Below are positions 1 to 64,000 of a DNA stretch of 64,000 bases, in pieces. A program made the translations under genes and the position numbers. Within the stretch, counting starts at the first letter, position 1; every line of letters starts with the position of its first letter. The notes under the pieces were generated by a model that saw only the letters and a program-made list of their open reading frames with translations, was not told the DNA's origin and did not search any database. The stretch spans positions 682,001-746,000 of the forward strand of contig NZ_LN849456.1 in NCBI RefSeq assembly GCF_900070355.1. Reading direction: 5' to 3'. This stretch comes from Devriesea agamarum. Lineage in GTDB: Bacteria > Actinomycetota > Actinomycetes > Actinomycetales > Dermabacteraceae.

Positions 1-66
1 CCCCGACCGGACGCAGTGAACCCAGGACCAGCATTATCAACACGCCAGCAGACAAGGAGATCCCAG

Positions 67-3000
67 ATGTCGACGACGACGCCACCACCCCACCCTGCCA
101 CCCCCGAGGTGTCGCCCGCTGAGGTCGAAAACCTGGTGCGCACGTGGGTCCAGCAAGCGGCCTCCTACCCTGCTCCTGCGCAGGCTACGATGCTGGCTGA
201 CCTGCTGAAAGATCAAGCCGGGCTCGACTTCACCGTCGCATTCGTCGACCGGGTGATCCGTCCTGAGGATCCGCGGGCTGCGGCTCGTGAGCTCAAACGG
301 CTGGGCATTAATCCGCCGTCGTTCCTTCCCCGCAGCCAGCGCACCGCGGTCTCCGTCGGAGGAAAACTCGCCCCCCATGTCGCATCCCCAGTCACCAAAA
401 CGGCCCAGGCCGTGATGCGGCGAATGGTCTCTCACCTGGTTCTGGATGCCCGCGACCCACATCTTGCCCGCTCGATTTCGCGGCTACGTCAGGACGGGGT
501 GCGCCTGAACATCAACCTGCTCGGTGAAGCGGTTCTGGGTGGCCGAGAAGCAGCGCGTCGACTTCACGGCGTGCGCGAATTGCTGGCGCGCGATGACGTG
601 GATTATGTGTCGATCAAAGTGTCCTCTATTGTCGACCACCTGTCACTGTGGGGCGCTCAGCAAACCGTGAACAAAGTGGTGGAGACCCTCACTCCGCTAT
701 ACACCGATGCCGCCTCCGCCGCATCCCCGAAATTTATCAATATGGACATGGAGGAATACAAGGATCTCGAGCTCACCCTCGATGTTTTTGAAACCCTTCT
801 GTCTAAGCCAGAGTTACTGCGGTTGGAAGCGGGAATTGTGCTGCAGGCATACCTGCCCGATTCGCTCTCGGCAATGCGCCGTCTGCGCCGATTCGCCAAG
901 CATCGGGTTGCCCAGGGCGGCGCACCGATTAAAGTGCGCCTGGTCAAGGGCGCAAACCTCGCGATGGAGCGGGTGGATGCCGCCGTCCACGGGTTCGAGC
1001 TGGCGACGTTTGCGTCCAAACTCGAAAGCGATGCCCAATATAAACGGGTTCTTTTCGATTCATTGAAACCCGAGCATCTAGCCCATGTCCGCCTCGGCGT
1101 TGCAGGCCATAACCTTTTCGATGCAGCCCACGCCCACCTGCTGGCCACCAAACGCGGTTGCTACAACGTGCCGGGCGGATTGGAATTCGAGATGCTGGCG
1201 GGGATGGCACCCGGCCAGGCCCGGGCTGTGCGCGAGACCGTCGGATCGATGTTGCTGTATGTTCCGGTCGTCTCCCCCAAAGAATTCGACGTTGCCGTCT
1301 CATACCTGGTGCGTCGTCTGGAAGAAAACGCCTCGAGCGAGAACTTCATGTCGGCGGTATTCGAGTTAGACCGAAGTGAGCACATGTTTACTCGAGAGCG
1401 CGAACGCTTTGTGCAAGCTCTCGATTTAGCCCTCACCTTGGATGCACCGAAAACTCATCGCACCCAGAATCGGCTCGCGGAACAGGACGAGGGTGCCGTG
1501 GCGCTCGGTACCTCTGTTCTTCCTGCAACTCCCGGACACTTCGTTAACACCCCGGACACGGATGCATCCACGGCTGTCAACCAAGCCTGGGCTGAACAGG
1601 TGGTAGCAACCGTGCCATCATGCAGCATCGCAGAAGAGACCGCCGACGCCGCCCGGGTGGACACGATTGAGGCAGTCCATGAACGCATCGAAGCCGCGCA
1701 TAAAGCAGGAGCGGCCTGGGGTCACCGGCCCGCTTCTGAACGCGCCGAGATCTTGCGGGAAGCCGCCCGAGTGCTCGCAATCCACCGCGGCGATCTGCTC
1801 GCGCTGATGGCCCATGAGACCGGTAAAACACTCGAACAGGGCGATCCTGAGGTCAGCGAAGCTATTGACTTCGCACTGTTTTACGCCGATCAAGCCGAAG
1901 AGCTTGCCCGCGATGCGGAGGTCGACTTTAGGCCCCGCCGGCTCACCTTGGTCACCCCTCCGTGGAATTTCCCGGTCGCGATTCCAACCGGTTCCGCACT
2001 GGCACCGCTGGCGGCGGGAAGCGCGGTGCTGTTTAAACCGGCGCCCCAAGCCCGTCGGTGCGGAGCATTTGTGGCAGAGCTCCTGTGGAAGGCCGGGATT
2101 CCGCGCGATGTTCTCACGCTGATTGACGTCCCCGAAAACGAAGTGGGCAAGGCCCTTATCTCCGATCCCCGGATTGATCAGATCATTTTGACCGGGGCGT
2201 ACGACACAGCCGCGCTCTTCGCTTCGTGGCGTCCGCAACTGCGGATCAAGGCTGAGACCAGCGGGAAGAACTCCATCATCGTGACCCCGCAGGCCGATCT
2301 CGACCTCGCGGCTAAAGACGTGGCTTTGTCGGCATTCGGTCACGCCGGGCAGAAATGCTCCGCGGCGAGCCTGGTCATTTTGGTGGGTTCGGTTGCACGC
2401 TCGCGGCGTTTCGCGGCGCAGCTTGCAGACGCCGTCCATTCATTGCACGTGGGTTACCCGGACGATCCCACCGTCCAAGTTGGTCCCGTCATCGAACCTG
2501 CCTCCGGCAAACTTCTCGAAGGACTCACCCAGCTCGGCGACGGGGAACGCTGGCTCGCTAAACCCCGTCAGCTCGATGACACCGGCCGCTTGTGGTCACC
2601 CGGTGTCCGAGGGGGCGTTCAGGAAGGGTCGCGCTACCACATGACCGAGTATTTCGGTCCGATCCTCGGCATCATGCACGCCGACACGCTCGAGGACGCG
2701 GTGCGAATCCAAAATGGCACCGCATACGGGCTGACCGCCGGCCTGCATTCCCTGGACGCGGACGAAATCGCGTGGTGGATCCAGCATGTGGAAGCCGGAA
2801 ACCTGTACGTCAACAGGGGTATCACTGGCGCGATTGTGCAGCGCCAACCATTTGGCGGCTGGAAGCGTTCGTCGATCGGCGCCACCGCGAAAGCAGGCGG
2901 ACCCAACTACCTGGTGAACCTCACCGAACCGGTGGACCGCGATACCCTCCGCAGCGCAGATCAGTGGCTGGCTGACGCCCAGCACAGCGACCGAGAAGCA

Positions 3001-3546
3001 ATGGCTACTCGGTTCGTGCCCCGCGATGTGCAAAATCTTCACGGAGAGATCAATGTGCTGCGCTATCTGCCGGTTCCGGTCATTATCCGGGCGGCTGACA
3101 ATGCAGATCCGGTGCGGGTGCGCCGCGTTCTTCACGCCGCGCGCATGGTGGGTGCACCCATCGCCCTGTCGGTTGCTACGACCCAACAGCGCGATGCTTT
3201 GGCTGCTGATCTCGCGCGCCATGAGGATGGATCAGCTCGGTTTGTTCGAGTCGAGGATGCCCAAACGTTCGCTGCCCGGATCGCCACCTGCTCAGAGCCT
3301 CGAGTTCGCTTGATTGGTGACGATGGGCCGGTGCTTTATGAGGCGATTGCCCGGCGTCCGGAGGTTGCGCTCTACGACGCTGAGGCCACGGTGAGCGGAC
3401 GCGTCGAACTGCTCGTGTTCATGCGTGAGCAGGCCGTGAGCGTGACGAACCATCGCTACGGAAATCCGCTGCCTCATGACATCGATGTGGCGGGACCGTC
3501 CGGCTATTCGCGTGGTGTTCCCGGACACGCCAATTCATTGACGTAA
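67..3546 (+). CDS. putA: Bifunctional proline dehydrogenase / glutamate semialdehyde dehydrogenase
   Basis: Oxidises proline to glutamate in two steps: an FAD-dependent proline dehydrogenase, then an NAD-dependent aldehyde dehydrogenase. The 1159-residue product has the ProDH barrel in its first ~480 residues (RLVKGAN, and YLVRRLEEN near its end) and the ALDH domain after ~residue 540 (PWNFPVAIP, AETSGKN with Glu730, GQKCSAAS with catalytic Cys764, PFGGWKRSS). There is no ribbon-helix-helix domain at the N-terminus, so it should be purely enzymatic and not a DNA-binding repressor. The start at 67 is chosen because AAGGAGA (54-60) lies six bases before this ATG; an upstream in-frame GTG at 16 has no such site. 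The gene stands alone and ends at a strong terminator shared with the convergent gene. Confidence 0.97.
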   Translation: MSTTTPPPHPATPEVSPAEVENLVRTWVQQAASYPAPAQATMLADLLKDQAGLDFTVAFVDRVIRPEDPRAAARELKRLGINPPSFLPRSQRTAVSVGGKLAPHVASPVTKTAQAVMRRMVSHLVLDARDPHLARSISRLRQDGVRLNINLLGEAVLGGREAARRLHGVRELLARDDVDYVSIKVSSIVDHLSLWGAQQTVNKVVETLTPLYTDAASAASPKFINMDMEEYKDLELTLDVFETLLSKPELLRLEAGIVLQAYLPDSLSAMRRLRRFAKHRVAQGGAPIKVRLVKGANLAMERVDAAVHGFELATFASKLESDAQYKRVLFDSLKPEHLAHVRLGVAGHNLFDAAHAHLLATKRGCYNVPGGLEFEMLAGMAPGQARAVRETVGSMLLYVPVVSPKEFDVAVSYLVRRLEENASSENFMSAVFELDRSEHMFTRERERFVQALDLALTLDAPKTHRTQNRLAEQDEGAVALGTSVLPATPGHFVNTPDTDASTAVNQAWAEQVVATVPSCSIAEETADAARVDTIEAVHERIEAAHKAGAAWGHRPASERAEILREAARVLAIHRGDLLALMAHETGKTLEQGDPEVSEAIDFALFYADQAEELARDAEVDFRPRRLTLVTPPWNFPVAIPTGSALAPLAAGSAVLFKPAPQARRCGAFVAELLWKAGIPRDVLTLIDVPENEVGKALISDPRIDQIILTGAYDTAALFASWRPQLRIKAETSGKNSIIVTPQADLDLAAKDVALSAFGHAGQKCSAASLVILVGSVARSRRFAAQLADAVHSLHVGYPDDPTVQVGPVIEPASGKLLEGLTQLGDGERWLAKPRQLDDTGRLWSPGVRGGVQEGSRYHMTEYFGPILGIMHADTLEDAVRIQNGTAYGLTAGLHSLDADEIAWWIQHVEAGNLYVNRGITGAIVQRQPFGGWKRSSIGATAKAGGPNYLVNLTEPVDRDTLRSADQWLADAQHSDREAMATRFVPRDVQNLHGEINVLRYLPVPVIIRAADNADPVRVRRVLHAARMVGAPIALSVATTQQRDALAADLARHEDGSARFVRVEDAQTFAARIATCSEPRVRLIGDDGPVLYEAIARRPEVALYDAEATVSGRVELLVFMREQAVSVTNHRYGNPLPHDIDVAGPSGYSRGVPGHANSLT

Positions 3547-3560
3547 AACTGTGAGACACA

Positions 3561-3603
3561 CGTCAGCCCCCGGTCGCTTATGCGAAGTGACCGGGGGCTG
3601 ACG
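3561..3603. terminator. Bidirectional terminator between putA and the UGPase gene
   Basis: Perfect 15-bp inverted repeat (3561-3575 with 3589-3603) around a 13-nt loop, located between the stops of two convergent genes. The stem is very GC-rich and no clear T-run follows on either side, as is common for actinobacterial terminators. Confidence 0.85.
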
Positions 3604-3648
3604 TTATCTGAGGGAGCCGCTGCTACCGCAGGGGCACACTGAATACGT

Positions 3649-5082
3649 CTAGCTGTCCTGTGGTGAATCTGAGGTTCCCACGGTGGTTCCGGCTGAGATG
3701 TGCGCCGGGTCGTCGGGCCCGATCAACGCCGAACCATGCACCACCACCGGGGAATCAAACACGTGGTCACCGGTGACTTCAAACCGAGTCGCCTCACGCA
3801 TGGACGGAACGCCGGCGGGGAACCGAGCCTCAAAATCGCCAATCAGCTTGTAGAAATCTTGATCTAGGCTCACCAGCGGGAGATGTTCAGTGCGACGCAC
3901 CAACGCGAAATCATCGTCGAGCTCATAGATGTCTGAACGCACCAAAAGCAGATCACTGGTTGCTTTCACCGGGAGGAACCGCGCCCGATCCACCACAATG
4001 GCGGTCGCACCTTCAAACACTTCAATCGCAGCTCCCATCGCCGTTTCGATTTGGTAGACCTTAGGGCTGGTCTTATCTGCGGGATCTACCGTTTTCTCGT
4101 TGCGGATCATCGGTAGTCCCAGGACCCCCCGCCGTTCTTCCAGGGTCTTCTTGAGCACCGGAAGGTTGAACCACAGGTTATTGGTGTGGAAGAACGGATG
4201 ACGGTGTTCGTCGGTGAAGAAATCCATTTGATGCGCGGGCGTTTGCGCGGTGTCGCGCAAAATTAACCGACCATCGCTGACCCGGATGGCAAGATGCCCG
4301 CCTTTACGATCAGCTGCAGTGCGCCGGCAGAGTTCTGCCGCATAGGGTGCCCCGCTGGCGGCAAACCACCCGGCGATTTTGGGGCTGGGAACCGTGCCGA
4401 GGTTATCGGAGTTTGAAATAGAGGCGTACTCGAACCCGGCCTCCAACAATGCATCCAGCAACCCGGACGTTTCCAGGGCCGTGTAAATATCGCCGTGACC
4501 AGGCGGACACCATTCAAGCTCGGGATCTGCGGGCCAGCTCACCGGCTCCAACGTGTCCACCGTCAGCTTGGGTTCTTTGTTCTGAACAAATGACAGGGGA
4601 AGGTCCCCAACCTGTAGATCCGGGTACCGGGCCAGGACATTCCATGTATCCGCTTCAGTGCGGAAGGAATTCATGAACACCAGTGGCAGCCGAGCCCCGG
4701 TTTTTTGCCGAGCGGCGCGAACCTGCTCAACAATCACATCCAGGAATGTCAGACCACCACGGACCGGAAGCAAGCTTTTCGCCCGATCCATGCCCATGGA
4801 GGTTCCAAGTCCGCCATTCAGATTGATCACGGCGAGTTTGGCGAAGGCCTCGCGCTGCGTCTCTTCATCAACCTGCACGTCCGCCAACTGCGGCGGATCC
4901 ACGTAGGGGCGGATGGTTTCTTCTGGGATCTGACCGGTCGTCCCCTCTTTAAGTAGCCCGTAATAGTGGGTGAAGACGTCAATGGCGCGGTCGGCAACCC
5001 CAGCCTCGCGCATCTTGTGCTGCGCCTTAGCGAGCGGGGTCGACGGTAGCGAGTCCTGTGCGACTGATGGATCCTGGCTCAT
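3649..5082 (-). CDS. UTP--glucose-1-phosphate uridylyltransferase (UDPGP family)
   Basis: Makes UDP-glucose from UTP and glucose-1-phosphate, for cell-envelope glycans and trehalose or glycogen metabolism. The 477-residue product has the eukaryote-like UDPGP fold, not the short GalU type: [20 protein letters not shown] is the nucleotide-binding signature, followed by [22 protein letters not shown] and SNSDNLG. The start ATG is preceded six bases upstream by TAGGGT (minus strand, 5089-5094), a -10-like element, so the mRNA may be leaderless. Divergent from metG, convergent with putA. The family assignment is firm; the gene name is left open because this class is not the classical galU. Confidence 0.93.
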
Positions 5083-5088
5083 ACCTTT

Positions 5089-5094
5089 ACCCTA
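5089..5094 (-). promoter_or_regulatory. -10 element placing transcription start at the UGPase ATG
   Basis: TAGGGT on the minus strand ends six bases before the ATG at 5082. This is the usual distance from a -10 box to its start point, which predicts a leaderless transcript. An AAAGG directly before the ATG is too close to act as a normal ribosome binding site. Confidence 0.5.
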
Positions 5095-5222
5095 TCGACG
5101 TCTGACGTCCATTTCACACCACCGGAGGGGTACGGTTCCGGGCCACTGTGCCGGTACAGTTGCGAGCCACCGGATCGGCGGAGCGTGCCTGGGCGATCCG
5201 CGATCAGGTACCGCGCATCGGA

Positions 5223-5228
5223 TAGACT
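5223..5228 (+). promoter_or_regulatory. -10 element placing transcription start at the metG ATG
   Basis: TAGACT ends eight bases before the metG ATG at 5237, and no purine-rich ribosome binding site is present. The arrangement suggests a leaderless metG mRNA. Confidence 0.5.
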
Positions 5229-5236
5229 TGAGCCTC

Positions 5237-7057
5237 ATGAGCACAGTTTTATCGGCCGTGGCCTGGCCCTATGCAAATGGTCCCCGCCATATTGGCCACG
5301 TGGCTGGTTTCGGGGTTCCCTCCGACGTTTTTTCTCGGTACATGCGTATGGCCGGGCACAATGTGCTCATGGTGTCGGGGACTGACGAGCATGGCACGCC
5401 GATTCTCGTAGCCGCTGATGAGGAAGGCACCACGCCGCGTGAACTCGCAGACCGCAACCACCGCATCATTAGCGAGGATCTGGTTGCCCTCGGTTTGTCC
5501 TACGACCTTTTCACCCGCACCACAACCCCCAATCACGCGCTGGTTGTGCAGGAAATGTTCCGCACGGTGCGCGACAACGGCTACATGCTGGAAAAATCGA
5601 CCCAGGCTGCTATTTCTCCGTCAACCGGTCGCACATTGCCGGACCGGTATATCGAAGGTACCTGCCCGCTGTGCCATTCTCCGGGGGCGCGCGGTGACCA
5701 GTGCGATGCGTGCGGGCACCAGCTTGATCCCATCGACTTAATTGATCCCGTCTCGAAAATTAACGGGGAAACGCCTCAATTCATTGAGACGACGCACTAC
5801 TTCCTCGATCTGCCTGCTCTCGCTGAGGAGCTGGGGCACTGGCTGGATGCATGTGAAGACACTGGTTTATGGCGTCCAAACGTTATTAAGTTCAGCCAGA
5901 ACATTCTGAAGGATATTCGGCCCCGCGCCATGACCCGGGATATTGACTGGGGCATTGTGGTGCCGGGTTGGGAGGATCAGCCAACCAAACGGTTGTACGT
6001 GTGGTTCGACGCAGTCATCGGTTACCTTTCCGCGTCGATCGAATGGGCACGCCGCACCGGGGACCCGGAAGCGTGGCGCCGCTGGTGGAATGATCCGTCA
6101 GCGCTCAGTTACTACTTCCTCGGAAAAGACAACATCGTCTTCCATTCCCAGATTTGGCCGGCTGAAATCCTGGCCCATAACGGCAAAGGCGAGCGGGGTG
6201 GTTCCTATGGGGTCTTTGGTGAACTGAACCTGCCCACCGAGGTGGTCTCTAGTGAGTTCCTGACCATGGAGGGCAAGAAGTTCTCATCCTCCAAGGGAAT
6301 TGTGATCTACGTTCGCGATGTGTTGTCCCGGTATCAAGCAGATGCCCTACGCTATTTCATTTCAGCAGCCGGACCCGAAAACAACGACGCAGACTTCACC
6401 TGGGCGGATTTCGTGTCCCGCACGAACAACGAGCTGGTCGCGGGATGGGGAAACCTGGTGTCACGCACGGCCGCCATGATTGCGAAGAACGTGGGCGAGG
6501 TTCCCGCCGCGGAGAACCTTGAACAGATTGACCGCGATTTGTTGGACAGCATCTCCGAAGGATTTGACCGTATTGGTCACCTGATTGAGACTCACCATCA
6601 ACGTGCGGCAATCGCGGAAATTATGAAACTGGTGGGCGAAACAAACCGCTACATCTCTGAGACTGAGCCGTTCAAGATGAAGTCTGAGGATCAGCGTCCG
6701 CGATTGCTGACTGTTTTGGGGACTCTCGCGCAAGCGGTCACCAATGTGAACATCATGTTGTCACCCTTCCTTCCGCACGCGTCCAATGCCGTGGATCGTG
6801 CGCTAGGTGGCGACGGGAACATTGCTCCCCTCCCCCGGATCGAAGAAGTTGATGATCTCGACGGGGGCGAGCCGTATCCGATTATTACCGGCGATTACTC
6901 TGAGGTTCCGGTCTGGGGGCATCGACCTGCTTACGTTGGCGCTCCGATTGCCAAACCGTCCCCGATTTTCACCAAACTCGACCCGTCCCTGGTCGATGAG
7001 GAACTATCTCGACTTGGATTTAATGCCGAGCAGGAGCAGGCGACTGCCGTCAGCTAG
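5237..7057 (+). CDS. metG: Methionine--tRNA ligase
   Basis: Charges tRNA-Met in the cytoplasm. Class I synthetase of 606 residues: the HIGH-type motif is in [11 protein letters not shown] near the N-terminus, a four-cysteine zinc knuckle lies in [18 protein letters not shown], the KMSKS-type loop is GKKFSSSKG, and an anticodon-binding helical domain follows. No C-terminal tRNA-binding (EMAP-like) domain is present. The reading frame is open upstream to 4970, but conserved sequence begins only at [15 protein letters not shown], so 5237 is the start. Convergent with the sulfhydrylase gene, 31 bp away. Confidence 0.97.
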
Positions 7058-7088
7058 CCGCTGCCCGTGCGGGCGTACGGAACTGGGC

Positions 7089-8363
7089 CTAGCGCTGGGA
7101 CTGAACTAATGCCTGAGTCAGGTCCTGTTCCAGGTCGGTGACGTCCTCTAATCCGATGGAGAGCCGGATGGTGTTCTCATTGACCCCGCATGATTCGCGC
7201 TGCGCGCGACTGAGATGGCAATGCGTCGTGGACGCCGGATGCACAGCGAGGGTCCGGGCGTCACCGATATTGACCGCCAGGGTAATAAGCCGCAGGGAGT
7301 CGAGGAACTTTTCAACCGCCTTTGCGTCGCCTGCCAGGTCAAAGGAGAACACCCCGGAGAGTCCTCGCGGGAAGTCTCGCTGAGCGAGGGAAGCGTCAGG
7401 ACGATCACCAATATGCGGATGGTGGACCCGCAGCACCTCTGGCCGCGTAGCGAGGGCCTGGGCGAGATAGGCGGATGAGGCACTGATACGGTCCATCCGT
7501 AAAGAGAGCGTGTCAATTCCCAGGAGCACCTGCGAAGCGCTCTGGGCGGGCAGCGTCACGCCCAGGTCAGTGACGTATTTTGCCCGCGCGTACGATAGCG
7601 CCCCCGATCCCCCGTGCTCGTACTCATCGGAAAAACAGACACCGAAGCGCCGGTTCGGCTCTACCAGCCGTGACCAGCGCTCGGGACATCGGCGCGGATC
7701 AAACCGTCCGGTGTCGACGATGACCCCGGCGATGGTCGTCCCATGACCCGCAAGATACTTCGTGGCCGAATGCACCACGAAATCGGCTCCGTGCTCGCCT
7801 GGCCGATATAGAGCGGGCGAGGCCACCGTGTTGTCGACGACGACCACGGCCCCGTTGCGGTGGGCGATGTCGGTCAGCGCGTCGAGGTCGACCAGATGGG
7901 CTCCGGGATTGGTGATCGACTCCACGAGAAGCACCCGCGTTTTTTCTGTGAACGCGGCTTCGACGGCGTCGAGATCCCACGCGTTCACACCGGTCCAGCT
8001 CACGCCCACGTCCGCCAAAGTGTCGTCGAAAAACTCAATAGTGCCACCGTACAGACGGTCAGAGGCCACCAGATGGGTCCCGGGGGCGAGCAACGCGAGC
8101 AGGGTGACAGCCACCGCGGCTTGACCCGATGCCACGGCAATTCCTGCGATTCCGCCTTCCAGCGCCGCCACTCTGCGTTCGAGAACAGCCGTCGTCGGGT
8201 TTCCAGAGCGCGAGTATGCAAATCCCTCGCGCTGTCTCGCAAAGACGTCACGCAATTCTCCGTGGGATGAATAGGCGTAGGCGCTGGTCGCATGAATGGG
8301 TACCGATATCGACCGATGCGGAGCCTCCGGGGTGTAGCCGGCGTGGGTTTCCAACGTGCTCAT
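7089..8363 (-). CDS. metY: O-acetylhomoserine sulfhydrylase-like PLP enzyme
   Basis: Member of the Cys/Met metabolism PLP family (424 residues), which builds homocysteine from O-acetylhomoserine and sulfide, or carries out a related gamma-replacement. Visible signatures are FAYSRSGNPTT, the PLP-lysine loop HSATKYLAGHGT, VVVDNTVASPAL and FSFDL near the end. Overall length and the RLVEPNRRFGVCFSDEYEHG stretch favour the MetY group over cystathionine gamma-lyase or synthase. GAGGAGG sits before the ATG. The convergent metG neighbour is also a methionine gene, but the two are not co-transcribed. Substrate choice is inferred from family only. Confidence 0.85.
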   Translation of the reverse strand: MSTLETHAGYTPEAPHRSISVPIHATSAYAYSSHGELRDVFARQREGFAYSRSGNPTTAVLERRVAALEGGIAGIAVASGQAAVAVTLLALLAPGTHLVASDRLYGGTIEFFDDTLADVGVSWTGVNAWDLDAVEAAFTEKTRVLLVESITNPGAHLVDLDALTDIAHRNGAVVVVDNTVASPALYRPGEHGADFVVHSATKYLAGHGTTIAGVIVDTGRFDPRRCPERWSRLVEPNRRFGVCFSDEYEHGGSGALSYARAKYVTDLGVTLPAQSASQVLLGIDTLSLRMDRISASSAYLAQALATRPEVLRVHHPHIGDRPDASLAQRDFPRGLSGVFSFDLAGDAKAVEKFLDSLRLITLAVNIGDARTLAVHPASTTHCHLSRAQRESCGVNENTIRLSIGLEDVTDLEQDLTQALVQSQR

Positions 8364-8518
8364 GGCGCCTCCTCGATCAATGGCGGGCAGAACCTCGGTA
8401 TGTGAAGGATCAGTCCTCGGTTTCCAGAATGCGCGGCAGTCTCGCTCGAGCCCATCTATGTGGAATAGCGTGACGGCATGTGACCGATGAAGCGCTCTAT
8501 CGACGGAAAGAAGGGTTG

Positions 8519-9190
8519 TCAGTCTCGCGGTGAGAGACGATATCCGTCTTTATCAAAGAGCCCTGATGTTCCTCGTCGAGGTGACCCCAGCAGATGGGTA
8601 TCCACCATTCCAATGGCCTCCATCAGGGCGAACATCGTGGTCGGACCTACAAAGCGAAATCCTCGCCGGTGAAGATCTTTAGACAGCGCTACCGATTCTG
8701 GGCTCTGGGTCGGAATCTCGCGGAGGTACCGCGGGCACGGGGTACGTTTCGGCTGGAAGGACCACACGTGGGCAGCGAGTCCTCCCTCGTCTCGTAGGGC
8801 GATTGTCGCTCGAGCATTGGCAATAGCTGCTCGTATCTTGCCTCGATGGCGAATAATGTGTTCGTTCGCAACAAGCCGCTCCACGTCACCGTCGGTGTAG
8901 TCGGCGACCACATCGGCGTTAAAACCGGAAAATGCCTCGCGAAATGCGCGTCGTTTGCGCAATATCGTGGCCCATGACAGCCCTGATTGGAAACCCTCCA
9001 GGCAGATCCGTTCCAGGACACCGGACTCGGTGTAGATCGGCACACCCCATTCGTGATCGTAATAGTTGCGCAAGAGCGGTTCTTTCGCCGCCCAGATGGG
9101 ACGCACAAGGTTATCGTCACACAGGACGAGGTCTCCTGAAGCGATTGCATCGTGCGCAAGATCGTCCTGGAACCCGCGTTGTCCGTCCAT
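8519..9190 (-). CDS. tag: DNA-3-methyladenine glycosylase I
   Basis: Base-excision enzyme that removes 3-methyladenine from alkylated DNA. The 223-residue product shows the Tag family pattern: RPIWAA near the N-terminus, YYDHEWGVP, the helix-hairpin-helix region GFQSGLSWATILRKR, FVGPTTMFALMEAIGMV and the trailing histidine loop VDTHLL. AGGAAGG lies nine bases before the ATG. It is transcribed away from the alkyltransferase gene ogt with only 116 bp between them, so the two alkylation-repair genes may share control. Confidence 0.93.
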   Translation of the reverse strand: MDGQRGFQDDLAHDAIASGDLVLCDDNLVRPIWAAKEPLLRNYYDHEWGVPIYTESGVLERICLEGFQSGLSWATILRKRRAFREAFSGFNADVVADYTDGDVERLVANEHIIRHRGKIRAAIANARATIALRDEGGLAAHVWSFQPKRTPCPRYLREIPTQSPESVALSKDLHRRGFRFVGPTTMFALMEAIGMVDTHLLGSPRRGTSGLFDKDGYRLSPRD

Positions 9191-9251
9191 TGGGTTATGC
9201 CTTCCTCCGACATCAGCGCTTTATGGTCACGTTACCTTTGATCATTCAGGT

Positions 9252-9305
9252 GGATTACCGCATCCGGGCCAGGGCACGATGAGATGCACTGGCGGTAATC
9301 ACCGC
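9252..9305. promoter_or_regulatory. Nested palindromes between tag and ogt
   Basis: Three symmetric signals overlap here: GGAT-N6-ATCC (9252-9265), GCGGT-N4-ACCGC (9292-9305) and a 9-bp inverted repeat joining GATTACCGC (9253-9261) to GCGGTAATC (9292-9300). The right-hand copy touches the ogt start codon. This is the expected geometry of an operator acting on both divergent genes; no regulator is encoded beside it. Confidence 0.45.
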
Positions 9306-9306
9306 A

Positions 9307-9864
9307 ATGGAGTTCACTGAGGTTGTGTCTTCACCGCAACGATTTGCCCACACTGTCCACGCGACGGTCCCTCTACCGTTTGGGGAGTACATCGTGCGGG
9401 CAGACGGCGACGTGCTCACTGGTGTTTTCCGTGTGGGTCAGCGGCATCTACCCTCGCAGGATCGGCTCGGAGTTAGCATCTCAGCGCAGGGGCCGCAATC
9501 TGGTGTCATTGAGCTCGCCATTTATGAATTAATGCGATATGCGCGGGGCGAACTCACCTCATTCAGTGTTCCGTTTAAACTGAACGGGACGCCTTTTCAG
9601 CGTAAAGTGTGGGAGGCGCTGAGCAGGATTCCCTACGGAAAGACGACAACCTACGGCGAGCTTGCCGCCGAGATCGGGGTTCCTCGGGCGGCGCAAGCGG
9701 TGGGGGCTGCAGTGGGCGCAAATCCAGTGTCGATTATTGTGCCGTGTCACCGGGTCATCGGCGCCACGGGGTCACTCACCGGATATGCGGGAGGGCTCGA
9801 CACCAAGCGTGCTCTTTTACAGCTTGAAAGCCATGACCGTGACGAGCAGCGGCGCAAACTATAG
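9307..9864 (+). CDS. ogt: Methylated-DNA--protein-cysteine methyltransferase
   Basis: Suicide enzyme that transfers methyl groups from O6-methylguanine to its own cysteine. The 185-residue protein carries the active-site motif PCHRVIGATGSLTGYAGG and the helix-turn-helix stretch YGKTTTYGELAAEIGVPRAAQAVG. No N-terminal Ada regulatory domain is fused. No Shine-Dalgarno sequence precedes the ATG and TAATCA lies five bases upstream, so a leaderless start is possible. Functionally paired with the divergent tag. Confidence 0.93.
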   Translation: MEFTEVVSSPQRFAHTVHATVPLPFGEYIVRADGDVLTGVFRVGQRHLPSQDRLGVSISAQGPQSGVIELAIYELMRYARGELTSFSVPFKLNGTPFQRKVWEALSRIPYGKTTTYGELAAEIGVPRAAQAVGAAVGANPVSIIVPCHRVIGATGSLTGYAGGLDTKRALLQLESHDRDEQRRKL

Positions 9865-9964
9865 ACCACGAAGGATCACGGGCAAGTCCTGTTGAAGTCC
9901 TGTTGGAACATGCATGAGGGCACGTAGAAGACAGGTACGAGGCGACCTTTAGAGGGCATGGTTT

Positions 9965-12175
9965 TTAGAGGGTACGGTCCATTCCCCGCACGGGAGCCAT
10001 CGCTTTGAGCACGAGCTCGTCCCATTCCCCAGCCTCACTCGAGTCGAGCACTATCGCACCACCCGCCGACACCCGTGCATCACCGTGGTCAAGCACCAAA
10101 GTACGGATCACAACAGCGAGGTCAGCTCCTCCCGAGGCACTGAAGTATCCAAGACAGCCCGAATACACCCCGCGTGCGCGCTGTTCGAGTGAGTCAATTA
10201 TGTGGACCGTTCTTTGTTTCGGGGCCCCAGTCATCGACCCCGGGGGCATCATGGCACGCACAGCATCCAACGGGCCAAGCCCTGGGCGAAGGCGCCCTGT
10301 CACGGTTGTTTCCAGTTGGTGGACGGTGGGGTGTGTTCGCACCGCTAAAAAGTCGGGGACTTCAACGCTTCCGGGAATCGACACCATACTCAGGTCGTGG
10401 CGAAGTAGATCCGTAACCATGAGGTTTTCAGCCCTGGTTTTGTGGTCGGTTACCAGGCTCAATCGCAACTGTTCATCACTATGTTCATGATCGCCGCGCG
10501 GCGCCGTTCCCTTAATCGGGCGGGTTTCAACCCGCAGTCCCGGCGCGCAGGTAGATTCAGATGTGGAGTTCGGGCGGTAGACCCGGCAAAACCGTTCCGG
10601 TGATGCACACAGAATATCCAGCTGACCCAGCTGCAAGTGAGCCGCATAGGGCGCCGGATTCTGTTCACGCTGACGGCGATAAAGCTCGTGGGCTGTTCCC
10701 TCAATCTGAACTGGAAATTCCTCCGTGACACAGATTTCATAGGTGTCGCCAGCCCGCAGTGCCGTCTGACAGGCCCGGTACGCTCGCCCATATTGAGTTC
10801 TCCTCCCCTCCGGGATGATCAGCCGCGCCGTCGGGGTATTAACCGCAGTATCCGCTGCGGTGGGTTGGAGCCGGGGCGCATGGTCACCCAGGTGTTCCTT
10901 GAGCATGGGCGCCATGGATTGTAGCCAGCGTTTCGCACTCTGGATGCGTTCTGGATTACTAGGACATAGCGCAATGAGCGCTGCTTTCCCGGTGATATGG
11001 TCCACGACAAAATTCCGCGTCGTGCGCACCCATACCGCGTCAGGGGTTGTTGCCGGCCGCGGCTCAATCCCTAGGGTTCGCAGTCCTGTTTCGTATCCCA
11101 GGTACCCGACGTACCCGCCAATCATGTCGCCTTCCCACCCGTCTGGATGCTTCGCCGCAACCTGTGTGAGCCGACCAGCAAGAGCCTCGAAAGCGTCCGC
11201 ACCCTGGGCGAAGATGGGTGGATTATGGGACGCACCGTCGTGCCGTCGAATTTCGAGCGTCCCATCTGGGGTGGCAATCAACACTTCGCCGTCGAGTGGG
11301 TCAGGAACGCCGATGAATGAGTAGCGTCCGGTATCGCCGTCGACGCGGTTGGAATCGAGGCGCACTGCATAGGGGGCGTCGCGCCACAGCAAGCCCGCAG
11401 CGGCGTCGAGGGCAGCAGCGAGGTTGTCGATATTGGCCGGAATCGGTTCGAGTAGCGCGGTCCATGGTGGTGGGCCGGTCTCGTTGGGCGGCTTAAGTGT
11501 GTGCTGGGGCCCGCTGCTATCGATATCAGGAGGCTGGGCGGTGGATGGGGTTTCGCTCGGTTTGGAGCGCTCCGCGCAGTGGCGACGGTCGCGGGTCTCG
11601 GCGCACAGGCGAATGAAGTTCGCGACCAATATCTTTCCGCCTTCTGAGCCTACCGATTCGGGATGAAACTGCACGCCCCACCAGGGGTAGTGGGCAGCGT
11701 GGAACGACATTAAGACTCCGTCTTCTGCCCAAGCATCTGGAATCAGAGCCTTGGGTAGGGGTTCGTCAATGCTCAACGAGTGGTAGCGAACGACTCTCAG
11801 ATCTTGATCCAGCCCTGCAAAAAGGCCCCGACCGCTATGGGTAATAGTGCTGATATGCCCGTGCCGGGGCATTGGGGCTGAGCGTAGCTTTCCCCCGAGT
11901 AAGGTCGCCAACAGTTGATGACCAAAACAAACTCCGAGCACCGGAAGAGTTTCTGCGTATCGAAGAATCTCTCGCGTGCGTCCGACATCTTCGGGACATA
12001 ACGGCGAGCCCGGCCCTGGGGAAATCAGAATGCCGTCGACAGCATCCAAAAGCGAAGGAACAAGCCTCATGTCATCGTGCGCCAGTACCATCGGCTCACG
12101 CCCGGTGATTCGCGCCACAAGGTGGCTCAGATTGGCGGTGTAGGAATCATGGTTGTCGATCAGTAGAAGGCGCAT
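9965..12175 (-). CDS. pabAB: Fused aminodeoxychorismate synthase (PabA-PabB)
   Basis: Makes 4-amino-4-deoxychorismate from chorismate and glutamine for folate synthesis. The N-terminal ~220 residues are a class I glutamine amidotransferase with nucleophile Cys in GVCFGHQLLA and VQFHPESVGS. A linker follows and then a chorismate-binding domain with ETRPIKGTAPRG, DLLRHDLS, HQLETTVTGRLRPG and PPGSMTGAPKQ. The lysine of PIKGT marks aminodeoxychorismate synthase instead of anthranilate synthase. The start is placed at MRLLLIDNHDSYT (12175) because AGAAGG precedes it and the family begins there, although the frame is open to 12277. No pabC is next to it. Confidence 0.92.
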   Translation of the reverse strand: MRLLLIDNHDSYTANLSHLVARITGREPMVLAHDDMRLVPSLLDAVDGILISPGPGSPLCPEDVGRTREILRYAETLPVLGVCFGHQLLATLLGGKLRSAPMPRHGHISTITHSGRGLFAGLDQDLRVVRYHSLSIDEPLPKALIPDAWAEDGVLMSFHAAHYPWWGVQFHPESVGSEGGKILVANFIRLCAETRDRRHCAERSKPSETPSTAQPPDIDSSGPQHTLKPPNETGPPPWTALLEPIPANIDNLAAALDAAAGLLWRDAPYAVRLDSNRVDGDTGRYSFIGVPDPLDGEVLIATPDGTLEIRRHDGASHNPPIFAQGADAFEALAGRLTQVAAKHPDGWEGDMIGGYVGYLGYETGLRTLGIEPRPATTPDAVWVRTTRNFVVDHITGKAALIALCPSNPERIQSAKRWLQSMAPMLKEHLGDHAPRLQPTAADTAVNTPTARLIIPEGRRTQYGRAYRACQTALRAGDTYEICVTEEFPVQIEGTAHELYRRQREQNPAPYAAHLQLGQLDILCASPERFCRVYRPNSTSESTCAPGLRVETRPIKGTAPRGDHEHSDEQLRLSLVTDHKTRAENLMVTDLLRHDLSMVSIPGSVEVPDFLAVRTHPTVHQLETTVTGRLRPGLGPLDAVRAMMPPGSMTGAPKQRTVHIIDSLEQRARGVYSGCLGYFSASGGADLAVVIRTLVLDHGDARVSAGGAIVLDSSEAGEWDELVLKAMAPVRGMDRTL

Positions 12176-12489
12176 TTTACCTTCTTCCGTGATATTGTCT
12201 CCTACCTTGGTTGGAGATTTTGATGCACCGACAGACGCCTTTAGATTATGTCCCCCACACTTCGGTTCAGTCCTCATGACCGCATCCTACGAACTGTAGA
12301 CAACTGTCAGCCTCTCCGATATGTCTGGTCCTGGCCGATAGGTTTCGTTAGAACGCCTAATCTTCACTATTCGACTCCATAGATTCGTGACCAAAACTTT
12401 GCAATTGGTGATTGAATAGTTGCAGTAAAGAACTTACTGTTATGAATGCAAAGCAACTCTCTACTTATCCACCAAGGAGAACTCAGAGC
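12176..12489. other. Intergenic region between pabAB and lsr2
   Basis: No gene seen. The right half is AT-rich and holds the lsr2 promoter region. An inverted repeat CAGTAA-N5-TTACTG (12423-12439) sits about 50 bp before the start codon and overlaps a plausible -35/-10 pair (TTGAAT, 17 bp, TACTGT). It could be an operator, possibly for autoregulation. Confidence 0.4.
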
Positions 12490-12867
12490 ATGGCACGTGA
12501 ACACATCACGATTATCCGGGACGACCTGGACGGAAGCGAAGGCGCCCGCAGCGTATCCTTCGCCATTGAGGGTGTGCAGTACGAGATTGACCTCGCTGAG
12601 GACAACCGCAACAAGCTGAGGGAAGCCCTCGCACCTTTCATTGAAAAGGCTGCTCGTATGGGGCGGGATTCCGGTCGTGGCGCATCGCGTTCCACCGGAA
12701 CCCAGCGTGTTCACAAGTACTCCCGTGAACAGTCTCTGGCCGCAAAGCACTGGGCGGAAACTCATGAGGGTGAAAAGATCCTCTCGGAGAAGGGCATTAG
12801 CCACAGCCCCAAGGGCCGTACCGCAAATGCAGTGATTGAGGCTTACCTGGGCCGTCACGACAGCTGA
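12490..12867 (+). CDS. lsr2: Lsr2 family nucleoid-associated protein
   Basis: Small DNA-bridging protein that coats and silences AT-rich, often foreign DNA. At 125 residues it is slightly longer than usual (about 110). The N-terminal dimerisation domain is clear (DDLDGSEGARSVSFAIEG). The C-terminal DNA-binding domain ends in SPKGRTANAVIEAY, in which the usual RGR minor-groove motif reads KGR. AAGGAGA (12474-12480) lies nine bases before the chosen ATG. Monocistronic: a strong terminator follows directly. Confidence 0.92.
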   Translation: MAREHITIIRDDLDGSEGARSVSFAIEGVQYEIDLAEDNRNKLREALAPFIEKAARMGRDSGRGASRSTGTQRVHKYSREQSLAAKHWAETHEGEKILSEKGISHSPKGRTANAVIEAYLGRHDS

Positions 12868-12883
12868 TTTTCTCAGCGCAATC

Positions 12884-12934
12884 AGAAGGGCTCGCCGTCC
12901 GCTATACGCGGGGTGGCGTGCCCTTCTAGTTTTT
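12884..12934 (+). terminator. Rho-independent terminator after lsr2
   Basis: AGAAGGGC (12884-12891) pairs with GCCCTTCT (12920-12927), with further inner stems (CGCC/GGCG and CCGC/GCGG), followed by AGTTTTTA. A textbook intrinsic terminator. Confidence 0.85.
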
Positions 12935-13568
12935 AGTCCACCCCTACACCTAGGGTCTGCGGTTAACCCGATTAGCCGCAATGAACACTCCACGGACAGT
13001 CGGCAAACATCCCACAGCCGGGGCACCGACTATCTACCGTGTGCAACGCCCCCATTTCTCATGTCAAACCTTCCTAAGGTCCTGCTCCATCCTTTGATTC
13101 CTGACCTCAACATTGGTCAGAGCTACCCACGGGTACAGCAGCTGTTGCGCCATAATCACCCCGTGCGCAATCTGAAAACTTCTACAGATGATCACCTATT
13201 CTGTCGGGTTATGTCGAAGAACGCAGCGCACTGGAATCACACACCAACATCTCAGCATCTCCAGTATGCGAACTGACGCCCAGTGACCTCTTAGGTTCAC
13301 TGGTAAAGACTCTCACACCGAGCATCCTGCATGAGACGAGAAGGACACACCGGTGTTTCACATCAGTGAATCGAGGCAGGATCTCCCTGCATAGTTATAG
13401 GCCGCGATACCAACTCCAGGGAGGCTTAGAAATATCCGCGTCCCGTTATTCTGGGCGCGGACGTTATGTTATCGGCGGACGTCATCGCATTCAAACCAGC
13501 CACCGCACACCTAGACCATCAGCTCAACGCTGGCTGATTAGATCCACACCAATCCGCCAAGGACACCC
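12935..13568. other. Gene-poor region with palindromes
   Basis: About 630 bp with no believable gene. It contains two adjoining palindromes, ACACCGGTGT (13347-13356) and TTCAC-ATCA-GTGAA (13357-13370). A GC-rich hairpin (13435-13461; TCCGCG with CGCGGA) lies about 110 bp before the broken Nudix gene. These could be old promoter or terminator pieces. Confidence 0.4.
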
Positions 13569-13866
13569 ATGAACCTCATCGAGATCTTCAACGACCGTTA
13601 CGAACCCATCGGTACCGAGGACAAGCACACGGCCCATGTCAAAGGCCTATGGCATCGCACATTCTCCGCCCTTGCGATCACTCCCTCCACCCGCTGCTTG
13701 CTGCTGCAGAAGAAAGCCCCCGGACGCTATCGACCGGCCTGACTACGCCGACATCACTGTAGGAGGGCACTACGAAGCCGGTGAAACCATTGCAGACGGG
13801 GTGTGTGAAGTTCATGAAAAACTTGGGCTGCCAATCCCCTACAGCGACTTGCACTTGACCAGCTCT
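13569..13866 (+). pseudogene. Frameshifted Nudix hydrolase
   Basis: The frame opening at 13569 reads as the N-terminus of a Nudix hydrolase (MNLIEIFNDRYEPIG, later GLWHRTFSALAI and LLLQKKAPGRY) and hits a stop at 13740. The next frame (+1) continues immediately with DRPDYADITVGGHYEAGE, the expected following sequence. The join is at about 13728-13736. The Nudix box itself is damaged: the expected R-E-x-x-E-E helix reads CEVHEKLG. Beyond about 13866 no family sequence is recognisable. It should be non-functional. Confidence 0.65.
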
Positions 13867-13981
13867 ACTCGTGCCTGTTCATCGTTGCACGCAGGTTCTG
13901 TTCGGGCGAGCGTGCCCACCTGTTCTGGTATGCGGCGCTGTCCCTGGGGCGCACTCTCGGGCGCGCCTGCACTCAGCACGC

Positions 13982-15013
13982 CTAGGGCAGGAGGTCATGC
14001 ACAATCTCTGCGGCAGAGGCCGACCGCACCCGAGCAAACCCGGTTCCAGCCCACAGGTTGAGGTTCTCTGCATCGTTGTTCTCATCCGCACTTTTACGCA
14101 GCGCCGAGGTCAGAAAATGCAGCTGCGGATAAAAGCTTGGAGCATCCTCCGACAGCACGTCGGTCAAGCGGTTAGCGATCGCCCGGGCAGGGCGACCAGT
14201 AAATGCAGTCGTCAGCACCGTATCCCGATCAGTCAATTCGCGAAGTGCCCGGCGATGAGTCGCTTTGGTTCCAGCCTCGTGCGCGTCGAGGAACATGGTT
14301 CCCACTTGAACGGCACTCGCGCCAGCATCCAACAGTGCGCGCACATCGGACGCGCCCGTCACACCACCCCCGGCAATGATGGGTTTATCGGATACAGAAA
14401 CCGCATGCTCAATCAGATCGGCCAGGGGTTCGTTGCTACCATCGTCAATGCCGGGCACTGTCGCTCGATGACCACCGGCATGAGGCCCCTGAATACCGAT
14501 GACATCAGCTGTTAAGGCCGCGATTGCGTCGATTCCCAGGCGGCTCGTCGCATACAGCACTATTGTTTTCCCGGCGTCGTGCAGCCGCGCCATCACCGCT
14601 GTTGTCGGGTACCCAAACGTGAACGATACGAAACGTGCCCCGGAGTCGAGCACAATGCGCAGCTTGGCATCGAACGCATCGTCGGTCCACACGGGTTCTG
14701 CCGGAAGCAACGCGTCGTCAATTGGCACCGTCTGAAGAATCAAATTCCGATAACGACGGTAAGCCTCAGCATCGCACGTCTGCCCGTTTGGGTCTGGAAC
14801 AAAAATGTTCACACCGTACGGCGCCGAGATCCGGCTTTCGAGTTCTTCGATATCTTGACGCAGTTTCTCCGGGGTGAGATACCCAGCGGCCAGAAACGGG
14901 AGTCCCCCAGCCTGGGCAACAGCGGCGGCTAACGCGGGAGTTGACGGTCCTCCGGCCATCGGCGCGAGCACCAGAGGCGGCAGCACATTTTGAACGCGTT
15001 CTTCACAGTGCAT
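13982..15013 (-). CDS. Nitronate monooxygenase-like FMN protein
   Basis: A TIM-barrel flavoprotein of the NPD (2-nitropropane dioxygenase) family, 343 residues. Supporting motifs are LAPMAGGPSTPALAAAV at the N-terminus, GVNIFVP, GIQGPHAGGHRAT with the family histidine, and the FMN-phosphate loop KPIIAGGGVTGASDVRA with GASAVQVGTMFL. Members oxidise alkyl nitronates such as propionate-3-nitronate, but related enoyl-reductase-like proteins share the fold, so the substrate is not certain. The start at 15013 follows GAGAGGA with good spacing. Confidence 0.82.
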   Translation of the reverse strand: MHCEERVQNVLPPLVLAPMAGGPSTPALAAAVAQAGGLPFLAAGYLTPEKLRQDIEELESRISAPYGVNIFVPDPNGQTCDAEAYRRYRNLILQTVPIDDALLPAEPVWTDDAFDAKLRIVLDSGARFVSFTFGYPTTAVMARLHDAGKTIVLYATSRLGIDAIAALTADVIGIQGPHAGGHRATVPGIDDGSNEPLADLIEHAVSVSDKPIIAGGGVTGASDVRALLDAGASAVQVGTMFLDAHEAGTKATHRRALRELTDRDTVLTTAFTGRPARAIANRLTDVLSEDAPSFYPQLHFLTSALRKSADENNDAENLNLWAGTGFARVRSASAAEIVHDLLP

Positions 15014-15303
15014 TGGGGTGTCCTCTCTGACGTAGGCGGTAGGTCGCACTGCTAGGGATGTGAAGCTGTGATTCTTCGACAGTGAACTCGAAGCATGACG
15101 ACCTCATCAACTCTAACCCTCCCGTTCTACTCCTCCCGCAATGACCGCTTGCGATTAGCTCGAGCTACGGTAATCATCGGATGCACCCGTACGGGTCGCC
15201 CTCCGGCGGCGTCATATGGACGCAGTGACACCCGAAAGACGTTTACTCGCATTTCCGATTTCAGGTGCACGCCGTAGGGTTTAAAACGCTGTAGCGTAAA
15301 GAA

Positions 15304-15900
15304 ATGGAGATTTCATCCCGTCGCTGGAATCACAATATCCAGTACCATCCGCTAATTCTTCGCGCTGTGCCTAAGGGGGCCCGGTCGGCTCTTGATGTCG
15401 GATGCGGAGACGGTCTGCTCACATCAGAGCTACGGCGAGTGGTTCCCGATGTCATAGGCATTGATCTCGACGAGACCGTGCTAGCCACCGCTCGGCAATA
15501 CAACGACGAGTTGACCTGGATCCACGGAGACGCTATGACATTCGCCTTTGATCGGCAGTTCGATGTCGTCGCCTCCATCGCCACCCTGCACCACATGCCT
15601 GATCTTGGTAAAGCACTGGCGCGGTTGGCCGACCTAACCGCTCCCGGCGGGGTGCTTGTCATTGTCGGAATGGCCCAGACCAGCCGCCCTAGGGATGCCA
15701 TTCTCCACCTTGCAGGAATAGTGCAACACCGCTGGATGACTCATAAATATGGATTCTGGGAACACACGGCACCCGTGGTTTGGCCTCCTCCACACGACTA
15801 TGTGACCGTCCGAAAGACTGCTGAGCGGGTCCTTCCGGGGGTGCACTGGAAACAGTTGCTTCTGTGGAGATACGCGTTGGTCTGGAATAAGCCTCGCTGA
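15304..15900 (+). CDS. Class I SAM-dependent methyltransferase
   Basis: A 198-residue methyltransferase with motif I LDVGCGDGLLTSEL, motif II acidic residue in GIDLDETVL, and the DVVASIATLHHM / LTAPGGVLVIVG pattern of small-molecule methyltransferases (Methyltransf_11/25). The C-terminal part carries HDYVTVRKTAERVLPGV. The substrate is unknown. No close operon partner; the next gene is a transporter 160 bp downstream in the same direction. Confidence 0.82.
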   Translation: MEISSRRWNHNIQYHPLILRAVPKGARSALDVGCGDGLLTSELRRVVPDVIGIDLDETVLATARQYNDELTWIHGDAMTFAFDRQFDVVASIATLHHMPDLGKALARLADLTAPGGVLVIVGMAQTSRPRDAILHLAGIVQHRWMTHKYGFWEHTAPVVWPPPHDYVTVRKTAERVLPGVHWKQLLLWRYALVWNKPR

Positions 15901-16061
15901 ACCAGGACCACGACCTTGGGCCTAGCCCTGGCGATGCTAGTCAAGGCAGGCGCTGGTTGACCTCTCATAACCCGGGCAGGGTTTAAGGCATGGCCGCGGC
16001 GCACTGAGCGCAACCGGCCTGCACATCCCGCGTGAGTTGCGACTTAGAGAGGCTGCGCCGC

Positions 16062-17342
16062 ATGGCAACCACCGCACACCCTGTATCCGATGCCAGTTCC
16101 GGCACGAACGGACCGTCATATCCCGCGCCACATCAGAAAGCTTCATTCGCACTTTTCGCGCTCAGCCTTGGTGGATTCGGGATCGGACTGACAGAGTTCG
16201 TCATCGCGGGTCTGCTCACCGACATCGCCGGTGACCTCAGGGTTAGCATTACGGCTGCCGGGCACCTGGTCGGCATTTATGCACTCGCGGTAATACCCGG
16301 TGCTTTAATCATCACCCCAGTTCTCATGCGTCAACCCCCGAAGTATGCGCTCATGGTGCTCTTGGGATTTTTCGTGATCGGTAACGTCCTTTCGGCCTGG
16401 GCCCCTGGGTACGAGGTCATGCTCGTTGCTCGGGTTATTGCAGCTCTTGCCCACGGCGGCTACTTCGGAATTGGCGCTGTGCTTGCGTCCTCCCTAGTGC
16501 CAGTATCCAAACGGGCCTCAGCAGTCGCTTCGTTATTCGCGGGTTTAACGATCGCGAATGTTCTTGGCGTGCCCGCCGGAGCACTTGTCGGACAGCACTA
16601 TGGTTGGCGCACTGTGTTCTGGATTATCAGCGCTCTTGGACTGCTAGCGCTGATCGGGCTTATCACGCTCGTCCCCAGGACCGATCCTGAGCACAGTCAA
16701 CTTCCTATCGCCCAGCAGTTCCACGCATTGGCCCGACCACAGGTACTCGCCTCATTAGCGACTACCGCATTGGTGTTCGGAGGAATGTTCGGGATGTTCA
16801 CCTATATTGAACCCCTACTACGGGATGTCACTGGTTTTTCGGCCGCGGCGATTCCCTGGCTACTGATCGTTTTTGGAGCTGGACTGTTCGTCGGGAACAT
16901 TCTTGGCGGCAAAGCAGCGGATCGACACGCCGATTACACGGTGCTCGTGCTATCAATTTTCTTGCCCATCGTCATCCTGGGCCTTGCAGCCCTCGCGAGT
17001 CAGCCCATACCGGTGACGGCCCTTCTATTCCTCCTAGGATTAGTTGGTTTTGCAACCGTTCCCGGCCTGCAAGCACGCGTCATGCGTCATGCTCAAGGGG
17101 CCTCAACCCTGGCGTCAGCAACAAATATCGCGGCTTTCAACCTCGGCAATACAATCGGTGTCACCCTCGCGGGCGCGGTCATCGCCGCTGGTTGGGGATT
17201 GCGAAGCCCCGCCGTGACCAGCGCGGCATTGACCATTGCAGGGCTGGTGCTGATCACCGTAGCCCGGTTCACAGCGCGGAGGCAGACCACACCTCACGGC
17301 TATAAGTCGACTCCGGATGGGAGGACAGATCACGCAGAGTAA
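16062..17342 (+). CDS. MFS drug/sugar exporter, DHA1 family
   Basis: A 12-segment major facilitator of 426 residues. Family features include GFGIGLTEFVIAGLL in the first helix, AHGGYFGIGAVLAS in the fourth (AraJ/YdhP-like efflux group) and GVPAGALVGQHYGWRTVFW in the fifth. The ATG at 16062 is preferred because GAGAGG lies before it; an in-frame GTG at 16032 would add ten residues. It converges with an XRE regulator gene, which may or may not control it. The substrate is not predictable. Confidence 0.87.
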   Translation: MATTAHPVSDASSGTNGPSYPAPHQKASFALFALSLGGFGIGLTEFVIAGLLTDIAGDLRVSITAAGHLVGIYALAVIPGALIITPVLMRQPPKYALMVLLGFFVIGNVLSAWAPGYEVMLVARVIAALAHGGYFGIGAVLASSLVPVSKRASAVASLFAGLTIANVLGVPAGALVGQHYGWRTVFWIISALGLLALIGLITLVPRTDPEHSQLPIAQQFHALARPQVLASLATTALVFGGMFGMFTYIEPLLRDVTGFSAAAIPWLLIVFGAGLFVGNILGGKAADRHADYTVLVLSIFLPIVILGLAALASQPIPVTALLFLLGLVGFATVPGLQARVMRHAQGASTLASATNIAAFNLGNTIGVTLAGAVIAAGWGLRSPAVTSAALTIAGLVLITVARFTARRQTTPHGYKSTPDGRTDHAE

Positions 17343-17401
17343 ACCGTGATGACTCCACACCTGTCCGATACCAGGGTCAAACCTCTGGGTGTCCGCCGCG
17401 T

Positions 17402-18277
17402 CTACAAGGTGGTGGTCAGCACCTTGAGCGCAGCGTATGACGCGCTCCCCGGATCGGCAATGTGGGTAAGGATGCGCTGCCCGTTCCCCTCCGGCAGATG
17501 CAGCACCTCATATCGAAGCTCAAGATCCCCAACCCGAGGATGGCGAAACCGCTTAGAACCGCTCGTACACAGGCGCACGCCGTGACCTGCCCACAGCGTC
17601 GCAAACTCGGGACTTTTCATGCTGAGCTCACCGACGAGTTCCACAAGTCGGCGATCATCAGCACAGTGGGCAGCTGCATACCGCAGTGACGCCACTGCGA
17701 GAGCGGCCTCATCCTTCCAGTCAACATATAGCTGACGGGTCTGCTCATCGAGGAATAGCAATGTGAGCTGGTTCGGCCGATCCTCCGGGCGGGACGGCGC
17801 GCCAAAATCGAGGTGCTCAGCAATCAGACGATGTCCAGCCTGGTTCCAGGCAAGGATGTCGTTGAAACGCCCAAGGAGCACTGCGGGTATCTCATGCATC
17901 GAACGCAATAGCTGTTCAGCGCCAGGTTTGGCTACTTCCAACGTTGACGGCTGAGGATGGCTTGGCGGAGTGGGGTGAGCGAGCGTGTATAGGTGGGTGC
18001 GTTCATCGGCGTCGAGCCGGAGGGCACGCGCCAGCGCATCGATCACCTGTTCTGAGGCATTGGCAGCCTGTCCCTGCTCTATTCGCGTCAGATAGGTGAC
18101 GGAGACACCGGCGAGTTGTGCCAGTTCTTCGCGTCGCAGACCAGGCACACGACGGCGACCGTAACTATTGATACCCACGTCATCCGGGGTGATGCGGTCG
18201 CGGCGTGCACGCAAGAACTCGCCCAGTTCCGTCACTGGGCCGTCGGGATGTAGCGGCTTTTCGCCCATGCGGCTCAT
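17402..18277 (-). CDS. XRE-family regulator with MmyB-like ligand domain
   Basis: A 291-residue regulator. An N-terminal helix-turn-helix (VPGLRREELAQLAGVSVTYL, then TRIEQG) is followed by a C-terminal MmyB-like sensor domain (RFNDILAWNQAGHRLIAEH, later SKRFRHPRVGDLELRYEVLH). Members often control a neighbouring dehydrogenase or transporter. The frame is open to 18388, but conserved sequence begins near MGEKPLHPD; starts at 18277 or 18268 both lack a clear ribosome binding site. Convergent with the MFS gene. Confidence 0.83.
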   Translation of the reverse strand: MSRMGEKPLHPDGPVTELGEFLRARRDRITPDDVGINSYGRRRVPGLRREELAQLAGVSVTYLTRIEQGQAANASEQVIDALARALRLDADERTHLYTLAHPTPPSHPQPSTLEVAKPGAEQLLRSMHEIPAVLLGRFNDILAWNQAGHRLIAEHLDFGAPSRPEDRPNQLTLLFLDEQTRQLYVDWKDEAALAVASLRYAAAHCADDRRLVELVGELSMKSPEFATLWAGHGVRLCTSGSKRFRHPRVGDLELRYEVLHLPEGNGQRILTHIADPGSASYAALKVLTTTL

Positions 18278-18555
18278 TGTCTCGCACCCGACAGTTCTCA
18301 GCCTGGCCCTTTCAGTGATAGGTATGAACGCAGCCGGAGGGTTGAGTTGGCGAGAGGGGCGACGGGGGTATAGGAATGTGCCCGCCACGCCAATGGTTTG
18401 GTCATAGAATATGCCAGCCCCATCTGCCCCTCGTGGCCAATGGTCGGAAGTTAAGCTATCTCCTCAGCAAAAGAAAAAAGCGAGCGATCACGCCTGAACC
18501 ATCGTGGCCAGCCCACTCCCGTATTGGCCGCGTTGCAGATTAGGTCCTCTGCGGA

Positions 18556-18915
18556 TCAGTTGTACTGCAACCTTGACCGCTCCCCCCCCCTTGACAGCGG
18601 CGAGGCTGCGTTAATGATCGAGTCAAGAACTCCCGGCAGTGCCGCGTCGAGATCCTCTCTGCGCAGTCGATGACCGCGCGCGCCGTCGATAAGGATGCGA
18701 CGAGTAATACCGGCGTTAACCAGAATTGAGAAGTGGTGGCTCGCGGTTGACTTACTGATCGTGTCATAGAGCTGCCCACACATGGACGTGCCGTCGGGGC
18801 TTGCCGCAAGGCGTCGCACCATCTCCAAGCGAATCGGATCCGCCAGTGCATGTAACACGGTCCGAATATCTCCAACGGGGCTCAGCTCATCGTCGGGAAC
18901 GGTCAGCGATGCCAC
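18556..18915 (-). CDS. ArsR-family transcriptional repressor
   Basis: A winged-helix repressor of 119 residues. HALADPIRLEMVRRLA starts the DNA-binding domain and KSTASHHFSILVNAGI is the recognition helix. The typical ArsR metal-binding cysteine pairs are absent (only one Cys), so it likely senses something other than a thiophilic metal. AGGAGG precedes the GTG start. It is divergent from an MFS exporter with a palindromic operator between them, so repression of both is likely. A run of nine G (coding strand; 18582-18590) lies near the 3' end, where a slip would swap the last ~20 residues. Confidence 0.85.
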   Translation of the reverse strand: MASLTVPDDELSPVGDIRTVLHALADPIRLEMVRRLAASPDGTSMCGQLYDTISKSTASHHFSILVNAGITRRILIDGARGHRLRREDLDAALPGVLDSIINAASPLSRGGERSRLQYN

Positions 18916-18926
18916 CAATCCTCCTC

Positions 18927-18987
18927 GTAAGTTTGACGTTTATCAAACATGCCTCTAGGGTCCAAGTACGAACATCATCAAACTTAC
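18927..18987. promoter_or_regulatory. Probable ArsR operator between divergent regulator and exporter genes
   Basis: Three related half-sites: GTTTGA (18931-18936) facing TCAAAC (18943-18948), and a third inverted TCAAAC (18978-18983). The outer pair extends to a perfect 10-bp inverted repeat, GTAAGTTTGA (18927-18936) with TCAAACTTAC (18978-18987). The first palindrome lies just ahead of the regulator and the third half-site ahead of the exporter. Confidence 0.65.
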
Positions 18988-19002
18988 TGGAAGAGGTTCG
19001 GC

Positions 19003-20280
19003 ATGTCGAGGACATCCGTACACCAGGAGACCACTCACTCAGGAGGCATAAACAGGCCGACCCAACGCTGGCGCTACTGGACGCTGCTCAGCATTCTCGC
19101 ACTGGGACTCGGGGTATCGGCAACGCCCTCACTGCTCTACGCGCTATACAGCAAAGCCTGGCACTTCCCGCCCGTGGTCACCACGCTCATCTTCGCTGCC
19201 TACGCGGTCGGCGCCCTGGTATCGGTGCTGTGTGCGGGGCCGCTCTCAGATCGGTATGGCAGGAAACCAGTGCTCATCATCGCCCTACTCCTGGTCATCG
19301 CAGGACTGGGCGTGTTCATCCTCGCCTCGCATCCCGCATTTTTAATCATTGCACGGCTAGTGCACGGCTTTGGCATCGGAGCGATTGTCGTCGCTGCAGG
19401 GGCAGCACTGCTGGATCTTCGTCCCGAGGCCGCCGCCCTCACCGGAGGGCTCAACGCCATCGCCTTCAATCTGGGCATCGCACTCGGGGCCATAGGTTCA
19501 GCGATCATCGCGCAAGCACACCTGGCCCTGCTGCTAACCCCATACTTACTCCTGCTCGCACTGACCCTCACCGCCCTTATCGCCGTTATCGCGATGCACG
19601 AACCTCACGCCGCCCAACCCGCTCGAGGAGCCGGCAACCGAATACATCTGCCGCGCCCACAGGTACCAGCACAGATGCGAGGCCGTTTCATTTTCGCGGC
19701 CACAGGCGCAGGGGCAGCATGGGCTGTGCTCGGCGTCTTCCTGTCGCTCGAACCCGCCATCGCCACCTCAGCAATTCACGCCACCGGGCCTCTCTTTAGC
19801 GGCATCCTCATTTCAGTGTTTGCCCTCGCCGCCGCCTTTGCTCAATTCGTCAGCATGACATTCCCGGCCAGGCTCGTCGCTCTGATCGGGGACCTCGCCT
19901 CCGCGATCCTGCTCCTAAGCGGCATCGGCGCATTCGCCACCCGCAATCTATGGCTGATCCTGCTCGACGTGCTGCTTCTGGGCGCGGCATACGGACTTGC
20001 CTTCTCCGGATCCCTACGGACCCTCACCAATGACCTCCCCGCTGAACAACGCGGCTCGGTCACCTCAGCGTTCTACCTAGTCGCCTTTGGCGCCATGGCC
20101 ATCCCAACAATCGTCGCAGGCGTAGCCGCGACCATCTGGAGCTCCGCCGCGATTTTCACACCGTTTAGCATAATCGCAACTCTGATCGCAGCCAGTGCGT
20201 TCCTCTTTGGCCTTCGCCTGCGCGTCAATCCACATCCTCAAACCGCAGCCCAGACAGGTGGTTCCGAAGATCGAACGTGA
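19003..20280 (+). CDS. MFS efflux transporter
   Basis: A 425-residue major facilitator with about 12 hydrophobic segments. The loop 2-3 signature GPLSDRYGRKPVL is clear, as is GLNAIAFNLGIALGAIGSA in the fifth helix. It resembles multidrug or sugar efflux proteins. AAGAGG precedes the ATG at 19003; the frame is open to 18949 but that stretch overlaps the operator. The divergent ArsR regulator implies substrate-induced expression. A terminator follows. Confidence 0.85.
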   Translation: MSRTSVHQETTHSGGINRPTQRWRYWTLLSILALGLGVSATPSLLYALYSKAWHFPPVVTTLIFAAYAVGALVSVLCAGPLSDRYGRKPVLIIALLLVIAGLGVFILASHPAFLIIARLVHGFGIGAIVVAAGAALLDLRPEAAALTGGLNAIAFNLGIALGAIGSAIIAQAHLALLLTPYLLLLALTLTALIAVIAMHEPHAAQPARGAGNRIHLPRPQVPAQMRGRFIFAATGAGAAWAVLGVFLSLEPAIATSAIHATGPLFSGILISVFALAAAFAQFVSMTFPARLVALIGDLASAILLLSGIGAFATRNLWLILLDVLLLGAAYGLAFSGSLRTLTNDLPAEQRGSVTSAFYLVAFGAMAIPTIVAGVAATIWSSAAIFTPFSIIATLIAASAFLFGLRLRVNPHPQTAAQTGGSEDRT

Positions 20281-20328
20281 TGATGCAGGTTCTTACCCTC
20301 AAGACCCTGAAGGACATCGCCACATTAA

Positions 20329-20358
20329 AAACTGCCCCGCCACCAAGCGGGGCAGTTT
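20329..20358. terminator. Terminator after the MFS gene
   Basis: Perfect 12-bp stem (20329-20340 with 20347-20358) with a 6-nt loop. It is flanked by A-run and T-run on opposite sides, so it can work in both directions. Confidence 0.8.
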
Positions 20359-20601
20359 CGATGTTCCTCACTTTTATGGGTGCTGGCGCCCGGCCTCAGA
20401 ACAACCTCTCAACGGCACGTGAGAGGTGCCCACAATAGGACCGATCAGAGATCAGCGTGCTCAAAACGGGCAACGGCGACTGGTGTGTCGATCGCAGTCA
20501 CTAACACGGTGGCGACAAGGTCCCGGCTGCTGATCAGATAATCGACGTATCCCGCGGTGTCAGGGCCGGTTCCGGTGTCACCCCGGCGGGATCTGTGCTG
20601 A
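20359..20601. other. Stretch with a possible C-terminal gene remnant on the minus strand
   Basis: No complete gene. On the minus strand an open frame without its own start runs from about 20600 to a stop at 20445-20447 and reads as plausible protein (AGYVDYLISSRDLVATVLV, then AIDTPVAVARFEHADL). It may be the tail of a gene lost by deletion. I do not recognise the family. Confidence 0.3.
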
Positions 20602-21381
20602 TTATGAGTGCCCGTCCGTGTGGTCGTAACTGAGGAGCCAGAACGTAGTCTCGCCGAGGCGGTCGAGTCTCAGCCCGACCTGCGCGGCCTCCGCTGCGAC
20701 CGTCCGCGGGTTCGGGTGGTGATAGGTGAACTCGGTGGTGTCCTCGACGAGGACCCGCTCCCCCTCCAGCGTGAGGTAGCACATCCGCCAACGCATCCGC
20801 TCGTCGTCGATCGGCCAGCCTTCCCCAATGCCCCGGTAGTTCAGCTGTCCGACGGTCGCGGCGACGAATTCAAACGGCTCCACTCTTGCGGGTGTCTCGG
20901 GGGCTTGCAGGTCGATCAGCGCCGCGCCGCCCTCTCTCAGGCGAGCGGCGAGCTCGGCGAGCACCGCGGCACGCTCACTCACATCAAAATGACCGATGAC
21001 ACCGAGCAGGATCGCGCCCCCGATACGGGGCGGGAGCGGGGCGGAGAAGAAGTCCTCCGGACGGACCGTGATCCGATCGAACCACTCCGGGTGCGCAGCG
21101 ACCCGGGCCAGCAGGAGGGACCGCATGGCACGGCTTGGCTCCAGTGCGACCAGCTCCGCATCCGGCAGGTGATCGAGCACCCACTCGCTGTTCAGCCCGG
21201 ACCCCGCGCCGACGTCAAGGATGGGACCGGCCTCCGGTCGCAGTCGGGCTCCGACCACCTCCAAAGCGGCGACCTGATCCGATCGGTACCGACCGATGAA
21301 TAGGTCATAGGCACCAGCGGTAGCCGCGTACGGGTCTCCACCAGAGACGGTCGAGCCGTCATAAGCTGCATCGTGAGTCAT
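20602..21381 (-). CDS. Class I SAM-dependent methyltransferase
   Basis: A 259-residue methyltransferase. YDLFIGRYRSDQV precedes the SAM-binding motif ILDVGAGSGLNSEWVLDHL, then VALEPSRAMRSLLLARV and the later GAILLGVIGHFDVSERAAVL. The family is that of small-molecule methyltransferases; no substrate is suggested by the context. Base composition is more GC-rich than the flanking intergenic DNA. Neighbouring gene scraps on both sides suggest that this piece was acquired or rearranged. Confidence 0.78.
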   Translation of the reverse strand: MTHDAAYDGSTVSGGDPYAATAGAYDLFIGRYRSDQVAALEVVGARLRPEAGPILDVGAGSGLNSEWVLDHLPDAELVALEPSRAMRSLLLARVAAHPEWFDRITVRPEDFFSAPLPPRIGGAILLGVIGHFDVSERAAVLAELAARLREGGAALIDLQAPETPARVEPFEFVAATVGQLNYRGIGEGWPIDDERMRWRMCYLTLEGERVLVEDTTEFTYHHPNPRTVAAEAAQVGLRLDRLGETTFWLLSYDHTDGHS

Positions 21382-21720
21382 ACCACAATAGTATGCTCCT
21401 GGGAATCATTATTATTCAATGGACCTGTGCAGGCCGGTCGCCGAGGCGCCCTGGCAGTACGCGGCTGCAGAAGGTCAACTCCTCACCGAGACCGAACTAC
21501 AGATCAACCGCGACCGGGCGACTACAAGGGCTCCGCGGAGTTCCACGACCTCTACAACAAATGCGAACCAGCCGAATCGCACATCCTCAGCCGCGCCCTG
21601 TCCACACACATCACCATCGACGATGAAGAGAACGTCATCTACACACCCGACGAGCCCACGACCAGCGTCCTCGCCCACATCGCTGCCGACACCCCACCAA
21701 CATCGCCCACATAAACAAAA
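21382..21720 (+). pseudogene. Frameshifted remnant of an unrecognised gene
   Basis: Two plus-strand frames read as protein and abut near 21518: WQYAAAEGQLLTETELQI (frame of 21419) followed by DYKGSAEFHDLYNKCEPA and EENVIYTPDEPTTSVLAHIA (frame of 21373), ending at 21714. A single small indel would join them into one C-terminal segment of about 95 residues. No family recognised and no start codon with a ribosome binding site. Confidence 0.35.
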
Positions 21721-21744
21721 CTGCCCCGTCATCAGACGGAGCAG
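21721..21744 (-). terminator. Terminator of tRNA-Ala (also usable on the plus strand)
   Basis: Ten-bp stem (21721-21730 with 21735-21744) and an ATCA loop. On the minus strand the only non-Watson-Crick pair is a G-U and the stem is followed by TTTTGTTT, so it terminates the tRNA transcript. A run of six T also follows on the plus strand. Confidence 0.8.
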
Positions 21745-21761
21745 CTTCTATTTTTTACTTG

Positions 21762-21834
21762 TGGAGCTAAGGGGATTCGAACCCCTGACCTCTTCCATGC
21801 CATGGAAGCGCGCTACCAACTGCGCCATAGCCCC
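21762..21834 (-). tRNA. tRNA-Ala(GGC)
   Basis: A 73-nt cloverleaf. The acceptor stem GGGGCTA/TAGCTCC contains the G3-U70 pair that identifies alanine tRNAs. The anticodon stem CTTCC/GGAAG encloses ATGGCAT, giving anticodon GGC, and the T arm is AGGGGTTCGAATCCCCT. CCA is not encoded. Confidence 0.96.
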
Positions 21835-21866
21835 GAAGGTTTGTTCCGCGAGCGGAACGTCAATAA

Positions 21867-22517
21867 CTATAGCGTCCCAGCGACTCCGAGCGAAATCGGC
21901 GGGAGATTATGTGACAGCAACCTCATCGTCTGCCCCGATGGGTCAGTGTGTAGCGGGGAGAGCACACTGCCGTGCGCGTTAGATAAGCCTGCGACCCCGT
22001 GGAATCCGATCGGGTCGAGCCCGAGCAAGTTTGCTACACCGAGAGTTATTGCTGCGCCGTGTGCGACGACGACAACCAGGCCCTGCTCGCCGTGTTCCGC
22101 CATGAGTTCGCGGCATGCCAGGCCAACTCGTAGCGCGACGTCAACGCGTGCTTCAACCCCGTCGGCGTCCACATCGCGCTGTGAGCGCCACTGCGTGAAC
22201 TGCTGGGGCCACCTTTGCTGAATCTCGTCGCGGGTGAGTCCCTCCCACGGACCAAAAGAGCGTTCGATAAGGCGTTCATCCACAATCGGAGTTAAACCTT
22301 TGAGCGCGGCCAGAGGTTCGGCGGTTCGACGGGCCCGCATCAACGGCGAACAGGCCACCGCGCTGATCGGGGTCTCGGCAAGTGCCTGCGCAATCTGTTC
22401 GGCCTGGTGCAGACCGTTCTCACTCAGCGGAACGTCCGTGCGTCCGGTGAGGCGGCCTGCGCGATTGAGTTCAGTTTGGCCGTGCCGTATAAGAAGCAGT
22501 TTTTTGGTACCGCTCAT
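21867..22517 (-). CDS. Histidine phosphatase (phosphoglycerate mutase-like)
   Basis: Cofactor-independent-of-metal histidine phosphatase of 216 residues. The catalytic motif LLLIRHGQTELN is at the N-terminus, with R-E pairs in PLMRARRTAEPL and ERSFGPWEG and the second histidine in VVVVAHGAAITLG. It is the last gene of the nadD-rsfS operon, a position where actinobacteria often carry a glucosyl-3-phosphoglycerate or related phosphatase. Start 22517 has AGAAGGG upstream; an alternative ATG at 22574 overlaps the rsfS stop as ATGA and would add 19 non-conserved residues. The substrate is not determined. Confidence 0.85.
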   Translation of the reverse strand: MSGTKKLLLIRHGQTELNRAGRLTGRTDVPLSENGLHQAEQIAQALAETPISAVACSPLMRARRTAEPLAALKGLTPIVDERLIERSFGPWEGLTRDEIQQRWPQQFTQWRSQRDVDADGVEARVDVALRVGLACRELMAEHGEQGLVVVVAHGAAITLGVANLLGLDPIGFHGVAGLSNAHGSVLSPLHTDPSGQTMRLLSHNLPPISLGVAGTL

Positions 22518-22570
22518 GATACCCTTCTTGCCCTCTGATAACGGTTCTTCGCGCTCAGAACACTGGTTCG

Positions 22571-22978
22571 TCATGAAGCGTCATCGATGGATGAAGCCTT
22601 TTCGTCTGCCTGCGCCGAATCGACCAGGCTGAGATCGAGGGTGGGACAGTCTTTCCATAGGCGTTCGAGCGCATAGAACGCGCGATCTTCCTCGTGCTGC
22701 ACATGCACGACGATGTCGCCGTAGTCGAGCAGAACCCAGCGTGCGTCGCGTTCCCCTTCGCGGCGTAAGGGTTTACGCCCGACTTTCAAAAGCGATTCCT
22801 CGACGCCGTCCACAATGGCTTGCACGTGGCGTTCATTGCTGCCTGAACACAAAAGAAACAGATCCGTGATCACGAGGTGACCGCTGACATCGAAGGCCAC
22901 GATATTGATGGCTAGTTTGTCGGCGGCGCCGGATGCTGCGGTGTGGACGAGGTCAAGAGATTCGTTGGGTGCGCTCAC
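22571..22978 (-). CDS. rsfS: Ribosome silencing factor RsfS
   Basis: Binds ribosomal protein L14 and blocks subunit joining when nutrients are scarce. The 135-residue protein shows the DUF143 core: DLFLLCSGSNERHVQAIVD and RWVLLDYGDIVVHVQHEEDR followed by FYALERLW. The C-terminal ~25 residues are acidic and not conserved. Its start overlaps the preceding gene by four bases, indicating translational coupling within the nadD operon. Confidence 0.95.
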   Translation of the reverse strand: MSAPNESLDLVHTAASGAADKLAINIVAFDVSGHLVITDLFLLCSGSNERHVQAIVDGVEESLLKVGRKPLRREGERDARWVLLDYGDIVVHVQHEEDRAFYALERLWKDCPTLDLSLVDSAQADEKASSIDDAS

Positions 22979-23607
22979 GCGATAGATCCTTGAAGCAGGG
23001 TCGAGGTTGGCAGGTTCGTTTCAACCCCGTCGAGAAGATGGGTCGGTAGGTGGGTTGGATAGATGGCTTGGGTGATGTGTTGCGGCGCCAAGTTTGCGGT
23101 CATCGCCGCGGTGTCGCCACCGTCTCCGCCGAGCAAACTGGTAGTGGTGATCAGGATGATCAGCGCTATCAGCACGAGCGCGATGACGATCCAGGTCATC
23201 CAGAACAGAGGGCTGTCCCCGAAACGCGAGCGGGCGCGCAGCACGGGACCTTCAAAACGGGGGGCGGGACGAGGCGCCGGGGCTTTGTCCTGGGGAATTT
23301 CCCCAAACTCCGTCCCGTCGACTTCGACGTCCTTGACCACGGCCTCTTCGGCGGTGATCGGCGGCGCTGTTTCGGCTTTACGGCGCCCGAACAGGCGCAC
23401 TTTAGGGCGGGGTTCTCCGGGGCCGGGCGGCGCAACCGCGTGGCGTTCGAGGATGGGTAACTCGCCTGATGTGTTGCCGTCAGATCGGCGCCGCCCGCTC
23501 GATGCAGGAAGTGCAGGATCGGTGCGCGTCGGCACCGCTCTAGCCCGGCGTCCATGACGCCGAGGTCGATCCGGTGTCATGACGTGCGTGTGGTCAGCGT
23601 CCGCCAT
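22975..23607 (-). CDS. Single-pass membrane protein of unknown function
   Basis: A 210-residue protein. The first ~130 residues are hydrophilic, proline- and arginine-rich and probably disordered and cytoplasmic. One transmembrane helix follows ([19 protein letters not shown], about residues 135-155), then a ~50-residue outer segment. It sits between nadD and rsfS, overlapping both neighbours slightly. Actinobacteria often encode an uncharacterised or LytR_C-type membrane protein here; I see no LytR_C signature. An alternative GTG start is at 23616. Confidence 0.75.
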
Positions 23608-24208
23608 CGTCCTCACTTCTCACGTACAAAGCGTATTTATTGATGTACTGCACGACCCCGTCCGGAACTAAGTACCACACTGGGTCGCCGCGTCGTTTGC
23701 GCGCACGGCAGTCTGTGGAACTTATTGCCATCGCCGGCACTTCAATAAGTGTCACCCGTCCGGCGGGTAAACCCTCGGTTCGTAAGACGTGACCGGGCCG
23801 AGTCACGCCGATGAAATGCGCGAGCTCAAACATCTCCTGCGAGTTTTTCCAGGTGAGAATCGTGCGCAGTGCGTCGGCACCCGTGATGAAGAAAAAATCT
23901 GCATCGGGGTAGAGGGATGAGAGGTCTCGCAGGGTATCAATCGTATAGGTCTTGCCGGGCCGCTCAATATCGACTCGCGAGACCGTAAACCGAGGGTTTG
24001 CGGCGGTAGCCACTACCGTCATCAAATACCGGTGTTCAGGATCGGATATGTCCTGACCCTCTTTTTGCCAGGGCCTACCGGTGGGAACGAAAATGACCTC
24101 GTCGAGATCAAAAACGCTCTGCACCTCACTTGCTGCCACGAGGTGGCCATGGTGAATTGGGTCGAACGTCCCGCCCATGACTCCGAGACGTCGCCGACGG
24201 GTGTTCAT
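23594..24208 (-). CDS. nadD: Nicotinate-nucleotide adenylyltransferase
   Basis: Converts nicotinate mononucleotide and ATP to deamido-NAD. The nucleotidyltransferase motif [12 protein letters not shown] is at the N-terminus; [10 protein letters not shown] and the C-terminal [13 protein letters not shown] pattern (family ISSTxxR) confirm NadD over CoaD. About 204 residues from the ATG at 24208; an in-frame GTG at 24226 is also possible and would begin four bases after the upstream small gene. First enzyme gene of the operon leading to rsfS. Confidence 0.95.
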
Positions 24209-24230
24209 CGTCTGCGTAGACCTCACCTGG

Positions 24231-24389
24231 TCAGTCTTGAGGGGAATCCTTGTCCGTCAATCCGCTAAACAGGAAGGTAATCCCGAGCAAGGCAAGCAAT
24301 ACAACGAGCGTTCCTACGCCGTAGACGATAGGAGGAAGCCCTTCGGCGGCGTGGGAAGCCTCCGCCATCAGCAGTGCCTTATCCATCAT
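24231..24389 (-). CDS. 52-residue single-pass membrane protein upstream of nadD
   Basis: A short gene easily missed. [20 protein letters not shown] is followed by a hydrophobic helix ([20 protein letters not shown]) and a short charged tail. AAAGG (24397-24401) lies seven bases before the ATG, and the stop is a few bases before nadD, so it heads the nadD operon. Short hydrophobic proteins in this position are recurrent in actinobacterial genomes; the role is unknown. Confidence 0.75.
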
Positions 24390-24479
24390 CAGTGCACCTT
24401 TCATCGCGACGACATATCTCTAGCATTCTCGCACATCGACGCCTCAGACTGCGGAAAGAGCGCGAGTCGTAAGCTCACG

Positions 24480-25838
24480 TCAGGGTCGAATATGGCCGGT
24501 TCCGACCAGATGCCACGTCCCGGTGGTGAGTTCTGGTAGTCCCATCGGACCGCGCGCGTGCAACTTCTGGGTAGAGATACCGATTTCAGCTCCGAAGCCA
24601 AATTCTCCGCCGTCGGAAAACCGGGTGGAAGCATTGGTCATCACAACAGCCGCATCGACCCCCCGAATGAATTGCTGCTGCGAGGCTAGTTCTCCGGTGA
24701 TAATCGCTTCGGTGTGCCCGGTTGAATAGGTGCGCACATGAGAAATCGCCTCATCGAGGTTATCCACCACGCGAACGGCGAGGTCGAGCGAAAGATATTC
24801 CGTCTCCCAGTCTAATTCACCGGCGGGCACCACGTGAATCTCCGGGTCGGTTGCAGGGCCGCTATCGTCTTTATTTGCGGAAGCGGATTTGCCCTCGACT
24901 TTATCTGCGATCCGCATCTCGCCCAGAAGTGCTAACGCCCGCGGGCACACATGGAGGGTGACGCCGTGCGGAGCCAGACGCCGCGCCATCGTCGGAAGAA
25001 ACTGCCCTGCGACCTCCGCCACCACGAGCACGGTTTCCACCGCGTTACATGCACCAACTTTCTGGGTTTTAGCGTTCTCGACGATATTGACCGCTGCGTT
25101 CAGATCAGCGCTGCGATCGACAACAATGTGGCAGTTCCCGGTGCCGGTCTCAATGGTGGGTACGGTGGCGTGTTCAACCACCCGCTTGATCAGGCCCGCT
25201 CCCCCACGCGGAATCACCACATCGACCAGGCCCCGTGCCCGCAGCAGCACATCGACACCTTCGCGTCCGTAGGCGTCGATTCCGGCCACGAGATCAGCAG
25301 AAAGACCGCGTTCAACCAGAGCGGAACGCACGATGCTCACCAGCGCCGTGTTAGATGCGGCCGCCGCTGATCCCCCGCGCAACACCACAGCGTTGCCCGA
25401 TTTCAACGCGAGTCCTGCCGCATCGATGGTCACGTTCGGGCGCGCTTCATAGATCATGCCCACAACGCCGAGCGGCACCCGCACCTGTTGGAGCTGCAAA
25501 CCATTGGCGAGCGTTGACCCGCATCGAACCTCGCCCACCGGATCGGCCAACGCAGCGGTCGCACGAAGCTGGGCGGCCATATCCTCGATCCGCGCTGGGG
25601 TCAGGTGAAGCCGGTCGCGCAGGCCCGGGGAGATGCCCTCTGCATCGGCTCGGGCGAGATCATCCTGGTTCGCTGCGAGAACGGTGTCAGCCTCAGCGAG
25701 AAGCCGATCAGCAATCGCATGCAAGGCATCGTCCTTGAGGCTGCGAGGCAGAGAACCAAAACTCTGCTGAGCCGTGCGCGCGGCGCGGCACACAGTAAGG
25801 ACAGGGTGATCTGAACCGGTGGTCGTGCTCATCGCCAT
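24480..25838 (-). CDS. proA: Gamma-glutamyl phosphate reductase
   Basis: Second step of proline synthesis: NADPH-dependent reduction of glutamyl-5-phosphate. The 452-residue protein has PLGVVGMIYEARPNVTIDAA, LRGGSAAAASN, the catalytic cysteine in KVGACNAVETVLV, and the C-terminal FGAEIGISTQKLHARGPMG. An insertion of about 20 residues (around VEGKSASANKDDSGPATDPE) is unusual for the family and lies before the conserved WETEYLSLDLAV. It is separated from proB by rbsK, so the proBA pair is split. Confidence 0.96.
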   Translation of the reverse strand: MAMSTTTGSDHPVLTVCRAARTAQQSFGSLPRSLKDDALHAIADRLLAEADTVLAANQDDLARADAEGISPGLRDRLHLTPARIEDMAAQLRATAALADPVGEVRCGSTLANGLQLQQVRVPLGVVGMIYEARPNVTIDAAGLALKSGNAVVLRGGSAAAASNTALVSIVRSALVERGLSADLVAGIDAYGREGVDVLLRARGLVDVVIPRGGAGLIKRVVEHATVPTIETGTGNCHIVVDRSADLNAAVNIVENAKTQKVGACNAVETVLVVAEVAGQFLPTMARRLAPHGVTLHVCPRALALLGEMRIADKVEGKSASANKDDSGPATDPEIHVVPAGELDWETEYLSLDLAVRVVDNLDEAISHVRTYSTGHTEAIITGELASQQQFIRGVDAAVVMTNASTRFSDGGEFGFGAEIGISTQKLHARGPMGLPELTTGTWHLVGTGHIRP

Positions 25839-26013
25839 AGAGTAGTGGGGAGGTGGATCTGTTGTCAGCTATGAACCGCTGGTTGACGCCGCCCCGCGTT
25901 CGACCCCGGGTTTTGTCTGAGCGCACGTTATTGTCTATGAAATTGTCTATGAACATCACCCCAACCGCGGCACATACCTAAACCACAGCACATACCTGAG
26001 GAGCGCTTCGAGG

Positions 26014-26994
26014 ATGCCCATGACATCTGCCGGGCCACCGAGCTTAGACCCAGAAATTATCGTGGTCGGGTCTGTGAATGCAGATTTGATGCTGCGGATT
26101 GACCGCCACCCTCAGCCAGGTGAAACTCTGTTGGGCAGCGGTGCGACGTATACTCCCGGCGGGAAAGGTGCGAACCAGGCCCTCGCGGCTGCCCGGGCGC
26201 TGTCCAACGGCATTGGGAACGACACACATCCGCGGGTCGCGTTGCTGGGCGCTGTCGGCGATGACCAAAACGCCAATATCGCCCTTCGTCTGCTTCGGGG
26301 CGCAGGGGTTGATCTCAGCATGGTTGCTGAGGTGGCCAAGCCGACCGGCTTAGCGGTGGTCACGGTCGATAACGAGGGTGAAAGCTCAATCGTTGTGGTG
26401 CCAGGTGCAAACGCCACCGTCGGCAGCGCGGCTGTGCGTCGATGGTCTGAGCGCGTGCGAGCCGCGACGGTGGTTGTGGCGCAGGGGGAAATTCCTCGCG
26501 ATGGCATTGAAACAGCTGCGCAGATCGCCATGGGCAGGCTAGTGCTCAATCCAGCGCCGGTGCTCGATCTCGACCCGGAGGTGCTGCGGCGCGCAGATCC
26601 GCTCGTGGTCAACCAGCATGAAGCCCGCGGAGTTCTTGCGCAGCTCACCGGCGTACCGACCCCAACCCAGAGCACTGATCGGGAGGTGGCGGACCAGCTC
26701 GTGGCCACCGGAGTGCGATCTGTGGTGCTGACCCGGGGAGCTGGTGGCGCCCTAGTCTTTAACGCTCAGGCACCGGGGTGCGCAACAATTCCCGCGGCCC
26801 AAGTTACTGCTGTTGACACCACCGGCGCAGGCGATGCCTTTATCGGCGCTCTGGCGGCTTCACTCGCCACCGGCCAAGACCTAGTGTCCGCGTCCCGTAC
26901 GGCATCGCGGGTGGCCGGCTATTCGGTGCAGTACCCGGGTGCTCAGGACAGTTATCCAGAGCCTGGGAGCAAGCTTCCGTCCTTGCCCCACTAA
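26014..26994 (+). CDS. rbsK: Ribokinase
   Basis: PfkB-family sugar kinase of 326 residues, phosphorylating ribose at O5. Motifs: GSVNADLMLRIDRHPQPGET, the GG-K motif TPGGKGANQALAAARAL, and the anion-hole and catalytic base motif DTTGAGDAFIGALAASLA. The asparagine before the kinase loop (VVNQHEARGV) fits ribokinase over fructokinase. It stands alone, with no ribose transporter nearby, and converges with proB. Confidence 0.9.
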   Translation: MPMTSAGPPSLDPEIIVVGSVNADLMLRIDRHPQPGETLLGSGATYTPGGKGANQALAAARALSNGIGNDTHPRVALLGAVGDDQNANIALRLLRGAGVDLSMVAEVAKPTGLAVVTVDNEGESSIVVVPGANATVGSAAVRRWSERVRAATVVVAQGEIPRDGIETAAQIAMGRLVLNPAPVLDLDPEVLRRADPLVVNQHEARGVLAQLTGVPTPTQSTDREVADQLVATGVRSVVLTRGAGGALVFNAQAPGCATIPAAQVTAVDTTGAGDAFIGALAASLATGQDLVSASRTASRVAGYSVQYPGAQDSYPEPGSKLPSLPH

Positions 26995-27074
26995 CCCCCG
27001 TCGAAGACCATCGATAAGCTTTCCGATCCGCACACCCCTCCGGGTCGTGAGACTCGGGAACACCCCGTAGGAAC

Positions 27075-28247
27075 TCAATCCGAGTGGCGGCGAGAGGCAG
27101 CACCACCGAGCAGCACCAGATCATCCCGGTGCACCACCGCACGCACAAACCGCTCGCCCTTGGACATTCGCAGCACCTCGGCGCGCAAACCAGCCATCTC
27201 TCGAATATCGTCGCTGGAATGGGCCACGAGCCCTCGGGCAATGAGGCGCTGCGAGGTGTCGCAGATGTCCACCGGCGCACCCGCCCCGAAGGCACCATCC
27301 ACTCGAACAATGCCCACAGCTAAAAGTGAGCAGCGTCGTGACACCAGGGCCTGAACCGCACCCTCATCGACAATCAGCTGGCCCGCACCGCGTGTAGCGC
27401 ATCGCAACCACACCAGGCGGGTACGGCGCCGCCCCGGATGCGCGGGGAAGAACGTTCCCATCTGTTCACCCGACAATGCTGGCGACAGCAAACCGGCGTG
27501 GGTTAACACCACGGCGGTGCCGGTCGTAACAGCGATATGCGCCGCATCCAGTTTGGTGACCATGCCACCGGTTCCAACGGCGGACCCAACCGATCCAATG
27601 CTGAGCTCGCGCAGATCATCAAAATTCTCGACGCAGTCAATCTTGTGCGCACCTGGACTGCCCGGCGGCGCGGTATACAACCCGTCTACATCGGTGAGAA
27701 CCACCAGCAGGTCAGCTCCAATTGCTTGAGCAACCAGCGCCGCGAGCCGGTCGTTGTCGCCGAAACGAATCTCAGCGGTGGCTACCGCATCATTTTCGTT
27801 GACGATGGGCACGATGCCGGCGGTGAGCAACGCCCCCAAACATGCGCGGGCATTGCGATAAGTTTCTCGCTGTACAACATCGGATTCAGTGAGCAGAACC
27901 TGCCCCACATGCAAACCATGGACGGCAAAAGCCTGGGTATAGGCGGCAATCAAAAGGCCCTGGCCCACACTGGCGGCAGCTTGCTGGGCGATCACATCGC
28001 TGGGACGGCGATCTAGGCCGAGAATATCCAGTGCCGCGGCAATCGCGCCCGAGGTCACCAGCACGATTTCTCGTCCGTCGCGATGCGTGCGAGCAATCAC
28101 ATCCACAAGGTCGTTAATCCTGGCCCGGTCTAAATGTCCGTCGGCGGTCGTCAGGGACGAGGATCCGACCTTGATCACAATTCTCTGAGCGTCGGCGATA
28201 CCCTCTCGGGTGGTGAGTTTCGCCGGCACTCGCGCGGGAGGGGTCAC
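27075..28247 (-). CDS. proB: Glutamate 5-kinase with PUA domain
   Basis: First step of proline synthesis; phosphorylates glutamate and is normally feedback-inhibited by proline. The 390-residue protein has the amino-acid kinase domain ([69 protein letters not shown]) and a C-terminal PUA domain from about residue 285 ([14 protein letters not shown]). The GTG start overlaps the obgE stop (GTGA), so translation is coupled to obgE. Confidence 0.96.
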
Positions 28248-29827
28248 CGCTGCTGGTCCTCACCATCCACAGAGCGCCGGGCGGTTACAGATTCACTCGG
28301 ATCCTGCCGAGCCGGGTCACTCCAGTGTCCGGATTTACGTTCCTGCTCCATCGCCGCTAAACGGTTCAGTCGAGCAGCGGTTTTAGCTCTCTGTTCAGCT
28401 TTTTTCTCATCGCGGGTGGGGCGGGAATGATCTTCCAGCCGGATATCCGTGCCGCGCGCACCGAGCAGTTCTGCGCCTCCGACCATAGATGGTTCAAAGT
28501 CGAATACGACGGCGTCATCCGTCGACCCAATCACGACAGTGTCGCCCGCTACCGCACCCGAGGCAAACAGTTGGTCCTCGACACCAAGCCGGGTTAAACG
28601 GTCAGCGAGGTAACCGACGGCTTCATCATTGGCAAAGTCCGTCTGGCGCACCCATCGTTCGGGTTTGTCTCCTCGCACTCGATAAAGGATCGTATCCCCG
28701 TCGCGTTCGACGGTCACGGTGAATCCTTTATCGTCAACAGCGTCGGGAGCCAAAACAATCGGAGCGGCCTGCGGCGGAGGCTGCTTGGCACGCGCTTCCT
28801 CCACCAGACGACCCAGCATGAACGTCAGTTCGCGCAGACCTTTGTGACTGACCGCCGAAACCTCGAGAACCGGCAATCCCCGTTCCTGGAGCGCTTCACG
28901 CATCATCTCGGCCATATCGGCGCCATCCGGGAGATCAACTTTATTCATCACCACCACGGTGGGCCGCTCCATCAGCGGAACCCGGCCAGCGCTATCGGCC
29001 TCGGCGTCGAGGCGGTCAGAGTAAGCGCGCAGCTCCGCTTCTACGGTCTGTAGGTCGTGCAACGGATCGCGGTCGGATTCCGGAGCTGCCGCATCCAAGA
29101 CATGCACAATCACATGGCATCGCTCAATATGGCGCAGGAAGTCAAGCCCGAGACCCTTACCTTCGCTGGCGCCCGGGATAAGGCCCGGCACATCGGCAAC
29201 CGTGTAGCGCATCTGGCCGGCCTCCACCACGCCCAAATTCGGGGTGAGGGTGGTGAACGGATAGTCGGCGATTTTGGGTCGGGCCGCAGACATCGCGGCA
29301 ATTAGCGATGATTTACCGGCGCTGGGATACCCAACCAGGGCCACATCGGCAACCGTCTTCACTTCCAAGATCAGGCTGCGTTCTTGTCCTGGCTCCCCCA
29401 GCAGTGCAAAACCCGGCGCTTTGCGCTTTGTTGAGGCCAGAGCGGCGTTTCCGAGCCCACCGCGACCGCCCCGCGCCGCCACATAGCGGGCCCCGGTACC
29501 CACCAGGTCCACGATCACGTCACCGTCGGCAGTTTTCACCACCGTACCGTCGGGCACTCCGAGCACTAGATCCTCACCGTTGGCACCGGCCCGCATATCA
29601 CCTTTGCCGAAGCCGCCGCTTTCCGCGGTGCGATGCGGCCGATGATGGTACGGCATCAACGTGGTGACATCTGGATCGACCACGAGCACGACATCACCAC
29701 CGTGCCCGCCGTTGGCCCCGTCAGGACCGGCTAGCGGTTTGAACTTTTCGCGACGGATCGAGGCGCAGCCGTTACCACCATCTCCTGCTTTGACGTGGAC
29801 AACAGCGCGATCAACAAAGGTCGCCAT
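28244..29827 (-). CDS. obgE: GTPase Obg/CgtA
   Basis: Ribosome-associated GTPase for 50S assembly and stress response. Domains in order: the glycine-rich Obg fold ([17 protein letters not shown]), a G domain from about residue 160 ([38 protein letters not shown]), an OCT domain (about residues 350-440) and an unconserved charged tail of about 70 residues. At 527 residues it is the long actinobacterial form. It follows rpmA after a 126-bp gap containing a strong hairpin, and is coupled to proB. Confidence 0.97.
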
Positions 29828-29881
29828 CGAGGGGCCTTCCTCTCAGTTCAGGGATGCTTCCGGGTATTGCGCCCGGATGCG

Positions 29882-29917
29882 CGTCGAGGGGCGGGCCCGA
29901 AGGTCCGCCCCTCGACG
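29882..29917 (-). terminator. GC-rich hairpin between rpmA and obgE
   Basis: A 13-bp perfect stem (29882-29894 with 29905-29917), extendable to 16 pairs closed by a CGAA tetraloop. It lies between rpmA and obgE with no T-run after it. Probably a partial terminator or processing barrier that lowers obgE-proB expression relative to the ribosomal protein genes. Confidence 0.7.
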
Positions 29918-29953
29918 GGGTCTCTATCCGCGCTGAGTCGGACAGGATGGTCG

Positions 29954-30202
29954 TTAGGCGACGACGCTGACGACGTCGCGGTCACGCTTGCGGCCGAACT
30001 CGACCTTGCCGGCGGTCAGCGCGAACAGGGTGTCGTCCTTGCCACGGCCAACGCCAACACCCGGGTGGAACTTGGTGCCCCGCTGACGGATGAGGATCTC
30101 ACCCGCGAGAACTTCCTGCCCGCCGAAGCGCTTGACGCCGAGACGCTGGGCGTTCGAGTCGCGCCCGTTCTTGGAGGAGCTTGCGCCCTTCTTATGTGCC
30201 AT
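29954..30202 (-). CDS. rpmA: 50S ribosomal protein L27
   Basis: Ribosomal protein at the peptidyl transferase centre, 82 residues. [20 protein letters not shown] and the following LGVKRFGGQ are typical, with [20 protein letters not shown] later. It starts directly at MAHKKG, so it has no cleavable N-terminal extension of the Firmicutes type. Sixteen bases after rplU. Confidence 0.98.
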
Positions 30203-30218
30203 GAGGGAAACCTCTTCC

Positions 30219-30527
30219 TTACTTGATCCCGGTGACCTTGAGCCGGGTCAGTTTCTGACGGTGGCCCTGGCGCTTCTTGTAGCCGGTCTTGTTCTTGTAT
30301 TTGAGGATGCGGATCTTCGGACCCTTTTCCTCGCCCTGGATCTCCGCGGTCACGGTGATCTTGGAGAGGGCGTCTCCGTCTGAGGTGATCTTGGTGCCGT
30401 CGACCAGGAGAACGGGGGCGAACTCCACGGTGTCGCCCGTCTCCCCGGCGACGCGGTTGATCACGATCTCGTCACCGACGGACACCTTCTCCTGACGACC
30501 GCCGGCGCGGACGATTGCGTACACCAC
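30219..30527 (-). CDS. rplU: 50S ribosomal protein L21
   Basis: 102-residue large-subunit protein. [20 protein letters not shown] is the canonical N-terminus and [16 protein letters not shown] the rRNA-binding tail. The start is the GTG at 30527: the frame is open to 30728, but the family begins at VYAIVRAGG. First gene of rplU-rpmA-(obgE-proB), transcribed from a promoter about 150 bp upstream. Confidence 0.97.
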
Positions 30528-30689
30528 GTGTCTGCTCTTTCCTGTTCGGATGATTGCTGCTCGGATTCCCGCCGGTCGGCACCCTACCGCGGACGACCAT
30601 CCGCTGTGAGTGCGGGGGCCGCGCATGCGATATCGGGCGTCCGCTGATGAGGCGGGCACGATGCGGACGCACGAGGTGCGCCAGCGAAA

Positions 30690-30719
30690 ATGATACGGGG
30701 AGGGTGCAAGGCAGGTCAA
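30690..30719 (-). promoter_or_regulatory. Promoter of the rplU operon
   Basis: Minus strand: -35 TTGACC (30714-30719), 18-bp spacer, -10 TATCAT (30690-30695). It implies an untranslated leader of about 155 nt before rplU. The leader holds GC-rich segments but I could not fold a convincing regulatory structure by eye. Confidence 0.7.
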
Positions 30720-30784
30720 CCACGACATGGCCGCCGACCTGCCCCAATGAGCTAAATCCCTGTGGGACTGCTCACTGGATGCAC

Positions 30785-33754
30785 TCAGTCAGAGACGTCA
30801 TCCTCCCCCACAGCAACAACTTCTCCCGCGACGGTGACCTCAGGGGTACCGTGCTGGGTCGTCGCTGCCGCAATGGAAGCGATCGTCGCGCGCGCGATCT
30901 CACGGGACTTTTCGTCCTGTGCGAGCACGTGCACGTCGGCGCTCTCCTTGTCCTTGGCCCGGTCCTCGATAAGCTCAGCGACGGCGTCTTTCGCGGCGCC
31001 ACTGGGCTTCACCTTCTTGGTGGACTTGCGTCCTTTACGGGCTGCGGGGGCCTCGTCCTGCACGGGCTCACTCGGACCGGAGCCATCCATATCAATGACG
31101 ACACCGCGACCGTTGCAATGCTCGCACGGGGTAGAGAACATTTCGACCAGACCCTGACCCACACGTTTGCGGGTCATCTGCACCAGACCGAGCGAAGTGA
31201 CCTCTGCGACCTGGTGTTTAGTGCGATCCCGCGAGAGGCACTCCACCAGACGCCGCAGTACCAAATCTCGGTTGGACTCCAACACCATGTCGATAAAGTC
31301 GACCACGATAATGCCGCCGATATCGCGCAGACGCAGCTGACGAACAATTTCTTCGGCCGCTTCGAGGTTGTTTTTAGTGACCGTTTCTTCAAGCGATCCG
31401 CCGGTACCGGTGAATTTACCGGTGTTGACATCGACCACGGTCATCGCTTCGGTGCGGTCGATGACTAGCGATCCGCCGGACGGCAGATACACCTTGCGGT
31501 CCATCGCTTTCAGCAGCTGCTCATCGATGCGGTGCTTGGCGAAGACGTCTTTCTCGCCCACGTGCTTAGTGACGCGTTCCAGCAAATCGGGCGCAACTGC
31601 GGTGACGTACTCGTGCACGTCTTTCCATGCTTTGTCGCCCTGCACGATGAGCGAGGTGAAATCCTCGTTAAAGACATCGCGCACAACCTTGATCGCAAGA
31701 TCTGGTTCCTGAGACAGCGCGACCGGTGCCGACTTCGACTTCTGTGCTTTTTGGATCGACGCCCACTGCGCTTTAAGCCGCTCCACATCGCGGGTCAGTT
31801 CTTCTTCACTCGCGCCCTCGGCGGCAGTCCTTACAATCACGCCCGCGCCCTCAGGGATGACCTGACGCATAATCTTCTTGAGTCGACTGCGTTCGGTATC
31901 TGGCAGCTTGCGCGAAATACCCGTCATGGACGCCCCCGGCACGAACACCAGGTAACGACCGGGCAGGGAAATCTGGCTGGTCAACCGGGCACCTTTATGC
32001 CCAATCGGATCCTTGGTGACCTGCACCAAAACAGCATCCCCGGACTTCAGCGCATTCTCGATCCGGCGCGGCTGGCCGTCGAGTCCGGCGAGGTCCCAGT
32101 TCACTTCCCCGGCGTACAGGACCGCGTTTCGGCCCTTACCGATATCTACGAAGGCTGCTTCCATGCTCGGTAATACGTTTTGCACCTTGCCGAGGTAGAC
32201 ATTGCCGACCATCGAGGTCTGAGTTTTGCGGCCTACATAATGCTCGACGAGCACATCGTCTTCCAGCACCGCAATCTGGGTGCGGCCCTTACTCTCGCGC
32301 ACCACCATGGAGCGTTTTACCGCTTCACGGCGCGCCAAAAATTCAGCTTCAGTAATGACATTGCGACGTCGGCCCGCATCACGGCCTTCCCGGCGGCGCT
32401 GTTTTTTCGCCTCAAGACGGGTTGAGCCTTTCACCGCTTTCACCTCGTCGCGGCCCTCGCGGACTTTGACTACCGTGTTCGGCGGATCGTCCGGCGCGGG
32501 CTTGACGGCATCCTCACCGGCGGCACTTGAGCGACGGCGGCGCCGGCGACGGCGACTGGAACTGCCTACTCGCTCGTCATCGGTGTCAACGGCAGCGTCA
32601 TCCTGCTCGGTTTGTGAAGCGTCCTCATCATCGCCAGGCACAGACCCGGCAAGCTCGTCCTCGGGAGCATCCGAGGTCTCGGAATCCTCACGTGCTAGGC
32701 CGCGGCCACGGCGTCCGCGGCCACCTCGGCGGCGGCGACGACGGCTGGTGCCACCTTCCCCTGCCCCGTCCTCGCGTCCGGAGTCTTCACGGGTGATCTC
32801 GTCCTCGTCGGTCTCATCAGCTGATTCGTCCAGCAGAAGCTCTTCTTGAGCCGAGCTACCACCGCGCGTCCGACGCGGCGGAATCACAATTGCGCTTCCC
32901 GCATCGAACATCACCGAGGTGGTGCCAACTGGCAGTTCAGGCAGCCCCGCCAGAGGCTGGGTCGGTTCCACAGTGTCAGTCGGACCGAGGCTCGGAGCCT
33001 GGAAGAACAGCGACGAAAAGTCCAGCTGAACAGATGGACGATCTGCTGGGCGCTCGACCGGTTTCTCTTCCGCATCCGGGGTTTCGACCGGCACAGTCCG
33101 GGTGGTTCGACGGGATGACCTGCGACCCCGGCGGGTTCCCGACGCGGGTTTATCCGACTCCTTCACCGTCTCCGACCGGCGCCGGGAGGCGAGTGCTTCC
33201 AGATCATCGAGCACGCCCAGCGTGGGCCGCTCGTCCTCATCCACGTGATCGGCATCGTCGGTGTGGCCGGGCTCATGATCAAAATCGCTGGTGACAGCCG
33301 AACCAGAGCCTTCGGCATTGGTGGGGCGAGGGGCAGCATTTTCAACGTGTCCAGCAGGGCCCGACACAGTAACCGTCCCGTTGTTCTGGCCCCGCTCTGA
33401 TGCGTGATCAGTAGGAGACTCGGCGACTGGTTCCGCAGTAACAGGTTCGACCAGCTCAACATTTTGAGGCGGCCCTGCGGGAGCCCCCGCACGGCGCCGA
33501 GGCCGACGTGCCCTTTTCGTCGGAACCGCCGACTTCACCGGGACTTCGGGCTGCTCGGGAACGATTGTGAGAGGTACAGCGTCACTATTCGCTGGCGTAG
33601 ACAGTGAATCCTCAGTGTCAGCAAGGTTCACACTCGGAGGGCCAGCGGGAGCCCCGGCACGGCGCCGAGGCTTTTTGGGTCGCGGGGTCGGGATTGGACT
33701 GTGTTCCTCGAACACCCGCCCATTATCTGTATCAGTAGCGTTATCTTCAGCCAT
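30785..33754 (-). CDS. rne: Ribonuclease E/G family endoribonuclease
   Basis: Endonuclease for rRNA and tRNA maturation and mRNA decay, 989 residues. The first ~470 residues are low-complexity: acidic stretches alternate with arginine blocks (RRRRRRGGRGRRGRG and similar), typical of actinobacterial RNase E, in which the scaffold region is N-terminal. The S1 domain (MVGNVYLGKVQNVLPSMEAA), the DNase I-like catalytic core (VVDFIDM) and the Zn-link cysteines in CEHCNGRG follow, with a ~100-residue lysine-rich tail. AGGAG precedes the ATG at 33754; upstream sequence in frame is not conserved. Confidence 0.95.
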   Translation of the reverse strand: MAEDNATDTDNGRVFEEHSPIPTPRPKKPRRRAGAPAGPPSVNLADTEDSLSTPANSDAVPLTIVPEQPEVPVKSAVPTKRARRPRRRAGAPAGPPQNVELVEPVTAEPVAESPTDHASERGQNNGTVTVSGPAGHVENAAPRPTNAEGSGSAVTSDFDHEPGHTDDADHVDEDERPTLGVLDDLEALASRRRSETVKESDKPASGTRRGRRSSRRTTRTVPVETPDAEEKPVERPADRPSVQLDFSSLFFQAPSLGPTDTVEPTQPLAGLPELPVGTTSVMFDAGSAIVIPPRRTRGGSSAQEELLLDESADETDEDEITREDSGREDGAGEGGTSRRRRRRGGRGRRGRGLAREDSETSDAPEDELAGSVPGDDEDASQTEQDDAAVDTDDERVGSSSRRRRRRRRSSAAGEDAVKPAPDDPPNTVVKVREGRDEVKAVKGSTRLEAKKQRRREGRDAGRRRNVITEAEFLARREAVKRSMVVRESKGRTQIAVLEDDVLVEHYVGRKTQTSMVGNVYLGKVQNVLPSMEAAFVDIGKGRNAVLYAGEVNWDLAGLDGQPRRIENALKSGDAVLVQVTKDPIGHKGARLTSQISLPGRYLVFVPGASMTGISRKLPDTERSRLKKIMRQVIPEGAGVIVRTAAEGASEEELTRDVERLKAQWASIQKAQKSKSAPVALSQEPDLAIKVVRDVFNEDFTSLIVQGDKAWKDVHEYVTAVAPDLLERVTKHVGEKDVFAKHRIDEQLLKAMDRKVYLPSGGSLVIDRTEAMTVVDVNTGKFTGTGGSLEETVTKNNLEAAEEIVRQLRLRDIGGIIVVDFIDMVLESNRDLVLRRLVECLSRDRTKHQVAEVTSLGLVQMTRKRVGQGLVEMFSTPCEHCNGRGVVIDMDGSGPSEPVQDEAPAARKGRKSTKKVKPSGAAKDAVAELIEDRAKDKESADVHVLAQDEKSREIARATIASIAAATTQHGTPEVTVAGEVVAVGEDDVSD

Positions 33755-34169
33755 CGGGCTGCTCCTAAGCCGCAGCATCCAGCGCACCCTGGGCCTGCGC
33801 AGTCATCGTCCATCAGGACGGAAGTCGTGAGCCCTCCGCGTCGCGCGGCTCCTAAGAGGAGCGCTGCGGTGCCGTGGGCGCGCCAGTCTTGCAACGCCAG
33901 GGGCGTGTGCGGGGGTTACCGTCTCAACACCGCGCTAAGGTCGGCCCGCCGCCCGTCGGGGCAAGTGGCTGCGCACCCGGTACATCGGGAGGTTCCTTCG
34001 CGCGGTACGGCACGAAGGAGCGCCGCCGTTTAGTATGACATACGCGCTCCACCGGGGCTCGACCGCTGGTGAACACGCGTGTCGTGCGGTGAAGCATTCA
34101 ACGTTGACATGCTCCACCGCAAAGCCGGGTCACCTTATGGCATATACCCGGCACAACACGTCATACCGA
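33755..34169. other. Long leader upstream of rne
   Basis: About 415 bp without a gene. It contains the rne 5' region, GC-rich and able to fold. An 11-bp palindrome GTATG-A-CATAC (34033-34043) overlaps a possible minus-strand -10 (CATACT). RNase E mRNAs commonly have long autoregulatory leaders; that this one does is an inference. Confidence 0.4.
34124..34152 (-). terminator. Likely terminator after pspA
   Basis: Seven-bp GC-rich stem (GCCGGGT 34124-34130 with ACCCGGC 34146-34152), 15-nt loop, followed on the minus strand by a short TTTG. It is located just beyond the pspA stop. Confidence 0.5.
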
Positions 34170-34895
34170 TCAGGCTTGGCCGTTGCGGTTCTTCAGCGCC
34201 GCCAACCGGGAATCCACATCCATCTGGTGCGCACTAGCCTCCAGGGATTCAAATTGCGCATCGAGCGAACTCGCCTGAATTTCCTGTCGGCCGACCACCT
34301 TGGCCTCTTCGCGCCGCACCTTTTCTTCAAAGCGAGTCAGTTCACTGGTCGGATCGAGCAGATCGATAGCACCCAAGGCATCGTTCATCCGGTTCTGAGC
34401 AGCCGCCGCTTTAGAACGCGCCACCAGCTGATCCCGTTTAGTGCGGAGCTCATCGAGTTTGACCCGCATCTGCTGCAGACCAACCTTCAGCTTTTCCACC
34501 GTTTCATTCTGGGCTGCGATGGTCGGTTCCACCGCGGCGACTTCATCCTCAGCTTGGATCTGGCGGGAGATCGCAATCCGGGCCAGATTGTCGAACTTAT
34601 CGGCCTCAGCTGCGCTTCCCTCGGCGCGCAGCTGATCTGCCCGCTGAGATGCGGCAAGAGCTTTGCCTTCCCATTCTTGCGCGGCTTTCTTATCTTCGTC
34701 ACGGTCGCGCTCAGACAGGCGCAGGTTACCGATGGTCTGAGCGACGGCAGCCTCCGCCTCCCGAATGTTCTCCGTATAGTCACGGATCATCTGGTCGAGC
34801 ATCTTCTCTGGATCCTCAGCCTGATCCAGAAGCGCATTAATATTTGCGCGGGTGAGCTGGGCAATCCGTCCGAGGATCGACTGCTTTTTGACCAT
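34170..34895 (-). CDS. pspA: PspA/IM30 family membrane-stress protein
   Basis: Peripheral membrane protein that forms helical scaffolds on stressed membranes. The 241-residue protein is almost entirely coiled coil, starting KKQSILGRIAQLTRANINAL and LLDQAEDPEKMLDQMIRDY, the conserved PspA amphipathic and first helices. The start at 34895 has AAAGGA upstream; the frame is open to 34958 with non-conserved residues. It follows, in the same direction, a membrane-anchored coiled-coil gene that is its usual partner type. Confidence 0.92.
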   Translation of the reverse strand: MVKKQSILGRIAQLTRANINALLDQAEDPEKMLDQMIRDYTENIREAEAAVAQTIGNLRLSERDRDEDKKAAQEWEGKALAASQRADQLRAEGSAAEADKFDNLARIAISRQIQAEDEVAAVEPTIAAQNETVEKLKVGLQQMRVKLDELRTKRDQLVARSKAAAAQNRMNDALGAIDLLDPTSELTRFEEKVRREEAKVVGRQEIQASSLDAQFESLEASAHQMDVDSRLAALKNRNGQA

Positions 34896-35012
34896 CATGA
34901 AGTCCTTTCGATTGCGATGCTCCTCGCGTTCTCGCCGCACAGGAGCCAACATTCCCACTCTAGTCTGATGCGCGCATCTACCCCGCCGATTTCACCGGCC
35001 AGACCGCGCGTT

Positions 35013-36476
35013 TTACCAGGGTCCAGGCCAGTTACCACGGCCCCCGCGAGACATCATCCCTGCCCGTGCTAGCGACCCCAGCACATCCCCGATGACATCG
35101 CTGGCTGTCTGCTCACTTTGCCGGCCCGGCTGCCAGGTATCGTCGGCGTCTGCGGCTCGGGCCTCCACATCGTCTTGAGCCTTAGCGAACGCATCCCGGG
35201 CGCGGCGTGCAGCCTCTTGCGCGCGCTCCCCTATCTGAGCCATCTCCCGCTCTGAGGTCACCGACTGTTTCAGCAGCGATTCAGCCTCACTCAGCAGCTG
35301 CTGCGCTTCCCCAAGCAGCGCCCGGGCAGGAGCCTGAATGCGGGTACGGTGAGACTCCATATATGTCGATGCCACTCTGACTTCGGAGCGAGCCGATTCC
35401 AGAGCTCTCGTCATAGTCCGAGCCACGGTCGAATTGGCGACGTACGCCTCTTGAGTGGCTGTGACAACGTCCTGCAAACGCACCGTCGCCTCTGTCACCC
35501 GGCCCAGTGCTGCCCGTGGATCGCGACGCGCCGCATCATCAAGTTCGGATGCCACTGATCGACCTAACGCTACGGCCTGCACTATGCGCGGGTCTGACCC
35601 AGAAACCGCCTCCGCCTGCACCAGCAAATCCAGCATCGCGCGCCGAGCCTCCGGCAATTTGACGCGAGACCTCGCGATTTCCTCCTCAAGATCATCAGCA
35701 ACATCGAGCAGACTCACCGCCTCATCGACGTCATGTTCCGCACGATGCAGCGCCGCAATAGCCTCGCCCCGGCCAGATGGATCACCCAAACCCTTTTCCG
35801 CGATACTCAGGCATTCCATCGCATCGGCTAAAGCCCGTTCGGCTCGATCCGGGTGTGCTGCAACAGCTACCACTGCCTCATGTGAGCATTCCTCGGCGAC
35901 GCCTCTGAGCTCCCCGCGAATGCCAGGGATCCGTGCCCTGGTTGCGTCCACGCGTTCTCGCAAGCTCACCAGCCGAGAACTGGCATGTGCCGCTTCGTCT
36001 CGCAACCGCCCAATCGCGGTGGTTGCGCTTTGCAGCTCGGTCAGCGCTGCATGGAGACGATCTCGAATGGCTTGCGCCGCATTCCGCGCGCCTTGTTCCC
36101 CGGCTACCTCGAGATTCTGGGAGTCGATGAGTCGTCTTTGAGCAAAGGAGGCATCTAAATCTCTCCGGGCGCGGGCCACTGCCTGCTGGAGCTGAACGGT
36201 CCTGTCAGCACCAAATTCTGCGTCCGCATATAGACGTTCTTGATCTGCCGCGGTGATGGCATCGTCACACTGGAGCAGTAACCGGTCCACATCGTCAAGG
36301 ACGCACGCGAGCGGTATCGCGGGGGCTGTGTGAACATCACCACCCGCCGCGCTTGCCGCTGAACGACGCCGTCGGGAGGATGCTGCACGCACTCCGCCCA
36401 CCAGCGCCAGGGCACCAACCGAGACCGCTATGAAACCTCCTCCAACCACGGGTAATACCAGGTCTGCGAGCCCCAT
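35013..36476 (-). CDS. Membrane-anchored coiled-coil protein related to TPM-domain PspA partners
   Basis: A 487-residue protein: one N-terminal transmembrane helix (VVGGGFIAVSVGALALVGGV) and then about 420 residues of coiled coil from CVLDDVDRLLLQCDDAIT onward, ending in a Gly/Trp-rich tail. In many actinobacteria the gene beside pspA codes for an exported TPM (YgcG-like) domain followed by a transmembrane helix and a similar coiled coil. Here the TPM domain and its signal peptide appear to be missing: the ATG at 36476 has TGAGGA before it and no TPM-like sequence lies upstream. Likely cooperates with PspA; the biochemical role is unknown. Confidence 0.7.
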   Translation of the reverse strand: MGLADLVLPVVGGGFIAVSVGALALVGGVRAASSRRRRSAASAAGGDVHTAPAIPLACVLDDVDRLLLQCDDAITAADQERLYADAEFGADRTVQLQQAVARARRDLDASFAQRRLIDSQNLEVAGEQGARNAAQAIRDRLHAALTELQSATTAIGRLRDEAAHASSRLVSLRERVDATRARIPGIRGELRGVAEECSHEAVVAVAAHPDRAERALADAMECLSIAEKGLGDPSGRGEAIAALHRAEHDVDEAVSLLDVADDLEEEIARSRVKLPEARRAMLDLLVQAEAVSGSDPRIVQAVALGRSVASELDDAARRDPRAALGRVTEATVRLQDVVTATQEAYVANSTVARTMTRALESARSEVRVASTYMESHRTRIQAPARALLGEAQQLLSEAESLLKQSVTSEREMAQIGERAQEAARRARDAFAKAQDDVEARAADADDTWQPGRQSEQTASDVIGDVLGSLARAGMMSRGGRGNWPGPW

Positions 36477-36682
36477 AGGATCCTCATTTCACGTTCGGTT
36501 TACACCATTGCACCGAGCCCGAAAAGCGCCGGGCCGGGCGACGCCTCTAGCATCTCAGATGGTCTTGCCTCCGGCAGGCCAAGCGCTTTCCGACAGTAGA
36601 GTACGGTGACGCGATCTCCCACCGGAAACCTTCCTGGGACTATCGTCCCCAGCCTTTAAGACATACCGTCATTATCCTTACC

Positions 36683-36716
36683 CTGCGCATCAAGATGCGC
36701 AGACCCGTTACGTAAC
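36683..36716 (+). promoter_or_regulatory. Two palindromes in the cydA leader
   Basis: CTGCGCATC-AA-GATGCGCAG (36683-36702) is a perfect 9+9 inverted repeat, and GTTACGTAAC (36707-36716) a perfect 10-bp palindrome. Both lie just before the cydA ribosome binding site (AAGGAA, 36720-36725). Either operators for redox control of the bd oxidase or a leader hairpin; no known consensus is claimed. Confidence 0.55.
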
Positions 36717-36731
36717 TCGAAGGAACCTGTC

Positions 36732-38297
36732 ATGGAAGCCCTCGATTTGGCCCGCTGGCAGTTCGGTATCACTACCGTCTACCACTTCATCTTTGTCCCT
36801 CTGACCATTGGCCTGTCGCTGATGGTGGCGATTATGCAGACTGTCGCCACATTCTCGAAAGATGAGGTTAAGCGTGCCTCCTGGACGCGCCTGACCAAGT
36901 TCTTCGGGCAGATGCTACTGATCAACTTCGGTGTCGGCATCGCCACCGGCATTGTCCAAGAGTTCCAGTTCGGCATGAACTGGAGCGAGTACTCACGCTT
37001 CGTCGGCGACATCTTCGGCGCCCCCCTCGCATTTGAAGGCCTCGCCGCCTTCTTCATGGAATCCACCTTCCTCGGCCTGTGGATGTTCGGCTGGGACCGC
37101 CTCCCAAAGAAGATTCACCTGCTGATGATCTGGCTGGTTGCCGTCGGAACCACGTTATCGGCCTACTTCATTTTGGCTGCTAACTCCTTTATGCAGCACC
37201 CGGTGGCCGCCGTCTTCAACCCAGAAACTGGCCGCGCTGAACTGGATCAGAGCCAGGGCGGCATCCTGGCCCTGCTGACCAACGTCACCACGCTTGCGGC
37301 CTTCCCCCATGTGATCGCCGGTGCCTGGCTGGTGGCGGCAGCGTTCGTTGCAGGTATCGCCACATGGCATCTGGTGCGCCACACCCGCAAAGCACAGAAG
37401 CTGGGCGCGTCCTCGACTGAGGGCAAGGTTCACCTTGAGCAGGCTCGCCGTGTCTTCCGCCCCGCGGTGCGCTTCGGTGTGATCGCCATGGTGATCGCTG
37501 GTGTCTTAGTGATCGTCACCGGCGACTTTCAAGCCAAGATCATGTTCAAGCAGCAGCCCATGAAAATGGCCAGTGCTGAGGCTCTGTGCAACACCACCAC
37601 CGGTGCCGACTTCTCAATTCTCGCTGTTGGCAGCCCGGATGCGTTCTCTGCGGACTGTTCTAGCGTTAGCCACCTGATCTCTCTTCCGAAAGTGACCTCA
37701 TTCCTTGCCACCAACGATCCGAACGCAACGCTCCAGGGCGTTGAGGATCTTCAAAAGGAATACCAAAAGAAGTTCGGCGACACCGTGACCACCGCCGATG
37801 GGCAGAGCGTCAAGGCTGATTACCGTCCGAACCTGTTCGTCACCTACTGGTCATTCCGTCTGATGATGGGCTTTGCCATCTTCTCCGCGATCTTGTGCCT
37901 GTGGGCCCTGTGGGCGACCCGTAAAAAACAGGAGCTGGCCGGAACCACCACCTCCCGGGTGCTCGCGTGGTTTGCGGTGCTGGCCATCCCCATGCCGTTC
38001 CTTGCGAACGCCTTCGGCTGGATCTTCACCGAAATGGGCCGTCAGCCATGGGTTGTGGCCCCGAGTCCGGATGGTGACCCGCTAGTGCGCCTGATGACCA
38101 TGCAGGGTGTGTCTAATCATCCGTCATGGGTTGTCGTTACCTCCCTGGTCGTGTTCACCCTGGTCTACGGCATTCTCGCCGTGGTGTGGTTCGGTCTGAT
38201 GCGCCGTTACGCAGCCAAGGGAATCCCACTGCCCGACACCGGCAAGGACGGCGAGAACGAATCGTCCAAGACCCCGGCCCTCTCCTTCGGATACTGA
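36732..38297 (+). CDS. cydA: Cytochrome bd quinol oxidase subunit I
   Basis: Subunit with the three haems and the quinol site of the high-affinity terminal oxidase in the cytoplasmic membrane. 521 residues: the N-terminus WQFGITTVYHFIFVPLTIGL contains His18, a haem b595 ligand in the family; GRQPWVV is the conserved motif near the C-terminal helices. About nine transmembrane segments. The Q-loop is the short form. First gene of cydABDC-histidine kinase; AAGGAA is a good ribosome binding site. Confidence 0.97.
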   Translation: MEALDLARWQFGITTVYHFIFVPLTIGLSLMVAIMQTVATFSKDEVKRASWTRLTKFFGQMLLINFGVGIATGIVQEFQFGMNWSEYSRFVGDIFGAPLAFEGLAAFFMESTFLGLWMFGWDRLPKKIHLLMIWLVAVGTTLSAYFILAANSFMQHPVAAVFNPETGRAELDQSQGGILALLTNVTTLAAFPHVIAGAWLVAAAFVAGIATWHLVRHTRKAQKLGASSTEGKVHLEQARRVFRPAVRFGVIAMVIAGVLVIVTGDFQAKIMFKQQPMKMASAEALCNTTTGADFSILAVGSPDAFSADCSSVSHLISLPKVTSFLATNDPNATLQGVEDLQKEYQKKFGDTVTTADGQSVKADYRPNLFVTYWSFRLMMGFAIFSAILCLWALWATRKKQELAGTTTSRVLAWFAVLAIPMPFLANAFGWIFTEMGRQPWVVAPSPDGDPLVRLMTMQGVSNHPSWVVVTSLVVFTLVYGILAVVWFGLMRRYAAKGIPLPDTGKDGENESSKTPALSFGY

Positions 38298-38310
38298 GCA
38301 GGAGCACGTC

Positions 38311-39372
38311 ATGGATCACTCCACACTCCAAATTCTTTGGTTCATTCTGATTGCCGTCCTCTTCATCGGCTACTTCATCCTCGAAGGATTCGATTTCGGC
38401 GTCGGCATCAACGTGTATGCGCTTGGGCGCCGGGACGAAACTCGTCAACGCATGATTTTGCGGTCGATCGGCCCGGTGTGGGACGGCAATGAGGTGTGGC
38501 TGCTTACCGGCGGCGGCGCCCTGTTTGCCGCCTTCCCCGAATGGTACGCCTCGCTCTTTACCGGGTTTTACCTCGCTCTTCTTCTGATTCTGCTGGCCTT
38601 GATCGTGCGCGTGTGCGCCTTTAAGTACCGCGACAAGATCGACTCTCCCCGGTGGCGGGCAGGCTGGAACCTCATGCACTTCCTCGGTGGCCTGCTACCC
38701 GCGCTGCTGTGGGGCGTCGCCTTCGCGAACATCGTCCAAGGCGTTGGCCTGAACCAGCACAAAGAGGTCACCACCACGCTGCTGGGGCTGCTGAACCCCT
38801 TCGGTCTGCTCGGTGGCATCGTGTTCGTCCTGCTGTTCTGGCTGCACGGAACTCTGTTCTTGGCCTTGAAGGTTGACGGCAAGCTGCGTGAGGATGCTAA
38901 CCGCCTGGCGGGAATCTTGATCTACCCCACGATCGTGGCCGGCGCGGCGTTCCTGCTGTGGACCCAGTTCGCCTACAGCAACAAGCTGTGGACCTGGATT
39001 CCGCTCATCATTGCGGCTCTGGCTCTCGTCGCCATCATTCCTTTGAACCGTATGCGGCGTGAAGGATGGTCTTTTGCGGCAACCAGTCTGGCCATTGCCA
39101 TGGCAGCGGTCGTTCTGTTCGGGTCCCTGTTCCCGAATGTGTTGCCGTCCACTACGGATCCCGCGTTCTCGCTCACGATCTACAACGCGTCCTCCACCAA
39201 GTACACTCTGGAGGTCATGACGATCGCGACGATCTGTCTGCTCCCGTTCGTTCTCGCATACCAAGCATGGACGTATTGGGTATTCCGTCGTCGCATCACC
39301 GAGGACGAAATCCCTGCCTCGGCGGGGCTCCTTCCTCGGGCTAAGGACGCTTACCGGAAGGCCTTCTCCTGA
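38311..39372 (+). CDS. cydB: Cytochrome bd quinol oxidase subunit II
   Basis: Structural partner of CydA, 353 residues with about eight or nine transmembrane helices. The family signature ILEGFDFGVGINVYALGRRD and WDGNEVWLLTGGGALFA are both near the N-terminus. It starts 13 bp after cydA. No cydX-like small gene is visible directly after it; cydD begins at once. Confidence 0.97.
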   Translation: MDHSTLQILWFILIAVLFIGYFILEGFDFGVGINVYALGRRDETRQRMILRSIGPVWDGNEVWLLTGGGALFAAFPEWYASLFTGFYLALLLILLALIVRVCAFKYRDKIDSPRWRAGWNLMHFLGGLLPALLWGVAFANIVQGVGLNQHKEVTTTLLGLLNPFGLLGGIVFVLLFWLHGTLFLALKVDGKLREDANRLAGILIYPTIVAGAAFLLWTQFAYSNKLWTWIPLIIAALALVAIIPLNRMRREGWSFAATSLAIAMAAVVLFGSLFPNVLPSTTDPAFSLTIYNASSTKYTLEVMTIATICLLPFVLAYQAWTYWVFRRRITEDEIPASAGLLPRAKDAYRKAFS

Positions 39373-39410
39373 CCTCCACGAGCACTCCTACCGAGGCTGA
39401 GACCTCGGCA

Positions 39411-41144
39411 GTGCCTCAGCGCCGTCCGCGCCGGCCACCACTGGACCCTCGTCTAGTGCGCCGAGTGCGGGCGGCGCGCCGCTATGTCACCCTCAGTGTG
39501 GTCCTTGGACTGGTGCAGGCACTATGCGTTATTGGCATCGCTATTTCCCTGGCTGACCTCGGCGCCCAACTGCTGGTTCATGGCACCTCTCCCATCGCTC
39601 GCCCGACAGCCCTGATCGCTCTCGCAGTCAGTCTTTTCGTGCGGATCGCCGCCACATTCATCCAACAGCGTTACGCGCACCGGGCGGCAACCGAAACCAT
39701 CGCCAATCTTCGTGTCCGCCTGGTGAAAACCGCGGCTGAGCTCGGACCGCGGGTTGGTACCAGCCGCGGGACCGATGTAACCGCGTTGGCGACCAAGGGT
39801 TTAGAGAATCTTCGCCCGTATCTGACCGGATACCTTCCCCAGCTGCTGCTAGCCGCCACAGTGACTCCGCTTTGTCTCGTCGTGGTGCTGGTTTTGGATC
39901 CCACCAGTTTCGTGCTGGCCATTATCACGCTGCCGCTCATCCCCATTTTCATGATTTTGATTGGGCTGCTGACCGAGGGCCGCAGTGCGCGACTGCTCGC
40001 AGACATGCGCACGCTGTGGTCTCAAACCCTCGATCTGGTCGAAGGTTTACCGACCCTGGTGATGCTCGGGCGGCGCCGAGGCCCGGAAAAGACCGTGCGC
40101 GATCTGTCGGATCGTCACCGTCTGTCTACCATCGCGACCTTGCGGTATGCGTTCCTATCGGCCATGGTTTTGGAACTGCTCGGCACCCTGTGTGTCGCGT
40201 TGATCGCGGTCGGAATCGGGCTTCGCCTAGTAACCGCCGACATGGAGCTCATGCCCGCCTTAGCGGTGCTGGTTCTCGCCCCGGAGATTTATCTTCCGCT
40301 GCGGCAAGTCGGCGCCCAGTTCCATGCATCCACTGACGGCTTAGCCGCGCTCGATGCCACCTTCGATGTGCTCGATGCTCCCCGCTCGGAGCCCGGTACT
40401 CAGGCTGCGCCGCAGCTTGCGCACACCACATTGCGGTGCGAAGGGCTGGCCGTCACCGCCCGCGACGGGTATGCGCCTGACCACCTCGATGCTGTGATCG
40501 CGCCCGGTCAGCTCACAGCCATCGTGGGCCCGAGCGGGGCGGGAAAGAGCACAACCATTGATGCGCTGCTCGGCCTCCTGCGTCCGGACTCAGGGCGCAT
40601 CGTCTTACAATCCGCCGACGGCGAGCTCAACCTTACCGACGTCGATCTCCCGTCATATTGGAACCAGATCACCTGGGTTCCTCAACGCGCGGTCCTTGAC
40701 GTGGGTACGGTGCGCGAAGCTGTGCTCGCGGGAACACCACTGGCTGAAAACCTGAGGACAACGAGTAGCGCCGTTGATGTGCAGCCTCAGCTCGATGCAG
40801 CGGCACACCGAACCGGACTAGACCAGGTGATTTCCCAGCTTCCTGAGGGGTGGGACACTCCTGTGGGTCGCCTGGGTACCGGACTATCACTCGGGCAACG
40901 CCAGCGGGTAGCGCTCACCCGCGCCTTATTTACCCACACTCCCCTGGTGATCTTGGATGAGCCGACGGCGCATCTGGACGCGGGAAGCGAACGAGCAATC
41001 CTTGACCTCATTGAGGAACTGCGCCGACATGGCCGCACCGTCATCATCGTCGCTCACCGGGAGACCCTCATCGATATCGCCGATACCGTCGTGCATGTTC
41101 ACCATCGTTACGTCTCAGACCAGAATGCGCAGGGGCCGGCATGA
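39411..41144 (+). CDS. cydD: ABC transporter CydD (cytochrome bd assembly)
   Basis: Half of the CydDC exporter needed for cytochrome bd assembly; the family exports thiols and binds haem. 577 residues: an N-terminal six-helix membrane domain, then an ATPase with Walker A GPSGAGKST, signature LSLGQRQRVAL and Walker B LVILDEPTAHLD. The GTG at 39411 lacks a clear ribosome binding site. The frame is open back into the end of cydB with no ATG, so translation probably follows from cydB by coupling, and the exact start is uncertain. Confidence 0.92.
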   Translation: MPQRRPRRPPLDPRLVRRVRAARRYVTLSVVLGLVQALCVIGIAISLADLGAQLLVHGTSPIARPTALIALAVSLFVRIAATFIQQRYAHRAATETIANLRVRLVKTAAELGPRVGTSRGTDVTALATKGLENLRPYLTGYLPQLLLAATVTPLCLVVVLVLDPTSFVLAIITLPLIPIFMILIGLLTEGRSARLLADMRTLWSQTLDLVEGLPTLVMLGRRRGPEKTVRDLSDRHRLSTIATLRYAFLSAMVLELLGTLCVALIAVGIGLRLVTADMELMPALAVLVLAPEIYLPLRQVGAQFHASTDGLAALDATFDVLDAPRSEPGTQAAPQLAHTTLRCEGLAVTARDGYAPDHLDAVIAPGQLTAIVGPSGAGKSTTIDALLGLLRPDSGRIVLQSADGELNLTDVDLPSYWNQITWVPQRAVLDVGTVREAVLAGTPLAENLRTTSSAVDVQPQLDAAAHRTGLDQVISQLPEGWDTPVGRLGTGLSLGQRQRVALTRALFTHTPLVILDEPTAHLDAGSERAILDLIEELRRHGRTVIIVAHRETLIDIADTVVHVHHRYVSDQNAQGPA

Positions 41145-43051
41145 GGACTGTGACACCGCTGAGCCAGGTCACCCGCATGATGGCGATTCCCCGCAGCCGC
41201 CTCATCGCGGCGGTTGTGTCAGCATCGGTGACGCTCGGCGCGGCCTACGCTTTGGCGGCCGTGTCCGCCTGGTTAGTTACGACCGCATGGACTAGGCCCC
41301 CGGTGCTCGATCTCACCGTGGCCGTGGTCTCTGTTCGCGCACTCGGCATATCCCGAGGGGTCTTTCGCTATCTCGACCGTCTGCTCACCCACGATGTGGC
41401 CCTACGCGGCGTTGTGAATTTACGGACCGGGATCTTCGCCTCCCTGGCCTCACAGGATTCAGCGCGGATTATGAGGTTGCGCCGAGGGGATCTGCTCGCT
41501 CGGCTTGGAACCGATGTGGACGAGCTTGGCGATCATGTGATTCGAGGGCTGGTACCGGCAGCAGTCTCGGGCGTGATGGCTGTCGTGGCTGTTGTGGTGA
41601 TTGCCCCTATTTCTCTGGCCGGGGCCACAATCATGTTGGTGTCGCTCCTGTTTGCCTCGGTGATGGCACCGGCGGCCGCGTATCGTTCATCACGCTTGCT
41701 GGAAGCATCCACCGTGCTGGCCCGATCCGAGCTCACAGCGAGAACTCTTGGAGTCCTAGAAGCCGCTCAAACCTTGCGCGTCAGCGGCGGTTTACCGCAT
41801 GAACTCCAACGCCTTCACGAGGATCAAGCCCGTTTCGACCGTTCCATCGACCGGGCCGCAATCCCTGAAGCTATCGCCGCCTCAGCCGTGCCCGCCGCCA
41901 CGTTGCTGGCTGTCGCCGGCTCTGTGTTCGCCGCTCCCGCTGTTCTCGCGCAGGGCGCTAGCGCAGGCCAGCTCGGCATGTTGATATTGCTTCCGCTGTC
42001 GGCATTTGAAGCCGCGACTGCCCTCCCTCAGGTTGCCCGCCAGATTGCGCGGTCGCGGGCGGCAGCTGCACGTCTGCATGATGTATTGCCGTCCCGGGCC
42101 GAGGATACTCAGTCTGCGGGCAGTGCCCTCACGCAACCTGCGGAGGAATCGGGAAAGTTCTTGGGCGACAATGAGTGCAGCGCCAAAGCTAATTCCAGGG
42201 CCAGAGGCACAGGCGATTCCAAGGTCACACACGACGGACCTGGGGTTGCATCGCGTGACGAGTACGCGATCCTTGCGCCCGTCCTGAGAGCAACGGACCT
42301 GACCATCGGCTGGACCCCAAAGCGTCCGCTTCTACAAGGCATCGACCTCACCATAGGACCCGGCACTCGCACCGCCGTGGTTGGCGCCTCCGGGCTCGGG
42401 AAAACCACGTTGCTCACAACGCTCGGCGGACTTCTACCGCCCCTGTCTGGGGATCTGACGATCGCCCAGAGTTCTCACGATGGCTCAGAACCCGTGCGGC
42501 TACCGCTTAGGAGCCTTTCCGAAAATACGGCCCGTGCCCTGATCACCGTTCACGCGGAAGACTCCCATGTTTTTGCCACGACGTTGCGGGAGAACGTACG
42601 AGTAGCGCGCGGCGACGCCTCCGACGAAGACATTCAGAATGCTCTCGTCGCCTCGGGGCTCGGCCCGTGGGTTCATTCGTTACCGGACGGGCTCTCAACC
42701 ATGCTGGCATCCGATGGAGTGAGCGTATCGGGCGGTGAACGACGTCGTCTTTTGCTTGCTCGGGCCTTCATACGGCGCAGTCCGATCACGTTACTGGATG
42801 AGCCCACCGAACATCTGGACACCGCATCGGGAGATGAACTTCTGCGGCGAATCCTCGCCACCGACAGCGAAGATGCGCTCTTTCCGCCAGACTCAGCTGT
42901 GGTTCTGGTCACCCACCGGATGCGGGCTCTTTACTCCTGTCATGACATCATCATCATCGACGAAGGACGCATTGCGGTTCGCGGAGATTTTGACACGGTC
43001 AGAACGCATCCCGTGGCTCGCACCCTGCTCAGCGAGGAGAACGATACGTGA
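41141..43051 (+). CDS. cydC: ABC transporter CydC (cytochrome bd assembly)
   Basis: Second half of the CydDC exporter, 636 residues. Membrane domain with six helices, a poorly conserved hydrophilic linker of about 60 residues (around 320-380), then the ATPase: Walker A GASGLGKTT, signature VSGGERRRLLLARAF, Walker B ITLLDEPTEHLD. Its ATG overlaps the cydD stop by four bases and its stop overlaps the next gene by four, so the three are translated together. Confidence 0.94.
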   Translation: MRTVTPLSQVTRMMAIPRSRLIAAVVSASVTLGAAYALAAVSAWLVTTAWTRPPVLDLTVAVVSVRALGISRGVFRYLDRLLTHDVALRGVVNLRTGIFASLASQDSARIMRLRRGDLLARLGTDVDELGDHVIRGLVPAAVSGVMAVVAVVVIAPISLAGATIMLVSLLFASVMAPAAAYRSSRLLEASTVLARSELTARTLGVLEAAQTLRVSGGLPHELQRLHEDQARFDRSIDRAAIPEAIAASAVPAATLLAVAGSVFAAPAVLAQGASAGQLGMLILLPLSAFEAATALPQVARQIARSRAAAARLHDVLPSRAEDTQSAGSALTQPAEESGKFLGDNECSAKANSRARGTGDSKVTHDGPGVASRDEYAILAPVLRATDLTIGWTPKRPLLQGIDLTIGPGTRTAVVGASGLGKTTLLTTLGGLLPPLSGDLTIAQSSHDGSEPVRLPLRSLSENTARALITVHAEDSHVFATTLRENVRVARGDASDEDIQNALVASGLGPWVHSLPDGLSTMLASDGVSVSGGERRRLLLARAFIRRSPITLLDEPTEHLDTASGDELLRRILATDSEDALFPPDSAVVLVTHRMRALYSCHDIIIIDEGRIAVRGDFDTVRTHPVARTLLSEENDT

Positions 43052-44289
43052 GCGCACACCCCGTGCCCGCCGGTGAACCGGATTTAGCCGGCCATGGCGC
43101 TAATGGCGGTATTCAGGCCCCTCCCGCGCAAACAGTGGCAGTCCCCTGGTACGACCTCTCTGTTGCGGTTCTCTCTGGGGCACTCACCGGTAGCGATGAC
43201 GAAGAACTCCTCACCCTGCTCATTAATCGAGCGGCCCAGGAACTGCATGCGCAGGGCGTGCTTCTGGTTCTTCCCGGAGTCAACGACACCTGGACCATCG
43301 AATTCGTAGCGGGTGGCCCACCAGGGCTCCTTGGGCTCGCCTACCCTCCCGACAGTGCTGTCGCACTTCGACTGGCAGGAACCGATGCCCCCGCCGTCGC
43401 GGAACTCGACGCCGTCGATCTGCTACCGCCTCGACTGTGCGACTCCACGTCTGACCTGTTGTGCGTTCCGTTAGCAGCCCCCGACGGAATCGGGGGTGCC
43501 TTCGTGGTGTGGCGCGATGAGAATGGCGATTCCGCATCGCAGAGCGTCCCTGCACCTGCCCCGCACTTTTCATCGGGGGACCGCACTCGGGCTAACGGGT
43601 TCGCGGTCATCGCCGCCTTCGCACTCGGGCTTGCCGCCGCCCACGTCGAGCATGAGGTAGATTCCTTAGCTGCTGAACGCCGACGCATCGCGCGTGACCT
43701 GCATGACCTGGCTATTCAGGAACTCTTTGCCGTCGGCATGCAGTTAGACCGGATCGCCGCCCGAGCTCAGGCTATGTCCGACGGTGACGATATCGCCACG
43801 TCCATCGCCCAATCACTGACCGGGGTCGACCACGCGGTGGCCCAGATCAGAGCCATTGTGCAGTCATTGCGCAGGGATTCACCGTCAGCGACTCTGTCCC
43901 AAAGGCTGCGTCATGAGGCCTCATTAGCTGTCACCGGTCTGGGCTTTTCACCAGCGCTGCAGTTAGACGCGGACGCCCTGGATCGGGAAGTCGATGACGA
44001 CATCGCCGAAGATGTGGTCGCCGTCGTGCGCGAGTGTTTAGCCAATGCCGCCCGGCACGCTGAAGCTAGCGCGGTGGCGGTGACCGTTACTGTTTTTGAC
44101 GAAGGTGTTGACCGAGTTGTGCGGGTCAATGTTTCAGACAATGGCAAGGGAATCGACCCGAGGGTGACGCGCAGCAGCGGTCTATCCAATATTCGTTCAC
44201 GGGCACGGCGACACAACGGTTGGGTTGACGTCATCGGTCTAGAACCCGGAACCATGATTTCGTGGCGGGTTACCCTCCCGCCGAAGTAA
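43048..44289 (+). CDS. GAF-domain sensor histidine kinase coupled to the cyd operon
   Basis: A soluble NarL-partner type kinase of 413 residues. A GAF-like sensor region (about residues 35-190; ELHAQGVLLVLPG, LLCVPLAAPDGIGGAFVVW) is followed by the HisKA_3 phosphoacceptor RRRIARDLHDLAIQELFAVG and an ATPase domain with VRECLANAARHAEAS and VSDNGKGID. No transmembrane helix is seen. The GTG start overlaps the cydC stop (GTGA) and GAGGAGA precedes it. The likely partner is the convergent response regulator downstream. A redox or oxygen signal controlling the bd oxidase is an inference from position. Confidence 0.9.
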   Translation: MSAHPVPAGEPDLAGHGANGGIQAPPAQTVAVPWYDLSVAVLSGALTGSDDEELLTLLINRAAQELHAQGVLLVLPGVNDTWTIEFVAGGPPGLLGLAYPPDSAVALRLAGTDAPAVAELDAVDLLPPRLCDSTSDLLCVPLAAPDGIGGAFVVWRDENGDSASQSVPAPAPHFSSGDRTRANGFAVIAAFALGLAAAHVEHEVDSLAAERRRIARDLHDLAIQELFAVGMQLDRIAARAQAMSDGDDIATSIAQSLTGVDHAVAQIRAIVQSLRRDSPSATLSQRLRHEASLAVTGLGFSPALQLDADALDREVDDDIAEDVVAVVRECLANAARHAEASAVAVTVTVFDEGVDRVVRVNVSDNGKGIDPRVTRSSGLSNIRSRARRHNGWVDVIGLEPGTMISWRVTLPPK

Positions 44290-44318
44290 CGCACGGTCGG
44301 CGAGGCGGCGCGCAACAG

Positions 44319-44432
44319 GCGAGATGGTGCGCAGTGAACGGGGTGGCGCGCAGCGGCCGAGGCAGTGCGTAGTGAAAGGGGTGGCGCGCAGCGGGCGAGA
44401 TGGCGCGTGTTGAACAAGGCGGGCGCGAGTTA
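44319..44432. repeat. Imperfect 38-bp tandem repeat
   Basis: Three consecutive units: 44319-44356, 44357-44394 and a more diverged one from 44395. The first two share GTGGCGCGCAGCGG as their last 14 bases, with a G/A-rich first half. It lies after the kinase stop, between convergent genes. Part of a fourth unit seems to precede it at about 44299. Confidence 0.75.
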
Positions 44433-44480
44433 ACCGGCGTCAGCACAATGAACGGTGCTTAGCCAAAGCCGGCAAGGATT

Positions 44481-44560
44481 TCACGACGAGCCCTCCCCGT
44501 CGTGATACCGGTGACCTCGTATGGATACCGGTGCTGAATACGAAATATACGGGGGTATAT
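44481..44560. terminator. Hairpins between kinase and response regulator genes
   Basis: TCACGACG (44481-44488) pairs with CGTCGTGA (44498-44505) around a 9-nt loop, and ATATAC-GGGG-GTATAT (44545-44560) forms a second hairpin right after the regulator stop. ATACCGGTG is directly repeated at 44505 and 44525. Likely the terminator of the regulator gene. Confidence 0.5.
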
Positions 44561-44561
44561 A

Positions 44562-45191
44562 TCAGTGCTGCTGCCAACCGGCAGCGTGACGACCAGCGAC
44601 CCAAGCTGCAATCTGCGTCCGGCGAGTGAGCCCCATCTTGGACAAAATCTGGGTGAGACGATTCTTGACCGTCTTCTCCGCAATCCCCATTGCCGCGGCG
44701 ATCTCACGGTTAGACCGCCCCTCCCCAATCAGCTCGACGATGCGCACCTCAACGTCGGTGAGGTCGAATGAGGAGAAATCATCTTCCTCCTCAACCACAA
44801 CCCCTTTCCAATCATCGGTGCCCGCCACCACACTGCGAATCGCAGCCAACATTTCAGTGCTGCGTACCGTCTTGAGCAAGAAGCCTCGCGCCCCGAGTTC
44901 CTGGGATGCTTTCACCGCAGCCTGATCATCAAATGACGTGAGAACCAGCATCAGCTGCTCAGGATTGAGTTGACGAGCCTGAGTCATCACATCCACACCA
45001 GTGCCATCAGGAAGCTGAAGGTCCACGAGAAGAAGATCCGGCCGCACCGCCGGAAGCCGACGCAACGCCTCCGCCACGGTAGATGCCTCCGCGACCACGC
45101 TGAGGTCCTCCGCACTGTCGATCACATCGGCAATACCTCGGCGAACCACCTCATGGTCATCGACGATCATCACTCGTGTCGTGTTGCTCAT
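44562..45191 (-). CDS. NarL/DevR-type response regulator
   Basis: A 209-residue two-component regulator. The receiver domain has the acidic pair VDDHE, phosphoacceptor Asp in LLLVDLQLPDGTG, LTSF and the lysine in FLLKTV. The C-terminal LuxR-type helix-turn-helix is FDLTDVEVRIVELIGEGRSN, then REIAAAMGIAEKTVKNRL. It is convergent with the GAF kinase gene at the end of the cyd operon, its probable partner. The cyd leader palindromes are candidate targets, which is speculative. Confidence 0.93.
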   Translation of the reverse strand: MSNTTRVMIVDDHEVVRRGIADVIDSAEDLSVVAEASTVAEALRRLPAVRPDLLLVDLQLPDGTGVDVMTQARQLNPEQLMLVLTSFDDQAAVKASQELGARGFLLKTVRSTEMLAAIRSVVAGTDDWKGVVVEEEDDFSSFDLTDVEVRIVELIGEGRSNREIAAAMGIAEKTVKNRLTQILSKMGLTRRTQIAAWVAGRHAAGWQQH

Positions 45192-45500
45192 GCGTCCCCG
45201 TCTCCGTTTGTCTGTCGATAACCCTGGCCGTTCGGGACCCTTACGAGTCTTACGACCTCTTTGACACTGCCGGTAATGATATCAGTAACGAGCCGCAAGG
45301 CGTGTGACCTGCGGCGGAGTGGGGTTGCGGGGAGTTTTCGGTTCGCTTTCGCGTAGATCTGACTCCTGTCGGTAAGTGCGGTTAATCATCGGCCCTAGCT
45401 GAAAATCCGGCGCTGACTATCCGACAAAACGGGTCGCTATCGGGGCTGTCCAGAGGAGCACGTATCGAATCGGCACTCCTCGAAGCTCCCCACTCGAAGC
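45192..45500. other. Intergenic region before the toxin remnant
   Basis: No gene seen. It holds the upstream region of the response regulator (minus strand). A short plus-strand frame without a start ends at 45305-45307 and may be a scrap of the missing toxin gene. Confidence 0.35.
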
Positions 45501-46045
45501 ATGCGGGGACCCGTACTAGTGCGCCAGGAGAAACCTACTAAATACGGTGGATTTGGTGGGGCTGCGTTGAGGTTTGGTCTCGGTGGGCAGCTTGCTGGGA
45601 TGGGGTTGATGTCCTTTGGTGCGGATGCGGTGATCCAAAAAGCCACGACCGGGGAGGTGGATTGGAGCCAGGCTGCTATGTCGGGCGTGATCGGCATGGT
45701 CGGTGGTGGCGCGGGGATGCTGGCAGGTAAGGTTGCCGGCAGAGTCCTCACCAACCCAGCGGCGCGAGAAGTAGCCGCGAATGTGGTCGATGGTGCGGTC
45801 TCTGGCGGAGCGGACTACATGACCTCCCCAGGACCACACGCACCCAGTGGGTTCATAGGGGTGATGGGGTGGGGGCAGATACCGACGGATTCAAGCTTAA
45901 AGGTGTCAGTAAAACTGGCTTATCGGATCAGGGGACGAAGAAGCTAGGTAAACTAAACCCATCCCAGAAAGATCACATATATCCAAAGCGATACAACCTC
46001 GATACAACCGGGCGAGTAATACCGCATGTCAGCCAAGAAAAATGA
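45501..46045 (+). pseudogene. C-terminal remnant of a polymorphic toxin, frameshifted in a G-run
   Basis: The frame from 45501 encodes a glycine/alanine-rich pre-toxin segment (GGFGGAALRFGLGGQLAGMG, then AVSGGADYMTSPGPHAPSG) of the kind found near the end of large secreted WXG/LXG or Rhs-like toxins. At a G-run (45865-45875) the frame must shift back by one to continue as DTDGFKLKGVSKTGLSDQG, then KKLGKLNPSQKDHIYPKRY and TTGRVIPHVSQEK, ending at 46045. The large N-terminal part is missing. An immunity-like gene follows, as expected for such loci. The toxic activity is unidentified. Confidence 0.6.
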
Positions 46046-46277
46046 AATGAGGTTTGATCGCCGACAAAGCGAACGCGACCACAAATGCCCTGCGGAAAAC
46101 TTTCGGCACATCGAATTAAGGTGGGTCCATACAAGCATCAGGATTCACGTTCTCGAAGAAAACTGAATATAGAAGCCGGAAGGGACTACAATAAGTCTCA
46201 CCCAAATGGCGGGCTTTCTAACCGTCGACATCAGATGAGTCAGCGGCGATATGAAGCCGCAGGAGGAGTGGAGCCGT
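46046..46277 (+). other. Further toxin-tail fragments
   Basis: Overlapping short frames without ribosome binding sites. One (plus strand, to about 46302) reads LNIEAGRDYNKSHPNGGLSN, then RRYEAAGGVEPYEA, a composition like a toxin C-terminus. Either an orphan toxin tip or a broken continuation of the upstream remnant. Confidence 0.35.
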
Positions 46278-46808
46278 ATGAAGCAGCGCATCCGACGCCG
46301 TGATCTGAAGGTGGGGATGATATTTGCCTTACCTGTGGGTGATGGGCATTTTTACACCGGGCAGATCGTAGAGTTTGATCTCTCAAAGCCGTATATAGTG
46401 ATCTTTCCGGTGGATCTCAGTCAGGATGAACGTGAGGTTTTTCCGGCGTTTAAGCGGACGGATGTCTGCCTCGCAACACAAACAATGGATCTTCTACTGT
46501 GCGACGGAACCTGGCCGATCATCGGGTCCGCCCCGGTGGATCCCACAGATCATCTGCCCGTCTATAAGCTTGGGGCAGACTCTATAGGCGAGGGTGTGAC
46601 GATTGAAGATTATTACCGGAACAAGCAATGCGCTAGTTCGGATGCCGAGGCGGATCAACTAGGCATTAACTTCCGATCAACGCTATCCGTTGCCGGAGTG
46701 CAGAACGCAGCCACGGCATTAGCTGGGTTTATCGAAAAAACATGGTATCCCAACTACGACAAACTACTTCCAGAAAACATTGTGCTGGCCCGGGACTTCT
46801 TCAAATGA
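46278..46808 (+). CDS. Imm26-like immunity protein
   Basis: A 176-residue soluble protein. The N-terminus RDLKVGMIFALPVGDGHFYT, then GQIVEF, and the later GTWPIIGSAPV match the pattern of the Imm26 immunity family (KxGDxFxIPL..., W-xIG). Such proteins neutralise the toxin encoded just upstream. AGGAGG lies before the ATG at 46278; an ATG at 46251 is less well placed. The toxin gene upstream is broken, so this is an orphan immunity gene that may still protect against kin toxins. Confidence 0.7.
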   Translation: MKQRIRRRDLKVGMIFALPVGDGHFYTGQIVEFDLSKPYIVIFPVDLSQDEREVFPAFKRTDVCLATQTMDLLLCDGTWPIIGSAPVDPTDHLPVYKLGADSIGEGVTIEDYYRNKQCASSDAEADQLGINFRSTLSVAGVQNAATALAGFIEKTWYPNYDKLLPENIVLARDFFK

Positions 46809-46927
46809 TCACAACGATGTCCCAAACTAGCATACTCGCAGCACACCTCCGCCCCTCAATGCTATGCAGGGTTCAATCCAACGAAACCTATTCATTGAAA
46901 ACTATCGGAACCCACGAAAGCGGGCGA

Positions 46928-47941
46928 CTAGCTGGTAATTTCGCGTAAATGCCGCCAGCCTGAATCTCGGAAAGACTCAACTCCTATCTGACGGGATTTT
47001 ACCCATTTAAGCACAATATCGGTTGAGTTGGCATTCATGCTATCGGTATACACGTGGAATAGACGCTGTCCACGAATCGTGTGATGCGCGACGAGGACAC
47101 CCTGAGAACCCAGCGTGTCCACGAGGGTAGATTCAAACCGACGCAAGGAGTCCAGCACGGCTTCATCCGCGGGAAGTCCGTTATCTTGACTCTGATATGG
47201 CACGCGGATTCGGTGGTACATATCGAAGGTTGGGCAGTCAATCCACCGTAGCGCTCGACGATAGCGCAGAATCCCTGGATAGCCCTGCTGGTCCTCAAAA
47301 GCAGCCATAGACCATTCTTCAAGGTCGCTCTGAGCAGCCAGGGATTAGACAATGCGCACGAGCCCGGCAGCGTCGACATGCCGATCCGGGACCGCATCTA
47401 AAACATGGATTTCCCCAAGCCAACGTTCAATGTCATCCTCACCCAGAAGCCATCCCAGAAAGAGACCCGCTACCTGTAGCCGAATCCGTTCAGCAAGGCG
47501 GGAGAACATCGGATGGTAGACGCCAATATCGACTCTTAAGTTCTTCTCAGCAACCTCAGGGCGGAACAGCATGTGTTCCATATCAATCTGAGTGCCTTCA
47601 ACGTTAATTGCCGCGGCGAGGGCGTTCGGGTCGTGCTCTTTGCTGGCACGGTATTCCCATCGGGCATCGGTGGGAGGGGCGGCGCTTAGCCACCGCTGAG
47701 CCATCGCGCGCACATCCGGCTCGCCCTCTGCCGAGACGGTAAGACAGTGCTCAGATTGTCTGCCCGGACCAAACTCCCAGGCAAGTCTCGGGTCAATCGC
47801 ATCGACCCGCTGGGACAACTCCTGGACCATGGGCGTTATCTGGTGCGGGTCGATATGACAGCCTTCAGTTCTCCACCATTCCCAAAAAACAGAAATGGGA
47901 TTGGCTGGCGCCTGGGATCGGTTCCGGCGAAACATGCTCAT
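46928..47941 (-). pseudogene. DUF695-like gene split by an in-frame TAA
   Basis: Two open frames in the same reading frame: 47345-47941 (198 residues, with FWEWWRTEGCHIDPHQI, AWEFGPGRQSEHCLTV and QRWLSAAPPTDARWEY) and 46928-47308 (VPYQSQDNGLPADEAVL, HHTIRGQRLFHVYTD). They are separated only by a TAA (47345-47347) and 12 sense codons. Read through, they form one ~337-residue protein whose two halves are typical of DUF695-containing proteins. A single substitution explains the break. The first half could still be made alone. Function unknown; relatives occur near toxin-immunity loci. Confidence 0.7.
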
Positions 47942-48521
47942 AACCCCATAATAAAGGCGTCAACCTCCTCGGCATAGCATTCATTGGCACATAGCATTCC
48001 TGGTGAAAGTCTCAGGATTGGAAGCTACGGTCAGGCATTGCTGAGCACGCTGCACCTTCCGATACTTAGATGATCTCAACCGTCAGATTATTGCCCTAGA
48101 TGTTCATGTGCCGACCAGCAGCTTGACCGCTTACTTCTGAGGATATTCCAGCGTAAATGAGCCCTAGCCATTGAGCTCAACATTGTTTGAAACTAGTCCA
48201 CCCAAACAGAGCTCCGATACCGCTAGATTGCGCCGTGTGGACGGTATTTCGACTGTCACCTTAAACACTTCGCCTAGCCTTCTCACGCCTTTCCGCTATA
48301 TATCTCAGCCACGGACCGCCGCTGACGGCAGAGGAGAGTTCTGGCCACACTGAGGGGCAAATGGTTTCCTATGCGCTGGCTCCCGGACAGGTGGGGGATG
48401 TGAATGTACCAACCTTCTGCTTTAAGACGCGAAAATCATTGTCGCTTTAATTTAAAACTCAACTCATTGTCTTAGTTTTGATAAATCAAAGGAAAAGAAT
48501 AGCAAGTCAAATTAACAACCC
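47942..48521. other. Gene-poor, locally AT-rich region
   Basis: No gene. CATAGCATTC occurs twice (47975 and 47993). The segment 48430-48520 is strikingly AT-rich for this genome. A short plus-strand frame near 48360 (SYALAPGQVGDV) faintly resembles an IS transposase, but too little remains to call one. Confidence 0.4.
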
Positions 48522-48641
48522 ACCTACCCCGTCGCTAATACCTCGAGCAAAACTGGCTCGAACGGTTCATGAAACCTTCTCGCACGATGGGGGTCGGCAG
48601 CGCGGACACGGGTATTCGTCGCGGCTATAAGCGTTCAGGCT
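48522..48641 (-). pseudogene. Degenerate second copy of the mutM 3' end
   Basis: Aligns in the same orientation to 52190-52310, the part of mutM coding for the C-terminal zinc finger. By hand, about four in five bases match over ~110 bp, including the 16-base identity GAACGGTTCATGAAAC. A one-base gap in the middle breaks the frame. There is no upstream mutM sequence: only the gene end is present. It marks the far boundary of the 3.6-kb insert next to mutM. Confidence 0.75.
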
Positions 48642-48755
48642 CCGAGCAAAGCATCTCGACTTGATACGTTTGCGATGTTCATGAATGATTGATCGAGTCG
48701 TCACTCGACTCTCGTGTAGATGATCACTCGACTCGCGCTCCGATCCCAGCAGCGT

Positions 48756-49067
48756 CTAATGCGTTGAAGGCCAGGATACCGACGTGATCCGCCGGGCGGC
48801 GCGGCGCTTCAGTGGTAGTGGTAGCGGGGCCTGCAGGATCACGAAATCATCACCATCGACGAGGTAGACGAGCCCGTGCTCCTCATTGATCCGCCGCGAC
48901 CACGAGCCCTGGGCCCCGTAGTTCAGCTGCTCGGGCTTGCCGATACCCTCGAACGGTTCTCGCAGGCAGGCGTCGATGAGCAGGTTGATCCGCTCGAGGA
49001 TCCTCCGGTCGGCCGTCTGCCAGTGCTTGTAGTCCTCCCAAGCGGCCTCGTCCCAGAGCAGCCGCAC
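48756..49067 (-). pseudogene. Inactivated YoeB-type mRNA interferase toxin
   Basis: RelE/YoeB family: LLWDEAAWEDYKHWQTADRR, REPFEGIGKPE and SWSRRINEEHGLVYLV. Two lesions are visible. The catalytic arginine (R65 in E. coli YoeB, in EEHRLVY) is Gly here, and an extra C in a CCCC run (48826-48829) shifts the frame after ILQA, so the family terminus RYHYH is replaced by PLPLPLKRRAARR and more. Removing one C restores RYHYH and a stop at 48809-48811. The toxin should therefore be inactive. The GTG start abuts the antitoxin stop (TGAGTG). Confidence 0.8.
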
Positions 49068-49275
49068 TCAGACGTCCCGCGGCTGACTGACCGGCTCATC
49101 GGAGCAGTCGAACTCGTGCTCGTGGGCCTGGGCCTTCCCGGTGCGGGCGCGGTCGTAGGCGTTGAGTAGCCTACGGCATTCACCGGCGAGCGGAACAGGT
49201 AGGCAGTTTTTCTGCCAGGCGGCCTACTCGTCGGCCGGCATGAGCACCGCATTGCCCCTGCGAGATCAGCGCCAC
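49068..49275 (-). pseudogene. Decayed YefM-type antitoxin
   Basis: The frame ending at the toxin start reads GECRRLLNAYDRARTGKAQA and then acidic residues, the usual YefM C-terminus. Further upstream NAVLMPADE runs into TAG (49224-49226) where the family has Tyr (ADEY), then AAWQK continues, and a frameshift lies between the two parts. The N-terminal DNA-binding half is absent because the rloB gene end lies there. Confidence 0.65.
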
Positions 49276-49307
49276 CGACACTCATGGCTCTTCAGGCATA
49301 TGTCAGA

Positions 49308-49940
49308 TCACAGGACGACTTCGGGAGGTTTCTCTTCATGTCGGCTCGCCTTTCCCTCCATGAGTTCCACAAGGATTGGCATTGCAGAGGACGGGTCAGG
49401 GCCCTTTCTTCCTGCCTTCAGCTCAGGGTCAATGGCCCGAGCCGTTTTGCACGCTTCATGCACCCGGTGAAACGGGAAGGAATGCGAGAGAATCTTGCCC
49501 TCGATGAGCCCTAGTTTGGTGACGAGCTCGTCGAGCTGTGTCGAGGTCAGTGCTGAGCGCTTGTCTTCAACGTGCCACCGCAGCCATGCCTCGAACTTGA
49601 GGTTTGAGATCAGTAGCCAGATCCCCTCTCGTTGAGCGAGTTGAATAGCTGCGGGTAAGGTCTGGTGTTCATCGACGTCGACCAAGCACACACAGTCGTC
49701 GTACTCTTTGTCATTCTGTGCTGCTTCGTCCCGCTTCTCGACACACCTCTGGACGACTTTCAACGGATCCCTGCCTACGGGGACAGGCTTGACACAAGTC
49801 GTCACGCCCTTGCTTCGCAGGTAACGGTTCAAACCCTCGACATATTGGGGTTCAGTGCGGGTTCCTTCCGTGACGACAAGGATGCGCCGCACAGGTTGCC
49901 GATGCGGCCTGGTGTTGCGTCGACGCTGTCTGCCCGCCAC
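49308..49940 (-). CDS. RloB-like Toprim-fold defence protein
   Basis: A 210-residue RloB-family protein with the expected motifs all present: ILVVTEGTRTEPQYVEGL (Toprim-like glutamate, ~residue 25), CLVDVDEH (DxD, ~88-90) and SNLKFEAWLRWH (~112-123). Such proteins are the effector partner of an ATPase in RloAB- and AbiL-like phage defence. The GTG start overlaps the ATPase stop (TAGTG), so the two are co-translated. No decay is visible, in contrast to the toxin-antitoxin relics downstream. Confidence 0.82.
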   Translation of the reverse strand: MAGRQRRRNTRPHRQPVRRILVVTEGTRTEPQYVEGLNRYLRSKGVTTCVKPVPVGRDPLKVVQRCVEKRDEAAQNDKEYDDCVCLVDVDEHQTLPAAIQLAQREGIWLLISNLKFEAWLRWHVEDKRSALTSTQLDELVTKLGLIEGKILSHSFPFHRVHEACKTARAIDPELKAGRKGPDPSSAMPILVELMEGKASRHEEKPPEVVL

Positions 49941-51286
49941 TATCGCTGCACCTCTCCGGTATCAACGAGCGCAGCGAACAAGCTCGGCGAGAGCCTCGGG
50001 GTTCCGCCGTATCGTCCCGCGAGATAGCGCTTTGCAACGTTGGCATCGGGATGCTTGGGGAAGTCGGCCAGGCAGGCCAGCTCGGTCACTCCTTCGTTGG
50101 TTTTGTCAGTAAGCCAGATCTGTTCGGGTTCCAGGCGAACGTCGCTCAGTGGTGAGAGGAGATATGGCTCGTGGCTGGTGAAGACGAGCTGCGCGTGGCG
50201 CGTGTTGACGAGGGGGTCCGCGAACGCGCCAAGGAGCACCTCTACCAGATGCGGGTGCAGGCTTGCATCGATCTCATCGACCAAAAGCAGCCCACCCTCA
50301 CGGAGTGCTTCCAGCGCAGGTACTGCAATCGTGAGCCAGGCAATGGTTCCGTCGCTCTCCTCTCCTACTGAGAATGGCGGGCAGTCGTCAGCGGTTCCCT
50401 GGTGGGTGAAGAGAAGACGTCGTGCAACCTGTTCGAGTTCATCGGCTTCGAGTTCCTCTTGCTCTTCGTCTCCGTCCTCCTGACTTTCAGTGCTTCCATC
50501 CTTATCACCCTCTTCGCTTAAGTCGCGTGCGAAGCGTCGGATTGCCCGGTAGATACGTTCCGGAAAGTTTGTCTCCTCGATATCGACCTTCATGACACCG
50601 ATATCCGCAACCTGAAGCAATGTTACGAGTCCAGCGAGCGTTATTTCGCGATACGCCAGCGAGTCCGCGAGGCCACTCAGACGAGCCGTCCGATGCGAGT
50701 CCTTCGCTAGGACGACATCGAAACTCTCGACCAGGTCACGAGCGAAGGCGTGGATTGGTGAGTCTTTCAGCAGGAGCGCACGGCTGAGAACGAGTTCTCG
50801 GGGCGTCACCTCGATCTTGGAGCCAAAGCTCTGATGGAACGTGAGCACGTTCTCGTCGCGATCGCGCATCAACAGAGTGCGCCAACGCGAGCTAGGAACA
50901 TCACGTAGCCACTCGCGTTTGATTCCATCCCGATCAACCTCGAAGCCGTACAGGTAACGGCGTCCGTCATGGACTAGATCAAGCTCATAGAGGCTCGTTG
51001 AAGTCTGAGAGTTCCCGTCAAGCTTGAACGGTGCCCGCCGCATGGACTTCGCCTCCTGCCACACGGTGGCAGATTGCCTGATCGCGGTGAAGGCGTAGAG
51101 GAACGCGTCCAGAACAACGGACTTGCCAGTTGCATTGCCTCCGAAGATCCCGGCGAGCGGATAGATCACAGAACTCCAGTCGCCTTCCTTGGGCTGGAGA
51201 GTCTTCAGCGCAGGGCGCGTGAGGTCAATCGCGACCTCGTCGCGGATGCTCTTGTGGTTGCGCACGGTGAAGCTCAGAAGGACCAT
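49940..51286 (-). CDS. RloA-like AAA/ABC-type ATPase of a defence module
   Basis: A 448-residue OLD/RecF-like ATPase. SFTVRNHKSIRDEVAIDL is the family N-terminus, Walker A GGNATGKS lies at about residues 49-56, the Walker B region GGLLLVDEIDASLHPH at about 330-350, and FTSHEPYLLS carries the switch histidine. A long acidic loop (about residues 265-290) interrupts the middle. It pairs with the downstream RloB-like gene. In such systems the ATPase senses infection and licenses the effector, which is known only for related families. It has its own promoter. Confidence 0.85.
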   Translation of the reverse strand: MVLLSFTVRNHKSIRDEVAIDLTRPALKTLQPKEGDWSSVIYPLAGIFGGNATGKSVVLDAFLYAFTAIRQSATVWQEAKSMRRAPFKLDGNSQTSTSLYELDLVHDGRRYLYGFEVDRDGIKREWLRDVPSSRWRTLLMRDRDENVLTFHQSFGSKIEVTPRELVLSRALLLKDSPIHAFARDLVESFDVVLAKDSHRTARLSGLADSLAYREITLAGLVTLLQVADIGVMKVDIEETNFPERIYRAIRRFARDLSEEGDKDGSTESQEDGDEEQEELEADELEQVARRLLFTHQGTADDCPPFSVGEESDGTIAWLTIAVPALEALREGGLLLVDEIDASLHPHLVEVLLGAFADPLVNTRHAQLVFTSHEPYLLSPLSDVRLEPEQIWLTDKTNEGVTELACLADFPKHPDANVAKRYLAGRYGGTPRLSPSLFAALVDTGEVQR

Positions 51287-51334
51287 TGGATTACGATAGC
51301 AGTTTAAGGACCTCTGCTTCTACGTTTTTCGAGT

Positions 51335-51363
51335 AAAATAACCTTCCTGGTTTGTCTTATCAA
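51335..51363 (-). promoter_or_regulatory. Promoter of the ATPase/RloB pair
   Basis: Minus strand: -35 TTGATA (51358-51363), 17-bp spacer, -10 TATTTT (51335-51340), about 45 bp before the ATPase ATG. No strong ribosome binding site is visible at that ATG. Confidence 0.6.
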
Positions 51364-51486
51364 CTTCTTGGATGCCAGGCCAGCGCACTCCGGACTGGCC
51401 ATGCTCGGCAATGCCAGCATCGCCAGCAGCAGAGCGTGACTAGTGCCTGACGAAACTGAACAAGAGTTGAGCCGGCCCGGACTGAC

Positions 51487-51855
51487 TCATTCCGACTTAG
51501 CCATCTCACGGCAAATGTAGGCCAGATCAAGCGCCAACCTCAGGTCAGTCATCCGCAGTGCAGCTGTGACCGTCGCACCCGCAACGCGGAACACCCTCGC
51601 CACTCGAACCGGAGTCTGGTTCTCAGGCCAGGTCGTTTCCTCCTCGACCACCATCAGCCGCTCATTTACAAGGTGCCACGAAGGTGGCATCAGCCAGATA
51701 CCCAACCAATCCACCCCATCTGCGAACTCACTCGGAAAGATCGGTCCCGCCCCCTTCGACCCTAAGACGATGAGTGGCTCTCCGACAGGCGCCGCCGCAC
51801 GAATCAGGTCGCCTGAGTTCACGGCCTGGTGCCACCCGTTAATTACCTCTTCCAA
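51487..51855 (-). CDS. NTF2-like (SnoaL-type) protein
   Basis: A small 122-residue protein. VINGWHQAVNSGDLIRAAAP and VGEPLIVLGSKG at the N-terminus, then WHLVNERLMVVEEETTWP and TPVRVARVFRVAGATVTAAL, follow the helix-plus-beta-sheet layout of NTF2-like or SnoaL-like domains. Catalytic function cannot be assigned. It lies about 200 bp upstream of the ATPase/RloB pair in the same direction but is separated by that pair's promoter. Confidence 0.6.
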   Translation of the reverse strand: MEEVINGWHQAVNSGDLIRAAAPVGEPLIVLGSKGAGPIFPSEFADGVDWLGIWLMPPSWHLVNERLMVVEEETTWPENQTPVRVARVFRVAGATVTAALRMTDLRLALDLAYICREMAKSE

Positions 51856-52190
51856 TTACCGATCTCATGAGTGCAATTCTCATGCGACTCACATGCATAC
51901 TCCGGAGTGCCGCAGACTCACTAGGCTCGGGTAATCCATCGAATACCGTCGAACCAGACCAGCACGGAAGCCCAACACCGACGATAAAACGCTTCTGACA
52001 GAGACTTCCGCAGTCCCACTCTGTTGTGACACGATGCGATGAAGGTCTTGCCTAATTTCAGCCTCGACAGGCTCTACATCAACGTCAAGTAGTCAGGCAC
52101 ACGATCAAGCCCCTGTCCAAGGGACATTTTCGCGATGGCTATGCACAGGTCCCGCGAACGGAGATTAGCACCACGCAGCAGCCAACCTCT
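51856..52190. other. Intergenic region at the insert/mutM junction
   Basis: About 335 bp. On the minus strand an open stretch without a start (around 51880-52090; EPVEAEIRQDLHRIVSQQSG) looks protein-like but is unplaced. No integrase or clear attachment core is visible. The right edge is the mutM stop. Confidence 0.35.
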
Positions 52191-53132
52191 TTACCGCCTC
52201 CGCTGGCACCTCGGGCAAAAGTGGCTTGAACGGTTCATGAAACGTTCCCGCACGATCAGCGTCCCGCACCGCGGACACGGGTGTCTGTCGCGGCCATAGG
52301 CGTTCAAGCTCTGGGCGAAATAGCCGCGCCTGCCGTATACGTTGACATAGAGCGCATCGAAGCTGGTTCCACCAACGCTCAGGGCCCTCTGCATCACCTC
52401 GGCACATCCGCGCACGATGGCATTCGCTGCCCGCTGCGATAGGTGACATCCCGGTGTAAGGGGGTGGACGCGTGCTGTCCACAGAGCTTCGTCGGCGTAG
52501 ATATTGCCAATCCCGCTGAGGAGATCTTGAGCAAGTAACAGCGATTTGATGGGAGCTTTTCGAGTTCGCCAAGCCCGTGCCGCGCCTTGTACATCTGCGG
52601 CGGGGTCCAGCACATCTCGGGCGATGTGGGAAGCGGCCAGCGGGATCCTCGGACCGGCCGCCCCGTCCCCACCGAGAGCCCCGTCGGGAGTGGCGATCAA
52701 CGGACTAATCCACATCCCGCCGAACATGCGCTGGTCAATCAGGTCCACGCGGTCGCCATCGTGCATAAAGATGCTGAGCCTGCGGTGACGTTCAGGATCC
52801 GAAGCCACGCCTTCATGTTCGGGCGCTAGCCTGCCAGCCGTAATCCCAGCCGAATGCCCATGCCCATGCCCATTGCGAACCCGTAGCTGCCCGCTCATTC
52901 CAAGATGAACAATCAGTGCTTCATCGCCGTCGAGCTCCCACCACAAGAACTTTCCGCGTCGGGCAATAGCGTCGATCCGTCTCCCCTGTATGCGCGCCGC
53001 AAAGTCAGCTGGTCCAGGACCGTGCCGTCGCACAATGCGGGAGTCGACAACCTGAACCTCCTCTATACGCCGCCAGAGAACATACGGCAGGAGGCCACGA
53101 CGAACAACCTCAACTTCAGGAAGCTCCGGCAT
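52191..53132 (-). CDS. mutM: Formamidopyrimidine-DNA glycosylase
   Basis: Removes 8-oxoguanine and ring-opened purines. 313 residues: N-terminal catalytic Pro-Glu in MPELPEVEVVRRGLLP, the helix-two-turn-helix around LLSGIGNIYADEALW, YVNVYGRRG, and a C-terminal zinc finger CPRCGTLIVRERFMNRSSHF followed by CPRC. A ~30-residue insertion (NGHGHGHSAG and following, about residues 85-115) is not typical. It begins one base after rnc. A degenerate second copy of its 3' end lies 3.6 kb downstream. Confidence 0.96.
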   Translation of the reverse strand: MPELPEVEVVRRGLLPYVLWRRIEEVQVVDSRIVRRHGPGPADFAARIQGRRIDAIARRGKFLWWELDGDEALIVHLGMSGQLRVRNGHGHGHSAGITAGRLAPEHEGVASDPERHRRLSIFMHDGDRVDLIDQRMFGGMWISPLIATPDGALGGDGAAGPRIPLAASHIARDVLDPAADVQGAARAWRTRKAPIKSLLLAQDLLSGIGNIYADEALWTARVHPLTPGCHLSQRAANAIVRGCAEVMQRALSVGGTSFDALYVNVYGRRGYFAQSLNAYGRDRHPCPRCGTLIVRERFMNRSSHFCPRCQRRR

Positions 53133-53133
53133 C

Positions 53134-53862
53134 TCAGCTCACCGGGTTAATACCTCGCGCAGAGGACACAGCCCGAACCGCCGCCTCCGCTGCCGCCTGT
53201 TCAGCGTCTTTCTTGGACCGGCCTTCACCACTACCCGTGACCCTGCCGACGACCTGAACCTTAGCGACGTATCGTTTAGCGTGTTCCGGTCCGTGTTCGG
53301 TGATCTCGTAGCGAGGAACGTCTCCTGTTTCTGCCGCGATTTCTTGCAAGCGGGTTTTGTAGTCGAAGCCAGCATCCAAGGCTGTTTCGTCGGCAAGCAG
53401 CGGGGCCAGTAAATCCAGCACAAAGGTCCGAGACACCTCCGCCCCTAGCCCGACATGAACCGCTCCAATCAGCGCTTCCGTGGTGTCGGCAAGAATCGAC
53501 GCTTTATCGCGTCCGCCGTCAAGAAATTCTCCGCGCCCGAGCCGGATGTACTGCCCAAGTTCGATGGTGCGCGCGATACCCGCGAGTGCGCGCATATTGA
53601 CGATGGCGGCGCGGCGACGCGCAAGCTGCCCTTCTGGCAGGTCCGGAAACATCTCGTACAGTTTTTCGGCGGCAGCGAGACCGAGCACCGCGTCGCCGAG
53701 AAATTCCAGGCGTTCGTTGTGTGGCAATCCGCCGTTTTCAAACGCGTAGCTTCGGTGGGTCAGAGCCAGGTCCAGCAAATCTCGATCCAGCGGAAGTCCG
53801 ATCCGAGCGAGTAAGCCGTCGGGAGAGGCCGGGCTGGCATCGACATGGCGTCGACGTGCCAT
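53134..53862 (-). CDS. rnc: Ribonuclease III
   Basis: Double-strand-specific endonuclease for rRNA precursors. 242 residues: signature HNERLEFLGDAVLGLAAAE, second acidic cluster in DTTEALIGAVHVG, and a C-terminal dsRNA-binding domain ending VTGSGEGRSKKDAEQAAAEA. The ATG at 53862 shares its A with the yceD stop (TGATG), with AAGGGGA upstream. There is no rpmF between yceD and rnc. Confidence 0.96.
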   Translation of the reverse strand: MARRRHVDASPASPDGLLARIGLPLDRDLLDLALTHRSYAFENGGLPHNERLEFLGDAVLGLAAAEKLYEMFPDLPEGQLARRRAAIVNMRALAGIARTIELGQYIRLGRGEFLDGGRDKASILADTTEALIGAVHVGLGAEVSRTFVLDLLAPLLADETALDAGFDYKTRLQEIAAETGDVPRYEITEHGPEHAKRYVAKVQVVGRVTGSGEGRSKKDAEQAAAEAAVRAVSSARGINPVS

Positions 53863-54560
53863 CAACGATCCCCTTCCGGCTCAGAAACCGAGGATTGCGG
53901 CTGGCTCGGCGAACCGTAGGAGAGCGAACCTTGGGACGCCGACCTGTGAGAATCCGAGCTATCCGACTCAGCTGCATCCCCATCGCCGAGCAGGGCTGAC
54001 AGCGCCGCCCAACGGGTATCAATCACGTCGTGGTGATGCTTCGGGTCATCGTCAAGACGCACCCCGCACTGCGAGCACAGTCCCAGGCAATCCTGCCTAC
54101 ATAGAGGCCGATACGGCACCGCGAGCGCGAACGCATCCCGCAGCAACGGCATCAGGTGCACCTCATCGTCGATCACCACGCTCAGATCAGCTCCGCCCTC
54201 GTCGGCATCATCTGTCCCATGCCCGCTGGCAGACGCCTCCCGCAGCGCAGCCTTCTCTTGCGCTTCGAGCTTTTCGGGGAACATGAACAACTCGTCGAGT
54301 CGGACCATGAGGTCATCCTCAACGGGGTCGAGACAGCGCGAGCACTCCCCCGCAATATGTGCGGTGGCGCTACCTGCAACGTAAATACCGTCCACAACGG
54401 ATTCGAGCGACAGATCGACGTCGACGGGCTCGCCTTCCGGTACCGCCATCACATCACTGCCGAAACCGGCTGGTGCGGGGACCTCAAGGTGTACCCGGCG
54501 CTGAGTTCCGGGGCGTCCGATCAGATCGACGACCTCGATATCGAGGGGCGAGGGGGTCAC
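53862..54560 (-). CDS. YceD/DUF177 family protein
   Basis: A 232-residue member of the DUF177 family, implicated in 23S rRNA processing or ribosome assembly in other bacteria. The family core cysteines are in IAGECSRCLDPVEDDL and CRQDCLGLCSQCG, the latter followed by a histidine-rich DDDPKHHHD. The last ~45 residues are Ser/Gln-rich and unconserved. GTG start with GGAG upstream. Usually followed by rpmF; here it overlaps rnc directly. Confidence 0.9.
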   Translation of the reverse strand: MTPSPLDIEVVDLIGRPGTQRRVHLEVPAPAGFGSDVMAVPEGEPVDVDLSLESVVDGIYVAGSATAHIAGECSRCLDPVEDDLMVRLDELFMFPEKLEAQEKAALREASASGHGTDDADEGGADLSVVIDDEVHLMPLLRDAFALAVPYRPLCRQDCLGLCSQCGVRLDDDPKHHHDVIDTRWAALSALLGDGDAAESDSSDSHRSASQGSLSYGSPSQPQSSVSEPEGDR

Positions 54561-54670
54561 AACAACTCCTGGACTGGATGGGAGCCCGATCCTCCGGGCG
54601 GTTTCTAGGATACGTTCCCCGGCTCGCTACACAGGCTGGCTACACCGCGCATACGCGTTGGATTGGCCAC

Positions 54671-55186
54671 TCATGGCTTCGACTGCTGTGCCAAGGCAGC
54701 CGTTAATGCCCGGGCAGAGGGGGCGGGAAGCATGTCGGAGACGTCTCCGCCGAGCTGGGCAACCTCGCGTACGAGTGAGGACGACAGGTGCGCGTGCGCG
54801 GGATCGGTGAGGAGGAAAACCGTCTCCAATCCGGTGAGCCGACGGTTCATGCGGGCCATTGGTTCCTCGTATGCAAGGTCAATTTGTGAGCGCAGCCCTT
54901 TGACCACGGCGACCGCGCCCACCTGTTGGCAAAAATCAACCAGCAGACCGGTGGGCAATATGCGCACGCTAACCTCGCCCATAGTCTGGCCGGGGGTGTG
55001 ATCGTCGGTCGCGATGGTTTCGCGAATGGCTTCGCACCGCTGTTCGATGCTCAGCAGGGTTCGCTTCGACGGGTTGTGGGAAACCAGCACGATCACGGTG
55101 TCGTACATGGCGCGTGCCCGGCGCACGAGATCGAGGTGCCCGAGGGTGAAGGGGTCAAAGGAACCGGGAAAGACGACAGTGCTCAC
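54671..55186 (-). CDS. coaD: Phosphopantetheine adenylyltransferase
   Basis: Fourth step of coenzyme A synthesis. 171 residues: PGSFDPFTLGHLDLVRRA is the nucleotidyltransferase motif, VVKGLRSQIDLAYEEPMARM the substrate loop, and SSSLVREVAQLGGDV the C-terminal ISSSxxR-type motif. It lies in the recG-rsmD-coaD-yceD series. Confidence 0.96.
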   Translation of the reverse strand: MSTVVFPGSFDPFTLGHLDLVRRARAMYDTVIVLVSHNPSKRTLLSIEQRCEAIRETIATDDHTPGQTMGEVSVRILPTGLLVDFCQQVGAVAVVKGLRSQIDLAYEEPMARMNRRLTGLETVFLLTDPAHAHLSSSLVREVAQLGGDVSDMLPAPSARALTAALAQQSKP

Positions 55187-55233
55187 ACCGCGAGCCTACC
55201 GATATCGACGCCGAGAACCCACCTGTACCGGAT

Positions 55234-55812
55234 TTAACCTTCCACAGAATCCAGCACGCTGGCATAAAAGACGGTGGTTTCCCCGTATGTCCGCGTCATA
55301 TCCTCGGCGCACCCTTTCGGCCAGGTGATGGGCGGTGTGCGGGAGGACCGTTCGATCACCACGGTTGCTTCATCCGCGAGCAGGCGCTCATCAATGAGGG
55401 CTCGGCATAAGTCCTCAACCTCGGCGGTGGGCACATCGTAGGGCGGGTCGATCAGGACCAGATCAAAAGGCCCTGATACTCCCAATGCGCTGAGAGAGGA
55501 CTTCGCTCGAGCCGTGATGACCTCGGTGCACTCGGTGAGCCCGAGGGTCTGGCAGGTGCGCGCAATATTGCGGGCTGTTGCTTGGTGCGCTTCTACGAAG
55601 ACTGCCGAGCGTGCTCCTCGCGATAGCGCCTCCAACCCGAGGGCCCCGGTTCCGGCGAAAAGGTCGAGAACCTGTGCCTCGTCAATGACTCCGTACCCGT
55701 CGAGACGCGAAAAGATGGCTTCTCGGACACGATCACTGGTGGGTCGGGTGCGGTCTCCTCGGGGAGCGGGAATGGTTCTGCCCCCAAGGTCTCCGGCAAT
55801 AATGCGAGGCAT
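55234..55812 (-). CDS. rsmD: 16S rRNA (guanine-966-N2)-methyltransferase
   Basis: Methylates G966 of 16S rRNA. 192 residues: MPRIIAGDLGGRTIPAPRG at the N-terminus, RPTSDRVREAIFSRL, SAM motif VLDLFAGTGALGLEALSRGA and the N6/N2-methylation motif LVLIDPPYDV. The start at 55812 has GAGGA before it and follows the recG stop by one base; an upstream in-frame start would overlap recG. Confidence 0.95.
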   Translation of the reverse strand: MPRIIAGDLGGRTIPAPRGDRTRPTSDRVREAIFSRLDGYGVIDEAQVLDLFAGTGALGLEALSRGARSAVFVEAHQATARNIARTCQTLGLTECTEVITARAKSSLSALGVSGPFDLVLIDPPYDVPTAEVEDLCRALIDERLLADEATVVIERSSRTPPITWPKGCAEDMTRTYGETTVFYASVLDSVEG

Positions 55813-55813
55813 T

Positions 55814-58030
55814 TTAGGTCCTCTCGACATGGCCGCCGTCGGCGGCGGTTAACGCGGTCACTGCGTGGTGCAGCGAAGGATAGTTAGCCAAGCTTGGTTC
55901 CACGTCCACGATCCGTTCGGCTTCCTGACGGGCGGAAAAGACCAGGTCGGAGTCTTCGAGAACGTCTACTAGACGCAGTGCTGAACGTCCGGATTGAGCT
56001 GTTCCTACGAGGTTTCCTTCTCGCCGTTCGGACAGATCGTACCGTGCCAGCGCGAACCCGTCGGTGGTTGCGGCTAGCTGCTGTAAGTGATCAGATGCAG
56101 GCGAGCCGTGGGGAGTGTTGGTCACAAAAAATGCGATCCCCGGAGCCTCTCCGCGGCCGACCCGACCCCGCAGTTGATGCAGCTGGGAGACCCCAAAGCG
56201 TTCGGCGTCGAGGACGATCATGGTGCTGGCTCGAGGCACATCGACCCCCACTTCCACCACGGTGGTTGCCACGACGAGATCCACACGATGTGCCACGAAA
56301 TCGTCCATCACCCGCTGTTTATCTGCTGTATCCATGCGGCCATGCAGCGCGGCAAGCCGCCTCGTCTGTAACGCGGGATGGGAGGATAGTAGGCGGTATG
56401 TGTCGTTGACCGTGTGTATTCCAGCGCCATCATCGACTCCGTCGGCCTCATCGCGAAGGTTTAGGGTCTCGCTCTCCCCTTCTGCCCTGTCGTCAATGCG
56501 CGGGCACACCACAAATACTTGACGTCCGGCGGCAATCTCTTCGTCGGCGCGCTGCCACATCCGATCCATCCAGCGGTGATCTGATTCGTGCACCACGTAC
56601 GAGGTCACGCCTGACCGTTGCGCGGGGGTTTCGGTCAGGGTGAGCACATCGAGGTCCCCAAACAGGGTCAGCGCAGCTGTTCTCGGAATGGGGGTGGCAC
56701 TCATGACCAGCACGTGGGGTCTGACACCGTCGTCGCGGGTGAATCGCAGCCGTGAACGCTGGTGGACACCGAAGCGGTGTTGCTCATCGATGACGACTAG
56801 GCCCAGTGTCGGTAACTGGACTGTGTCAGATAGCAGGGCATGGGTGCCTACTACGAGGGCGGGCTGGCCTGAGGCTAAGTCGGCGAGCGCTGCCCGCCGA
56901 GCCGGTGCACGCGTGGACCCGGTCAGGAGATGAATCCGGGTGGCTTCGGGATCGGCGTGGATGGTTCCCGCTGTGCCGAGATCGCCGAGGAACTGACTGA
57001 TGGTCCGATAATGCTGTTCAGCGAGCACTTCCGTCGGGGCGAGCAGAGCCGCTTGGGTGCCGGAATCTACCGCTTGCAGCATCGCAAGCAAGGCCAGAAT
57101 TGTTTTGCCGGATCCCACGTCGCCCTGTAACAAAATATTGGAGGGATGCGGACGCTTCAGCCGGCCAGAGATCTCATCGAGAACTGTGTGCTGGCCCGCT
57201 GTCAGGGTGAACGGTAGCCGTTCGCGTACGCGTCGGGTCAGCGGGTCATGCGATGCGAGCGGTGATGCGGGTTGCTGGCCGTCTTCGAGGCGCCGCAGCG
57301 CAAAGATGGTCTGCAGAATAAAGGCTTCCTCGAATGCGAGACGCCGACGTCCTAACCTGGCGTCGGCGAGGTCACGAGGCGCATGGACCATGCGCAATGC
57401 GTCAGGCAGCTCCAGCAAACCTTGGCGCTTGACGACTTCCGTCGGCACCGGGTCCACGAGACCTCCCGGCGGAAGGGTGCCTACATAGTCCATGAGTCTT
57501 TCGTACGCGCGGCGCATCGTGATCTGTTTGATCTCGGCCCGCAAGGGGTACACGGGTTTAGGGGCAAGCACCGTACGCATGAGATCCGGATTGTCGTGGT
57601 CGAGAACCTCGTAATCAGGGTGAACGATTTGCAAAGCACCCTGGTGCACGCCGATCGTGCCGCTGACCACCACTCGGCGCCCCGGTGTGAGTCGGCGTTC
57701 GTGAAAAGCCAGCAGCCCGGGGTTGTGGACAAAAAATGTGAGGGCAAGTGATCGCGATCCGTCGCTCACTCGAGCATTGAGGAGCGAGCCGCGTCGGCGT
57801 GCCATGGCTCGCACCGTGACATCCTCAACGGTGACCAGCACGGTGGCGCTTTCACCGGGTGCGAGCCGGTCGAGCGAGGCAATGTCACCGGGGACCTCAT
57901 AGCGCCGCGGAAGAATTCGCAGGGCGGAGTCAATGTCGTCTGCTCCCAAGGAACGAATGGCCTTGAGCTGAGCCTGCGTCAGCAGCGCAGAGAGCGAACG
58001 ACCAGACCCTTGCGTTTGATGCGCCCTCAT
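55814..58030 (-). CDS. recG: ATP-dependent DNA helicase RecG
   Basis: Branch-migrating helicase that rescues stalled forks. 738 residues: an N-terminal wedge/OB domain (about 40-170), then superfamily 2 helicase motifs LLQGDVGSGKTILALLAM, LAPTEVLAEQHYRTI, VIDEQHRFGVHQR, MSATPIPRTAALT and QLRGRVGRGEAPG. GGAGG precedes the ATG. The DAK-like phosphatase (yloV) gene and rpmB often found before recG are not in the 240-bp gap upstream. Confidence 0.96.
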   Translation of the reverse strand: MRAHQTQGSGRSLSALLTQAQLKAIRSLGADDIDSALRILPRRYEVPGDIASLDRLAPGESATVLVTVEDVTVRAMARRRGSLLNARVSDGSRSLALTFFVHNPGLLAFHERRLTPGRRVVVSGTIGVHQGALQIVHPDYEVLDHDNPDLMRTVLAPKPVYPLRAEIKQITMRRAYERLMDYVGTLPPGGLVDPVPTEVVKRQGLLELPDALRMVHAPRDLADARLGRRRLAFEEAFILQTIFALRRLEDGQQPASPLASHDPLTRRVRERLPFTLTAGQHTVLDEISGRLKRPHPSNILLQGDVGSGKTILALLAMLQAVDSGTQAALLAPTEVLAEQHYRTISQFLGDLGTAGTIHADPEATRIHLLTGSTRAPARRAALADLASGQPALVVGTHALLSDTVQLPTLGLVVIDEQHRFGVHQRSRLRFTRDDGVRPHVLVMSATPIPRTAALTLFGDLDVLTLTETPAQRSGVTSYVVHESDHRWMDRMWQRADEEIAAGRQVFVVCPRIDDRAEGESETLNLRDEADGVDDGAGIHTVNDTYRLLSSHPALQTRRLAALHGRMDTADKQRVMDDFVAHRVDLVVATTVVEVGVDVPRASTMIVLDAERFGVSQLHQLRGRVGRGEAPGIAFFVTNTPHGSPASDHLQQLAATTDGFALARYDLSERREGNLVGTAQSGRSALRLVDVLEDSDLVFSARQEAERIVDVEPSLANYPSLHHAVTALTAADGGHVERT

Positions 58031-58272
58031 ATGGTCCTCCCCTCGCCAGATACGCTACGGCCCCCTAACCCTATCGGCGTCATCCGACATCCGGTCTGAC
58101 ATACGTGTTCGTTCACGGCATGGCGTTCGTCAGTGCCCTTGCGGCGTGGGGTCTGCTCGCCGCATGGCAAAGGCAGCATCTATGTACCCGTCCCTGCCCC
58201 GGTGACCTGAACAATATGGAGGCAAATATGGCGGGATGCAGACACCGACGGTTCTGGTGCTCTGGCAGTAGT
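58031..58272. other. Intergenic region between thiL and recG
   Basis: About 240 bp with no gene. The minus-strand recG promoter probably lies here (TAGCGT about 30 bp before its ATG). No rpmB or ncRNA recognised. Confidence 0.4.
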
Positions 58273-59367
58273 TCAGCCGGTCTGATGGAAGTGGTCGAAA
58301 CCCGCGCCAGCAATGGGTGCTCCGCCGTAGGTCACCCATGGCCCCGAGCGCAATCCCCGGTGAGCATCTGCTGCGATGAGCCGACCGATCACTCGGAAAC
58401 CTTTCGGAACCCCGTCTTGAGCGAATGAGGCCAGCATTAGGTGTTCTTCGCCCCCGTGGAGAACCCAATCCAATGCCATGGCTCGCGCGCGTTCGGTGAG
58501 CGCAGCCGGATCGCAGGTGTCCTTCAGTAAGGCTCGGGCGCAGGGAAGTAACTCGTGGATATCGGCCTTGAGAGCTTCCGGGTCGAGGTCCACTCGCACG
58601 TTGCTTGCGCGTGCTATCCGTCCTGTATCGCGCACCAGACCGTCCGAAAGGTCCATCATGGCGTGCACTTTGCCTGTGCGCGCCACCTCATAGCCAAGCC
58701 GAAGATCCGGGTCCGGAGCGTGGTGGACCTCGATGAGCGGCTGCGCTATGGCCGGCGGTTTCCCCGACAGGATCGCTGCTAATCCTGCGGCGGATCGGCC
58801 TAGGGCTTTGCCACCAATGGCAAGAACGTCACCGGCTTGGGCACCGCTACGGGTAATGGCTGGGTGAGTGAGCGCTCCTGTGGCGGTCACTGTGATGCTG
58901 AGGCAGGGGCCAGCACCGAGGTCCCCTCCGACAATCGAGGCACCATCGCGGGCAGCGCGCTGCGATATCCCCTGGGCGAACTGGCTGATCCAGTCGAGGG
59001 GAAGGTCCGCAGGGAGCGTCAGGCTGACGACCAATGCCATGGGCTGGGCGCCCATCGCGGCGATATCCGCCATGTTTTGCACCGCTGCTTTGTGCCCAAT
59101 CGAGTAGGGCGGGGCGCAGTCCCGTAGAAAGTCTTGGCCTTCGGTCATGGTGTCGGTGGTGATGACTAGTCGCGATGACGGTAGGTGCAGGATCGCTGCG
59201 TCGTCGCCCGGCCCGATCTCTACGTTTTCGCCTTGGGGCAATAGGGGTCCGATGAGATCCAGGATGTCCTGTTCGCTTACCTTTGCTACGCACAGTTCGG
59301 TGCGGGGGCGAGTTATTCCTCGAGCGTTGAGGGGCTCGGAACCGGGGTGCGGACGCGGGTTCGACAT
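58273..59367 (-). CDS. thiL: Thiamine-monophosphate kinase
   Basis: Last step of thiamine diphosphate synthesis. About 364 residues. VEIGPGDDAAILHLPSSRLV and TTDTMTEGQDF are the nucleotide and metal sites, KAAVQNMADIAAMGAQPMAL and GGDLGAGPCLSITVTATGAL the family core, and AMMDLSDGLVRDTGRIA the C-terminal lobe. The start is uncertain: ATG 59367 has no ribosome binding site, and a GTG at 59394 is also in frame. No TPP riboswitch is evident. Confidence 0.94.
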   Translation of the reverse strand: MSNPRPHPGSEPLNARGITRPRTELCVAKVSEQDILDLIGPLLPQGENVEIGPGDDAAILHLPSSRLVITTDTMTEGQDFLRDCAPPYSIGHKAAVQNMADIAAMGAQPMALVVSLTLPADLPLDWISQFAQGISQRAARDGASIVGGDLGAGPCLSITVTATGALTHPAITRSGAQAGDVLAIGGKALGRSAAGLAAILSGKPPAIAQPLIEVHHAPDPDLRLGYEVARTGKVHAMMDLSDGLVRDTGRIARASNVRVDLDPEALKADIHELLPCARALLKDTCDPAALTERARAMALDWVLHGGEEHLMLASFAQDGVPKGFRVIGRLIAADAHRGLRSGPWVTYGGAPIAGAGFDHFHQTG

Positions 59368-59618
59368 GGCGTCAACTTTAGAACCGTTATCCACCCCTCT
59401 CGCCTAACAGTCTCCTATATATGTTTTAGAAATAACAGCGTTAATAAGGTGTTACTCATCTAGCGGCTGCGCAATGCGAAGTCCTTTAAGCTCAGCGTGT
59501 GACCCCTCGGCAAACCCCGCTTCACAACGCGTCCCCTGCCGCTGCCCTATCCCCCACAGCGACGTCTGCCCAAAACAGAGCAGGGCATGGGATAAAGCCC
59601 CGGTGCACACGGCGGGCC

Positions 59619-60095
59619 ATGCGCACAAGCCTGCTCGCACTGGCCGCGCTGCCTGCTCTAGTGCTCACTGCGTGCTCACCGCTGCGAGTACCCCCAGGAC
59701 CACACCGAACTGACCCCTTATGCGCACGCATCGTGGCCCAAGCACCCCAGCAACTCCTCGGCCAATCGCGACAGGAAACCTCATCGCAGGGCACAGTGGC
59801 CTGGGGCAACGGCGAGCGCGCTGTGATTTTGCGCTGCGGAGTGGAACCCCCAGCACCCACCACCGATGCCTGCACCACAATCACGACGGCCTCCGGCATT
59901 GGAATCGACTGGATTGTGGCCGAAGGCGGCCGCAACAGCATGACCTTTACGACCTACGGACGCGTGCCCGCCGTCGATGTCAGCGTTCCGCGAGGTGTGG
60001 GAGGAGACCAGGCTTCAGCCGCTGTGCTCGACCTCGCCCCTCTCATCGCATCGCTTCCAGTCCGTGCCCACTGTCTTGGACCCGCCGACGGCTAA
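59619..60095 (+). CDS. DUF3515 lipoprotein
   Basis: A 158-residue exported protein. MRTSLLALAALPALVLTACS is a signal peptide with a lipobox (LTAC), so it should be lipid-anchored on the outer face of the membrane. The remainder has spaced cysteines (CARIVAQAPQQLLGQ, ILRCGVEPPA, CTTITT, HCLGPADG) typical of DUF3515. A frame open to 59499 would add 40 residues that do not fit a signal peptide. It lies between ddl and thiL, as in many actinobacteria, but on the opposite strand. Function unknown. Confidence 0.8.
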   Translation: MRTSLLALAALPALVLTACSPLRVPPGPHRTDPLCARIVAQAPQQLLGQSRQETSSQGTVAWGNGERAVILRCGVEPPAPTTDACTTITTASGIGIDWIVAEGGRNSMTFTTYGRVPAVDVSVPRGVGGDQASAAVLDLAPLIASLPVRAHCLGPADG

Positions 60096-60138
60096 CGATC
60101 ACCAACGTCCGCGAGCACAGCGGCGCGTCACATCTTGG

Positions 60139-61257
60139 TTAGCGCAGCCCAGTCCGCCGGGTCCGTGCGCGTTCAATGAGCTCGGTCAGCAGCTGCCGAT
60201 ACGGCAGACCCATGGCCTCCCACAGCACGGGGAACATCGAGCTGGGAGTGAACCCCGGAATCGTGTTGACTTCGTTGACCACCACACCGCGGTCAGTCAC
60301 AAACACATCAACCCTGGCGAGCCCTTCAAGCCCCAGCACCGCAAAAGCGGTGGCAGCCACCGACCGCACCGCAGCAACCTGGTCATCCGATAGGTCAGCG
60401 GGCACCAGGATGTTGACCTCTCCCACGCCGAAATACTTCGACTCGTAGTTGTAAAACTCCAGGTCATCACCGGTCACGATTTCACCGGGCAGGCTAGTGC
60501 GCGGCATTTGACCGAACTCACCCTCGAGCACGGCGCACTCCACTTCCCGACCGCTGACCCCTTTCTCCACCAGCACCCGGGGGTCCTGGGCGAAAGCCGT
60601 CTCCATCGCCGCATCGAGTTGCGACAGATCAGTTACTTTGCTGACCCCAAAACTCGACCCTGCACGGCACGGCTTCACAAACAGCGGCAGACCGAGATCT
60701 CGGCAGCGCGCCGCAATCCCATGGGAGTCGTGCTTCCACTCCTGATCGCGAACTAAAAAGCCATCGGCAACCTGAATCCCGGCATGGGCCAGCATGACTT
60801 TGGTGGTGTGTTTATCCATGCACGCGGCTGACCCGAGCACGCCGGACCCCACATACGGCACATCAAATAACTCGAGCAGACCTTGGATGGTGCCATCCTC
60901 GCCGTATGGTCCGTGCACAAGGGGAAACACGACATCGATGTCGGTAAGGGGCTGCACCGCCCCATCGCGAATGACCCGCAGCGATATGCGCTCGCCCTCG
61001 CGCCGCGTCGATGTCGGCAAAAGCACTTCGTCGCCATCGGACGGAACCGACGGGGTTTGTCCGTCCCGCATCGACCACGCCGCCGGATCCTCGCTGACCA
61101 GTACGAAGCGCCCCTGATCGGTTATCCCGATCGGCACGATGTCGTAGCGGTCTTTGTCCAACGCTGCCATGACACAACCCGCGGTGAGACAAGAAATCCC
61201 GTGTTCTGCGCTGCGCCCCCCGAACAGCAGGGCGACAGTGGTCTTCGTAGAGCTCAT
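60139..61257 (-). CDS. ddl: D-alanine--D-alanine ligase
   Basis: Makes the D-Ala-D-Ala dipeptide of peptidoglycan. 372 residues: VALLFGGRSAEHGISCLTAG at the N-terminus, VFPLVHGPYGEDGTIQGLLE, PLFVKPCRAGSSFGVSKV and VNEVNTIPGFTPSSMFPVLW. SAEHGIS differs from the common SxEHxVS only conservatively. The start at 61257 follows the gpsA stop by four bases; the frame open to 61341 overlaps gpsA. Confidence 0.96.
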   Translation of the reverse strand: MSSTKTTVALLFGGRSAEHGISCLTAGCVMAALDKDRYDIVPIGITDQGRFVLVSEDPAAWSMRDGQTPSVPSDGDEVLLPTSTRREGERISLRVIRDGAVQPLTDIDVVFPLVHGPYGEDGTIQGLLELFDVPYVGSGVLGSAACMDKHTTKVMLAHAGIQVADGFLVRDQEWKHDSHGIAARCRDLGLPLFVKPCRAGSSFGVSKVTDLSQLDAAMETAFAQDPRVLVEKGVSGREVECAVLEGEFGQMPRTSLPGEIVTGDDLEFYNYESKYFGVGEVNILVPADLSDDQVAAVRSVAATAFAVLGLEGLARVDVFVTDRGVVVNEVNTIPGFTPSSMFPVLWEAMGLPYRQLLTELIERARTRRTGLR

Positions 61258-61261
61258 TGGT

Positions 61262-62278
61262 TTACAGTACCCGCCCACCGGGTATTTCCTCACGCAGAGG
61301 ACGCGCCAGCAGCCGCGCCGTGGTGTGTTCAATTCCCGCACCGTGATGGACTACATCCACCACCGCAGCGGTGAGTGGCATGTCCACCCGGTGGCGCCGC
61401 GCCAGCTCTAAAACAGCCGGCGCCGTCGTCACGCCTTCCGCCGTTTGACCGGCCTGCCGCACTGCTTCCTCAAGAGGCAATCCTTGCCCCAGATATGTGC
61501 CCACTCGGTTATTGCGAGACAGCGGGGAGGCACAGGTCGCCACTAAATCCCCGAGACCCGCTAAACCCGCGAAGGTCTGTTCATCCGCCCCCAGCGCAAT
61601 CCCTAGCCGCGTGATCTCCGCCAGTCCCCGAGTCATCAGCGTGGCGGTCGTGTTATGGCCGTATCCAGCGCCGCCAGCCATTCCTACCGCGAGCGCAATC
61701 ACATTTTTCGTGGCGCCCGCGATCTCGACTCCGACCGGGTCGCGGGATAGATACGGTCGAAAATACGGTGCGGCCAGCATTTTGGCGACCTGTGCGGTGA
61801 GATCATCGTCGATCCCAGCCACCGCGCTCGCACTCGGTTGTTTAGCGGCGATCTCGCGGGCAAGATTCGGCCCCGACAGCACCAGCACGCGTTCCGGCGG
61901 GACATTGCCCGCCTCGCTAATCACCTCGCTCATCCGCAGATCGGTGCCCTGTTCTATTCCTTTGGCGAGTGAGAGCACCGGCACCTCGGGCAGGGCAGGG
62001 CACTGGTGCCCCAGGCAGTGGCGCAACGCTTGGGCGGGTATCGCACACACGATGAGCTGCGTGTCGCTCAGCGCATCGGCAATTCGGGAGGTGGCCGTCA
62101 CCCGCTCGTGTAGCGCAACACCGGGCAGATAAGCCTCGTTGCATCCACGCCGCCTAATCTCCTGAGCGATAGACGTCCTACGGGCCCACAGGGTCACATT
62201 TCCCCCGGCGTCTGCGATCACGTTCGCAATCACGGTGCCCCAGGAACCGGCACCGAGAACAGCGACCCGAGGTGACAT
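61262..62278 (-). CDS. gpsA: Glycerol-3-phosphate dehydrogenase (NAD(P)+)
   Basis: Supplies glycerol-3-phosphate for phospholipids. 338 residues: Rossmann motif VAVLGAGSWGTVIANVIADA, SLAKGIEQGTDLRMSEV, VLSGPNLAREIA, the catalytic lysine in GATKNVIALAVGMAGGAGYG and the substrate loop GLAGLGDLVATCASPLSRN. Thirteen bases after plsC, in a lipid and envelope operon. Confidence 0.96.
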   Translation of the reverse strand: MSPRVAVLGAGSWGTVIANVIADAGGNVTLWARRTSIAQEIRRRGCNEAYLPGVALHERVTATSRIADALSDTQLIVCAIPAQALRHCLGHQCPALPEVPVLSLAKGIEQGTDLRMSEVISEAGNVPPERVLVLSGPNLAREIAAKQPSASAVAGIDDDLTAQVAKMLAAPYFRPYLSRDPVGVEIAGATKNVIALAVGMAGGAGYGHNTTATLMTRGLAEITRLGIALGADEQTFAGLAGLGDLVATCASPLSRNNRVGTYLGQGLPLEEAVRQAGQTAEGVTTAPAVLELARRHRVDMPLTAAVVDVVHHGAGIEHTTARLLARPLREEIPGGRVL

Positions 62279-62291
62279 AGCCTGCCCTTTC

Positions 62292-63062
62292 CTAGGCTTT
62301 ATTCCTGCGCCGCACCAGGCCTCGCCGTAAACGCCGTCCTACCTCTGGACGGTGAGCGTCGCGCCGGCCGTCGTACACGGTGTCAGGCGGCGTTTGAGAG
62401 CGCAGCTGGGCCAGCATCGCAGTCACAGCGTTCATGGCCTCGTCCGTAATTCGGCGGGCGGCCTGGTACTCATCCTCGTGGGGTCGCTGCGTCGCCACAA
62501 TAGCGGGGCCCACAATAATCTGTATTCCCCCGCGGGGCCGCAGATGCAGCTTGCAGGTTCGGGTTGGGTTGACCTTGTGGGAACCCCAGCACGCGATGGG
62601 AATGAGTGGGGCACCGGTGCGCAGAGCGAGTCGGGCAGCGCCGGTGCGTGCCCTCATGGGCCACAGCCCCGGGTCGCGGGTGTAGGTTCCCTCCGGGTAG
62701 ACCGTCAACACCTGACCGGCGCACAGCGCACTTTCAGCGGCGGCCAGGGCATCCTGAGATCGCCCACGCCCGCGGGATACCGGTATCTGGCCGGTACGTC
62801 GCAATAACGTTCCCAGCACCGGAATACTAAACAGTGAGTCTTTAGCAAGGAAACGCGGCGGTATCCCCGAATCCACCAGCAGGTGTCCGTACGCGAGAGG
62901 ATCGAAGGCACTGGTGTGATTGCCAATCACAATGGCCCCACCCTGGCTCGGAAGATTCTCCTGACCACTCCAGTGGCGGGCTGAAATAGCGACGAGCGCC
63001 GGTCTGAGCCCAAGTGCAGCGATCCGAATCACCCACGGCATCCGGCGATCGGTGGACACCAT
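62292..63062 (-). CDS. plsC: 1-acyl-glycerol-3-phosphate acyltransferase-like protein
   Basis: Acylates lysophosphatidate in the membrane. 256 residues with the PlsC blocks: the catalytic NHTSAFDPLAYGHLL (NHxxxxD), RTGQIPVSRGRGRSQDAL, and the glycerol-phosphate site YPEGTYTRD. The ATG at 63062 shares its A with the stop of the gene upstream (TGATG). Immediately before gpsA, which supplies its substrate. Confidence 0.92.
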   Translation of the reverse strand: MVSTDRRMPWVIRIAALGLRPALVAISARHWSGQENLPSQGGAIVIGNHTSAFDPLAYGHLLVDSGIPPRFLAKDSLFSIPVLGTLLRRTGQIPVSRGRGRSQDALAAAESALCAGQVLTVYPEGTYTRDPGLWPMRARTGAARLALRTGAPLIPIACWGSHKVNPTRTCKLHLRPRGGIQIIVGPAIVATQRPHEDEYQAARRITDEAMNAVTAMLAQLRSQTPPDTVYDGRRDAHRPEVGRRLRRGLVRRRNKA

Positions 63063-63625
63063 CAAGAATCCGTATCGCGCGTAGCCTGCGGCAAAACCCG
63101 CTGGTCCGGGGACGGCAGGGCTGGCGGTACGGATTTGCCGTCCAGCTGCCGAGTGTCGCGGGCCTGGATCCGCGCGCGGTGACGCACCGTGACGCCAGCG
63201 CGGCGGGCGAGCGTATTGGTGGTCTGAGCGTGCGTGATCCGGCGCATAGCAAAAATCATCCGGCCTCGCAGCGTTTTGTACTTCACGGCCGTCGTGACCC
63301 GAAGTAAACGCCCGTCCGGTTCGATCCCGACTGCGATCCTGAGCATCAGGTCACGGTCATCTTGAATAATCAGGGCCTCATCGTCGGTGGTTTCGGCCAC
63401 CACCGCACTCTTGGGCAGCGGCGGCACCAAGTCCACCACGCGTAGCAGCTCGTTGCGTACGGCCCGCGCGCCCCGTCGCACCAGTGGCACGTTTTCGGGC
63501 GCGAACATGGCTTCAGCCCACACCTGCGGGTCAGAAACCGCTACGCCTCGGGTGGGAACGATCAAAACGTCGCAGTAGTCCGGGACGGGAATGTCCCTCA
63601 GGGCAAGAGACTCATATCCGTTCAC
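63062..63625 (-). CDS. Uncharacterised protein between murA and plsC
   Basis: A 187-residue soluble protein. SLALRDIPVPDYCDVLIVPT, PVWAEAMF-like VWAEAMFAPENVPLVRRGAR, VVAETTDDEALIIQDDRDLM and VTTAVKYKTLRGRMIFAMRR suggest a DUF2867-like lipid or ligand-binding fold, an impression only. The last ~35 residues are polar and unconserved-looking. It overlaps murA (ATGA) and plsC, so it belongs to this envelope operon. Confidence 0.7.
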   Translation of the reverse strand: MNGYESLALRDIPVPDYCDVLIVPTRGVAVSDPQVWAEAMFAPENVPLVRRGARAVRNELLRVVDLVPPLPKSAVVAETTDDEALIIQDDRDLMLRIAVGIEPDGRLLRVTTAVKYKTLRGRMIFAMRRITHAQTTNTLARRAGVTVRHRARIQARDTRQLDGKSVPPALPSPDQRVLPQATRDTDS

Positions 63626-64000
63626 GGCGCATCCTCGTCGCGGAATTCGGCCCCAAGAGCCGTGAGCTTCTCACGGAACAGTTCATAGCCGCGGTCAATC
63701 AGGTCAATTCCGTGGATGCGGGAGACTCCATCAGCGGCAAGCGCTGCAATCAGGTAGGAGAATCCGCCGCGTAGATCGGGGACTTCAATTTCTGCTGCTT
63801 TTAAGGGGGTGGCACCCGAGATAACTGCCGAATGGTTGAAGTTGCGCTGGCCAAAACGGCACCGCGAACCGCCGAGGCACTCGCGGTACACCTGGATTTT
63901 GGCTCCCATGTCATTGAGGGCGCGGGTGAAGCCGAGACGGTTTTCATACACCGTCTCATGCACGATCGATAGGCCTTCCGCCTGAGTGAGAGCGACCACT
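63622..64000 (-). CDS. murA: UDP-N-acetylglucosamine 1-carboxyvinyltransferase (3' part)
   Basis: The C-terminal ~125 residues of the first committed enzyme of peptidoglycan synthesis; the gene starts beyond the window edge. VPDLRGGFSYLIAALAADGV followed by SRIHGIDLIDRGYE is the well-known end of MurA (family DLRAGAALVIAAL..., IDRGYE). Heads the operon murA-unknown-plsC-gpsA-ddl as far as visible. Confidence 0.95.
   Translation of the reverse strand, partial: VVALTQAEGLSIVHETVYENRLGFTRALNDMGAKIQVYRECLGGSRCRFGQRNFNHSAVISGATPLKAAEIEVPDLRGGFSYLIAALAADGVSRIHGIDLIDRGYELFREKLTALGAEFRDEDAP

Follow-up and report, generated by a model that had tools for sequence, protein, structure and literature searches.

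The cytochrome bd genes of the window, by which we mean the whole 64-kb stretch of DNA analysed here, itself part of a single 2.96-Mb contig, are followed by the gene of a sensor kinase and, facing it, by that of a response regulator, and it is likely that these two form a DevR-type low-oxygen two-component system in which the operon under control also supplies the kinase. Judged by its sequence, the regulator pair is related to the tuberculosis dormancy (DevR/DosR) system, and the palindrome GGGACTATCGTCCC ahead of cydA is well supported as a candidate site for the regulator. The features concerned are the following.

36636-36649, no strand: DosR-type box GGGACTATCGTCCC, the sole GGGACN4GTCCC in the 64-kb window
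36673-36678, plus strand: TATCCT, the likely -10 element for cydA, predicted from the modest T/A peak in 32 aligned leaders
36732-38297, plus strand: cydA, called by similarity (E. coli-type NCBIfam models at E 7e-80, below their cut-offs)
38311-39372, plus strand: cydB (TIGR00203 above cut-off, NCBIfam)
39411-41144, plus strand: cydD (TIGR02857 above cut-off, NCBIfam)
41141-43051, plus strand: cydC (TIGR02868 above cut-off, NCBIfam)
43048-43051, plus strand: GTGA overlap of the cydC stop and the kinase start
43048-44289, plus strand: sensor kinase of 413 residues with a GAF-B-like part, HisKA_3 and HATPase_c, without GAF-A
44562-45191, minus strand: DevR-like NarL/LuxR-type response regulator of 209 residues, Response_reg plus GerE

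In the mechanism that we propose, the regulator would bind GGGACTATCGTCCC and activate cydABDC in the way that DevR acts from boxes overlapping -35. The kinase gene, being last in the cyd unit, probably lies on the same transcript, from which the kinase would be translated, so that activation would raise the kinase supply; the kinase would in turn pass phosphate to the adjacent regulator. Falling oxygen would then switch on the bd oxidase, yield extra kinase and close a feedback loop, which would be positive because DevR, its analogue, is an activator. The gene nrdD and some lineage-specific anaerobic genes would be switched on alongside the bd oxidase, and in the window's own genome the regulator probably also governs nrdD, pflB and arcA. 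A feedback loop between the bd oxidase operon and the kinase was the core of the original prediction, and it is plausible: the kinase gene ends the apparent cyd unit, the overlap is found in many relatives, and the DosR-type box at the cydA promoter provides the site that the regulator would need there for such a loop.

The layout of the locus bears out the other structural claims of that prediction in all but two respects, the term used for the overlap and the GAF domain. The genes cydA, cydB, cydD and cydC lie on one strand, in the order of a cydABDC operon, and meet the HisKA_3 kinase as foreseen: the cydC stop codon TGA sits within the GTGA, whose GTG is the kinase start, and the NarL-type regulator gene lies opposite, convergent with the kinase gene. 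The kinase had also been called "translationally fused" to the operon, and this description has to be dropped, since cydC and the kinase are separate ORFs that share 4 bp and are possibly coupled. The promoter scan gave no promoter-like site 5' of the kinase gene (one promoter-like site against 2.1 expected), terminator-like sites numbered 10 against 5.6 expected, and an Rfam search returned nothing relevant.

This arrangement recurs well beyond the window. Kinase relatives are present in 46 of the 47 family genomes (E <= 1e-15) and in 116 of the 297 genomes of the order, the window's own counted (E <= 1e-35). Among the matches listed for the regulator, which extend down to about E 7e-55, the best one lies on the contig of the kinase in 109 of the 115 other genomes and on a different contig in six; each of the 109 lies 3' of the kinase gene and converges on it, at less than 2.5 kb in 91, less than 10 kb in 15, and farther away in three. 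A CydC match (E <= 1e-50) was obtained for 73 of the 115 kinase-bearing genomes, the remaining 42 having none at that cut-off, and it stands immediately 5' of the kinase on the same strand in 71 of the 73, the exceptions being one that is far away and one on another contig. A kinase search of the genome contigs also returned one distant locus. Forty-one loci, i.e., the window and 40 relatives (21 from the family, 20 from outside), were compared in detail: a 4-bp overlap of the type NTGA, its start codon in frame with the kinase, occurs at 16 of the 21 family loci and eight of the 20 others, and two further family loci have cydC and the kinase overlapping by 1 bp, as TGATG. Because NTGA recurs among the loci, and the order of cyd genes, kinase and convergent regulator recurs across the order, the overlap exceeds chance, and the whole stands as a genuine regulatory unit, conserved and clearly marked.

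Both core domains of DevS and DosT, HisKA_3 and HATPase_c, are matched in the window kinase, and its ATPase domain is nearest to 8sbm, DevS and DosT. The GAF domain of the original description needs a correction: no GAF model matches the window protein at E <= 1, and a GAF-B-like part is assigned to it through its relatives. GAF was matched at E <= 0.01 in five of the 21 aligned family kinases, the part before HisKA_3 aligns with the GAF-B of relatives, and across this part the alignment profile reaches 2vjw, which is the GAF-B of M. smegmatis DosS (PMC4082495). A single-sequence fold of the kinase was unusable (pLDDT 44.5).

The heme-bearing GAF-A of DevS and DosT is a different matter. Kinase lengths are 536-590 residues in 18 of the 20 outside relatives and 359-426 in the 21 family loci, with one start (L089) unsettled in this comparison. 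The extra N-terminal part of the L078 kinase resembles the GAF-A of DosT (2vzw, 9.8e-30) and of DevS (2w3d, 8.2e-27), and the profile of the 21-row alignment reaches the DosT/DevS GAF-A at 2.2e-40. The proximal heme histidine is His149 in DevS and His147 in DosT according to the accessible part of a review (PMC4082495); in the chain it is the histidine preceding PPM, at position 92, which corresponds to residue 149 because the construct, as far as its available description goes, opens with five extra residues ahead of residue 63. By alignment by eye, 14 of the 18 long relatives have HP at this position and four are without it; the stricter HPxMxxF is found in 11 of the 18. Lengths and alignment place GAF-A as missing from the window kinase, from 20 aligned family members, and from the outside relatives L086 and L096. 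In G044, which belongs to the family but to a different genus, a 512-residue open frame carries a short N-terminal piece without the heme motif, perhaps a remnant of GAF-A, and a GAF-A query of the 47 family genomes at E <= 1e-4 gave four weak 25% matches, none of them in the window's own genome. Since GAF-A is missing, direct gas sensing through heme is unlikely for the window kinase, which is most likely either constitutive or responsive to redox state or a ligand through GAF-B; "sensor of what?" becomes the main question for this protein.

It is here that the strongest competing explanation arises, to which we would give a real chance, though short of even: the regulator acts on cydA by way of the box, the kinase is simply co-expressed at saturating amounts, and a signal at GAF-B or the kinase core determines how active it is, with no meaningful feedback from its place in the operon. 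Four-bp overlaps are frequent between adjacent genes in bacterial operons, and the exact overlap is missing in 12 of the 20 outside loci despite the kept gene order, both of which suit such a reading. Against it, an M. smegmatis construct consisting of GAF-B and the kinase is described in the accessible text as active in all conditions, its gas response lost (PMC4082495), and for this reason the abundance of a kinase without GAF-A could matter. A more specific form of our proposal, which we regard as rather doubtful, would have the kinase of this family, its gas-sensing domain lost, work as GAF-B plus kinase, with an output governed mainly by the dose that its target, the cyd operon, provides, and perhaps also by a signal tied to redox state or quinones. 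The result would be a self-reinforcing low-oxygen switch that links the bd oxidase with the anaerobic synthesis of DNA precursors (nrdD).

The regulator, with its receiver and GerE domains, has DevR as its nearest relative in the PDB (3c3w, E 1.3e-37), followed by VraR (1.2e-28), which places it in the DevR/DosR class. The segment AEKTVKN is identical between the two proteins, and K179, K182 and N183 of DevR, the core DNA-binding residues of DosR in the available account (PMC5999986), align with K173, K176 and N177 of the window regulator, all of them conserved. Autoregulation was considered and rejected, a box lying 5' of the regulator gene in merely two of the 41 loci.

The box GGGACTATCGTCCC ends 82 bp 5' of cydA, and its single occurrence in the window compares with a chance mean of 0.15 for GGGACN4GTCCC. 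Three loci (L082, L084, L094) have no usable cydA start; in the other 38, GGACN4GTCC stands within 400 bp 5' of cydA in 32, representing 16 of 21 genera by a hand count of genus labels. First-order Markov resampling of the leaders gave a mean of 0.91 and a maximum of 4, spacers from 0 to 12 other than 4 gave at most 4, and downstream 400-bp segments contained the motif in 3 of 570 cases. The exact box is missing from six of the 38 leaders, two of which (L075, L076) have near-boxes by eye. When the 32 leaders are aligned on the box, a modest T/A peak appears at about +30.5 from its centre, fitting a TANNNT -10 element; relative to this predicted -10, the box would lie near -42 of the cydA promoter, compatible with a start-proximal box overlapping -35. 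A further palindrome, at 36684-36701, was set aside as an operator candidate, and the leader from there on folds scarcely more stably than its shuffles (z -0.9).

Cyd loci without a kinase in the stretch read were drawn from 25 order genomes with CydC but no kinase listed, of which 16 were used; those omitted were five whose cydC has a convergent regulator close by, plus four others. The box is present in five of these 16 and in 32 of the 38 kinase-bearing loci (Fisher p 0.0003, a guide only because the loci are related by descent).

Candidate targets elsewhere were sought with several patterns. The refined consensus RGGACYWWSGTCCY has four sites in the window's own genome, 5' of cydA, nrdD, pflB and arcA (reversed control, 2), and it was written after the cydA, nrdD and pflB sites had been seen, which leaves arcA as the sole new site. 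All four genes have roles in low-oxygen or anaerobic metabolism. An nrdD match is present in 21 family genomes, and all 21 carry GGACN4GTCC within 350 bp 5' of the gene (mean 0.32 and maximum 3 in the control). For pflB the same distance gave 5 of 22 (mean 0.41 and maximum 3 in the control), and for arcA the motif was found at 1 of 30 loci (control mean 0.64), and neither gene was borne out as a family-wide target. A scan of the 47 family genomes with GGGACSATSGTCCC gave 20 sites, against 5 in the reversed control. Of the 20 sites, 11 are directly 5' of cydA, two precede nrdD and one precedes pflB (in the window's own genome), five match no low-oxygen target and one was left unread. Three of the five non-target sites overlap the start of a flavin-oxidoreductase-like ORF. 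The unrefined GGGACN4GTCCC is not enriched in the window's own genome (seven sites against five in the reversed control); two of its sites lie 5' of ornithine carbamoyltransferase and glycerol-3-phosphate dehydrogenase genes.

The position of the box also admits the opposite sign of control, namely that the regulator, bound close to -35, shuts off the cydA promoter while the kinase lifts or adjusts this block, in a negative loop. A site adjoining -35 could hinder RNA polymerase, and the sequence by itself is compatible with either sign of control; DevR target promoters whose start-proximal box overlaps -35 are activated, according to the part of the study available (PMC3029386), and the remaining sites precede low-oxygen genes, for which joint induction would be expected, so we hold repression to be improbable. 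Equally slight is the chance that a different regulator uses the box while the adjacent pair acts elsewhere, as the boxes at kinase-free cyd loci and the further DevR-like regulators in many order genomes (among the matches listed) would allow, given that the box is commoner at kinase-linked loci, that the DNA-contact residues are those of DosR, and that the window's own genome has one match to the regulator at E <= 1e-38 among the matches listed.

The preferred reading, activation of cydABDC by the adjacent regulator, offers a base-level operator prediction by which, in many non-mycobacterial actinobacteria, the bd oxidase and the anaerobic ribonucleotide reductase would be under a DevR/DosR-type system. 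Natural kinases without GAF-A could in addition reveal the role of GAF-B, left unclear in the accessible part of the review (PMC4082495), and could show whether kinase dose substitutes for ligand sensing.

Outside the mycobacteria, a DevR-type system is known in OsdK/OsdR of Streptomyces coelicolor, for which the available text gives a palindrome AGGGCCGATCGGCCCT of the same layout, one listed site being GGGGACGATCGTCCCC, and predicted targets that include genes for stress proteins and nitrate reductase; the main text as accessed has no instance of the string "cyd" (PMC5069765). HrrSA and PrrAB are two-component systems that affect the expression of terminal oxidases or of cydA, PrrAB supporting cydA expression in M. 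smegmatis (PMC6898941), but they involve different regulators, and the portions of the literature on them that were available describe no kinase within a cyd operon. In a study of CO, as far as its accessible text goes, induction extended to cytochrome bd and to some of the dos regulon, with DosR required for the dos part (PMC8125079). Among the matches listed from the open-access literature, judged by their titles and the opening of their abstracts, none deals with a DevR-type pair tied to cydABDC.

The closest parallel is DevR/DosR with DevS/DosT of the mycobacteria, with which the system described here shares the homology of the regulator, the DNA-contact residues, the GGGAC-N4-GTCCC shape of the box, and its predicted place near -35. 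The DosR consensus, which we take to be TTSGGGACTWWAGTCCCSAA, has the same layout as GGGACTATCGTCCC. The N-terminal domain of DevS and DosT is resembled by the kinases of most outside relatives, whereas in the window's family the kinase is without GAF-A. Mycobacterial devR is autoregulated in an operon with its kinase; here a box 5' of the regulator gene is confined to the two loci mentioned, the kinase gene ends cydABDC, convergent with the regulator, and the predicted targets are cydABDC and nrdD.

Upstream of cydA, the motif AGTAT[CG][GA]CACA was found in 25 of the 38 loci that have a usable cydA start, and it is absent from this position in the window. These sequences are located as follows:

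L181 (a locus read in a relative), 1178-1414, and the cydA-upstream regions of other relatives, e.g., L062, L070, and L077: AGTAT[CG][GA]CACA and the conserved leader region.

When read on the opposite strand, the motif resembles an extended -10 element. On that strand, a conserved leader containing GACTTCCGTC...GACGA comes after it and spans about 230 bases, and the gene behind this leader, in the single locus examined, is that of RNase E. Rfam gave no relevant match in four loci, and it is possible that this region is a cis-acting RNA of rne.

In the window, the neighbors of cydA on this side are the following:

34170-36476, divergent from cydA: a gene of the PspA/IM30 family, and an ORF of 487 residues that matches no Pfam model.

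Inverted repeats lie near the predicted cydA promoter, in relatives and in the window:

L061-L074, immediately 3' of the predicted cydA -10: an inverted repeat resembling GTGACAGCGTGTCAC, seen by eye in many leaders of genus g2 and possibly a second operator.
Window, 36684-36701: the palindrome TGCGCATCAAGATGCGCA, a potential 5' hairpin whose first base falls approximately where transcription of cydA is predicted to start.

Further downstream, repeats occupy part of the intergenic DNA where the kinase and regulator genes converge:

Window, 44299-44407: short imperfect tandem repeats with periods of 38 and 19.

In three relatives (L078, L083, and L095), the two genes lie 2.3 to 3.9 kb apart with other DNA in between, and despite this gap their convergent orientation is kept.
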